From Candidatus Methanoperedentaceae archaeon (lineage in GTDB: Archaea; Halobacteriota; Methanosarcinia; Methanosarcinales; Methanoperedenaceae): DNA of 38,566 nucleotides. Shown here piece by piece: positions 1 to 38,566 of the stretch. Below the pieces are notes generated by a model. The model had not been told where the DNA came from and made no database searches. It saw only the letters and a list, made by a program, of their open reading frames with translations. The translations under genes and the position numbers were made by a program. Numbering within the stretch: position 1 is the stretch's first letter; the number at the start of each line of letters is the position of its first letter. The DNA lies in the NCBI GenBank assembly GCA_003104905.1, contig PQAS01000015.1, positions 1 to 38,566 of the forward strand, given 5' to 3'.

Positions 1-1300
1 GCCCCTTAACCCCGCGAGTTTATCCTTAAAAACACGGTTTACTCTTGCTATCGCCTGCATTAATCCATGACTGCGCATTGGTTTATCGACATACATTGTA
101 TGAAGGCTTGGCGCATCAAATCCTGTCAGCCACATATCCCTCACGATCGCAATTTTAAGGGGGTCGTAAGGGTCTTTCATGCGTTCTCCCAGAGCCCTTC
201 TCCGCGATTTATTCCGGATATGTTCCTGCCACCTTAAATCATCACTTGCAGAACCAGTCATTATAACCTTAAGAATTCCCTTATCATCGTCCTTTTGATA
301 CCATTTGGGTCTCAATTTAACGATCTCATTATGAAGGTCGATGCAGATACGACGGCTCATGCAGACGATCATTCCTCAGGCTTTTTCCAGAACCCTGCGT
401 ATGCCAGACGACTCCGCAGCGCTTGTCACCCTGCGGGCTTGAGGCCCTGAGTGTTGTTTCAATCGCCTTGTTCACAGCATGATACTGGTGATACGCAGCG
501 AGTTTTTTATGGATATCCTGTCTTTCCTGCTCGAATACCATGAAGTGCCTGATCAGATCGAGCAGTATTTTTTTATCCAGCATCCCCTGAAAAAGAACTT
601 CCAACTGCGGCATCGCCGAAGGTGCAATTTCTTTTCCCTCGATCGTTTTCCATGGCATGAACCTCTCTTTATTCGAGGTTATAGTTCCTGATCTTGCTTC
701 AATTCCATCGCTGATAACCATGATCTCATTGTAAGGAAAAAGCATTGGGATCTGGTTCTTATAAGTTTCAAGCTGGTTAAAAGCAGTCCATAGCGTTGCA
801 TTTTCACCTGCTGGATTCTTCAGTTCAATGACAACGAGAGGCAAGCCATTTATGAAAAGGAGTATGTCGGGTCTTCTGTTATTGTTGTTTTCAATTATAG
901 TGAACTGGTTTACAGCAAGGAACTCATTATTTCGCAGGTTTTTGAAATCAAAGAGCCAGACCTTGTCATTGGCGACACTGCCATCTTTTCGCCTGTATTC
1001 AACATCCACTCCCTCAACCAGCTTCTTATGGAAGTTCTGGTTGTTAATGATAAGCTGCGGGCTTTCTGTTCGTAATACCTTTTTGACGGCTTCTTCTCTT
1101 GCTTCTCCGGGTATATCCGGATTGATCCTATTAACTGCATCCCTCAGTCTCTCAACAAGAACAACGTCTGAATAGCTTTTTCTTTCAGGGGAGATCCCAT
1201 CTGGCGCAATATCGGGACCTTAAAGGATTTTGTATCCCAGTTCCGAGAGTATCTCAACGGCTGCGGTTTCGACTTCCGATTCTGTTATTATGGAAGGCAT
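1..1300 (-). pseudogene. hsdR: Type I restriction subunit HsdR, degraded and cut by window edge
   Basis: HsdR is the translocase/nuclease subunit of type I restriction enzymes. Reading down from ATG at 1300, the frame encodes an HsdR-like N-terminus, but codon 27 is TAA (1220-1222) with HsdR sequence resuming in the same frame (GPDIAPDG). The nuclease region is visible (RPDILLFINGLP followed by VVIELK, the D...ExK pattern), then the Walker A motif WHTQGSGKS near 385. Immediately after it the frame changes and the sequence jumps to late helicase motifs ([47 protein letters not shown]), which run off the window start. About 300 residues of helicase core (DEAH box region) expected between these are missing at about 374-380. 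The gene cannot make active HsdR. It starts 3 bases after the upstream ATPase gene stops. Confidence 0.92.
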
Positions 1301-1303
1301 TTT

Positions 1304-2605
1304 TCAACCTTTACCAGCCATTTCATCAAGCCATTCGTAAATGGGCTTTATAACTATTTTTTTCTCATCCATTTTAATTATCTCGGCCTCTTTTTCAGTT
1401 ATTATAAGTCCTTCCTTGAGGTTATATGCATCCATTGCTTCGAGTAATCCTCTAATCTCCCTTTTTCGCGAGGTCTCATCTTTCAGGGATAAGGTTACCT
1501 GAACTGCATATTTTATCTTCATGCCCTCTTTAATTATAAAATCGCATTCATAGTTTTCCCTGTGATAATATATTTCTTTTTTCTCTTTTATCAAAGATAT
1601 GTAAACAAGGTTTTCAATTAATCTTCCCTTGTTTTCTGAAAATCTGAATGAAATTGAATTTACAAGTCCTGTATCCAGACAATATATCTTTTTTGGATTT
1701 GCAAGTTGTTTTTTTACCGATGAATCATATTTTGTTAATGTATATACCAGATATGAGTTTTCTGCACAACCGATATATTCTTTCACTGTTTCCACTGCTA
1801 TGTCAAGTGTTTTAGCGATATTTGAGTATGAGAAGTTTTTCCCGATATTAGAGATTAGAAAATAGAGCAGATCGAATACGTCTTTGTTGTTTCGCAGGTT
1901 GTTGGGATAGATTATATCTTTAAGATAGATGGTCTGGAAGTAATTCTTGAGAAGTTCCTGCTTTAGATCCTTATCATCTTCAAGCACCACTCTCGGAAAG
2001 GCGCCGAATTCAAGATAATCGTTGAAATACTGTAACTTTTCAATAATCGCAGGTTTTTGCAGCTTTTTGAAGCTAAGGTATTCCATGAATGAAAGCGGAT
2101 AGACCATGATATGAAAGTACCTTCCGGATAGCCTGGTACTTATTTCTTTCTGCAGAAGTGTGGATGTAGAACCTGTGAGTATTATTTTGATGTTTTTCCC
2201 TGCATCATACAGTGTCTTGATGGTCTGCACCCAGTAATCGTGGTTCTGGATTTCATCGATGAACAGGTAAAAAGCCGGAATGGTTTTTTTCTGAGCGAGA
2301 TAATATTCTATTATTTCAGAGAGATAAGCAGGATCTTTTGATTTGCTCTGGAAAAGCGGTTCATCCAGATTTATGAAAAGAATGGCTTCAGGAGATATTT
2401 TATTGTTCAGAAGATTCCTGATTATCTGATAGGCCAGTGTTGATTTTCCCGTCCTCCTGGCACCAAGCAGCAGGAGAACTTCCCGTGTTTTCATGAACTT
2501 TGATATGCCGGGATACCAGGGTAATCTATCGATCCCTGTATCAAATTCTTTTCCGAACCACCAGGGATTTTGCCGCTCAAGCGCTATTTTTACATTCTCG
2601 TCCAT
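1304..2605 (-). CDS. AAA+ ATPase with C-terminal DUF4143 domain
   Basis: A 433-aa protein of the archaeal/bacterial ATPase plus DUF4143 family. Walker A is GARRTGKST (about residues 48-56), Walker B is YLFIDEIQ, and a sensor-like LTGSTSTLL follows. The C-terminal third carries a DUF4143 nuclease-like fold pattern (VYISLIKEKKEIYYHR, then ECDFIIKEG and YAVQVTLSL). Length is normal for the family, so the gene looks intact. Its cellular role is not established; members are abundant in mobile and defence regions of archaea and are often strain-specific. It sits 3 bases upstream of the broken hsdR, suggesting it was inserted in front of it. A 59-bp repeat lies directly against its start codon and probably contains its promoter. 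Confidence 0.9.
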   Translation of the reverse strand: MDENVKIALERQNPWWFGKEFDTGIDRLPWYPGISKFMKTREVLLLLGARRTGKSTLAYQIIRNLLNNKISPEAILFINLDEPLFQSKSKDPAYLSEIIEYYLAQKKTIPAFYLFIDEIQNHDYWVQTIKTLYDAGKNIKIILTGSTSTLLQKEISTRLSGRYFHIMVYPLSFMEYLSFKKLQKPAIIEKLQYFNDYLEFGAFPRVVLEDDKDLKQELLKNYFQTIYLKDIIYPNNLRNNKDVFDLLYFLISNIGKNFSYSNIAKTLDIAVETVKEYIGCAENSYLVYTLTKYDSSVKKQLANPKKIYCLDTGLVNSISFRFSENKGRLIENLVYISLIKEKKEIYYHRENYECDFIIKEGMKIKYAVQVTLSLKDETSRKREIRGLLEAMDAYNLKEGLIITEKEAEIIKMDEKKIVIKPIYEWLDEMAGKG

Positions 2606-2664
2606 TATGTAGGGTATAGTCGTTGAAAATACATAAATTTATCGATTATAATCCATGATTTTAA
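2606..2664 (-). repeat. 59-bp dispersed repeat, copy 1 (upstream of DUF4143 gene)
   Basis: On the minus strand this begins TTAAAATCA, contains the palindrome GATTATAATC, then AAATTTA and TATTTTC, and ends directly at the ATG of the DUF4143 gene. It aligns without gaps to 8473-8531, with 47 of 59 positions matching by my hand count. Because it is flush with a start codon it may be a promoter/leader region that was copied elsewhere. Confidence 0.75.
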
Positions 2665-2695
2665 GGGGAATTGTGAAATATGGTCTGCGATCTTT

Positions 2696-3109
2696 TCATT
2701 TAATGAAATTTCTTATTTTCTCAGAAAATTCTTTTGCAGAATCCATGGCAGCATTTGCTTCTTTCTCGTCAATAGCGAAATCCAGCCCATAAATCGCGTC
2801 GTGCCTGAATCTTCTGTATGAATCAAGAATATTCGCTAAAATTTCCAGTTCGGGATACTTTTCTTTGAGATAAACAGGGATACATTCATGACTGCGCTCT
2901 TTTATACCATCCTTGAAAAGGATAGCCCTTGATGCATGAAACATGGCTGTATAACTCAAAATCGCCACAACTCTATAACGATGTATTGACATATTTTCAG
3001 TAGCATCCTCGATATTGCTCTTTGAAAGCTCAAGAGAACGAAGGGCATTTTCCATATCAGGCGATGTTCTTTTCAACAGACCTTTCTGGAAACACTCTGC
3101 CATTTTCAT
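2696..3109 (-). CDS. HEPN-domain protein, probable toxin of HEPN-MNT pair
   Basis: A 137-aa, largely helical protein that looks like a HEPN domain: helix one with repeated leucines (NALRSLELSKSNIEDA), a central AMFHASRAILF helix and a C-terminal RRFRHDAIYG segment that loosely fits the R...H signature of HEPN RNases. HEPN toxins of this arrangement are typically RNases neutralised by their MNT partner, which AMPylates them. Its ATG overlaps the stop of the upstream nucleotidyltransferase by 4 bases (ATGA-type coupling), as expected for a toxin-antitoxin operon. Complete in length. Function is inferred from family and context. Confidence 0.85.
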   Translation of the reverse strand: MKMAECFQKGLLKRTSPDMENALRSLELSKSNIEDATENMSIHRYRVVAILSYTAMFHASRAILFKDGIKERSHECIPVYLKEKYPELEILANILDSYRRFRHDAIYGLDFAIDEKEANAAMDSAKEFSEKIRNFIK

Positions 3110-3678
3110 CTTAAACCGCTTCCATGGAGCAGGATATGATTTTCAACGATTCTTTTATAAAACGCATCACCCTTTTTTGCCATAGCTCTCCATTCGGATA
3201 ATTTTAAAACAGATAAACTTATTTCTTTTTCCAGTTCTTCTTCCAGTTGTTTTGCAGCTTTTATGTGCACTTCTTTCCTTGCGCCAGTCACGATCAGAAA
3301 ATCTATGTCACTTTTTTCATCAAAACTGCCTTCTGCATAGCTTCCAAAAAAAGCAAGAGAGATGATATTCGGATCAATTTCAAGGAATTTCTCTTCTGGT
3401 TTTGATGATAACACGAAAACAATCCCGTAAGCCTTCTTCAGAGGCGTAACAACACTATTATCGGAGTCAAGCCTATAGATATGAGCCAGCCCTTTTTCTT
3501 CCTTCGACAGCAGCCCGTCTTCTTCAAAAGACTTTACAGCACCGCTTACGCTGGCAGGACTGACGTTAAGTATCCGAGCAAGCTGTTTTATGTGGAAAGA
3601 TGTATTTGGATTAGCCAGGAAATGAGACAGGATTTTCCATTTTACATAGGTTCTGAAGAGTTCAATCAATTGAACCAC
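3106..3678 (-). CDS. MNT nucleotidyltransferase fused to N-terminal winged helix
   Basis: A 190-aa protein. Residues about 1-80 form a winged helix-turn-helix (KILSHFLANPNTSFHIKQLA, then VSPASVSGAVKSFEEDGLL). From about residue 105 a minimal nucleotidyltransferase follows, with the signature GSYAEGSFDEKSDID, that is GS-x10-D-x-D, the catalytic pattern of MntA-type antitoxins. Such proteins add AMP to the partner HEPN toxin. The extra DNA-binding domain suggests the antitoxin also represses its own operon, which is inference. Start is GTG at 3678; no clear ribosome-binding site is visible. It overlaps the HEPN gene by 4 bases. Confidence 0.87.
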   Translation of the reverse strand: MVQLIELFRTYVKWKILSHFLANPNTSFHIKQLARILNVSPASVSGAVKSFEEDGLLSKEEKGLAHIYRLDSDNSVVTPLKKAYGIVFVLSSKPEEKFLEIDPNIISLAFFGSYAEGSFDEKSDIDFLIVTGARKEVHIKAAKQLEEELEKEISLSVLKLSEWRAMAKKGDAFYKRIVENHILLHGSGLR

Positions 3679-3724
3679 CGTTCATTATATTAAACGCAAG
3701 TTCAGTATAAAAAACTATCTGCTT

Positions 3725-3850
3725 CTATTTTCTGCCTGATACTCTCCCAATCCTGCCAGATTCAGGAAATAGCAGCAGCCTTTCAATTGTATTAATAAGC
3801 CCCTGAGCGAACACCCGCGCATAATACTCTGAATCCTTCACGGTGTCCAT
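3725..3850 (-). pseudogene. ParE/RelE-type toxin fragment
   Basis: A 41-codon reading frame from ATG at 3850 to TAG at 3725 reads YYARVFAQGLINTIERLLL followed by FPESGRIGRV. This is the middle of a ParE toxin (helix two through the FPxSGR turn). The N-terminal strand/helix and the C-terminal strands that form the toxin core are absent. It is therefore a remnant. No recognisable intact antitoxin is beside it. Confidence 0.75.
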
Positions 3851-3867
3851 GTTACATCTTTCAAAAA

Positions 3868-4050
3868 TTATGTCTTAATTATTAATAAGTGTATTACCTT
3901 GCTTATTTTCTCTAATTCTGCCCTGGTTTCTTTCCAGTCTTCATCTGCTAGAATTCGCAAACCCACAACATCAGCGATGCATTTGGAGGCGCGCCTGATA
4001 TAATGACTCTCTTTTTTTATCGATGAATTGGTTTGAACGCTTCTTGACAT
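3868..4050 (-). CDS. Small hypothetical protein (60 aa)
   Basis: Possible small gene with an ATG start at 4050 and an AT-rich upstream stretch that could hold a promoter (tttattaatatacc region at 4050-4070). The product is basic at its N-terminus (SIKKESHYIRRASK) with an acidic-amphipathic helix (EDWKETRAELEKISKVI). I do not recognise a family. Its position just upstream of the ParE fragment would suit an antitoxin or a broken gene, but sequence alone does not show it. It may equally be a chance frame in decayed DNA. Confidence 0.35.
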   Translation of the reverse strand: MSRSVQTNSSIKKESHYIRRASKCIADVVGLRILADEDWKETRAELEKISKVIHLLIIKT

Positions 4051-4105
4051 ATTTATTAATATACCCTATTTATAATAAAATACAAAGAAATTTTGCGATT
4101 TTTCA

Positions 4106-4170
4106 GACAGGATTTACAGGATCAACAGGATTGGATTTAAAAGTTATCCTGTAAATCCTGTTATCCTGTC
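4106..4170. repeat. Inverted repeat with CAGGATTTACAGGAT arms
   Basis: ACAGGATTTACAGGAT at 4107-4122 is perfectly complementary to ATCCTGTAAATCCTGT at 4146-4161, a 16-bp stem with a 23-base loop. Each side carries a further ACAGGAT-type unit, so the arms are themselves built from 8-9 base repeats. It lies between the decayed HEPN fragment and the 60-aa frame. Elements of this type (CAGGATTTACAGGAT) recur in Methanosarcina-like and other environmental genomes. Confidence 0.85.
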
Positions 4171-4220
4171 GAATTGTGCTTCTGCTTGTAATTTTTTATG
4201 AAAATAAGTGTTTGTTTTGC

Positions 4221-4364
4221 TTATAATAAGAAAAAAAAAAGGAATTCTATCGAATTTGCCACAGGCTCATCTCTGATTTTTTCGTTTAAGATGATTTCAT
4301 CAAGGAGAGTCTCATCATCTTTTGCCTTCGCAAGGAGAAGCTTTGCTCTCTCATTCAGCTCCAT
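4221..4364 (-). pseudogene. HEPN-domain N-terminal fragment
   Basis: From ATG at 4364 the frame reads MELNERAKLLLAKAKDDE and continues TLLDEIILNEKIRDEPV, the first helix of a stand-alone HEPN protein. Homology then stops and the frame ends in a run of hydrophobic residues at 4221. Only about 35 of the usual 110-130 residues remain, and the R...H active-site helix is missing. Its ATG overlaps the stop of the MNT fragment upstream, preserving the original operon join. Confidence 0.8.
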
Positions 4365-4500
4365 AGACAACCTTCCCTTCGATAGCAGCTTCATAAATGA
4401 CTGTTCCTGGTGCATCCTTCCATTCATTATATGATTTTTCACTGACGACAAGCACATCTACAGGTATTCGAAGAGGACTTAAGACATCCCGCAGGCGCTG
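4351..4500 (-). pseudogene. MNT nucleotidyltransferase C-terminal fragment
   Basis: The minus-strand frame after a TGA at 4501-4503 reads RLRDVLSPLRIPVDVLVVSE, then KSYNEWKDAPGTVIYEAA and EGKVVYGAE before a stop at 4351-4353. This is the conserved tail of MNT-type nucleotidyltransferases. The GS-x10-D-x-D catalytic half is absent; instead an HsdS fragment abuts it in another frame. With the HEPN fragment it represents a second, dead HEPN-MNT pair. Confidence 0.82.
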
Positions 4501-4582
4501 TCACTTGATTTATTTTTTTAACATCCCAATCTTCAGGGATTATGCCTGTTTCAGTTTCTTTAAATTTAGTTTGTGTTATCAA
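4500..4582 (-). pseudogene. hsdS: HsdS N-terminal fragment
   Basis: Overlapping the end of the PD-(D/E)XK gene, a TTG-initiated frame (TTG at 4580-4582) encodes TKFKETETGIIPEDWDVKK, the typical opening of type I specificity subunits, and loses similarity after about 25 codons where the MNT fragment begins. A strong GGGGAGGAG sequence lies just before it. The DNA-recognition domains are gone. The short overlap with the upstream stop suggests it was once translationally coupled. Confidence 0.75.
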
Positions 4583-5037
4583 ATCTCCTCCCCATCTTTA
4601 AACCATTTTAAATCTGGTTTCTCAGCTCTGTTAAATTTTATAAATGAACCAAAATTATATTTACATTCCCTATCAGATGTAAACAATATTAACTTCTGAA
4701 TATCACAAATCGGGTCTTCATCTTTTGTTTTTATTTCCAAAACTAATAAATTGATTTTCGTATTTCTTTGATGAATTATTATATCTGGAAATACTCTATC
4801 AGTCTTTCTTTCTTCAGAACATTCTCTAATTCTCTCTAATGTTTTCAGAGCACTTCCTTTTCTGTTATATTCACAATCTACATTCCAATCTGGAATTTCC
4901 TGTTGTAAATATTCAGCTAATTTATGAGAGACCGATCTTTCATTAACTCCATTTTCTAATAAAAAGGAATCATTTTTGAAAAGAACTCCAATCGCCACAT
5001 CTACTTTAACTTTTATTTCTTTAAGATCATAATTCAT
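4579..5037 (-). CDS. PD-(D/E)XK-like protein of restriction locus
   Basis: A 152-aa protein. The middle contains VFPDIIIHQRN followed by NLLVLEIKTKD, a D...ExK arrangement typical of PD-(D/E)XK nuclease folds; the N-terminus has NERSVSHKLAEYLQ and WNVDCEYNRKG. Small proteins of this type occur beside restriction-modification genes, but their target and function are not established. ATG start at 5037 follows a GGGAGAG sequence a little far upstream. It lies between an unrecognised 281-aa gene and an HsdS fragment, and appears intact while the surrounding hsd genes are broken. Confidence 0.75.
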   Translation of the reverse strand: MNYDLKEIKVKVDVAIGVLFKNDSFLLENGVNERSVSHKLAEYLQQEIPDWNVDCEYNRKGSALKTLERIRECSEERKTDRVFPDIIIHQRNTKINLLVLEIKTKDEDPICDIQKLILFTSDRECKYNFGSFIKFNRAEKPDLKWFKDGEEI

Positions 5038-5062
5038 ATATCTCTCCCTTCTGAATGATTTT

Positions 5063-5908
5063 TCATCCCCCCACTACCTCCCAGTACCCGCCCCTGTCAG
5101 CGCCGATGCGCCCATCTACTCGCTCTCCAATAATCACCATCGAAACACCAAAGACAACTGACAGCACCTTTGCGGAGAGGAGCAATTTCCCAATCATATC
5201 TTGATTATCATTTTCTTCAAGAATTCCCAAAAAATCCGACGGATCTCGCTCTTCCTCAGCAAGATTAACGAATTTCTTTTTGGTCTGGTCAAATATCCGA
5301 TCTACAAAATCCTCGTTTATAGGTCGCCAGCTCTGACGACTTTCATTATAGATAGTCTCAAGTTCTTTCCCAGAGCGCGATTTTTCATGCCATAAAGATT
5401 CGGAGTGTTGGCAGAATCTAGAATCATTCTCCTGATAAGTGATATAATGTTGGCTCGAGTCATATTTAAGAAAATTATCGCATTGGCTCAGAGGAATGAG
5501 TCTAGAATGCTCAGTGATGGTGTTGCTCAGAAACGCCTTATTAAAATTTTTTAAAGTCACAAATTCAGGCGCAACATAATATGTGTTAGGATTTGATTGA
5601 GCATGCTGCCAAAGAATTTGATGCTGTCGATTAAAGTTACGCGTATGGAGTTTTATTCTATAGTAAGGTGCCTTATAGGTCTTATCTGTTATGAATTTTG
5701 CATTACCTCTCTCCAAACGGTCACTTAGCTTAAACTGATAATAGAAGTCGCACCCACGTATAGGAAGTCTAGCATCCCAGCCCTTTTTTGTCTCTTGACG
5801 AAGGCTCGGAAGTATGGGAGCAGTCACCAGAGAACCCCAGTTTTTCTGTTTCTGTTCATATAGGAATGCATATCCAAAGGTGAATTCTGATATGCCCAGT
5901 TCTACCAT
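5063..5908 (-). CDS. Unrecognised 281-aa protein in restriction locus
   Basis: I do not recognise a named family. The start (ATG 5908, preceded by GAGGA six bases away) is well supported. The N-terminal half contains SEFTFGYAFLYEQ, PILPSLRQETKKGWDA and a GCDFYYQFKLSD segment, patterned like a compact globular alpha/beta protein; the middle is rich in Asn, Gln and His; near the end is a hydrophobic helix (LLLSAKVLSVVFGVSMVII). There is no signal peptide. The last 15 or so residues (IGADRGGYWEVV) come from the 35-bp repeat shared with the neighbouring chimera, so the native C-terminus may have been replaced. A defence-related role is suggested only by position. Confidence 0.65.
   Translation of the reverse strand: MVELGISEFTFGYAFLYEQKQKNWGSLVTAPILPSLRQETKKGWDARLPIRGCDFYYQFKLSDRLERGNAKFITDKTYKAPYYRIKLHTRNFNRQHQILWQHAQSNPNTYYVAPEFVTLKNFNKAFLSNTITEHSRLIPLSQCDNFLKYDSSQHYITYQENDSRFCQHSESLWHEKSRSGKELETIYNESRQSWRPINEDFVDRIFDQTKKKFVNLAEEERDPSDFLGILEENDNQDMIGKLLLSAKVLSVVFGVSMVIIGERVDGRIGADRGGYWEVVGG
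5078..5112 (-). repeat. 35-bp repeat, copy A (encodes GADRGGYWE)
   Basis: Matches 5952-5986 at 32 of 35 positions. On the minus strand it ends a coding frame (GADRGGYWE) and lies about 40 bases upstream of the start of the PD-(D/E)XK gene. A downstream gene beginning shortly after the repeat is seen at both copies. Confidence 0.85.
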
Positions 5909-5939
5909 TCCAATTCCTCTAAATTCTTCATTTTTGTAA

Positions 5940-6275
5940 TCATTTTATAATCTCCCAGTGCCCGCCCCTGTCAGCACCGACGCGCCTGACTTCCTGACTT
6001 TCAGAAATCCTTCCAATCTCGGTCTCTTTGAACATATTCTGCTGTTTCATTTCAATCTTTTCATGCTTGTTTCTTTTGTTAATAATGTTCCATTTTTGAG
6101 GAGACAACACAAAAGAGTTAGTTCTTGTCAGATTTCTAAACTGGTCGAATTCGACCAGTTTAAAATGAGGATTATTTATCCTCTCCCATAAGCCTATCTC
6201 CACAATCTGGGGATATGTCTGATAAGAATGACATCTCTCCTTCCCGTTCAGTTCATATTCAGCCTGCATTATCAT
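5940..6275 (-). pseudogene. KilA-N fragment fused to HsdS start
   Basis: A 111-codon frame made of three pieces. Residues about 20-60 (IGLWERINNPHFKLVEFDQF, then NSFVLSPQKW) match the KilA-N DNA-binding domain of phage and mobile-element proteins, but its N-terminal strand and the rest of the domain are missing. Residues about 78-90 (MFKETEIGRI) match the start of HsdS specificity subunits. The final stretch (RRVGADRGGHWEI) is the 35-bp repeat. The chimera is best read as debris from successive deletions, although it is an open frame with an ATG start and could be expressed. Confidence 0.7.
5952..5986 (-). repeat. 35-bp repeat, copy B (encodes GADRGGHWE)
   Basis: Second copy of the repeat at 5078-5112 with three mismatches. 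It ends the KilA-N/HsdS chimera and lies about 45 bases upstream of the 281-aa gene. Its high G+C contrasts with the AT-rich surroundings. Confidence 0.85.
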
Positions 6276-6287
6276 CCATCTTAAAGC

Positions 6288-6542
6288 CTAATCTTCTTCT
6301 TTATCAAATTTGACCTTCAAGAGATAAACCCCATTTTCATCACACTTGGTTGCATCTAAAATTTTGATTTTACCCTGAAAACGAGGATCTTCACAATAAC
6401 CGTGTTCGGTCTGGCATTCAATAAAAAAAGAAACCCTTCCAGAACAACCGGAACTCCAAAAAGTATCAAGGCTATTTACGGAGATCTCATGCAGATTAAG
6501 AAGGATGTCTGCATCTTCAAGATCTTTATTTTTATTTTTCAT
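6288..6542 (-). CDS. Hypothetical protein (84 aa)
   Basis: Starts at ATG 6542 with GGAG about nine bases upstream; a TTG nine bases earlier is possible but less likely. The protein is acidic with a central segment rich in Cys and aromatic residues (TFWSSGCSGRVSFFIECQTE, then GYCEDPRF) and a beta-rich tail (VYLLKVKFDKEED). Family unknown. It follows the hsdM remnant directly and precedes the KilA-N chimera on the same strand, so it would be co-transcribed with the island. Confidence 0.5.
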   Translation of the reverse strand: MKNKNKDLEDADILLNLHEISVNSLDTFWSSGCSGRVSFFIECQTEHGYCEDPRFQGKIKILDATKCDENGVYLLKVKFDKEED

Positions 6543-6572
6543 TATCAACAATCTCCATTTAATAGGATATTT

Positions 6573-7593
6573 CTAAACCTTAAATCCCAGCCCTGCAAGA
6601 TTCTTCCCAATCTCCCCTTCAAGCTCTCTCGATCTCTTGAACTGCCCCGCCAGTTCCCCCGTCAGCCTCGCCATCTTCTCCTCAAACGGCTCCCCATCAT
6701 CTTCAATTTCCTCCGCGCCCACATACCGCCCCGGGGTCAGGATATGCCCGTGCTTCCTGATCTCATCCAGCTTGACCGCCATGCAGAATCCCGCCACATC
6801 CTCATACTTCCCGCCCTCCCCCCGCCATGCGTGATATGTGGATGCGATCTTCCGGACTTCCTCATCAGTAAGTTCCCTGTGCCTCCTGTCCACAAGCACA
6901 CCCATCTTTCGCGCATCAATAAACAGAACTTCGCCGCGCCTATCCCTGAATTTATGGTTTTTCTTATCCCGCGAAACAAACCAGAGGCAGGCAGGAATCA
7001 TTGTATTATAGAATAATTGCGAAGGCAGCGCCACCATGCAATCAACAAGATCAGATTCGATGATGTTCTTTCGTATCTCGCCTTCCCCCGAAGTATTGGA
7101 AGACATCGAGCCGTTTGCAAGCACAAATCCTGCAATACCTGTTGTCGATAAATGATGAATAAAATGCTGCACCCATGCAAAGTTCGCATTTCCAGTGGGC
7201 GGAACTCCAAATTTCCATCTTATATCTTCCTTAAGAAGTTCCCATTTCCAATCGCTGTCGTTAAAAGGCGGATTCGCGATCACAAAATCAGCTTTCAGGT
7301 CCTTATGAGCGTCATTCAGGAAACTCCCATCGCGCTTCTTTTGGAACCCAAAAAACATTTTCTGCCCGGTATTCGTCAGGATCTTCGGGGTCTGCTCCTA
7401 AAACTGATTCCCGGATCAAAAACTGGTTTTTCTCTTCAAAGGCATCAGAGATATATTTGAGAAATATTAAACCAAGAACCACATGCTTGTATTCGGCAGC
7501 ATCCATATTATTTCGCAGTTTATCTGCCGTCTGCCAGAGTTTTTCTTCAAAACCCAGATTTGCACCATTTCCATCATGTTTGCTTTTTGCCAT
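6573..7593 (-). pseudogene. hsdM: Type I DNA methyltransferase subunit HsdM, internal deletion
   Basis: HsdM is the adenine methyltransferase of type I systems. The start is ATG 7593 behind AAGGTG. The first about 95 residues are normal ([45 protein letters not shown]) and then the frame stops at about 7318. In the next frame HsdM resumes at [23 protein letters not shown], which includes the catalytic NPPF motif, and runs to a normal C-terminus. About 150 residues between RW and GSF are gone, including the SAM-binding DPxxGSGG motif. Even ignoring the frameshift the enzyme could not bind SAM. The break is at about 7318-7329. Confidence 0.92.
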
Positions 7594-7894
7594 CTCGCAC
7601 CTTACCCTTTCTTTCAATTCTCCTATTAAGATAATCTAAAAGTCACATTGGAATAAACTTTTCTTTTTATATATTCTTCATACATCTTAAGTTATTGGAA
7701 ACACTTAACCAACTATCTCATTTGATTTGCTTTATGCAACCAGGGATATTACGTTAAACCCCGCCATAGGCGGCGCCTCACCGGGGTCTGGGGTCGAGAC
7801 CCCAGCGCCCGCAAATAGAATCGACCAAAAGTGTTAATAGTACGATTTTCAACATGCTCTAAATTATTTTCTTCTATTTGATATTTAGATAACA
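7594..7894. other. Intergenic region with GC-rich hairpin
   Basis: This gap between hsdM and the relE gene holds no convincing gene. CTGGGGTC at 7788-7795 pairs with GACCCCAG at 7798-7805 (8-bp stem, 2-base spacer as drawn, realistically a 4-base loop), inside a GC-rich block (7758-7812) that contrasts with the AT-rich flanks. The block looks like an inserted repeat rather than local sequence. Confidence 0.6.
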
Positions 7895-8161
7895 TCAATA
7901 TTTCCTGTAAATCTTGCTTCTATGCCCCGCTTCTATCACTATGATCAACAAACGCTTATCTTCAATGTCCAGGATCACCCTGTATTCACCAACACGATGG
8001 GTATAGAGAGGATGATTTTTTGTCCCTTTGATCTTTTTAACATAATAATAGGGTTCATCTTTGATACTATTTATTGATAGGATTATATTTTTTGCAATAT
8101 CAAGGGGGAGATTCTTGAGATCTCTTCTTGTTTTTGAGGTATATTCGACCTTATAACTCAT
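7895..8161 (-). CDS. RelE/ParE-family toxin
   Basis: An 88-aa protein with the RelE fold pattern: YKVEYTSKTRRDLKNLP at the start, the central IKGTKNHPLYTHRVGEYR strand pair and IVIEAGHRSKIYRKY at the end, where the basic and aromatic residues of RelE-type ribonucleases lie. Length is normal. RelE toxins cut mRNA on the ribosome, and the bound antitoxin blocks this. The start ATG overlaps the antitoxin stop by 4 bases. The pair looks intact, unlike its neighbours. Confidence 0.9.
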   Translation of the reverse strand: MSYKVEYTSKTRRDLKNLPLDIAKNIILSINSIKDEPYYYVKKIKGTKNHPLYTHRVGEYRVILDIEDKRLLIIVIEAGHRSKIYRKY

Positions 8162-8394
8162 TTCAAGTCAAATTCTTTCATGATCTCTTCTTCAGAATGC
8201 AGGCGTCCGTGTTTGATGTCTTCAAGAGCTTCTTCTATTCCATGTATCGCCTCATCGCTGAGTGGTTTTTCATCTATCGCAAGGTTTGCCAACCGCTCTA
8301 TAACAGAACTATATGATTCACGAGAATGATGTTTTAGAGATGTCAGCTTCTCCTTGACTTTTGAGTCAAGGCAAATTGTTGTGGTAGCTTTCAT
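8158..8394 (-). CDS. Antitoxin partner of RelE-like toxin
   Basis: A 78-aa protein: N-terminal strand and ribbon-helix-helix-like or related DNA-binding segment (TTTICLDSKVKEKLTSLKHH, then SYSSVIERLANLA) followed by an acidic tail (LHSEEEIMKEFDL) suited to wrapping the toxin. This is the usual archaeal RelB/VapB-like layout. It precedes the toxin with a 4-base overlap. Such antitoxins usually repress their own promoter. Upstream (8395-8470) has short repeats of ATATATG/ATATGT that could be the operator. Confidence 0.85.
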   Translation of the reverse strand: MKATTTICLDSKVKEKLTSLKHHSRESYSSVIERLANLAIDEKPLSDEAIHGIEEALEDIKHGRLHSEEEIMKEFDLK

Positions 8395-8472
8395 ATATGT
8401 TCCTATATATGCCTATATGTACATATATGTTAAATAAGCTTTCTTGTCCCTTCGAACCCGTTTTTGTAATAC

Positions 8473-8531
8473 TATATAGAGCATATTGGTCGAAAATAGT
8501 TAAATTTGTAGATTATAATCGGTGATTTTAA
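8473..8531 (-). repeat. 59-bp dispersed repeat, copy 2
   Basis: Ungapped match to 2606-2664. It shares TTAAAATCA, GATTATAATC, AAATTTA and TATTTTC in the same spacing. Here no DUF4143 gene follows; the next gene on this strand is the antitoxin about 80 bases away. It may be the leftover leader of a lost gene or part of a small mobile repeat. Confidence 0.7.
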
Positions 8532-8567
8532 CAAGAATCGTAAGCAAAAAAAGAAAAAATCAACCAC

Positions 8568-8774
8568 CTATTTCTGCTTTGTCGCAGTATTTATTTTCAT
8601 TGCAGGATACAGGGGGCAGTAGGCAAGCGCGGCAGTAACCAGCATCATCAAACCAAGGATCCCGGCTATATACATTGGAATTCCCTGAACCATACCCGTT
8701 GCAACTGCATACAACAGGATTATTCCGATAACAACTCTTACGATACGGTCAACCGTTCCAGCATTTTTTTCCAT
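8568..8774 (-). CDS. Small inner-membrane protein, DUF2892 family
   Basis: A 68-aa protein starting MEKNAGTVDRIVRVVIGI, the classic opening of DUF2892 (YgaP-type membrane domain), followed by two membrane helices (IGIILLYAVATGMV, then GILGLMMLVTAALAY) and the CPLYP motif. The start at 8774 is chosen because GGAGGTG lies six bases before it; an upstream in-frame ATG (8798) overlaps that ribosome-binding site. Function of the family is unclear, sometimes linked to sulfur or stress metabolism. Confidence 0.88.
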   Translation of the reverse strand: MEKNAGTVDRIVRVVIGIILLYAVATGMVQGIPMYIAGILGLMMLVTAALAYCPLYPAMKINTATKQK

Positions 8775-8901
8775 TTTTTCCACCTCCGGAGTTTCCATAT
8801 GTTCAGATACTCCAGTGGATATTGGTGATATTCTGGTATAAAAAGATTTCTGGACACTCACAATAATTAAGTTCAGTCGTATCCTCAAATCCGGGCTGAA
8901 A

Positions 8902-9477
8902 TCATATCAGCCATTTAACTTCCGGCTCTTTTTTTTCAGGAGTTGCTGTTTTTCCTTCAGGATATCCGAATATCAGGGGAGCAACTGCTTTATACCCTTG
9001 AGGCGCCCCAATCTCTTTTAAGATCCTTTCATCCATAAGAGCAGGCTGTAAGCCGCCGATCCAGCAACTTCCGATCCCCTTTGAATGTGCCGCAAGCATC
9101 ATATTCTGCGCAGCCATTGCACAATCGAAATCTACGGTTGGTGCATTCTTATTCCCAAATATTATAACAAGCAACGGAGCATTGTAGAAAAGACTTGTCC
9201 CCTTTGTTTTGAGAAAAACAAGGAAATCAGAGGCTTTCTTGTCAGCATTCTTCATGGGTTCAAGTATAGGGATCATCGCCTTCTTTCCGCTTTCCGATAG
9301 CTTCGAAAGCGAATCTTTGTTCTTGATCACTAAAAAGCTCCATGGCTGCAGATTAAATCCAGATGGTGCATATCTTGCACAATCTATCAGGAACTTTATA
9401 TCTTCATCTGATATTGCATCTTCCCTAAACTCACGAACGCACCGCCTTGTTTTGATGATCTCAATTACATCTTTCAA
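8902..9477 (-). CDS. Nitroreductase-family FMN oxidoreductase
   Basis: A 191-aa nitroreductase-like flavoprotein: RRCVREF at the N-terminus (FMN phosphate binding), YAPSGFNLQPWSFLVI, FDCAMAAQNMMLAAHSKGIG and a GYPEGK loop near the end. These enzymes bind FMN as dimers and reduce nitro compounds, quinones or other acceptors with NAD(P)H; the physiological substrate cannot be told. The start is TTG at 9477 with AGGTG seven bases upstream. It stands alone between a membrane protein gene and a DUF1294 gene. Confidence 0.92.
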   Translation of the reverse strand: MKDVIEIIKTRRCVREFREDAISDEDIKFLIDCARYAPSGFNLQPWSFLVIKNKDSLSKLSESGKKAMIPILEPMKNADKKASDFLVFLKTKGTSLFYNAPLLVIIFGNKNAPTVDFDCAMAAQNMMLAAHSKGIGSCWIGGLQPALMDERILKEIGAPQGYKAVAPLIFGYPEGKTATPEKKEPEVKWLI

Positions 9478-9535
9478 AATAACACACCTATTTTTTAAAG
9501 GTTTTTGATTTCAGTTATAGTTTTCCCATGTTGCC

Positions 9536-9823
9536 TCAACTTTCCTGGATAAAAATCAAACCCAACGAAAACAGCACAATTATCCTTAAGAACGCAATTA
9601 CTGCGAAATTATGCCGGAAGGAGGTCTTTCTTGTTTTATGCCTGAAGATCATCATTGCGGCGATAGAACCAAGTATCCCAAATATGAACGTTGTGGCCAA
9701 AAGCGCTTTTTCAGGTATCCTGAAGATGCCCCATTTGGCGAACAATTTATCGATGCCATAAATTAGAAAGGACAGGGTCTGAAGGACCATAATTAAAATA
9801 ATTAATTCTATAATTAAACTCAT
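9536..9823 (-). CDS. DUF1294 membrane protein
   Basis: A 95-aa membrane protein: hydrophobic N-terminal helix, then YGIDKLFAKWGIFRIPEKAL, a second helix (TTFIFGILGSIAAMMI), the conserved FRHKTRKTSF motif and a last helix. This pattern defines DUF1294. Start taken at ATG 9823 (MSLIIEL); the upstream TTG frame adds only an Asn run. Function unknown. Confidence 0.88.
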   Translation of the reverse strand: MSLIIELIILIMVLQTLSFLIYGIDKLFAKWGIFRIPEKALLATTFIFGILGSIAAMMIFRHKTRKTSFRHNFAVIAFLRIIVLFSLGLIFIQES

Positions 9824-9918
9824 ATTATTATTATTCAAATGCGATTTTGTTTGTTATTGGTCACATTACAAATGCCAGGCTAAGAAGGCTTCCATTGTAA
9901 CAGTATTCCTCCACCATC

Positions 9919-10398
9919 TTATTCTTGAATAATAATCTGCCTGATATTTCCAGCATTACTTCTTAAAAATCCCATTACATCTCTCAGATAAGGTTCTGTT
10001 CCAGGAATAACAACAGCACTATTTTTTCCCCAGCTGTTTATGCAATTTTCAATAGTCTCTTTACCGCCCTTTATCCTGACCTTATTCTCACAAATATTAT
10101 CGACAGCAAGATACAGATAGTAACACTTAATATATTCCTTTCTCGTTTCCAGCAGCCATTTCAAGTCCTCTTTTTGTATCCATTCCTTTTTTCCCCTATC
10201 AATTAACTTTTCACTTCCCATCATTGTCCGTATAGATACATTCAAGTGCCCGCACACGAATATCTTTCTTTCGGCATTGTGGTCTTCAAATTCCTCAGGA
10301 GGATTCATATCATTCATGAACCGATTGATTTTTTGGGATATGACAGAAGGTATTCCTGCCATTTCTGCTATTTTTTCGTGTTGGGTATATCCTGCCAT
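9919..10398 (-). CDS. Hypothetical protein (159 aa)
   Basis: The ATG at 10398 follows GTGAAGGA at good spacing. The protein begins MAGYTQHEKIAEMAGIPSVI, has an FVCGHLNVSIRTM segment and ends with an alternating hydrophobic strand (IRQIIIQE). It has no signal peptide or membrane helix. I recognise no family; the central GHLN and KGGKETIENCI regions do not match a catalytic motif I know. It is followed by DUF1294 and preceded by a zinc-ribbon gene on the same strand. Confidence 0.65.
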   Translation of the reverse strand: MAGYTQHEKIAEMAGIPSVISQKINRFMNDMNPPEEFEDHNAERKIFVCGHLNVSIRTMMGSEKLIDRGKKEWIQKEDLKWLLETRKEYIKCYYLYLAVDNICENKVRIKGGKETIENCINSWGKNSAVVIPGTEPYLRDVMGFLRSNAGNIRQIIIQE

Positions 10399-10468
10399 TT
10401 TTTCCTTCACTTCATGAAAGACGATTTGGGAATTTCAGGTTCATGAGGTACTGGTTAAAGATAAAAGC

Positions 10469-10690
10469 CTATTGTTGGATCATTTCAGCAACTCGATTCC
10501 CGCAAAAAACACATTGCAGCAGCTTTGCATTTCCAACTGTAAAATATTGCATCACATGCCCGCACTTTTTACAAAATACTGTGTCGCCTTTTGCTTTCAA
10601 AGAGTCAATTGCCTGCCTGGTTGACCGCAATTTATCATCCTGATCTTTGTCAAGAAACATCAGGTCTTCATCTGTAAATGTTATCGCCAT
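10469..10690 (-). CDS. Zinc-ribbon protein
   Basis: A short protein ending in a zinc ribbon: FCKKCGHVMQYF and LLQCVFCGNRVAEM give two CxxC knuckles 17-18 residues apart. The N-terminal half is a charged helix (KDQDDKLRSTRQAIDSLKAK). Start taken as ATG 10690 (MAITFTDED) with GAAGGA five bases before; ATG 10708 is an alternative. It is divergent from the M50 peptidase gene, sharing the 60-base gap, which contains TTTATA-like promoter sequence around 10713-10720. Role unknown, nucleic-acid or protein binding likely. Confidence 0.75.
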   Translation of the reverse strand: MAITFTDEDLMFLDKDQDDKLRSTRQAIDSLKAKGDTVFCKKCGHVMQYFTVGNAKLLQCVFCGNRVAEMIQQ

Positions 10691-10753
10691 TGTATCCTTC
10701 GTCTTCATTCCATTATTTATAGATTCAATACATATGCTTATCCTAAATTTAAC

Positions 10754-11440
10754 ATGATTATCATACCTATCCAGGCAATTGCCCTTTACCTGATCTCGCA
10801 ATACCTGCATCGCTCCCTGTCCTTTGCATCAAGAACTCTTTACATTGTTCTTATGCTGCCGGGAACGATAGCGCATGAAACCTGTCACGCAGTAGTTGCT
10901 TTACTTATGGGCGCGCGCATAACAGATTTCAGCGTCATCCCTTCAGGGGACACATTAGGGCATGTGGAATATACTAATCCGAAGATACCCATTATTGGAA
11001 ATACCGCCATATCGATCGCCCCGTTGATGGGATGTCCTGCAATACTGCTTCTTATAGGCCGCTCGTTGGGAGTGCATTTTGATTTTCCGCAAGCCTCTTT
11101 TGATATACTCACTGAATCACGATATTTACTTGACGGAACACTTTCTTTCATCACCGGCCTCGATTATATGAACTGGAAAACATATATTTTTCTTTACCTT
11201 GCACTGGCACTGGGAGCGGGCGCTGCACCCAGCAAAACCGATATCATAACCATGCTTCCGGGTTTAATTGTTATTACTGCGGCGATATTTGCACTGGACT
11301 ACTTCGGTGTCGATATGCAATATCCTTATGATGTATTCTCCCGGTTAAGTGCAGGTATTTCGGTTGCTATGATCCCTTTACTTGCTATAACAATTTTAGT
11401 TGGGATGCTAAAGTTGATAGCAGTTCTGAGAAAGGGATGA
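10754..11440 (+). CDS. M50-like membrane metallopeptidase
   Basis: A 228-aa membrane protein with the zinc motif HETCH (residues 41-45, HExxH) in the first membrane segment region, followed by AVVALLMGARITDFSVIPSG and several further hydrophobic helices. The arrangement resembles the M50 family of intramembrane or membrane-adjacent peptidases, although the usual C-terminal LDG motif is not obvious, so the third zinc ligand is uncertain. ATG 10754 is the first methionine. Confidence 0.8.
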   Translation: MIIIPIQAIALYLISQYLHRSLSFASRTLYIVLMLPGTIAHETCHAVVALLMGARITDFSVIPSGDTLGHVEYTNPKIPIIGNTAISIAPLMGCPAILLLIGRSLGVHFDFPQASFDILTESRYLLDGTLSFITGLDYMNWKTYIFLYLALALGAGAAPSKTDIITMLPGLIVITAAIFALDYFGVDMQYPYDVFSRLSAGISVAMIPLLAITILVGMLKLIAVLRKG

Positions 11441-11482
11441 AAATTTATTTAGCCTTTTCTAGATAACAGAACGCTAACGGAG

Positions 11483-11746
11483 TTATGTATTAAGGTGGTT
11501 TACCAATTCGGATTTGCCTGCCCATGTAAAAAACCGCTTTAGCCTGACTTTGTAAATTTTAACTGTTTCGGTCAGACATTCGTTATGCTTTTCCAGGATA
11601 TACTTATTCACATCAGTTTTTTCCCACTTTTCTAGTGCCTTAAGCCTATTGATGTTCTTCAAAAATTTACTATAATCCGTTATAGTTTTCTCTTCAGTAC
11701 CATTAACTTTGAGTTCCTGAAGAAATTGATCGATTATTTTGATCAT
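11483..11746 (-). CDS. Solo integrase N-terminal (SAM-like, core-binding) domain
   Basis: An 87-aa protein matching only the N-terminal core-binding domain of tyrosine recombinases (FLQELKVNGTEEKTITDYSK, then YKVRLKRFFTWA). The catalytic R...HxxR...Y domain is absent and the next bases downstream do not encode it in any frame. It lies about 120 bases beyond the 3' end of tRNA-Ser, on the same strand, which is the typical position for an integrase of an element inserted at a tRNA gene. It is a remnant, or a small DNA-binding protein derived from one. Confidence 0.75.
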   Translation of the reverse strand: MIKIIDQFLQELKVNGTEEKTITDYSKFLKNINRLKALEKWEKTDVNKYILEKHNECLTETVKIYKVRLKRFFTWAGKSELVNHLNT

Positions 11747-11867
11747 ATTCCTTAATATGTAGTTATTAGGTAATAAAGCCCTATATGAACTTCCTCAAAA
11801 TATTTTATATTATTGCCAAACAAAGCAATTTTTAACTTATTTTTGATGTTGTCATAGATAATAGTGA

Positions 11868-11951
11868 CGCCGAGGGGGGGATTCGAACTCCCGTGGGGCA
11901 GAGCCCCACAAGCTTTCCAGGCTTGCGCCTTAGCCGCTAGACTACCTCGGC
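11868..11951 (-). tRNA. tRNA-Ser (anticodon GGA)
   Basis: On the minus strand the acceptor GCCGAGG pairs with CCTCGGC (discriminator G at 11868). The anticodon arm is CAAGC-CTGGAAA-GCTTG, giving anticodon GGA. A long variable arm (TGGGGC...GCCCCA) identifies a class II serine tRNA, and the T loop is TTCGAAT. No encoded CCA. 84 bases, no intron. Confidence 0.97.
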
Positions 11952-11979
11952 ACGAAACACTAAATAAACGATATGATTC

Positions 11980-12972
11980 TTATTCTTTTGCTTTCCATCC
12001 TTTCGGATATGTGCCCGCTTCCATTAGAACCCTGTCTGTAGTTACGACGATCCCGGTGGCTGCTTTCAATATATCTGCGGACTTCATTTGCGCATCGCCT
12101 AAGGATACTACCTCACCCTTTAAAGTAAAAACAGCAACAAAATCACCTTTTTCTATCCCCGTTTCAACCGAAAGCACACCCGGCGCTGCAAGACCTGCAC
12201 CATGGCAGACAGCATCCACAGCATTATCGCGTATCACTATTTTTGGCAGGTGCGAAACACCGAATTCCATTGGAAGTATTACTTTTCGCAAAATGCTTTC
12301 ATTCCCGTTTTCCTTCCATTCAACATAAGCATCCCGCAGGTCCTGAAGGGTGATCAGGGTTCCATCCTCACGAAAAGGTCCCGATTTTGTGCGCCGCAGT
12401 TCCTGCATATGAGCGCCAGTACCCATAGCCATTCCCATATCGTGGCATAATTTACGAATGTAGGTTCCCGCTTCGCACCCCACTTTAAAAAGTACATTAT
12501 TATCCTCTATCTCAAGAAGTTCATTATAATAAATAGTCCTTACTCTTGTAACACGCTTTACCGCAGATTTAATAGAAGGTTTCTGGAATATATCGCCAGT
12601 GAACTCTGAAAGAACGTTCCTGATTACATTTTCCGGCATTACCGTATGGAGTTTCATCAGGCAAACATACTCTTTTCCTGCCAGGAGAAGACCATCAACT
12701 GCTTTTGTTGCATCCTCAAGCATGATAGGAAGAAGCCCAGTTACATTAGGGTCAAGCGTCCCACTATGCCCGGCTTTTTTCAAACCAAGCACTTTTTTTA
12801 CCCATGAAGTCACTTCATGGCTGGTCGGACCTGCGGGTTTATCAAGATTTATCGCGCCTTTTCTAATATATTCTTCAATAGGGCGATCCTGAGGTTTCTT
12901 ACCGTATATATCGTCGGTCATATCCTCGGATTTTATCAATGTCTCTCTTTTTTTTTCAGAAGGTAATATCAT
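11980..12972 (-). CDS. cbf5: tRNA/rRNA pseudouridine synthase Cbf5
   Basis: Catalytic subunit of archaeal H/ACA ribonucleoproteins, which convert uridines in rRNA to pseudouridine and also act on tRNA U55. The 330-aa protein has the family opening (GAINLDKPAGPTSHEV), the catalytic Asp in HSGTLDPNVTGLLP, CEAGTYIRKLCHDMG, and a C-terminal PUA domain (DAVCHGAGLAAPGVLSVETG, then FTLKGEVVSLGDAQM). It overlaps cmk by 4 bases and forms the last gene of the adk-DUF106-cmk-cbf5 cluster. Normal archaeal length. Confidence 0.97.
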   Translation of the reverse strand: MILPSEKKRETLIKSEDMTDDIYGKKPQDRPIEEYIRKGAINLDKPAGPTSHEVTSWVKKVLGLKKAGHSGTLDPNVTGLLPIMLEDATKAVDGLLLAGKEYVCLMKLHTVMPENVIRNVLSEFTGDIFQKPSIKSAVKRVTRVRTIYYNELLEIEDNNVLFKVGCEAGTYIRKLCHDMGMAMGTGAHMQELRRTKSGPFREDGTLITLQDLRDAYVEWKENGNESILRKVILPMEFGVSHLPKIVIRDNAVDAVCHGAGLAAPGVLSVETGIEKGDFVAVFTLKGEVVSLGDAQMKSADILKAATGIVVTTDRVLMEAGTYPKGWKAKE

Positions 12973-13490
12973 ATCAGGAAATCAACCGATTTTTCTACTA
13001 TTTCACTTAATTCTTGTGCGCTCCATTTGCTTGAATCTATTACCAGATCATAAACTGACAGGTCCTTAATATCTATGTCATAATACTTCAAATAGCGCTC
13101 CCTCTCACACTCTTCCCTGACAGATGTCTCTAGGATTGCTTTTTCGGTTGATTTGTTTTCTCTCTTCGCAATGCGCTGGGCTCTTACCTCAAGAGGCGCT
13201 TTAAGCCAGATCTTAAGGTCAGCCTCTAAAATAAAACCTGAAAGCCTTCCTTCAATCACGATATTGTCTTTTTCGTTTGCGATCATTTTTTGCATTTCAT
13301 CGATCTCGCGATCTATTTTTTCATTGCATCTTGCTATCTGGCCGAACTCATCAAGAGACATGCAGCGGTCTTGCGCGCATTTCCTGAAGATATCCCCCAT
13401 GGATACCAGTTCAAGGCCAAGCCTTACTGAAATTATCTTCGAGAGAGTGCTCTTTCCGCTTCCCGGAGGGCCACTGATCGTGATTTTCAA
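12969..13490 (-). CDS. cmk: Cytidylate kinase
   Basis: Phosphorylates CMP/dCMP with ATP. The 173-aa archaeal short form begins ITISGPPGSGKSTLSKII (P-loop), continues LGLELVSMGDIFR and IVIEGRLSGFI, and has the lid RIAKRENKS. Start is TTG at 13490, immediately after the stop of the DUF106 gene (TAA-TTG), with GGCGGA just before. No other start is available close by. It overlaps cbf5 by 4 bases, indicating one transcript. Confidence 0.95.
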   Translation of the reverse strand: MKITISGPPGSGKSTLSKIISVRLGLELVSMGDIFRKCAQDRCMSLDEFGQIARCNEKIDREIDEMQKMIANEKDNIVIEGRLSGFILEADLKIWLKAPLEVRAQRIAKRENKSTEKAILETSVREECERERYLKYYDIDIKDLSVYDLVIDSSKWSAQELSEIVEKSVDFLI

Positions 13491-14084
13491 TTACATTCCG
13501 CCTATATTTAATGCTTTCCTGGTTATCTGGCTTATGGGAATAGAACACAGGAAATACCAGACAAGCCAGTATTGGAATATGAAAACATTATTTTTTAAAA
13601 TCTGTTCTCCCCAGAAAGGAAATATCATGGTTGGACCAGGATTCTGATTTACTAGAAGATATACCCAGTAGAAAAGCGGTATCGAAATGATACTTATATA
13701 AAGCATGGGTTTGAATTGCTGTTTGAACATTTCCATCTGATCCCCCATCATTTCTGCATATTGTGCTTCTAATTTTTTTATTTTCTGGGCGTTGTTAGTT
13801 AATTGTGCCTGACGCATTTCTTTTTGGATTGTCCTGGATTTCTCCTGGACACGTTTCATTAATCCCCAGTCCATTGTATATTTCTGGATAAGAGAAGCGT
13901 AAATACCTGTAAAAGCTGCCAGGACGAAAATTATCATGTGTATCGGAAGCCCCCCCAATATCGGTTCTAAAAGGGTGTCCATCAGCTTGCCTATTACTTC
14001 CCTCATTCCGGGAAACATTATAATGCCAAACATCATAAAAATACCAAGGACCATTGCAAGCTTATTTAGTGTCTTTTTGATCAT
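13491..14084 (-). CDS. DUF106/EMC3-family membrane insertase-like protein
   Basis: A 197-aa membrane protein of the archaeal DUF106 family, related to Oxa1/YidC/EMC3 insertases. It shows an N-terminal helix (LGIFMMFGIIMFPGM), a second helix (MIIFVLAAFTGIYASLI), a charged coiled coil (QAQLTNNAQKIKKLEAQYAE, cytoplasmic), then two further helices (ISIISIPLFYWVYLLV and the last near WLVWYFLCSIPIS). Position after adk in the ribosomal/secY-linked cluster is typical. The start overlaps the end of adk by 23 bases. Confidence 0.93.
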   Translation of the reverse strand: MIKKTLNKLAMVLGIFMMFGIIMFPGMREVIGKLMDTLLEPILGGLPIHMIIFVLAAFTGIYASLIQKYTMDWGLMKRVQEKSRTIQKEMRQAQLTNNAQKIKKLEAQYAEMMGDQMEMFKQQFKPMLYISIISIPLFYWVYLLVNQNPGPTMIFPFWGEQILKNNVFIFQYWLVWYFLCSIPISQITRKALNIGGM

Positions 14085-14724
14085 ATTCCTCCAATACGTT
14101 TCTTATATCTTCAAATATCTGTGAGATTTCCTTACTTCCATCAATTGCCCGAAGAATTTTTTTCCTGTTGTAATAATCTATCAATGGCTGGGTTTGTCTT
14201 TTATATACATTAAGCCTGTTCCTTATGGCTTCAGGCTTATCATCGTCGCGCTGATATAATTTTCCTTTGCATGCATCGCAAATATTTTCTTTTTCGGGAC
14301 GATTGAATATTATATGAAAACTTGCGCCGCATTTACACATTCTTCTTCCGGACAGGCGCTTTATTAATTCCTCATCGTCAACAGAAATGTTAATGACTGC
14401 ATCCACTTTCTTTCCCGATTCGGTCAATATCATCTGAAGTGCATCCGCCTGCGGGATCGTCCTTGGATAGCCATCTAACATGAATCCTGCACTGCAATCG
14501 TCTTTAGATAATCTGTCCTTGATCAGGGTTATCAAAAGTTCATCCGGGACAAGCTCACCTCTGGACATATATGATCTTGCCTTCATTCCAAGACCTGTAT
14601 TATTATTTATATTTTCACGCAGGATATCCCCTGTCGAAATATGGGGAAGTGAGTAGTATTCCTGTATCTTTTTGGCCTGCGTACCCTTTCCTGCTCCGGG
14701 AGGCCCAAGTAAAATAATATTCAT
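14062..14724 (-). CDS. adk: Adenylate kinase, zinc-containing long form
   Basis: Interconverts ATP, AMP and ADP. The 220-aa protein has LLGPPGAGKGTQAKKI (P-loop), HISTGDILRENI, GFMLDGYPRTIPQAD and a lid with four cysteines (CKCGASFH and CDACKGK), predicting structural zinc as in Gram-positive and Methanosarcina enzymes. The start ATG 14724 gives the full P-loop strand. First gene of the adk-DUF106-cmk-cbf5 run; the genes overlap or touch, so they are probably co-transcribed from the 105-base gap upstream. Confidence 0.96.
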   Translation of the reverse strand: MNIILLGPPGAGKGTQAKKIQEYYSLPHISTGDILRENINNNTGLGMKARSYMSRGELVPDELLITLIKDRLSKDDCSAGFMLDGYPRTIPQADALQMILTESGKKVDAVINISVDDEELIKRLSGRRMCKCGASFHIIFNRPEKENICDACKGKLYQRDDDKPEAIRNRLNVYKRQTQPLIDYYNRKKILRAIDGSKEISQIFEDIRNVLEEYDQKDTK

Positions 14725-14829
14725 TAATATCGAATTCCGTAATGGTTATGTCTATATTAAAGCTTTTCAAAATAAGCGCAAAAACTGTATAGTACTGAAA
14801 AAATAAGCGCCTCGAAAGTATTTTGAGGA

Positions 14830-15210
14830 CTACTTTCTGGTCTTTAATTGGGATAATCGAAGGGGTTTAAAATCTTTAAGAAGCGTGGGCATATCGAGGG
14901 ATTTTGCCTTTCTTACAATATTCGGAAGCTCATTAAACCCGGGCTCCTTTTGCGACAGCAGATATTCAAATTCCTCGAACATATCACCGGATTCAATCTT
15001 TGTTTCAGAAAAGGCGGCCTTTTTTACTAAACTGGCGGCTTTTTCATTAGCTTTAATATCGTTGCCCTTGTCTTTGCTTTTCTTGCCATTTAATTTGCCA
15101 TCATGATAATAGATTTCCGGCGCTTTTATTCCTATCTTATGGGCATCCTCTGCGAGAGTATTAAATTCCCTTAATACCCAGCCAATTTCAGAGTGGTTTT
15201 TGAGCCCCAC
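14830..15210 (-). CDS. Hypothetical protein downstream of KaiC-like gene
   Basis: A 126-codon frame from GTG at 15210. The N-terminus (HSEIGWVLREFNTLAEDAHK, then IGIKAPEIYYHDGKLNG) looks like a real helix-rich domain, followed by a Lys-rich linker and a C-terminal SLDMPTLLKDFKPLRL. No family recognised. The frame stays open upstream for about 20 more plausible codons (KIETEKDELIKKIYELGFE) as far as about 15279 but contains no ATG, GTG or TTG there; a GGGGGT sequence precedes an ATT. The true start is therefore unsettled and may be a non-standard codon. It follows the KaiC-like gene by under 90 bases and is probably in its operon. Confidence 0.6.
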   Translation of the reverse strand: MGLKNHSEIGWVLREFNTLAEDAHKIGIKAPEIYYHDGKLNGKKSKDKGNDIKANEKAASLVKKAAFSETKIESGDMFEEFEYLLSQKEPGFNELPNIVRKAKSLDMPTLLKDFKPLRLSQLKTRK

Positions 15211-15296
15211 TTCAAATCCAAGCTCATATATTTTCTTTATTAGCTCATCCTTTTCAGTTTCAATTTTTGTATTGGTAATAACTTAAAACCCCCGGT

Positions 15297-16049
15297 TTAA
15301 TTATTAATTAGCGTTCCTACTTTCAATCCCTTATCTGAAAATTCAAGGGATCGCAGTTCACAATCATGCTTTGTACCGCGCATTTTAATTACCTGCAAAG
15401 CCCTGATCATCTTTCCATGCTTATTCATAAAATTATGAAGGAATATCACGCCATGCGATGCGAATTGTTCTATGGTATAAGCATCTGGCTTTGTAAGCTC
15501 AGATAACAGTATGGTTGTGCATCCGAGAGATTTCAGATTGCGGATGAACCTGCCAATGGAACGCTCTTCCGATGCCGGGTCACTTGAGATGAACCTGATC
15601 GAAGATAACGAGTCTATCACCAATCTTTTAATGCCAAACTGCTTTACCTGTTTTTCTACCTCTTTGAACACAGAAAATGGAGTGGGTGCTTGATTTGCAG
15701 GGTTTTCATTTGATTGCTGATTATAATCAGGGGTTATAAGATTTGCCATCTCATCATATTCTCCATAATGTATTGAAGGGCCCAGATCTATGAATAATAA
15801 TTTTTTACTTTTGATCAGGTCATTTATCTTTGGATTATAGCCGGACATATCATCTACAACAATCCCGATCATCTCAGATAATGCAATATATGCCCCTATT
15901 TCACCTTCCTGTGATCCTGCTGCAAGAAATTGTACACCAAAAGTAGTCTTGCCGCTGCCGGGAGAGCCACTTAAAAGGTACTGCCTTCCCTGCAGAAGTC
16001 CTCCTTGAATAAGTGCATCAAATCCTTCGATTCCTGATTTTATTCTCAT
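15297..16049 (-). CDS. KaiC-like RecA-superfamily ATPase
   Basis: A 250-aa single-domain KaiC/RadA-like ATPase. It opens RIKSGIEGFDALIQGGLL, then Walker A SGSPGSGKTTFG, and Walker B RLVIDSLSSIRF; the tail has KMRGTKHDCELRSLEF typical of this family. Archaeal members are thought to be signalling switches rather than circadian clocks, but their partners are mostly unknown. ATG 16049 follows AGAGGTTAATC. It is divergent from the methanogenesis-marker gene. Confidence 0.92.
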   Translation of the reverse strand: MRIKSGIEGFDALIQGGLLQGRQYLLSGSPGSGKTTFGVQFLAAGSQEGEIGAYIALSEMIGIVVDDMSGYNPKINDLIKSKKLLFIDLGPSIHYGEYDEMANLITPDYNQQSNENPANQAPTPFSVFKEVEKQVKQFGIKRLVIDSLSSIRFISSDPASEERSIGRFIRNLKSLGCTTILLSELTKPDAYTIEQFASHGVIFLHNFMNKHGKMIRALQVIKMRGTKHDCELRSLEFSDKGLKVGTLINN

Positions 16050-16090
16050 GATTAACCTCTTATTAGGTAATAATGGTTATTTGATTTAGT

Positions 16091-16104
16091 GTATATATAT
16101 ACGC
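16091..16104 (+). promoter_or_regulatory. Probable archaeal TATA box for methanogenesis marker gene
   Basis: TATATATATA lies about 70 bases before the start at 16171 in the 120-base divergent gap. It is symmetrical, so it could also serve the KaiC-like gene. Placement is by eye only. Confidence 0.4.
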
Positions 16105-16170
16105 AGTTGTGAAATGTGTGTGAAGATGCATGGAAAAATATAATTAATAATCTTGCATGTTGTGTGCCAA

Positions 16171-17148
16171 ATGGATCTCCATAAAATTGCAAAAGAAATC
16201 AGGGAATTCGAAGGTGTGACCCGAAAGAAACCTATTGCAGACCTCATACATATTTTCCAGACCGTCCGTCTGGAATATTCGAATTCCGTTGTGGATTTTG
16301 GCGACGATGCGGCTGTTATTGATATAGGCGGCGATGATTATGTTTTATTTGCGGCTGATGGCATATGGGGGCGTCTGGTGAATGCAAGCCCCTGGTGGGC
16401 CGGATACACATCAGTGCTTGTCAATGTCAATGATATCGCTGCCATGGGCGGCAGACCAGTTGCGATGGTCAATGTCCTTTCTTCAGATAATAGAAACGCA
16501 TGCAAGGAAATTCTCAGGGGGATAAGGGATGGAATAGCGAAATTTGGAGTTCCCATGGTTGGAGGTCATATGCATCCCGATACGCCCTATACTTCATTAT
16601 CCGTTGCGATCATAGGGACGGTTAAAAAGGGATGCGAGATCAAAAGCGGCACAGCAAAGGCCGGGGATGTAGTAATCGCGGCATATGACCTGGACGGGAA
16701 AATAGGCCCAAACTCATCTTACAGTTTTGATACAACGACCGAAAAAGAACCGGAAGAAGTACGCGGGAAATACAGGGTAATGCAGGAAATAGGGGAGAAG
16801 AAGCTTGTAACTGCAGGAAAAGATATCAGCAATCCCGGACTAATCGGGACACTTGGGATGCTTCTTGAAACAAGCAAAAAAGGGGCGTGCGTTGACCTTG
16901 GAAAAATATCGACACCCGGGAAAATTGATTTTACCCAGTGGTTGAAGGTTCACCCTGCAACAGGTTTCATAGTAACGGCTTTACCTGAAAATGAATCCGA
17001 AGTCATTAGACTGTTTAAAAAAGCAGGATATACTGCCGAAAATATTGGGATAGTGGATGATACGTGGAAGCTTGATATTTGTTTCAATGATAAATGTGTA
17101 ACCGTGTTTGATTTCAAGAAAGATGTGGTGACAGGGATAACTCAATAA
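16171..17148 (+). CDS. Methanogenesis marker protein 2 (AIR synthase-related)
   Basis: Belongs to the PurM/AIR-synthase-like superfamily, subgroup restricted to methanogens and anaerobic methane oxidisers. The sequence shows IAKEIREFEGVTRKKPI, the acidic VVDFGDDAAVID loop, AADGIWGRLV, NVNDIAAMGGRPVAMV and GGHMHPDTPYTSLSVAIIG, which build the ATP-dependent active site. The reaction is not known; related enzymes activate an acid or amide with ATP. Start chosen at ATG 16171 (MDLHKIAKEI), which fits the family better than the TTG six codons upstream. Strong taxonomic marker for the window. Confidence 0.93.
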   Translation: MDLHKIAKEIREFEGVTRKKPIADLIHIFQTVRLEYSNSVVDFGDDAAVIDIGGDDYVLFAADGIWGRLVNASPWWAGYTSVLVNVNDIAAMGGRPVAMVNVLSSDNRNACKEILRGIRDGIAKFGVPMVGGHMHPDTPYTSLSVAIIGTVKKGCEIKSGTAKAGDVVIAAYDLDGKIGPNSSYSFDTTTEKEPEEVRGKYRVMQEIGEKKLVTAGKDISNPGLIGTLGMLLETSKKGACVDLGKISTPGKIDFTQWLKVHPATGFIVTALPENESEVIRLFKKAGYTAENIGIVDDTWKLDICFNDKCVTVFDFKKDVVTGITQ

Positions 17149-17364
17149 ATCGTTTGATTTTTAGGAACAAAATTTTAATCATATTTTGTGAATTATTTGA
17201 AGTCAAAAGACAAATAACGATTTATTTATATAACTTATTCTAAATATCATTTAAACAGCGAAGATTATTTATAGGGTGAAATTGCATATTAGATATGTTG
17301 TGTGATGGATCGATTTTCATGCATTACGAGAAAGTGATTGTATATTAGCATAGAGGTAAATAAT

Positions 17365-17775
17365 ATGAGGATTCGAGTTGTAAGTTCAAAAGAAGAAATA
17401 GAGTCATTGGGGGCTGGGGAAAAAATAATTCATCTTGCGTTCAGGCCATCTAATAAGGATATTTTTGCATTGGTGCAAACATGCCCTAATGTAAAAGCAA
17501 TCCATGTCCCAAGTTCGTACATTAAGACTATCTCCGGTTCAACCAGAATGTTCCTGGAAATGCAGGGAATTTCTCTTCTGGAAGGAGATGTATGGGGGCA
17601 CAGGAAAGATATCAATGAATATTCGGAAGTCAAACCTGCAGTATTCGAAAGGTTGGAAGAGCTAAAATCCGAAGGTTTGTCCGAATCCGCAGTATTGGAC
17701 AGACTTGGCAGGGAAACACGCCTTAGCAAAGACCTATTAAAATTCCTGATAAAAGAAAAGGGTAAAAAGAAATAA
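17365..17775 (+). CDS. DUF1699 family protein
   Basis: A 136-aa protein typical of Methanosarcina relatives: MRIRVVSSKEEIESLG, HLAFRPSNKDIFALVQTCP, then FLEMQGISLLEGDVWGHRKD, with a C-terminal charged helical segment that may bind nucleic acid (EGLSESAVLDRLGRET). Start at ATG 17365 behind GAGGT; the longer TTG frame does not match the family. Function unknown. A TTTATATA box lies about 135 bases upstream (17225-17232). Confidence 0.9.
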   Translation: MRIRVVSSKEEIESLGAGEKIIHLAFRPSNKDIFALVQTCPNVKAIHVPSSYIKTISGSTRMFLEMQGISLLEGDVWGHRKDINEYSEVKPAVFERLEELKSEGLSESAVLDRLGRETRLSKDLLKFLIKEKGKKK

Positions 17776-17783
17776 ATAAGATA

Positions 17784-18089
17784 TTATACCTTTTTTTCTA
17801 TTTTTATCATCTTTTTCTGTATTTCATCAAGCAATTGCTCATCACTTTTGCCTTCTGTCGTAATTCCAAGGTCTTGAGCCATTTTTATTATCTTCGAGGA
17901 TTCAGGAGGCCTGATTTCTTTATCGGGTTTAACTATTTCATTTATTTCATTATCTATTTCTTGCTTTCCTTTTTTAAATTCACCTGTTGCCTTGCCCAGT
18001 GACCTGGCCAGTTCAGGGATCTTACTCGCACCAAACAATATGATTACAACCACAACGATTAAAACAATTTCCAGAGGAGCTAATGCCAT
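17784..18089 (-). CDS. tatA: Twin-arginine translocase subunit TatA/E (copy 1)
   Basis: Forms the pore-like oligomer of the Tat pathway, which exports folded proteins. The 101-aa protein has one N-terminal membrane helix (LEIVLIVVVVIILFG), the hinge FGASKIPELARSLG and an amphipathic helix, then a charged tail. It sits 2 bases after the second tatA. The two share a 34-base identical stretch (17977-18010 and 18291-18324) covering PELARSLGKATGEF, while the rest has diverged. Confidence 0.95.
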   Translation of the reverse strand: MALAPLEIVLIVVVVIILFGASKIPELARSLGKATGEFKKGKQEIDNEINEIVKPDKEIRPPESSKIIKMAQDLGITTEGKSDEQLLDEIQKKMIKIEKKV

Positions 18090-18091
18090 AA

Positions 18092-18406
18092 TTATCCTGC
18101 ATTATTTGTAACGGTTTTTGTCTCTTTTGATCTCATCTTCAAGCGGATTTCTTCAACAAGCTGTTCACTTGTCTTATTATTTACATCAATACCCATTTCG
18201 ATGGCTAAATTATGTATCTTTGTATCTTTTTCATCAAGTGGGTCATTAAGCTTTTTTATCTCGTGTTCGGAAGCCATTTGAGCCCTCTTGAATTCACCTG
18301 TTGCCTTGCCCAGTGACCTGGCCAATTCCGGAATTTTATCCGGCCCGAAAAAAAATATGGCTACAGCCATTATTAAAATCATTTCAGGAAGTCCGATTAG
18401 TGCCAT
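18092..18406 (-). CDS. tatA: Twin-arginine translocase subunit TatA/E (copy 2)
   Basis: A 104-aa paralogue of the adjacent gene: membrane helix MILIMAVAIFFFGPDKIPEL (FGPxKIPEL is the classic form, closer to consensus than copy 1's FGASKIPEL), identical amphipathic helix, and a longer acidic tail ending in VTNNAG. Two TatA forms with different hinges may have specialised, as TatA and TatB do in bacteria. tatC is 3 kb away on the same strand, separated by S2P and ZIP genes of opposite orientation. Confidence 0.95.
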   Translation of the reverse strand: MALIGLPEMILIMAVAIFFFGPDKIPELARSLGKATGEFKRAQMASEHEIKKLNDPLDEKDTKIHNLAIEMGIDVNNKTSEQLVEEIRLKMRSKETKTVTNNAG

Positions 18407-18432
18407 GAATATTAATGTTATTGGTTCAGCAC

Positions 18433-18753
18433 TTAAATCTTTGCATCTTCTGCAGATTCACGTATCCATTCAAGATATTTTGCAGAACCCACATCTATTT
18501 TCAATGATACCACACACGGAACCTCATAGCTGTGGAGCTCTCTTACTCTCTTCTCAATTTTCTTTACATTATCGGACCTTGTTTTTACGATCATCCCGAA
18601 TTCATTTGCTTCATCTATATTATCCTTCCATCTGAAAATAGAAGTGATCGGGAAAATGTTAACACAGGCTGCAAGTCGCTCCTCTACAAGTATTCGTCCG
18701 ATCTTCCTGGCCTGGGGCATATCCCCGGCGGTTATATATATTATTGAAAACAT
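18433..18753 (-). CDS. cutA: Divalent-cation tolerance protein CutA
   Basis: A 106-aa trimeric ferredoxin-like protein: FSIIYITAGDMPQARKIGRI, ERLAACVNIFPITSIFRWKD, and EVPCVVSLKIDVGSAKYLEW. CutA is linked to copper/divalent-metal tolerance, but its biochemical role is unclear. Start at ATG 18753 with GGTGA upstream; the GTG five codons earlier overlaps that site and is less likely. Confidence 0.93.
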   Translation of the reverse strand: MFSIIYITAGDMPQARKIGRILVEERLAACVNIFPITSIFRWKDNIDEANEFGMIVKTRSDNVKKIEKRVRELHSYEVPCVVSLKIDVGSAKYLEWIRESAEDAKI

Positions 18754-18817
18754 TAAGTCACCCAACACTTAATATGTATGATGAGGCTAATAATTTACTG
18801 CTTACGGAGACAAACTT

Positions 18818-20521
18818 TTGAATTATACTGATCTTCTTCTGCCCCTGTTTCTATTTTACTGGTTCACTGTCATGGTTCTTGACAGGCGCGGGACACTGGC
18901 AAAATATAATATTACTGCATATGGGCCGATACTAATGATCCGCACAACAAAAGGACAGGAATTCCTTGATAGACTTTCAGTTCATAAAAGGTTCTGGAGA
19001 ATATTTGCGGATATAGGGCTGCCCACTATGCTTATCGGGATGCTGATAATGTTTCTACTTATATTGTTTATCGATTATTCACTGATAACATCATTCCAGA
19101 CGCAAACAGTCCCGGAGCCCACAAAATTAAATGAACCCCGAAATTTTTTCCTGATACCGGGGCTTAATGAATATATTCCCCTTTACTGGGGTGCCATTGC
19201 TTTGATGGTGACACTTATGGTACATGAGTTTTCCCATGCAATTCTGTGCAAAGTTGAAGGTATCAAAGTAAAATCGATGGGATTACTGGTGGCCCTTGTG
19301 CCCATAGGTGGTTTTGCAGAACCCGACGATGAACAATTGATGGGAAAAAAGGAAGAGAGAACCGAAAAAGACCTCCCTGAAAATAAAACAGAAGGAACTC
19401 CTAAGAAGTTAGCGACCCGCATCCAGCGTATAAGAGTACTTACAGCAGGAGTAATGGCTAATTTTGTCACTGCAATTTTCGCTTTTGTCCTGTTTTTTAT
19501 GTTACTTGGCTCGATTTCAACAGTGGGAGATGTAATGGTCACAACTGTTGTTAACGGTTCTCCGGCTGAACTTGCCGGCGTGAGACAGAATATGATTTTG
19601 ACCGAAATCAATGATATCAAAATAAATAATGCTTCGGATTTTCTTTCTTATACAAATACAATTGCTCCAGGCAGCAATGTTAAGTTAGCTCTCGTCGAGA
19701 ACGGTGTGCCAAAAGAAATATATCTGGCTGCGACCGGGAAAAATTTTACTCGTGCAGGTGTAATAGTATCCGGTGTGATAAAAGGTTCTGCTGCCGAGGC
19801 CGCCGGGATAAAGGAAGGAATGATAATAGTAAGGATAGATGATACCGAAGTTAAAGAACTCAATGATTTCATAAATTTCATGAATTACACAAAAGAGGGG
19901 CAAAAAATCGATATGTTTCTCTTAAGCAACAGTTCCCTTGATGCTACAACAGAAGTATTCAAAGCTATTGAATTGAGAAAAAATCCATCTTCCATCAATG
20001 CTGACAAGGGTTTCCTCGGGGTATCCTATTCACCCCAGAGCGCAGTAAGTTATTCTATTGGAATTGGAATAGGCCAATTCGAAGCAAAAGCTTACCTTGG
20101 TATGTTAAAGAAGATTCCTTCGCTAATGACCGGGATCGCGGGATGGATAATAATATTTGGCCTGCCCATATATGGTTTTGCCGGTGAAGGATTCCCGGGG
20201 TTCAGCGGTATGCTAATGAATTTCTATGAACCCACAGGCTGGGTTGCTGTGTTTGGCATTCTTGTATTCTGGGCATTAAATATCCTTTTATGGGTTGGCT
20301 GGATGAATTTCTACGCAGGACTATTTAATTGCCTTCCCGCAGTACCCCTTGATGGCGGGCATGTGTTCCGCGATGTCATGACCTCATTCCTTACAAAGAT
20401 ATTCGGGGATGGTGAGAAAGTTGAACGGATAAGCAATTCGATAGTGCTTGTATTTGCGATACTGATCCTCTTATCATTTGTGTTCGTGACAATTGCGCCT
20501 TATGCTGCTCATGGGTTTTAA
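18818..20521 (+). CDS. Site-2 protease-like M50 peptidase with tandem PDZ domains
   Basis: A 567-aa intramembrane zinc peptidase. The active site HEFSH is at about residues 136-140 within a membrane helix, and the second metal-ligand motif is PAVPLDGGHVF near 510. Between them are two PDZ domains (VVNGSPAELAGVRQNMIL and VIKGSAAEAAGIKEGMII) on the extracytoplasmic side. N-terminal and C-terminal helices complete the fold. Such enzymes cut membrane-anchored regulators or remnant signal peptides. The start is TTG at 18818, supported by GGAG seven bases before and by the membrane segment that follows. Substrate unknown. Confidence 0.93.
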   Translation: MNYTDLLLPLFLFYWFTVMVLDRRGTLAKYNITAYGPILMIRTTKGQEFLDRLSVHKRFWRIFADIGLPTMLIGMLIMFLLILFIDYSLITSFQTQTVPEPTKLNEPRNFFLIPGLNEYIPLYWGAIALMVTLMVHEFSHAILCKVEGIKVKSMGLLVALVPIGGFAEPDDEQLMGKKEERTEKDLPENKTEGTPKKLATRIQRIRVLTAGVMANFVTAIFAFVLFFMLLGSISTVGDVMVTTVVNGSPAELAGVRQNMILTEINDIKINNASDFLSYTNTIAPGSNVKLALVENGVPKEIYLAATGKNFTRAGVIVSGVIKGSAAEAAGIKEGMIIVRIDDTEVKELNDFINFMNYTKEGQKIDMFLLSNSSLDATTEVFKAIELRKNPSSINADKGFLGVSYSPQSAVSYSIGIGIGQFEAKAYLGMLKKIPSLMTGIAGWIIIFGLPIYGFAGEGFPGFSGMLMNFYEPTGWVAVFGILVFWALNILLWVGWMNFYAGLFNCLPAVPLDGGHVFRDVMTSFLTKIFGDGEKVERISNSIVLVFAILILLSFVFVTIAPYAAHGF

Positions 20522-20586
20522 CATAATAAAAGTGTACAATAATAAGTCGAAAAAGATAAAACCAATTAAGTAGTACAGGAACTTCC

Positions 20587-21285
20587 ATGATTTCCATTCT
20601 TCTTGCCTTATTTGCAGGCCTTTCAGATCTTATTAGTGGCTTGATACCATTTTATTATAAATTGGATGAGTCGTATACAAGATACATAATAGGGTTTGCA
20701 GCAGGGACAATGCTTGGTGCGGTATTCTTCGAAATGCTGCCTGCCCTTACCCCCGAAGATTCTTTATATATCGGGATCGGATTCTTTTTCTTCTATTTGC
20801 TTGAACGTCTTACGATGATCCATTCGTGCGGAGAATATGAATGCACATCGGAAGTTCATAAGATAGGCTGGCTTCCTGTACTGGGGATGGCTTCGGACAA
20901 CATAATTGATGGGCTGGGGATTGCGGTCGCTTACCTGATAGATCCTCTCACCGGAATTGTAGTTGCACTATCGGTGATAATACATGAAATACCCCAGGGC
21001 ATTACTACTACACTCCTTCTTGAACGCGCAGGACAGGCAAAACCCGCTATCCTGGTGGCGCTCTTTGTGGAAGCAATTCTTTATCCCGTAGGCGCTTCCC
21101 TCGCGGCCCTTGTCCCCAACGGATTCAATACGATTATCCTGGCAATAGTAACCGGAGATTTCCTGTATATCGCTGCAAGTGACCTTCTTCCGGATGCCCA
21201 CAAGAAGTTCAATATAAAGGTTATTTTTGCAGTCATCCTTGGAGCCTTGATTGTTTATACACTTGAATCATTCTTGAAATTATAA
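20587..21285 (+). CDS. ZIP-family metal transporter
   Basis: A 232-aa transporter with about seven or eight membrane helices. The metal-binding helices are visible: GMASDNIIDGLGIAVAY (helix IV) and VIIHEIPQGITTTLLLE (helix V, HEIPQG). A short cytoplasmic loop contains HSCGEYECTSEVHK, with Cys and His that might bind metal. ZIP proteins import zinc, iron or manganese. It follows the S2P gene on the same strand by 65 bases and converges on tatC. Confidence 0.92.
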   Translation: MISILLALFAGLSDLISGLIPFYYKLDESYTRYIIGFAAGTMLGAVFFEMLPALTPEDSLYIGIGFFFFYLLERLTMIHSCGEYECTSEVHKIGWLPVLGMASDNIIDGLGIAVAYLIDPLTGIVVALSVIIHEIPQGITTTLLLERAGQAKPAILVALFVEAILYPVGASLAALVPNGFNTIILAIVTGDFLYIAASDLLPDAHKKFNIKVIFAVILGALIVYTLESFLKL

Positions 21286-21286
21286 C

Positions 21287-22171
21287 TCATTTTCCCGTCA
21301 ATCTCATTACCACCAGGCTTGCCTCATATAATATAATAAACGGCAGGGCAACCATGACCTGGGTTAACATGGTCGGGTCAGGTGTAATCCATGCGGCTAT
21401 TATTAAAAGTATGACAATAGCGTGCTTCCTGTAATGGGTAAGAGTCTTTCTGGATATGACTCCCAGGTGGACAAGAAAAGTCAATATCACGGGTAATTCA
21501 AAAGCAAAACCAAGGATCACTGTCGTCAATACGATAAAAGAAATAAACTCATAAATTGAAAAATTCGCATTAATGCCAAGGCTCATTGCGTCCTTATAAA
21601 GAAACTCCAGGAAAAATGGAAGCATATAAAAATATGCATAGGAAGCGCCAATTATGAACAAAGCCAGTGATGCAAGTATTGTTGAAACCACCAGGCTTGT
21701 TTTTCCATGGATATAACTAAGGTTGGCGAGCTGTTTTCTTGCACCCCTGTATGCATAAAACATAATGAGGGGAGAAGCGATAAGAATACCGAATACAATA
21801 GACATCTTGAACTCAAGCATCACAACTTCCATCGGTGTCAGGTAAATAATATTCGGTTTATATATATTCAAATTCTGGGATATATTTAATAATTCACCGG
21901 ATACTCCTGACAGGTTCTGCGCAATTATTGAATTATTATCCGCGAGCTGGTTTGAAATTGTTGACAGTTTATGGGAAATATCCAGCAATTGTTTTGATGC
22001 ATCCGGTTTATCAGGTATGTTCATACCATACAACATATCAAATTCTATCTTTTTGATCACTTCCCCCATATATGAAAAAGAGATGACTGCTCCTGCACCA
22101 AATAGTGCGAAGATATAAACTATCCTTTTTTTCAATTCGGAAATTATTGAAAAGACCCCTTCAAAAGGCAT
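21287..22171 (-). CDS. tatC: Sec-independent translocase subunit TatC
   Basis: Receptor for twin-arginine signal peptides. It carries the family signatures ELKKRIVYIFALFGAG, LTPMEVVMLEFKMS, FELPVILTFLVHLGVIS and YRKHAIVILLIIAAWITPDP. Six membrane helices are predicted. The first external loop is unusually long (about 65 residues, with the repeating Ile/Leu pattern of LLDISHKLSTISNQLADNNS), likely a helical hairpin or coiled coil. The start at ATG 22171 begins one base after the nadX stop, so the two are probably co-transcribed. Confidence 0.93.
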   Translation of the reverse strand: MPFEGVFSIISELKKRIVYIFALFGAGAVISFSYMGEVIKKIEFDMLYGMNIPDKPDASKQLLDISHKLSTISNQLADNNSIIAQNLSGVSGELLNISQNLNIYKPNIIYLTPMEVVMLEFKMSIVFGILIASPLIMFYAYRGARKQLANLSYIHGKTSLVVSTILASLALFIIGASYAYFYMLPFFLEFLYKDAMSLGINANFSIYEFISFIVLTTVILGFAFELPVILTFLVHLGVISRKTLTHYRKHAIVILLIIAAWITPDPTMLTQVMVALPFIILYEASLVVMRLTGK

Positions 22172-22172
22172 T

Positions 22173-22985
22173 TCAAGTCCCAAGCTGTAATGGTTCTGTT
22201 ATCTTTTTCAATGTCGCAATAGCCGATAGAGCTGCAAGAAGACTTGTTCTCGGATTATCGGGAGACGGAATATTTTCAATGCGTGATGTGAACGTGCCAA
22301 ATTCACCGATCACAGTAATTTCATGAATATTCCTTAAAGCACCAGGATCAACAAAAATTTTCACATGTGTTTTTTCAGCCCCGATACCTGCAAGGCTCAA
22401 CGAGGCAGCAACATTGACATTTGCCGGAAATGCGCGGACAGCTTCTCTTGCATTTCCTTCGAATATCAGGGTCTTTTCATGAAAAGAGCCCGGATCAATA
22501 TTATTTTCAATTATGAAAGGTGCGCCGCTTAATCCTCCTGGACTTTTCACAGTTGACAGGACAACCCTGTCAATACGGGCCATGGATGCCGATTTTAATC
22601 CGTCTATGCCAGCTATGGCTCCCGAAGGTATATACATCCGGCAATCATTTTTCCGGGCAACCTGAATGAATTGACCTAACAACTCCTGATCCATAAGAGC
22701 ACCTGCACTCATAATCATGAGGTCTTTTCCTTCCTCAAGAACAGAAAGTCCAAGTTCACGCACAGCTGCCTGGGAAGCGCATTCCACAACGATATCTGCT
22801 TTTGAGATTAATTCAGCCGGTAAAGACATTATGGGTTTATTTTTAAGTGACCTGAGGAGACTTTCACCATGTTCACCGCTCCTGTCATAAATAGCAACAA
22901 GCTGTGCGCTTATGCTTCCAGTGTCTATCGCCTTACAAATCTGGGCTCCTATTGCACCGCAGCCGATAACTCCGATTTTCAGCAT
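22173..22985 (-). CDS. nadX: L-aspartate dehydrogenase
   Basis: Oxidises L-aspartate to iminoaspartate with NAD(P), the first step of quinolinate synthesis for NAD in organisms lacking NadB. The 270-aa protein has the Rossmann motif GVIGCGAIGAQICKAID, the conserved IMSAGALMDQELL, PSGAIAGIDGLKSA, TVKSPGGLSGAPF and NVNVAASLSLAGIG. It lies back to back with nadC across a 75-base gap, which fits NAD biosynthesis. Confidence 0.93.
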   Translation of the reverse strand: MLKIGVIGCGAIGAQICKAIDTGSISAQLVAIYDRSGEHGESLLRSLKNKPIMSLPAELISKADIVVECASQAAVRELGLSVLEEGKDLMIMSAGALMDQELLGQFIQVARKNDCRMYIPSGAIAGIDGLKSASMARIDRVVLSTVKSPGGLSGAPFIIENNIDPGSFHEKTLIFEGNAREAVRAFPANVNVAASLSLAGIGAEKTHVKIFVDPGALRNIHEITVIGEFGTFTSRIENIPSPDNPRTSLLAALSAIATLKKITEPLQLGT

Positions 22986-23064
22986 ATATATTCCTGATTC
23001 GCCTTCCTATACTTAGCAGTAGCATATAAGTAATTTCTGGATAATTAATTAGAGGGATTTGATT

Positions 23065-23895
23065 ATGTTATTGACTGAATTGGAACGTTTTATTGAAGAA
23101 GATCTAGGTTATGATGATGTTTCATGTAATATGATTCCTGATTGCAGGGTACATGCAGAAGTGATCGCTAAAGAATTTGGAATAATTGCAGGGCTTTTTG
23201 AAGCCACCCAGATATTCGAATATTTTGAGATATTCCCAACTACGGATTTTGAGGAAGGAGATCTTGTGCAGGAAAATGAAATCATTTTCAACCTGGACGG
23301 GGGAGCAAGATCGATCCTTAAGGCAGAAAGGCTTGCATTGAATTTCCTGGGGAGGATGAGCGGAATTGCAACACTTACGCGCCAGTATGTTGAAAGAGCT
23401 GCAGGGCCAGGGATAGCAGGTACAAGGAAAACAACGCCCGGGTTTAGAAAATTTGAAAAAAAAGGGATTCTGGCTGGTGGGGGAGACCCTCACAGATTCA
23501 ATCTGTCAGATGCTATTATGATAAAAGATAATCACATAGCAGTCCTTGGACTTGAAAAAGCAATAATGTCCGCAAAAAAAATGGCAAGTTTTACCAGGAA
23601 AATAGAAGTTGAGGTGGAAACAGTAGATGATGCGGTTCACGCGGCAAAAATGGGTGTGGATATAATAATGTTCGATAACATGACCGTGAATGAAATACAA
23701 AAAGCTATAAAAATATTAAACGAAAAAGGACTCAGGGATAATATTATTCTTGAGGCGTCAGGCGGCATTTCTATTGAAAACGTAGATAAATATGGGAAGA
23801 CAGGTGTGGATGTTATTTCGGTTGGAGCGATCACACATTCATCAAACTGGCTTGATATAAGCCTTCGAATTCTCCCTGATATTACGAAAGAATAA
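23065..23895 (+). CDS. nadC: Quinolinate phosphoribosyltransferase (decarboxylating)
   Basis: Makes nicotinate mononucleotide from quinolinate and PRPP. The sequence shows EDLGYDDVSCNMIP, RLALNFLGRMSGIAT, the catalytic block AGTRKTTPGFRKFEKKG, GGGDPHRFNLSDAIMIKDNH and EASGGISIENVDKYG. Length (276 aa) is normal. Start at ATG 23065, behind AGAGGG; a TTG two codons upstream is the alternative. Divergent from nadX. Confidence 0.95.
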   Translation: MLLTELERFIEEDLGYDDVSCNMIPDCRVHAEVIAKEFGIIAGLFEATQIFEYFEIFPTTDFEEGDLVQENEIIFNLDGGARSILKAERLALNFLGRMSGIATLTRQYVERAAGPGIAGTRKTTPGFRKFEKKGILAGGGDPHRFNLSDAIMIKDNHIAVLGLEKAIMSAKKMASFTRKIEVEVETVDDAVHAAKMGVDIIMFDNMTVNEIQKAIKILNEKGLRDNIILEASGGISIENVDKYGKTGVDVISVGAITHSSNWLDISLRILPDITKE

Positions 23896-23929
23896 AATAG
23901 TCTGAGGATATCTAAGGCAGTGCACCTGC

Positions 23930-24004
23930 GGGGTCGTAGGGTAGCCTGGTCCATCCTTCATGCTTGGGGTGCATGAGACCTGAGTTCAAATCTCAGCGAC
24001 CCCA
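23930..24004 (+). tRNA. tRNA-Pro (anticodon GGG)
   Basis: Acceptor GGGGTCG pairs with CGACCCC, discriminator A. The anticodon arm CATGC-TTGGGGT-GCATG gives anticodon GGG. The T arm is CTGAG-TTCAAAT-CTCAG. No encoded CCA, no intron, 75 bases. Confidence 0.97.
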
Positions 24005-24110
24005 TACAATATTTTTTCTTAACTATCTATATTTTATGCATATGAAAAAAACTATATAGAATAGCAGCAAATTCTTCATCCCGGATGGATAGTATGTGGC
24101 AATAAGATTA

Positions 24111-24142
24111 TATTAATATTAATGAATATTAATATTAATGAA
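24111..24142 (+). repeat. AT-rich 16-bp direct repeat upstream of the multicopper oxidase
   Basis: TATTAATATTAATGAA occurs twice back to back and is followed by a partial third copy (TATTATTATAAA). It lies about 100 bases before the oxidase start, in a 235-base gap after tRNA-Pro. It may hold the TATA/operator region or be simple slippage. Confidence 0.75.
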
Positions 24143-24239
24143 TATTATTATAAAAATTGTAATCATATTCAGGGATTTGAGAGTATCTTATCGCCATAAA
24201 CGGGGAAGTTAGTGTAAATAAATAAATGGAGTGATAAAT

Positions 24240-26186
24240 ATGGGAGAAGAAATAAGAATAGAGAATAGCATTACGAATGATGCTGAAAGAAAAAATGATT
24301 TCCTGAAAATGGATAGGAGAACATTTGTTAAAGTGGCGGGTGGGGTGGCAGGAGCAATCGCTTTTGGAGGTTTGTCCGGACATCTCATACAGCGGGCAAG
24401 TGCTGCAGCAGGTACACCTAACATAACAAAGTTCGTCGATCCATTGTTAAGTTCAATCCCGAAACTTATTCCGGTTGCAAATGATGCGTATCCCGGAGCC
24501 GACTACTATGAGATAGAGATGAAACCCGGCAGATTTCAATTCAGCAGTCAACTGCCTGTGACCGCTTTAGCTGGTATTAATACGACTTGGGGCTATGGAG
24601 GAAGGGATTTGGCAAATAAAGGACCACTTGTTTTCCTCGGCTATCTTGGGCCCACCATCGAAGCCCAGAAAGGAAAAACAGTTGTAGTCAAGTTCATCAA
24701 CAACCTGCCCACGACTCACCCTCTTCAAGCGTCCATTGATCCAACTGTACCGGATCCGGCAATGTACTCTGATCTATATGATACGTCGACAAATCCACCA
24801 ACTCCCATACATATAGGACGCACAACCCCGCATTTGCACGGTGGGTTTACAGCTCCACAGTTTGACGGACATCCTCACTCGTGGTTCACACCGATTTCTG
24901 ATGGGGGAAAGGGCTCACACTACGCGACGCTATCTGGAGCGGCAGCAAATGAAGCAATATTCGTCTTTTCAAACCAGCAGCCAGCCACCAATCTCTGGTA
25001 TCATGACCATGCGATGGGCATTACGCGCTTGAACGTATATGCAGGGCTGGCAGGATTGTATTTCGTGCGCGATCAGTATGACACTGGCACGTCAAATCCC
25101 CCAACGCCAGGACTTAACCTTCCTGCAGGTAATTATGAAGTCCCGCTTGTTCTTCAGGACAAGCAGTTCAATGCCGACGGGACGCTCTTCTATCCGACAG
25201 TTGGTATCACTGCCGTACACCCCATTTGGATGCCTGAGTTCTTTGGTGATACTCCAGTAGTTAATGGCACAGCATATCCATTCCTAAGCGTAGAACCGCG
25301 TCGCTATCGATTCCGAATTTTGAATGGCTCACAAGCCCGTTTTTACAATCTCTGGTTCGATAATGGATTAGCTCCCATTCCATTCCATCTGATAGGAATG
25401 GAACAGAGCCTCGTGCCAACGCCGGTGGCGATGACAAAGTTGCTGATCGCACCTGGAGAGCGCGCCGATATCATTGTCGACTTTGCAGGTATGCAGAATC
25501 AAATGTTGACTCTGAAGAACAACGCAAAAGCACCCTATCCTGGAGGTAAAGGTGGCTTTGGTCAGATCATGCAGGTCCGTGTTAATTTACCTATGACAGG
25601 TACCGATACCACGACACCGGCTGCTAATCTCGTATTACCTCAGGTTCCTCGTCTTACTGGTGCCACAATTATGCGCGAAATTGTCATGAAAGAGGATGTC
25701 GATCCGGTAACTGGTCTGCCTATCGATATGAAACTCAACGGAAAGTGGTTCAACGACTTACCCATTGACGAAACTCCAACACAAAACGCTACCGAGGTCT
25801 GGCAATTCATCAATCTGACGGTAGATGCGCATCCAATGCACATGCATCTGGTCAAATTCCAGGTCTCTGATCGGCAGCCTTTCGATGCCAAAGCCTACAC
25901 AACTGCCTGGCTTAAATATCAAGCTGGGCTGGGTTCCAAACCAATTCTGGCAAACTTCCTGACCAAAGGACCTGCCGTACTGCCGCCACCTGAAGAAATG
26001 GGATGGAAGGATACTGCCAAATCTTATCCAGGTGAAATTCTGCGCGTCATCGCCAAATTCGAGCTTCCGGATGCCGATTCAAACATCCCAGGTTCAGGAA
26101 CACAACTTCCGGCGGAATATGTCTATCACTGCCACATTCTTGAACACGAAGAGAATGAGATGATGCGCCCGTTCACAGTAGGTTAA
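24240..26186 (+). CDS. Tat-exported multicopper oxidase (CotA/laccase-like)
   Basis: A 648-aa secreted copper enzyme that couples oxidation of a substrate (phenols, Mn(II), Fe(II) or other) to oxygen reduction in characterised relatives. The signal region has DRRTFVKVAGG (twin arginine) followed by a hydrophobic stretch and RASAAAG. All four copper motifs are present: HLHGGF (about 197), WYHDHAMG (about 252), HPMHMHLVKF (about 530) and HCHILEHEENEMM (about 629; the Met is the T1 axial ligand). ATG 24240 follows GGAG. The body uses CGN arginine codons much more than neighbouring genes. The oxidant available to an anaerobic host is unclear, so the physiological reaction is open. Confidence 0.95.
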   Translation: MGEEIRIENSITNDAERKNDFLKMDRRTFVKVAGGVAGAIAFGGLSGHLIQRASAAAGTPNITKFVDPLLSSIPKLIPVANDAYPGADYYEIEMKPGRFQFSSQLPVTALAGINTTWGYGGRDLANKGPLVFLGYLGPTIEAQKGKTVVVKFINNLPTTHPLQASIDPTVPDPAMYSDLYDTSTNPPTPIHIGRTTPHLHGGFTAPQFDGHPHSWFTPISDGGKGSHYATLSGAAANEAIFVFSNQQPATNLWYHDHAMGITRLNVYAGLAGLYFVRDQYDTGTSNPPTPGLNLPAGNYEVPLVLQDKQFNADGTLFYPTVGITAVHPIWMPEFFGDTPVVNGTAYPFLSVEPRRYRFRILNGSQARFYNLWFDNGLAPIPFHLIGMEQSLVPTPVAMTKLLIAPGERADIIVDFAGMQNQMLTLKNNAKAPYPGGKGGFGQIMQVRVNLPMTGTDTTTPAANLVLPQVPRLTGATIMREIVMKEDVDPVTGLPIDMKLNGKWFNDLPIDETPTQNATEVWQFINLTVDAHPMHMHLVKFQVSDRQPFDAKAYTTAWLKYQAGLGSKPILANFLTKGPAVLPPPEEMGWKDTAKSYPGEILRVIAKFELPDADSNIPGSGTQLPAEYVYHCHILEHEENEMMRPFTVG

Positions 26187-26195
26187 AGCGACTTA

Positions 26196-26232
26196 AGAAA
26201 TAACCCGATTCGGGTTATTTCTAATTTTTTTT
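26196..26232 (+). terminator. Hairpin/T-tract terminator after multicopper oxidase
   Basis: AGAAATAACCCG (26196-26207) pairs perfectly with CGGGTTATTTCT (26211-26222) around an ATT loop, followed by a T tract. This is the bacterial intrinsic-terminator design, 9 bases after the oxidase stop; archaeal genes usually end in T-runs without such a stem. Confidence 0.85.
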
Positions 26233-26453
26233 CTCCCTGATATTTTCTGATCCTCATAAAACACTTTAATCATGATATTATAGATTCTTCTGCTTCCCGA
26301 TGCTTTGAGCTTCCCCCACTATTGCTTTTTTAACTCAAGCTGCATATCTATCATTTTCAGTGCAAACCTTGATTATTAGAAAAATTAATTACTTAAACAA
26401 ATCTTACCGCTTGAATCAATCATATATAAAAGAAAATGCAATAGGGATTAAAA

Positions 26454-26702
26454 ATGACAACAGTTGAACTTTATTATTCTGATACATGCCATAACTGCCA
26501 CCAATTAAGGGCTCTTTTAATGGAAATTCTTCCCAGGAGCATGAAATTCAAAGAAATAAACATCTCATATCCTGAAGGAAAGAAAAGGGCAGCAGAACTC
26601 AATATTATGTCTGTTCCAACAATCGCCATAGATGGGGATGTTGTGTTTATCGGGAGAGTTTCAAGAGAGGATCTTATTAAAGAGATATCTTTGAGAAAAT
26701 AG
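26454..26702 (+). CDS. Glutaredoxin/thioredoxin-like mini-protein
   Basis: An 82-aa thioredoxin-fold protein: VELYYSDTCHNCHQLRALL with CxxC (CHNC), and the cis-proline SVPTIAIDGDVVFIG. Length is that of archaeal glutaredoxin-like proteins that exchange dithiols. ATG 26454. It is separated from the oxidase by a 230-base gap in which I see no gene beyond the terminator. Confidence 0.9.
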   Translation: MTTVELYYSDTCHNCHQLRALLMEILPRSMKFKEINISYPEGKKRAAELNIMSVPTIAIDGDVVFIGRVSREDLIKEISLRK

Positions 26703-26809
26703 TATTTTCTTAATATTCCCATCATATCCGATAGAAAGACATATTAACTATGAGTATTATCATAATCATAGTTAATACAGTATTCTATAAAGATCATGGA
26801 AGGGAAATA

Positions 26810-27388
26810 ATGAGACGAAGCAGGATGGATATTGTTGTTGATGTATTGGAAGCTGCAAAAAATGGGGTTAATAAGACAGCAATAGTCTACAGGACAAATC
26901 TTAATTTTACGCTTGCAGAGAAATATCTTGAACTTCTGGAAAAACAGGGACTTCTTGAGAATAAGTCGGATAAATATATCACATCGGATAAAGGAAAAGT
27001 TTTCCTGGCAAAGGCTAAGGAAATAACCATGCAATTAGAAACTCCATTTCCAAAAATCAAAGAAAAAAAGATGCATAATGAAGATCCATCGTCAAAAATA
27101 AAACAAATGACCTTACAATATGAAGCGCCAATACAGAAAACGCAGGAAATGATATTACAGCATGAAGCGCCAATACAGAAAACGCAGGAAATGATATTAC
27201 AGCATGAAGCTCCAATTCAGAAAACGCAGGAAATGATATTACAGCATGAATCGCCTATACAGAAAATGCAGGAAATGATATTACAGCATGAAGCGCCTCA
27301 GAAAGTGGGGGAAATGAACTTGCAACAAGACTTATTGATGGAAAGACTGATTAGGGAAATAACGATACGCCGTGAAAATCCCAATTGA
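26810..27388 (+). CDS. Winged-helix protein with 14-residue tandem repeats
   Basis: A 192-aa protein. Residues 1-75 form a winged helix resembling archaeal DUF-type regulators (MDIVVDVLEAAKNGVNKTAI, then AEKYLELLEKQGLLENK, YITSDKGKVFLAKAKE). After a Lys-rich linker come about five copies of a 14-residue unit, APIQKTQEMILQHE, the DNA of which repeats every 42 bases. The unit is likely helical, and the start ATG 26810 has GGAAGGG upstream. DNA binding plus a variable repeat tail suggests a regulator with an adjustable oligomerisation arm; this is inference. Confidence 0.85.
   Translation: MRRSRMDIVVDVLEAAKNGVNKTAIVYRTNLNFTLAEKYLELLEKQGLLENKSDKYITSDKGKVFLAKAKEITMQLETPFPKIKEKKMHNEDPSSKIKQMTLQYEAPIQKTQEMILQHEAPIQKTQEMILQHEAPIQKTQEMILQHESPIQKMQEMILQHEAPQKVGEMNLQQDLLMERLIREITIRRENPN
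27122..27298 (+). repeat. 42-bp tandem repeat in coding region
   Basis: Units start at 27122, 27164, 27206 and 27248, with a partial fifth at 27290. The first two are identical by eye; the third differs at two bases and the fourth at a few more. The reading frame is preserved, so copy number could change without frameshift. Confidence 0.93.
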
Positions 27389-27405
27389 GAAGAGCTAAAG
27401 AAATT

Positions 27406-27603
27406 TCAATTAACCAGCAGTTCTAATCCTGAATCTGTAATCCTGACCGTTCCTTCTTTCAATTCGATTAAACCGAATTCTTTCATAAAATCAATAATTG
27501 CTGCCAGTGGTTGTATACTATCCTCCATTTTATCAAGATCTACTTCTTCCCCATTATAGAGCATTTCAAGAATCATATCTGCGTCTTCGCCGAATTTTGA
27601 CAT
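27406..27603 (-). CDS. Small winged-helix-like protein
   Basis: A 65-aa protein: an acidic helix (DADMILEMLYNGEEVDLDKM), then AAIIDFMKEFGLIELKEGTV and RITDSGLELLV, the recognition-helix-and-wing end of an archaeal winged helix. The N-terminal part of a full domain is short. It converges on the repeat-containing regulator. Possible transcription factor or a modulator; no partner shown. Confidence 0.6.
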   Translation of the reverse strand: MSKFGEDADMILEMLYNGEEVDLDKMEDSIQPLAAIIDFMKEFGLIELKEGTVRITDSGLELLVN

Positions 27604-27763
27604 AATATTAGATAATATTTACTTTCTTATATAATGACACGGAACAAAGTTTCTTAACTCATTTTCTTAATATATGTTCTTAACTATATTTACTGTTAGC
27701 TTATATTGTCCAGGGTCATTGTAGTAATTGCCTCACAAAGGTCAAAATAAAGGAGATATAAAA

Positions 27764-27856
27764 ATGAATAATGAAAAAATTGAAAACAACAGAAAAGATG
27801 AAGAAGAAAAAGTAGCAGAGGAAATGTTCAAGAGAGTAGTTCTTGGCGCAGCTTAA
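27764..27856 (+). CDS. 30-aa charged peptide upstream of UbiA gene
   Basis: A very short gene with strong translation signals: AGGAGAT six bases before ATG 27764 and TAA at 27854. The peptide is mostly charged (MNNEKIENNRKDEEEKVAEE) and ends MFKRVVLGAA. The UbiA gene starts 8 bases after its stop and lacks its own ribosome-binding site, so translation of the two is probably coupled. A peptide leader, a RiPP-like precursor or a subunit of the membrane enzyme are all possible; nothing in the sequence decides. A Cys, usual for prenylated peptides, is absent. Confidence 0.6.
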   Translation: MNNEKIENNRKDEEEKVAEEMFKRVVLGAA

Positions 27857-27864
27857 ATATTAAA

Positions 27865-28770
27865 ATGGTATTGAAAAATATAGCTGAATTGTTAAGACTT
27901 TGTAACACTCCGGCTACCATCATTTCACCTGTTCCATTCTTTGCGATAGCAATATTTTTGGCATCGCACAATGATTTTAATTATTATGGAATTCAAATTC
28001 TTTTTATTGGAATATTTGTTTCCCTTTCATCAAATTTCGCGTCTAACCTGTGGAACCATTGCAACGACCTTAAGGAAGATATAGCCCAGGGTAAAAAGAC
28101 AATCTTAACACAAGATCCTTCAATTCAAAAAAGTGCAATAATAATTGCAATCTTTTTGTATATAATTTCTTTTTTTATAGTTTATCAAATATCAATGGAA
28201 GTCCACAGACCCATTTACGTCTATTTCCTTATATGGGCGATCGCAACATGGTGTTATTCAGATAATTTAATCTTAAAAAAAATTACAGGCTTCAGGTTGA
28301 AAGAGCATTATATAGGAGAGTTCATAACATATGGGATCGCATGGCCGATGTACACTCTTAGCATCTGGTTAATATATTCAGAATTAACTATTACCGGTGA
28401 AATAATTATTGCAGCTTTTTTCTTCTTTAGCATATCAGGACTGTTATTAAAAGATCTAAAGGACATATCCGGTGACAGGAAAGCCGGACTAAAGACTTTA
28501 GGGGTAGTTTTTTCCCCGTCAAAATTGATCCGATATTCATGTTATTTGATGGTCATGTATTATTCTATTGTTTTGAACCCCATCACATTGGAACATTTTA
28601 ATAGCGGGACATTAATTATGATTGTCCCATTTGCTTATTTCTTAAAAAATACTTTTTTCCACATGTATCTCAAAAATTGGACTCTGGATATAGGAGATTT
28701 AAAGGCGCTCAAATCCATGGGATATTCTGCTTATGCATCAGTATTGATATTGGGATTTACGTTTTTGTAA
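27865..28770 (+). CDS. UbiA-family prenyltransferase
   Basis: A 301-aa membrane prenyltransferase with about eight or nine helices. The first Asp-rich motif is NDLKEDIAQGKKT (residues about 69-82) and the second is KDLKDISGDRKAG (about 194-206), the two diphosphate/Mg-binding sites of UbiA enzymes. It transfers an isoprenoid chain to an aromatic or other acceptor such as quinone, haem or lipid. The exact acceptor is unclear. ATG 27865 has no Shine-Dalgarno of its own, consistent with coupling to the preceding 30-aa gene. It converges on the FIST gene, leaving only 8 bases. Confidence 0.9.
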   Translation: MVLKNIAELLRLCNTPATIISPVPFFAIAIFLASHNDFNYYGIQILFIGIFVSLSSNFASNLWNHCNDLKEDIAQGKKTILTQDPSIQKSAIIIAIFLYIISFFIVYQISMEVHRPIYVYFLIWAIATWCYSDNLILKKITGFRLKEHYIGEFITYGIAWPMYTLSIWLIYSELTITGEIIIAAFFFFSISGLLLKDLKDISGDRKAGLKTLGVVFSPSKLIRYSCYLMVMYYSIVLNPITLEHFNSGTLIMIVPFAYFLKNTFFHMYLKNWTLDIGDLKALKSMGYSAYASVLILGFTFL

Positions 28771-28778
28771 ACAACGGA

Positions 28779-30212
28779 CTAAATCTTCAAACAGGCATTT
28801 GTACCTGCGCTTGAAAAGAAAATATTTTTGCCGGATTCCGATAAATAATTCCTCTTCTGGAATTCTTGCGGTAGATATACCGAGGGGGCACATGATAGAA
28901 TTCCAAAGTAATTCTCTCCCAGTAATTGTTTTATTTTATCTTTATATTCAAAAACTTTTTCTCCGAAGGCTGTTGTGACACCCACATCTAAGAAGAAATA
29001 AGTAAATTTATCATCAGATTTCAAAATATTCAAAGATGAAATGAAGGCATCGAACTTGTCTTCAATTATCTCATATACAAGAGCTACATCATCCGAGTAA
29101 TCCGAAACATCCACATAAAATGGAAATAATTCAAATGGATAGTATGCCCCTATTCCAAGCAGGAAAACCCCGTTTGTTTTTTTATTAAAGAATAAAAGTT
29201 CATAAGGTATATAGAGCTTATAATCTCCCTTTTCAAGTTTCCCTAACAAATCTTCTTTTTTTTTCTCTGCGGCGTATATCAGATTTTCCACCGCCTCAAC
29301 AGGGGCCATACCATCCAGAGAAATTAAGATATTCTTTTCAAAATTTGCCTTGAATTCTTTGATAATAGTGAATTCTTCGCCCACGTTGTGTCTGGTTTCT
29401 TCCATTGTCTTTCCTTTTTCAGAAAAGATATCGTCATAAAATGCTTTTATTCCTTTTTTCTCAATTATTAAAGCTGCAATCCCCCCCCCAATATCCTTGA
29501 AATTGCAGAATATGCTTGGAGAATTAATTCTTACATGCGTATGCATCACGTTTACACCTATGATAGGCACACTATAATTTGTTTGCTTTGAAAAAATTTC
29601 AAGGATTGTAGGGGGCAGGGGAAAAATTTTTTCTTTATCACAGTAATCCGAAAATTTTCCAGCATATTCTTTCTGTTTTTCAATCGTGGCACCTTTGCAC
29701 TGTTTGCTGTAATAATATCCTTTTGCAAAAAACTCAGCTGATTTAAGTACATTTGGTACTCTGACTAGAGGAAAATGTAACACAATAGATCCATTGTCAC
29801 ATTTTATCATTTTTGCAAGTTTTTCAGCTGAATTTACGACTCCTTTTTCGTTTAGCCCTTTGACACTAATATGAGCGCTATCATCTTTGCATAACACAAG
29901 AGCTGACCCATCTGTGCGCATGTCTTCGGGATAAATCATACCATCCACAGAGGCGCCAATTTGGGGTAGATCACCATACTCCTCATGGATTACATCCAGC
30001 ATGGCTTGGTAATTGCCGTTGTATTTCAGGGTGGCATAGAATAAAACGAGGTCCGGCTTAAAATTCAGATTCGAACGTGCCTGTTCAATAAGGTCTTGAG
30101 CCGCTTGATTATGATCTTTCTTATTACTGAAAAATGTTATTGACTTCGTTCTAACACCTGTCATATCATATATGCTGCTTGTGGATAAATATCTTATCAT
30201 CAATAGTATCAT
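28779..30212 (-). CDS. FIST-domain sensor protein
   Basis: A 477-aa protein with a FIST_N part (SNKKDHNQAAQDLIEQAR, DLVLFYATLKYNG, GDLPQIGASVDGMIYPED) and a FIST_C part ending PSVYLPQEF. FIST domains bind small ligands in signal-transduction proteins; here there is no attached kinase or cyclase. ATG 30212 is the first start, but MTGVRTKSITFF (ATG about 30164) may be the true one since it begins directly at the first strand. It is the third gene of the KaiC-like/Roadblock-like/FIST run. Confidence 0.85.
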   Translation of the reverse strand: MILLMIRYLSTSSIYDMTGVRTKSITFFSNKKDHNQAAQDLIEQARSNLNFKPDLVLFYATLKYNGNYQAMLDVIHEEYGDLPQIGASVDGMIYPEDMRTDGSALVLCKDDSAHISVKGLNEKGVVNSAEKLAKMIKCDNGSIVLHFPLVRVPNVLKSAEFFAKGYYYSKQCKGATIEKQKEYAGKFSDYCDKEKIFPLPPTILEIFSKQTNYSVPIIGVNVMHTHVRINSPSIFCNFKDIGGGIAALIIEKKGIKAFYDDIFSEKGKTMEETRHNVGEEFTIIKEFKANFEKNILISLDGMAPVEAVENLIYAAEKKKEDLLGKLEKGDYKLYIPYELLFFNKKTNGVFLLGIGAYYPFELFPFYVDVSDYSDDVALVYEIIEDKFDAFISSLNILKSDDKFTYFFLDVGVTTAFGEKVFEYKDKIKQLLGENYFGILSCAPSVYLPQEFQKRNYLSESGKNIFFSSAGTNACLKI

Positions 30213-30242
30213 AATGAAATATTGAATTATAATTGAAAATAT

Positions 30243-30596
30243 CTATGCAACACAGGATTCGATGATCCTGGTAGCCCGAAGCGCCTCAAGCGAGATGAGC
30301 TGCTGATTCGCTTCTCCTTTTGCAATAGTAACAAGAACTGTGGACTTAGAAGATGGAGCAATGAGTATACGATTGTTCCTGAAATAAAAAATAGTTTCCT
30401 TCAATCCTTCACGATTCATTTCCCCCAGCACTCGCCTTATATGTTTTTCAAGCCAGAACATCGTTTCCAGAAGGTCTTCCCTGTAACCTGGAGCCCTTAA
30501 CGTAATTGGCACGCCATCTATTCTGTAAAGCATGCAGGCTTCAATTCCCTCGATTTCATAAAGTTGATCCAGGGTATCTTCAAGTTTTATTATCAT
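30243..30596 (-). CDS. Roadblock/LC7-like small protein
   Basis: A 117-aa protein. From ATG 30596 it reads MIIKLEDTLDQLYEIEGIEA, then CMLYRIDGVPITLRA, and strands FRNNRILIAPSSKSTVLVTIAKG, the alpha/beta profile of Roadblock/LC7 proteins, which bind and regulate small NTPases. Its start overlaps the end of the upstream KaiC-like gene by 17 bases, so they are coupled. An upstream start (30653) lies inside that gene and is unlikely. Confidence 0.75.
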   Translation of the reverse strand: MIIKLEDTLDQLYEIEGIEACMLYRIDGVPITLRAPGYREDLLETMFWLEKHIRRVLGEMNREGLKETIFYFRNNRILIAPSSKSTVLVTIAKGEANQQLISLEALRATRIIESCVA

Positions 30597-31506
30597 TGTT
30601 TTTTTTCTCTTGTTTAATGACCATTTCAAGAATCTGCTGGGGATCGTCATCATGGACCCAGTTCTTTCTCAAGATTTCGATTCTTGTCGCCAATTTTTCA
30701 CCCAGTTCTCCCATTGATCTTGATTTCTCAACAGCCTGTACAAATCTATCATCGAACTTGGTTTTTGGTATAACCCTGTCGATCTGTTTTTTCGAAGCTC
30801 TCAGAACAATTCCTAATCCGGTCTCTATGGAATAAGGATATATCCCTTCACCATGTTTAGACCCCCTGTGTTTCATTATCCTGATCGTTCTGTCATACAT
30901 TTCCCCAAATCCCAGATTCTGCAAGAATAGAACAGTATCAGATAAATATAACGGCATGGATAAAGCTTTGGTATTACTTTGAATTTCAGCTGAACCCCCG
31001 AAATTTGCTGAGGCTACACCATCAGCAGGCTCTTCCAGAACCACAAGTGTTGTTCCAAATGTTCGAAGGTCCTGGAATATCGTACTGATCGATTTTCTTT
31101 TCTCTTTATCCGAATAAAAAGTAGGATATGTAAAAGGATCAATTACTATTCTTGGATTGTGTCCGGAAATTGATTTCTTGATGATCTCCGTAATATCCAG
31201 ACTCGGGAATTCTAAGTCTTCTCCAAAAATATGGAGTATTTTCAGATCACCTTCCTCAATATAATCTTTAATAATTCCCCACCCTATGTCTGTGCAATCA
31301 CGGATGATTTGCTGCTCTGACATCTCAAAAGAAACATAAAGGACTTTCTCCCCGCGATCTAATCCAAAAAGCGAATATTGCAATGCAAATGTGGTTTTAC
31401 CGACACCTGGCCCACCATATATTGAATTAATAGTATTCTTCCTGAAGCCTCCATCCATAAGGTCATCCAGGCCATATATCCCTGTTAATATCCTACCATT
31501 TTTCAT
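30580..31506 (-). CDS. KaiC-like ATPase, first gene of sensory cluster
   Basis: A 308-aa RecA-superfamily ATPase: RILTGIYGLDDLMDGGF, Walker A YGGPGVGKTTFA, glutamate-bearing VLYVSFEMSEQQIIRD and Walker B RIVIDPFTYPTF, then KHRGSKHGEGIYPY. A C-terminal tail of about 80 residues (RSMGELGEKLATRIEILRKN) is rich in charged helix and is not in the shorter KaiC-like gene at 15297. ATG 31506 has GAGGTGG upstream. Next genes encode a Roadblock-like and a FIST protein. Confidence 0.92.
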   Translation of the reverse strand: MKNGRILTGIYGLDDLMDGGFRKNTINSIYGGPGVGKTTFALQYSLFGLDRGEKVLYVSFEMSEQQIIRDCTDIGWGIIKDYIEEGDLKILHIFGEDLEFPSLDITEIIKKSISGHNPRIVIDPFTYPTFYSDKEKRKSISTIFQDLRTFGTTLVVLEEPADGVASANFGGSAEIQSNTKALSMPLYLSDTVLFLQNLGFGEMYDRTIRIMKHRGSKHGEGIYPYSIETGLGIVLRASKKQIDRVIPKTKFDDRFVQAVEKSRSMGELGEKLATRIEILRKNWVHDDDPQQILEMVIKQEKKNNDNKT

Positions 31507-31604
31507 AATACTTCCACCTCATTATTATAATGTTATCTGATATGCTCAAATTATTATTTATAGTTTAGTATTTGCAAATGGATGAGCCCATTGAATCCAA
31601 TTCT

Positions 31605-31829
31605 TTAGTCCATTTCAAACTTTTCAGTTCTGGATCCCCCATTTTCCAGGATCAATTGCTCAACTTTCTGCTGTGCACACTGTATTTTAGTATTGCACTC
31701 TCTTACAAGCTTGATCCCCTTCTCAAAAAGCATAAGGCTCTCATCAAGTGAAAGCTGCCCTTTCTCTAGCTTATCCACAATTCCCTCAAGTTCTTTAAGT
31801 GATTCCTCAAAACTCATTTCCATATGCAT
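31605..31829 (-). CDS. xseB: Exodeoxyribonuclease VII small subunit
   Basis: A 74-aa protein that matches XseB: FEESLKELEGIVDKLEKGQL and SLDESLMLFEKGIKLVRECN form the antiparallel helices that stabilise XseA. It overlaps the end of xseA by 16 bases. Exo VII removes nucleotides from single-stranded DNA ends. Bacterial in origin, but present in Methanosarcina-type archaea. Confidence 0.96.
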   Translation of the reverse strand: MHMEMSFEESLKELEGIVDKLEKGQLSLDESLMLFEKGIKLVRECNTKIQCAQQKVEQLILENGGSRTEKFEMD

Positions 31830-33025
31830 TCCTCTTTATCATTAACATTGCACGCGATCTTTCCATCGCTCACAATTATCGAAACCTCATCTGATCTTTC
31901 CACATCTTTTATGCTTTGAACGAGTGTTTTCCCGGGAAGTTTCAATGTAATGCCATACCCTCTCGACAGCGTACCAAGCGGGCTTACAGCATTAAGTTTT
32001 CCTGCATTTGCATCCAATGAAGCCTTTTTAATATCAACGAGTCTTCCAATACTCAATTCCTGCTTCTGTGTGAGATCATCGATAAATTGAATATGACGGG
32101 TCAATAGTTCAAGAAATAAAACCGGATCGACATCCTCCCCCAGATCAGAAAGATGTGAAATCCTGTCGCCCACAAATCGCCTCTGGTTCTCTATCAACCT
32201 TTGCCCCAGCCTGGCGATATGATTTGAGAGTTCAAGACGGTCAGGGACTGCAATTTCCGCAGCAGCCGAAGGCGTAGGCGCCCTGGCATCGGCTACAAAA
32301 TCTGCAATAGTAAAATCGGTCTCATGTCCCACTGCTGAAATTATCGGAATCCTTGAATCGAAAATCGCGCGTGCGACCACTTCTTCATTAAATGCCCAGA
32401 GGTCTTCAATTGAACCTCCGCCTCTGCCAAGTATTATAATATCCGCATCGGTCTTATTCAGGGCGCGGATCGAGCTTACTATGCTTTCTGCTGCGCTGTC
32501 ACCCTGTACAACCGTAGGGATAAAAAGAATATTGACCGGATACCTCCTTCCAAGCACCGTGAGCATATCATGAAGAACAGCGCCGGTAGGGGATGTTGCC
32601 ACACCTATTTTCTTCGGGAACCTTTTCAGGGGTTTTTTATGGTCGGGTGAAAAAAGTCCCTCCATGGCAAGTTTATTCTTCAATTGCTCATATGCTTTAT
32701 AGAGTTCTCCTATACCGTCAGGGCGAATATCCCTGACCTTTAACTGGTACACACCTTTCTGTTCGTATACATCCGGATCCCCGAGAACCAGGACCTTCAT
32801 GCCACGTTCCAATTCAAACCTCAGGTTCCTGCCATACCATTTGAACATGACACACTGAAGCTGGCTGTTTTTATCTTTCAGGGTAAAATAACGATGGCCT
32901 GAGCTATGATTTGTAAAATTCGATATTTCACCCCGGATCCAGGCATCATTTAATTGGCCTGTGGTAAGAATTCGCTTTACTGCCAATGTGAATTCATGGA
33001 CAGTATAGATGCCTTTAGTTTCCAT
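31814..33025 (-). CDS. xseA: Exodeoxyribonuclease VII large subunit
   Basis: A 403-aa catalytic subunit. The N-terminal OB fold (IYTVHEFTLAVKRIL, then WIRGEISNFTNHSSGHRYFT) binds single-stranded DNA; the catalytic region shows GVATSPTGAVLHDML, IIILGRGGGSIEDLWAFNEE and ISAVGHETDFTIADFVAD, followed by a coiled coil and a C-terminal segment (LSRGYGITLK). Together with xseB it makes the complete enzyme. Confidence 0.97.
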   Translation of the reverse strand: METKGIYTVHEFTLAVKRILTTGQLNDAWIRGEISNFTNHSSGHRYFTLKDKNSQLQCVMFKWYGRNLRFELERGMKVLVLGDPDVYEQKGVYQLKVRDIRPDGIGELYKAYEQLKNKLAMEGLFSPDHKKPLKRFPKKIGVATSPTGAVLHDMLTVLGRRYPVNILFIPTVVQGDSAAESIVSSIRALNKTDADIIILGRGGGSIEDLWAFNEEVVARAIFDSRIPIISAVGHETDFTIADFVADARAPTPSAAAEIAVPDRLELSNHIARLGQRLIENQRRFVGDRISHLSDLGEDVDPVLFLELLTRHIQFIDDLTQKQELSIGRLVDIKKASLDANAGKLNAVSPLGTLSRGYGITLKLPGKTLVQSIKDVERSDEVSIIVSDGKIACNVNDKEECIWK

Positions 33026-33154
33026 GCTTCCAGATTGATTCTTGAACTTATCTGCTTTGTGATAGCGGTGTGAAACTAATCATGAAAATACATGATTTTT
33101 TGAATTTAACTTCTATTAGATAATTTTAATAATGCTTCTAACAATAATGCATTC

Positions 33155-33862
33155 ATGAAGTTTGCCCAGAGATGTCCAAAATGCGGTGGCTTTGTCCAGA
33201 CAAAAAGTGTCAGAAAATCCATCGGACTCGGATTTGTTGAAATCCCGGTAGCGCAATTCTGCCTGAATCCGGTATGTGACTGGTACCAGGATTTTGCGGA
33301 GACAAAAGAACCCGAAGACATAAAGGAAGGTTTCCAGTTAAAAATCCCATCGATTAAAAAACCGGAATTCAAAACACCTGAAATCTCGAAAAACCAGATT
33401 ATAGCTATTTCTGCAATAATCGGATTAATTATCATTTATGCCCTTTTCTCCAATTTGGATTTTACAGGCAGTGATGTTGATCAGAAAATACAGTCGCCAC
33501 AATCATATCTTCAAAATAACACAACTTTATCAGAAACCCCGAATATTCCGGTCCCCACTACAGTTTCCACACCTCTGGCAATCGAACCGAAAAGTTATAC
33601 AGTAAGAGTTGATGTAAGTCACGGTTTCTATCCGGATGTCATAACAATAAATAAATCTGATAAAATTATCTGGAGCAATGAGGAAAACCTGCGGCCAAGA
33701 GTTGTTCTGGTAAGTAAGAATAGTTTATTTGAAAAAGTGCTTATGCAGTATCAAGACAGATATCAATTCCAATTCAACCGGCAGGGAAATTATTCATTCG
33801 TACTTGCTGAATTTCCCACAAACAAGGAATATCAATCAAAAGGAAATGTAATTGTAAGGTGA
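33155..33862 (+). CDS. Zinc ribbon plus membrane helix plus cupredoxin-like domain
   Basis: A 235-aa protein with an unusual layout. The N-terminus holds a zinc-ribbon pattern (CPKCGGF, then CLNPVCDWY), then a charged linker, one membrane helix (IIAISAIIGLIIIYALFSNL), a Ser/Thr/Pro linker and a C-terminal beta domain (VDVSHGFYPDVITINKSDKI, then YSFVLAEFPTN) resembling cupredoxins. The usual copper ligands (His...Cys...His...Met) are not all visible, so it may bind no copper. The zinc ribbon would be cytoplasmic and the beta domain outside. Confidence 0.8.
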   Translation: MKFAQRCPKCGGFVQTKSVRKSIGLGFVEIPVAQFCLNPVCDWYQDFAETKEPEDIKEGFQLKIPSIKKPEFKTPEISKNQIIAISAIIGLIIIYALFSNLDFTGSDVDQKIQSPQSYLQNNTTLSETPNIPVPTTVSTPLAIEPKSYTVRVDVSHGFYPDVITINKSDKIIWSNEENLRPRVVLVSKNSLFEKVLMQYQDRYQFQFNRQGNYSFVLAEFPTNKEYQSKGNVIVR

Positions 33863-33865
33863 AAT

Positions 33866-33890
33866 ACCACCGTACAAACGGTGGTCTTCT
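33866..33890 (+). terminator. Hairpin downstream of cupredoxin-like gene
   Basis: ACCACCGT (33866-33873) pairs with ACGGTGGT (33878-33885) around an ACAA loop, followed by CTTCTCT. It lies just after the stop. The following tract is only weakly T-rich. Confidence 0.65.
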
Positions 33891-33976
33891 CTACCAGGCC
33901 CTAAAAATCGTCATGTTTATTCGTTAGGAAAATATTATATTCCCAAAACCCAATAGTAGGTCATGGGTGAAATATA

Positions 33977-34210
33977 ATGGCAGTAGGTTTCGTATTGATC
34001 AATGTAACTCCCGGAGCGGAAAAAAAAATCTTTGACACAATGATAAAATGGGAGGAAATACAGGAGCTTTATCCGCTTTTTGGTGATTATGATCTCATTG
34101 CGAAAATCCAGGCCAGCGATTATGTAGGATTAAGCGAGATAGTTGTCAATAAAATAAGAGCCTTAAAGGGAGTAACCGAGACAAAGACCCTCACGGGTGC
34201 GAAATTCTGA
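33977..34210 (+). CDS. Solo Lrp/AsnC ligand-binding (RAM) domain
   Basis: A 77-aa protein consisting only of the effector-binding domain: AVGFVLINVTPGAEKKIFDT, then GDYDLIAKIQASDYVGLSEI and IRALKGVTETKTL. The DNA-binding HTH half is absent, which is common for stand-alone archaeal RAM proteins that form ring oligomers. It probably binds an amino acid. ATG 33977 with GGTGA upstream. Convergent with the Cas4-like gene. Confidence 0.93.
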   Translation: MAVGFVLINVTPGAEKKIFDTMIKWEEIQELYPLFGDYDLIAKIQASDYVGLSEIVVNKIRALKGVTETKTLTGAKF

Positions 34211-34216
34211 TAGTCT

Positions 34217-34996
34217 TCAAAAGAACCTGGACGCAAGCGTGGATTTTACATCACACATCCCAACAAAATTACAATATTCGCATGGAGCATCTTTTGGTCT
34301 TTCGGGCATAAAACCATCCTGGATTCTTTTTATCATATCCCTGATCCGGAGAACCTGTCTGCGCTCATGCCGTTTGATAACACATTGTCTTACTTTGCCC
34401 CATCGGGCATACTCTACAAATCCTTTTTCAACAATTGAGTTATATTTTTCTTCCACAAGAATCGAATACGCAGTCAATGCAAGCCTTTCACTATTCCACA
34501 CGCCATTATCCGGCATATTTCCTGTCCGGATTATGGAAGGGGCCATGCGATCATTTTTTCTTAACAACCTGTCGAGCCTCCCGGAAATTCCGAATTTATC
34601 CGAATATAAAATATGTTCTTCCCGAATGAATTCGTATGAATAAAAATCGCTATTCAGAGATAGATTAGAAGATATTTCTCCGATCAAGGGCAGGATATCA
34701 GTTATGGATTTTTCAAGCGCTGCATCATCAACTTTGCTCAGTTCATTTCGACAGATCACCCTTATCTCTTTTGAAATCCTTTCAAGTTCATTATTAAGAA
34801 AGATCTGCCTGTCATCGCTGTCAAATGCATTTTCATATGTCAGGGCAAGTTCTTTCAATATCAATCCCTCCAGGAAACCAGGAGAGACCTCAATCCGATC
34901 ATGCCCATGATTAATGAAATAGCACATCCTGGGACATTTATTGAATGTAGTGATGTCTGAGACCCTTATCATGGGATGCGTAAATATCCCATTCAT
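34217..34996 (-). CDS. Cas4-like protein with altered nuclease residues
   Basis: A 259-aa protein resembling Cas4/Dna2-type PD-(D/E)XK exonucleases: N-terminal CPRMCYF and C-terminal CEYCNFVGMC supply four cysteines for an iron-sulfur cluster. The motif around the first Asp survives (GISGRLDRLL), but where Cas4 has E-x-K the sequence reads SIIRTGNMP, and the Q-x-x-x-Y motif is LALTAYSIL. The E, K and Q positions appear replaced. There is no CRISPR array or other cas gene in the window. It may be a catalytically dead DNA-binding protein. Confidence 0.75.
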   Translation of the reverse strand: MNGIFTHPMIRVSDITTFNKCPRMCYFINHGHDRIEVSPGFLEGLILKELALTYENAFDSDDRQIFLNNELERISKEIRVICRNELSKVDDAALEKSITDILPLIGEISSNLSLNSDFYSYEFIREEHILYSDKFGISGRLDRLLRKNDRMAPSIIRTGNMPDNGVWNSERLALTAYSILVEEKYNSIVEKGFVEYARWGKVRQCVIKRHERRQVLRIRDMIKRIQDGFMPERPKDAPCEYCNFVGMCDVKSTLASRFF

Positions 34997-35026
34997 TTAA
35001 AAATTTTGCTAATTTGAATATTGGAT

Positions 35027-35749
35027 TCACGAAAGGACTTTTTCAAAAACCCATTCATGCTCCTGGGGTTTTGTGAGAAATTCAAGTTTTTTTAGATCGC
35101 GAACAAGCCCATACATCTCTTTGTTTTTCTGCAATCCTATTTCTTTGAGATTTGCCGGTTCAAGGAACTTTATTTCAGGCACATATTCATATCGCGTATT
35201 TTTTACCATTCCTTTATCCAGGATAAAATACGCTCCCCCGCACTTTTCTTCTATTGGCTTATATATCGACTCAAAGTCACGCGCCACCCAGTTAGCCATT
35301 TTCAATGTTTTATTTGATGCATTAATTGTAAGATGCCCATATCCCGGCGGAATTATTACCTTCTCGCCTGCGCCTGCTTTTATTAAGATCACATCTTCTA
35401 TGCCTTCTCCTGCCGGTTTTTGAAGGATATAATGTGCCTCACCTTCCAATACTTCATATATCTCAGGAAATGTGATTTGCGTTCCGGGAACAAGGGGGTG
35501 GTAATGACCTGCTGTTTTTACAAATTCGCACCCCAGCATGCGCGGCGGGATAACAGTGATATCAAATCTCAGACCATGTTCTTTTATCAGGAGCGCATCT
35601 TTTTTTCCCAATGAAAGCTCACGATACATGTAATATAATTCCATGTTTTTTGCACTGGAAAGCCAACCACGATCATAAATGACGGTTTTCATATCAAAAA
35701 GCATCCTTATGCCAGGCTTAATACCCCTGATATCAGAAATAGTCTCCAT
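35027..35749 (-). CDS. pgiA: Cupin-type glucose-6-phosphate isomerase
   Basis: Archaeal cPGI, which converts glucose-6-phosphate and fructose-6-phosphate. The 240-aa protein has the cupin metal block AGHYHPLVPGTQITFPEIYE, the continuation VLEGEAHYILQ and IIPPGYGHLTIN, which supply His, His, Glu and His for the metal. C-terminal extension of about 60 residues. Divergent from the phosphatase gene, leaving a 110-base gap. Confidence 0.93.
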   Translation of the reverse strand: METISDIRGIKPGIRMLFDMKTVIYDRGWLSSAKNMELYYMYRELSLGKKDALLIKEHGLRFDITVIPPRMLGCEFVKTAGHYHPLVPGTQITFPEIYEVLEGEAHYILQKPAGEGIEDVILIKAGAGEKVIIPPGYGHLTINASNKTLKMANWVARDFESIYKPIEEKCGGAYFILDKGMVKNTRYEYVPEIKFLEPANLKEIGLQKNKEMYGLVRDLKKLEFLTKPQEHEWVFEKVLS

Positions 35750-35859
35750 CTTTTACTAATTGGCATTTTAATATATAAATTATATGATTAGCTATTATTT
35801 CAGGAAAAGATTTTTTTTTCGTAATCTTTTTATCTGAGCCCCGTTCATCAGCAAACTTC

Positions 35860-37209
35860 ATGAAAAAGATCCTGTTCATAATATTATCATATCTTTCAAT
35901 ATACGGCTCAGCATTAGCTATTTCTGAGATCACATTGAACGAGATCAAAAGGCCGCAAAGCGCTATCCTGTTTATTGTAGATGGTTTTGGCTCTTCATAT
36001 TTTTATCCGGAATTTTCACCTTCTGCGCTTGATGGTTCTTTGCTTTTCAAAGCAAATACCAATAACTTCACATTCGGAACAAGGATCGAGGATATAAGAA
36101 CCAGTCATCCTGTTACGGGTATTGCACATTCGGTGATAGTAACGGGATTTTCAGATGCAAATGAAGAAACTGTGGGTTATCCTGATGCAACGATATTTGA
36201 TATCACAAAGCAGCACGGCTTTGTAAATATTGCTGTAATGGAAACCGGGGATTCCATGAATATGCGAAACGAACAGGATATAATCCTTTTTGCCGAGAAT
36301 AATTCTATTGACGAACCGCTAATGCCCATACAATCAAAAATTGCACCTGAAGGCGTTTATGATTTCATGTATGAATGGAAAATGAAACTTCCCGCTTACC
36401 TTGATGGCAAAAAAGGAGTGGATAAATATTCCGCATATAACAGGTGGTGTATTGATGCCGCAAATGCCGCTGCTCTTGATATGATAAAAAAACATCCTTC
36501 CCAGAGATTCCTCCTGACAGTGAATATCGCGGGCATTGACAGCGGCGGCCATAATATGGGGTATGATGATTACATCGGGCTGATCGAGAGCCTCGATTCC
36601 GACATATACCCCCTTTACAAAACAGCTCTTGAAAATAATATTGCATTCTTTTTGACGGCAGACCACGGGATGTCTTTTTCTGCAATAAACGCTCGAAGAG
36701 GAGGCCATAGCTCGGATAAATATTCAACACAACTTGAAAGTCTTAGAATACCTCTTGTTATATTATCCCCAAATACCGCACCAGGAATTATTGGAGGAGA
36801 ATTTCACCAGGAAGACATCGCACCCACGCTTCTCAGTGTACTGGACCTTCCCGACCATCTCCTGTATGCTGATGGAAATGTCATCAACGTAAAAAATTAT
36901 GCCACCATTTTTGTAAAGGCCGATCCGTCCTACCAGGTTTCTTTATGGAATAATGGCAAGAAACTCTCAGAGCGCTCGGATTCGGAACTTATTTTCGCAG
37001 GGCTGCCCCTGGATTCAAGTTATACCCTGAAAGCAACGGGAAAAGATGGTACGTTTGAAGAAAAAGTGTCGCTGGATTCGGATAAGCATTTCAACTTCAA
37101 TAAAACGGATAGTGCTGTAAATATCAGTAACAGGAAATTGATCACAATTATCCTGATATTGATAGTGAATATTACGGGATTGATCATCATCAGGCGGATC
37201 AAGGATTGA
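35860..37209 (+). CDS. Exported alkaline-phosphatase-superfamily protein
   Basis: A 449-aa protein with a signal peptide (MKKILFIILSYLSIYGSALA), a metallohydrolase core and a C-terminal anchor helix (LITIILILIVNITGLIII). Superfamily motifs are visible: AILFIVDGFGSSYF near the first metal, ITAGI-like GIDSGGHNMGY, FFLTADHGMSF and GGHSSDKYSTQ. The first Asp is followed by G-F-G, where a Ser/Thr nucleophile is expected next, so the exact reaction (phosphatase, phosphodiesterase or related) is not clear. It acts outside the cell membrane. Confidence 0.87.
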   Translation: MKKILFIILSYLSIYGSALAISEITLNEIKRPQSAILFIVDGFGSSYFYPEFSPSALDGSLLFKANTNNFTFGTRIEDIRTSHPVTGIAHSVIVTGFSDANEETVGYPDATIFDITKQHGFVNIAVMETGDSMNMRNEQDIILFAENNSIDEPLMPIQSKIAPEGVYDFMYEWKMKLPAYLDGKKGVDKYSAYNRWCIDAANAAALDMIKKHPSQRFLLTVNIAGIDSGGHNMGYDDYIGLIESLDSDIYPLYKTALENNIAFFLTADHGMSFSAINARRGGHSSDKYSTQLESLRIPLVILSPNTAPGIIGGEFHQEDIAPTLLSVLDLPDHLLYADGNVINVKNYATIFVKADPSYQVSLWNNGKKLSERSDSELIFAGLPLDSSYTLKATGKDGTFEEKVSLDSDKHFNFNKTDSAVNISNRKLITIILILIVNITGLIIIRRIKD

Positions 37210-37286
37210 GCTCCCAGCTGTTTGATTTTATTGAATAAAACCGGAAACCGATAGAATTAAGAGACCCATAAGCATATAAAAAGCTG

Positions 37287-38423
37287 TTGAAAAAAGAACG
37301 GGAAGAGTTGCTCAGACGAATCACTGAAGTGGAAAAACTGGATACTGAGCAAAAACGGACAATAGAAATTTTGATGGCGAGTGAGAACAAGTATAGAGTA
37401 CTGCTTGAAAATTTGCCCCAAAAAATATTTTTTAAAGATAAGAACTCTGTTTATGTATCCTGTAACAAAAACTATGCTCATGATTTGAAAACCCAGCCAA
37501 ATGAAATAATTGGGAAGACAGATTATGATTTCCATACCAGGGAACTTGCTGAAAAATACAGGGCAGATGATAAAAGAATTATGGAGTCAGGCAAAACGGA
37601 ATATCTGGACGAAAAATATATTCTAAATGGACAGGAAATCATCGTCCAGACTGTAAAAACACCTCTTGAAGATGAGAAAGGCAATAAGATTGGAATACTG
37701 GGTATTTTCTGGGATATTACTGAACGCAGGCGGATTGAGGAGGCACTGAAAGAAAGCGAAGAGCGTTACCGCACGATAATTGATTACTCCAATGACATGA
37801 TCTGGACTCTGGATACACAAGGGCGTTATCTATTTGTCAATAAGCGTTGTGAAGAATTTAGTGGGCTTAAACCGGATTACTTCCTGGGGAAGTCATTTAT
37901 TCCATTTATAGATAAGAAAGACCTGCCAAAAGTTATGGATTGTTTTCATAAGGCATTAAACGGAGAGCCTCAACAATATGATGTATTAGTTAGAAAGGAA
38001 GACGGCAGCAACAATTTCCTTTTAGTTAATACCGCCCCCATATATTCAAAAGAAAAAGTTGTGGGGACTGTGAGTTTTGGGCGTGACATAACAGAGCGCA
38101 AAAAAGCAGAAGAGCTGATAAAAAAATCTCTCAAACTTAAATTAAAGGTATCCAATAAACAAAACAAGCTCCTATGCTATCTGATTAAAGGAACACGTGG
38201 AGGAAAGACCCGCGCATTAATCTTGAGACACCTTGCCGAGAAATCTTATAACGCGCATCAATTAGCCAAAACTTTAAAAATTGAATACAAAACCGTCAGG
38301 CATCATCTTGAAGTTCTGGTCAAACATGGAATGGTTATGAGAAAACAAGATGGATACCCCGACATATATTTCATTTCAAATAATATTGCAGAAATTTTAA
38401 ATTCTTTTGATGACACGAAGTAA
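37287..38423 (+). CDS. PAS-PAS sensor with C-terminal winged helix
   Basis: A 378-aa one-component regulator. After a coiled N-terminus come PAS 1 (VLLENLPQKIFFKDKNSVYV, then GIFWDITERRRIEEA) and PAS 2 (YRTIIDYSNDMIWTLDTQ, then SFGRDITERKKAEEL), joined by a coiled linker. The C-terminus is an ArsR-like winged helix (LILRHLAEKSYNAHQLAKTL, then HHLEVLVKHGMVM). No kinase domain. It should sense a ligand or redox state and control transcription directly. Start is TTG at 37287; no strong ribosome-binding site. Confidence 0.88.
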   Translation: MKKEREELLRRITEVEKLDTEQKRTIEILMASENKYRVLLENLPQKIFFKDKNSVYVSCNKNYAHDLKTQPNEIIGKTDYDFHTRELAEKYRADDKRIMESGKTEYLDEKYILNGQEIIVQTVKTPLEDEKGNKIGILGIFWDITERRRIEEALKESEERYRTIIDYSNDMIWTLDTQGRYLFVNKRCEEFSGLKPDYFLGKSFIPFIDKKDLPKVMDCFHKALNGEPQQYDVLVRKEDGSNNFLLVNTAPIYSKEKVVGTVSFGRDITERKKAEELIKKSLKLKLKVSNKQNKLLCYLIKGTRGGKTRALILRHLAEKSYNAHQLAKTLKIEYKTVRHHLEVLVKHGMVMRKQDGYPDIYFISNNIAEILNSFDDTK

Positions 38424-38566
38424 AAACTCTGATTAACTATTATTTTTTCAGGTGCTTTGGGTAAAGTTCGGGAAAAATCATTTAAATCTCAGAATCATCA
38501 AAGCTTTTGCAGAAGGTGGTGTGTAAGGGGGGGTGGTATCCTTTCGGGAGTGTAACGGATTTTGAT
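38424..38566 (+). other. Right-edge noncoding sequence
   Basis: No gene is recognisable in the last 143 bases. A run of G residues near 38528-38533 and a TTTAAATC element near 38480 could belong to a promoter/leader of a gene outside the window. Confidence 0.4.

Follow-up and report, generated by a model that had tools for sequence, protein, structure and literature searches.

The KaiC-like, Roadblock and FIST genes found in the window, the stretch of 38,566 nucleotides analysed here, are part of a module of four genes, whose fourth obligate member encodes a membrane prenyltransferase of the UbiA superfamily. The four genes are inherited together, they fall into two co-evolving sub-blocks (KaiC-Roadblock and FIST-UbiA), and the ATPase and the prenyltransferase retain their catalytic residues. 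A preliminary description had proposed a sensory system of the first three proteins; the families and their operon-like arrangement stand, but the set was incomplete, as UbiA accompanies it in 21 genera. We tentatively favour the view that this ancient module, in which kaiC-like, roadblock and FIST are followed by a convergent ubiA, is a ligand-responsive, ATP-driven switch acting on a membrane prenyltransferase.

Arrangement of the genes in the window

The window belongs to a genome of the genus Candidatus Methanoperedens (2.9 Mb, 98% complete) and its features are listed in Table 1. Pfam matches, orthologues and fold models bear out the earlier observation that the KaiC-like, Roadblock-like and FIST genes form one operon-like row on the minus strand. 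The Roadblock open reading frame spans 30243-30653 (-), with its conserved start at the ATG at 30596, so that the start of this gene overlaps the kaiC stop by the 17 bases originally noted (30580-30596). The FIST gene was described as following within 35 bases, which is correct for its first in-frame ATG at 30212 (open reading frame 28779-30212, 30 bases from roadblock) but not for the start conserved among orthologues (MTGVRTKSITFF), which lies 48 bases further in, near 30164, and is probably the true one. Since orthologue alignments place the start there, the gap between roadblock and FIST would be ~78 bases, not 30. The ubiA gene stops 8 bases short of the end of FIST; as the two genes are convergent, ubiA is not co-transcribed with FIST.

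Bacterial-type exonuclease VII genes, xseA and xseB (31605-33025, minus strand), are located directly upstream of the module here and in many other Methanoperedens loci. The putative TATA-like stretch in front of kaiC suggests that the module has a promoter of its own, apart from xseAB. The small winged-helix-like protein encoded next to ubiA is a neighbour in Methanoperedens only and is outside the wider module. The window also encodes an HTH_45 winged-helix protein (26750-27388, plus strand) with near-identical 14-residue repeats in its C-terminal part (QHEAPIQKTQEMIL), and a multicopper oxidase (24231-26186, plus strand) that has a TAT-signal-like N-terminus, in the genome of an anaerobe.

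Table 1. Features of the module and its surroundings (positions in the window unless a locus is named)
Feature	Position	Strand	Basis
KaiC-like single-domain ATPase, 308 aa	30580..31506	-	PF06745 (E 4.1e-34), orthologue alignments, KaiC structures
Roadblock/LC7-fold protein, 117 aa	30243..30596	-	Orthologues, Pfam on orthologues, model and PDB fold search
FIST protein, ~461 aa (probable start)	28779..30164	-	PF08495, orthologues, model and PDB fold search (FBXO22)
UbiA-superfamily membrane prenyltransferase, 301 aa, convergent with FIST	27865..28770	+	PF01040 (E 4.2e-20), Asp motifs
Putative TATA-box-like AT-rich stretch CTAAACTATAAATAATAA, ~45-60 bases upstream of kaiC start	31551..31570	-	Sequence reading only
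Winged-helix-like protein, 65 aa, adjoining ubiA	27406..27603	-	tblastn (13 same-genus loci), weak Pfam/NCBIfam matches
GGR-type FAD gene of a distinctive subfamily, in or beside the module	L042:9711-10931, L038:514-1710, L144:5017-6168		

Distribution and co-inheritance of the module

An orthologue of the KaiC-like protein is present in 19 of 31 Methanoperedens genomes (65-83% identity); paralogues mostly show no more than ~35% identity over comparable length. Most of the loci fetched with KaiC in this genus have the order kaiC-roadblock-FIST followed by convergent ubiA, and Roadblock adjoins KaiC in all but two of those other than the window, one of the exceptions being a locus that ends inside kaiC. 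The genes upstream differ between loci (xseA-xseB, a trpG-like gene, a PIN-domain gene and others). The presence of KaiC agrees with that of FIST in 29 of the 31 genomes (p 2e-6, ignoring phylogeny), and UbiA orthologues are found in exactly the 19 genomes with FIST and in none of the remaining 12 (Fisher p 7e-9, likewise ignoring phylogeny). In most genomes the copy number of UbiA equals that of FIST.

Some Methanoperedens genomes, including the host of the window, possess a second FIST-ubiA pair without KaiC or Roadblock, and eight FIST-UbiA loci of the genus lack both genes nearby. The second pair in the host genome (G000:C53:44193-46468; L052:6167-8472) is 62-63% identical to the pair in the window; it lies near a methyltransferase gene and glutamate-synthase-like genes. 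In G001 and G003 (loci L039, L041, L089 and L090) KaiC-roadblock stands alone and FIST-ubiA is located elsewhere in the same genome, and therefore the two sub-blocks are separable. The FIST-ubiA pair beside KaiC in G005 is ~63% identical to that of the window, with 81-85% identity for KaiC and Roadblock, as would result from a replacement of FIST and ubiA together. Distances within Methanoperedens reveal the same division, with a partial r of 0.76 for FIST-UbiA given KaiC and 0.67 for KaiC-Roadblock given FIST, correlations that are partly due to phylogeny; the link between the two blocks is weaker than that within them.

Outside this genus, FIST profiles, together with a scan of named genomes with near-clade-specific FIST patterns, identified relatives in further genera of this order, which carry the GTDB names ANME-2 (HR1, B4-08, MAG_011), GoM-Arc1 GB37 and Methanoperedenaceae, and also in Mnemosynella. 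Deep profile scans, which covered the 393 genomes of the host phylum, detected FIST in 20 genera. Of the 28 loci baited with FIST outside Methanoperedens, 27 have KaiC and Roadblock next to it; in the remaining one, G366, a module-type Roadblock is encoded at another site of the genome. A convergent ubiA directly neighbours FIST in all 26 of the non-genus loci whose contig continues, and the ends of these two genes usually overlap, by 4 to 45 bases. One family (f3) has ANME-2 loci in which kaiC-roadblock is flipped and points away from FIST, yet is retained next to it, and the linkage has therefore survived rearrangement. In a further locus (L141:1885-2720) genes for an EarA-like regulator and archaellum proteins of the FlaD/E type are inserted on the opposite strand between roadblock and FIST. 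Clustering of 827 open reading frames from 56 loci, for which the bait was KaiC or FIST and never Roadblock or UbiA, showed that FIST, KaiC, UbiA and Roadblock each occur in 21 genera, the next most widespread neighbour being RadA with 6. Linkage and order of the genes persist in 21 genera and exceed what chance would produce; the gene order is not limited to this genome, the outcome that was to refute the preliminary description, but recurs in 56 related loci.

Independent phylum-wide profiles for Roadblock (A8) and UbiA (A9) separate the module proteins from other family members: module Roadblock proteins score at least 82 bits against ~40 or less for others, and module UbiA proteins at least 184 bits against ~60 or less. 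Roadblock is present in 55, FIST in 54 (after 12 genomes had been scanned again with a deeper profile) and UbiA in 51 of the 393 genomes, and these sets are nested, UbiA within FIST and FIST within Roadblock. A truncated Roadblock match (G484, 76% complete) and partial matches to FIST (G281, G425 and G468) account for the mismatches in this nesting. All three proteins are absent from the other 338 genomes. Within genus g50 of family f10, which we take to be the Archaeoglobaceae, and within Methanoperedens, the set is either wholly present or wholly absent, which argues for a dispensable function that is inherited as a unit.

Properties of the encoded proteins

Archaea are rich in KaiC-like ATPases, most of which have no assigned input or output. 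The closest solved structures to the module protein are those of KaiC (E 1e-70). Its Walker A motif is GGPGVGKT, with the GxxGxGK pattern kept among orthologues, and the glycines and lysine of Walker A are invariant in the orthologue alignment, as are D123 of Walker B and K212, R214 and H218, which belong to the KaiC-type trans-acting motif K212-x-R214-G...H218. The catalytic-type residue E61 is glutamate in all orthologues except those of the Archaeoglobaceae, where it is aspartate, and ATPase activity may therefore vary. The ATPase domain is followed by a conserved C-terminal tail of ~70 aa, which may provide a site for Roadblock. No relative of this protein was found among viral contigs. 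The KaiC fold, the Walker motifs and the K/R finger motif are shared with the cyanobacterial KaiABC clock; however, clock KaiC has two domains and functions with KaiA and KaiB, whereas the module protein has a single domain and neighbour clustering of the 56 loci revealed neither of these partners of a Kai circadian clock in the conserved unit. A 2017 proposal (Makarova, Galperin and Koonin), cited in PMC5847659, regards KaiC-like ATPases as archaeal signalling hubs. The hubs resemble the module in having a single-domain KaiC-family ATPase encoded with putative sensor or adaptor genes; the module differs by its Roadblock, FIST and membrane prenyltransferase. This is the nearest concept, and we count the module as a form of KaiC-based regulation in archaea whose metabolic output would be unusual. 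The literature searched, to which the 2017 survey of archaeal KaiC neighbourhoods does not belong, yielded nothing relevant on KaiC in combination with FIST plus Roadblock or a prenyltransferase, and the ANME comparative-genomics papers checked mention none of the module gene names; in agreement with the earlier statement, no described system with exactly this set emerged from it.

The Roadblock protein of the window is below the PF03259 gathering score (14.6 against 23 bits); the family is matched by 16 of 18 orthologues (best E 3.5e-4). All top matches of its AlphaFold model (pLDDT 91.6) in a PDB fold search are Roadblock proteins (E ~1e-6, prob 1.00), including Roadblock3 of an Asgard archaeon, MglB and LAMTOR. 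Judged by this model, whose fold is confirmed in the search, the small protein is a divergent Roadblock protein. In the MglA-MglB and Ragulator (LAMTOR) systems a protein of this fold regulates an NTPase partner, but its candidate partner in the module is a KaiC-type ATPase, and no small Ras-like GTPase, as in an MglA/MglB-type switch, is found among the conserved neighbours of the 56 loci.

The N-terminal FIST domain exceeds its Pfam cut-off (26.6 against 23.2 bits), and no FIST_C match was obtained in Pfam at E 0.1 for the window protein. According to its model (pLDDT 79.7) the whole FIST fold is present, the top matches in the PDB being four chains of FBXO22 (E 2e-6 to 4e-4), a eukaryotic FIST protein. 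The domain is common to FIST sensory proteins and FBXO22, and the full-length fold of the module protein matches the latter, but the module FIST stands alone, without kinase, cyclase, chemoreceptor or F-box part, and without the FIST_C sequence match. A PDB sequence search for its function gave no match. By analogy with the family as a whole, it may bind a small ligand.

In the UbiA alignment N64..D68..D72 and D197..D200..D204 are invariant. Models of chlorophyll synthase and DGGGP synthase come closest, though all remain far below the NCBIfam cut-off, and no NCBIfam cut-off of a curated subfamily was reached, MenA and MqnP included. Given the invariant motifs and the distance from the nearest models, the protein probably has prenyltransferase activity and represents a separate subfamily. 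It shares the fold family and both aspartate motifs with ChlG/BchG, DGGGP synthase, UBIAD1 and AfUbiA, and forms a discrete subfamily. Identity with the crystallised AfUbiA was rejected, there being no match, as was a role as the dedicated futalosine prenyltransferase MqnP, whose expected co-occurrence with mqn genes is incomplete both ways.

Other isoprenoid-related genes occur close to the module. A gene of the geranylgeranyl reductase (GGR) family is located between roadblock and FIST in G002 and G025, and its subfamily is found nowhere else in the 31 Methanoperedens genomes searched. In locus L042 (9585-12303) a frameshift breaks FIST, and the reductase gene is inserted behind an N-terminal fragment of FIST. 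Relatives in the Archaeoglobaceae are 0.6-1.1 kb from the module ubiA in G393, G449 and G275, making five genomes of two families with such a gene beside the module; it occurs only there where position can be judged, the copies in G397 and G472 being on other contigs than their module. A reductase of the AF_0648 type was rejected as the identity of this neighbour, since G336, presumably A. fulgidus, has no GGR match at E 1e-12, which places the neighbour in another subfamily. AF_0648 is the characterised menaquinone prenyl reductase of Archaeoglobus fulgidus (PMC10821996). The module of G011 (L049:7941-9872) contains an inserted squalene-hopene-cyclase-type gene and a second roadblock.

Possible function of the module

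The two blocks seen in the distances can be read as a sensor-enzyme pair, one partner soluble and the other in the membrane, to which an ATPase and its adaptor are coupled. Because FIST and UbiA remain together even where KaiC and Roadblock are missing, the system is probably tied to membrane isoprenoid chemistry rather than being a sensory circuit on its own. In the switch that we tentatively propose, UbiA would attach a prenyl chain to an acceptor, and FIST would be its specific soluble partner, binding the acceptor, the product or some small molecule related to them. Together with its Roadblock adaptor, the KaiC-like ring would change state with nucleotide and act through FIST, thereby setting the activity or access of UbiA. 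This suggests an undescribed switch controlling membrane-lipid or electron-carrier chemistry in methane- and sulfur-metabolising archaea. A bolder form, in which a KaiC-type ring with Roadblock directly gates the prenyltransferase through a FIST sensor, so that anaerobic methane oxidisers and Archaeoglobi would make a novel isoprenoid, is conceivable though doubtful. The candidate KaiC partners are fixed over 21 genera, cultivable Archaeoglobi included, and hence input (the FIST ligand), switch (KaiC-Roadblock) and output (the UbiA product) could be tested with four purified proteins. If the proposal is true, FIST, a domain shared with human FBXO22, gains a defined metabolic partner, and novel isoprenoid chemistry is indicated in anaerobic methane oxidisers.

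The mobility of FIST and UbiA as a block would also suit a biosynthetic cluster, in which FIST is an enzyme that makes or activates the UbiA acceptor, GGR and cyclase tailor the product, and KaiC-Roadblock is only a scaffold or regulator. The GGR and squalene-hopene cyclase neighbours are consistent with this, as are the matches of the FIST model that follow FBXO22, to Toblerone-fold cyclic-amide hydrolases (E 4e-4) and, very weakly, to chorismatases. We nevertheless consider it unlikely: TM-scores to these enzyme folds are low (0.26-0.29 of the query), few of the twelve invariant positions in FIST are polar (N205, D245 and D393), and KaiC-Roadblock is left unexplained in nearly all loci. It is a little harder still to accept that UbiA is a menaquinone (futalosine) or methanophenazine prenyltransferase whose quinone supply the other three proteins control. 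Menaquinone in Methanoperedens and Archaeoglobus, and the likely methanophenazine of ANME-2a (PMC5244752, PMC7327174), count in its favour; moreover MqnA/D-type genes are present in 45 of the 54 module genomes, and in three genomes the second FIST-ubiA copy has UbiD and UbiX genes as direct neighbours. However, complete genomes such as G047 and G362 have the module without mqn genes and 58 genomes have mqn without the module, and this separation in both directions makes a pure quinone pathway unlikely. Furthermore, UbiA is absent from 12 Methanoperedens genomes although the menaquinone pathway is reported in nearly all of the family (PMC7327174), Methanosarcinaceae-type relatives in the order lack the module UbiA, and the protein never reaches a MenA or MqnP cut-off.

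A stand-alone ligand-to-ATPase system of three proteins, with UbiA as a mere neighbour, appears improbable. Its families do fit a sensor-adaptor-ATPase scheme, and KaiC-like ATPases figure as archaeal signalling hubs in the proposal cited in PMC5847659, but UbiA equals the other three in constancy and has the phyletic pattern of FIST, and the eight FIST-UbiA loci remote from KaiC and Roadblock also speak against it. Gene order can persist by descent in related archaea, and the four genes might thus be a frozen neighbourhood without functional relation; this we regard as very improbable indeed, for they have remained together while all flanking genes changed and through a divergent rearrangement, and have been lost or gained as a set within two genera.
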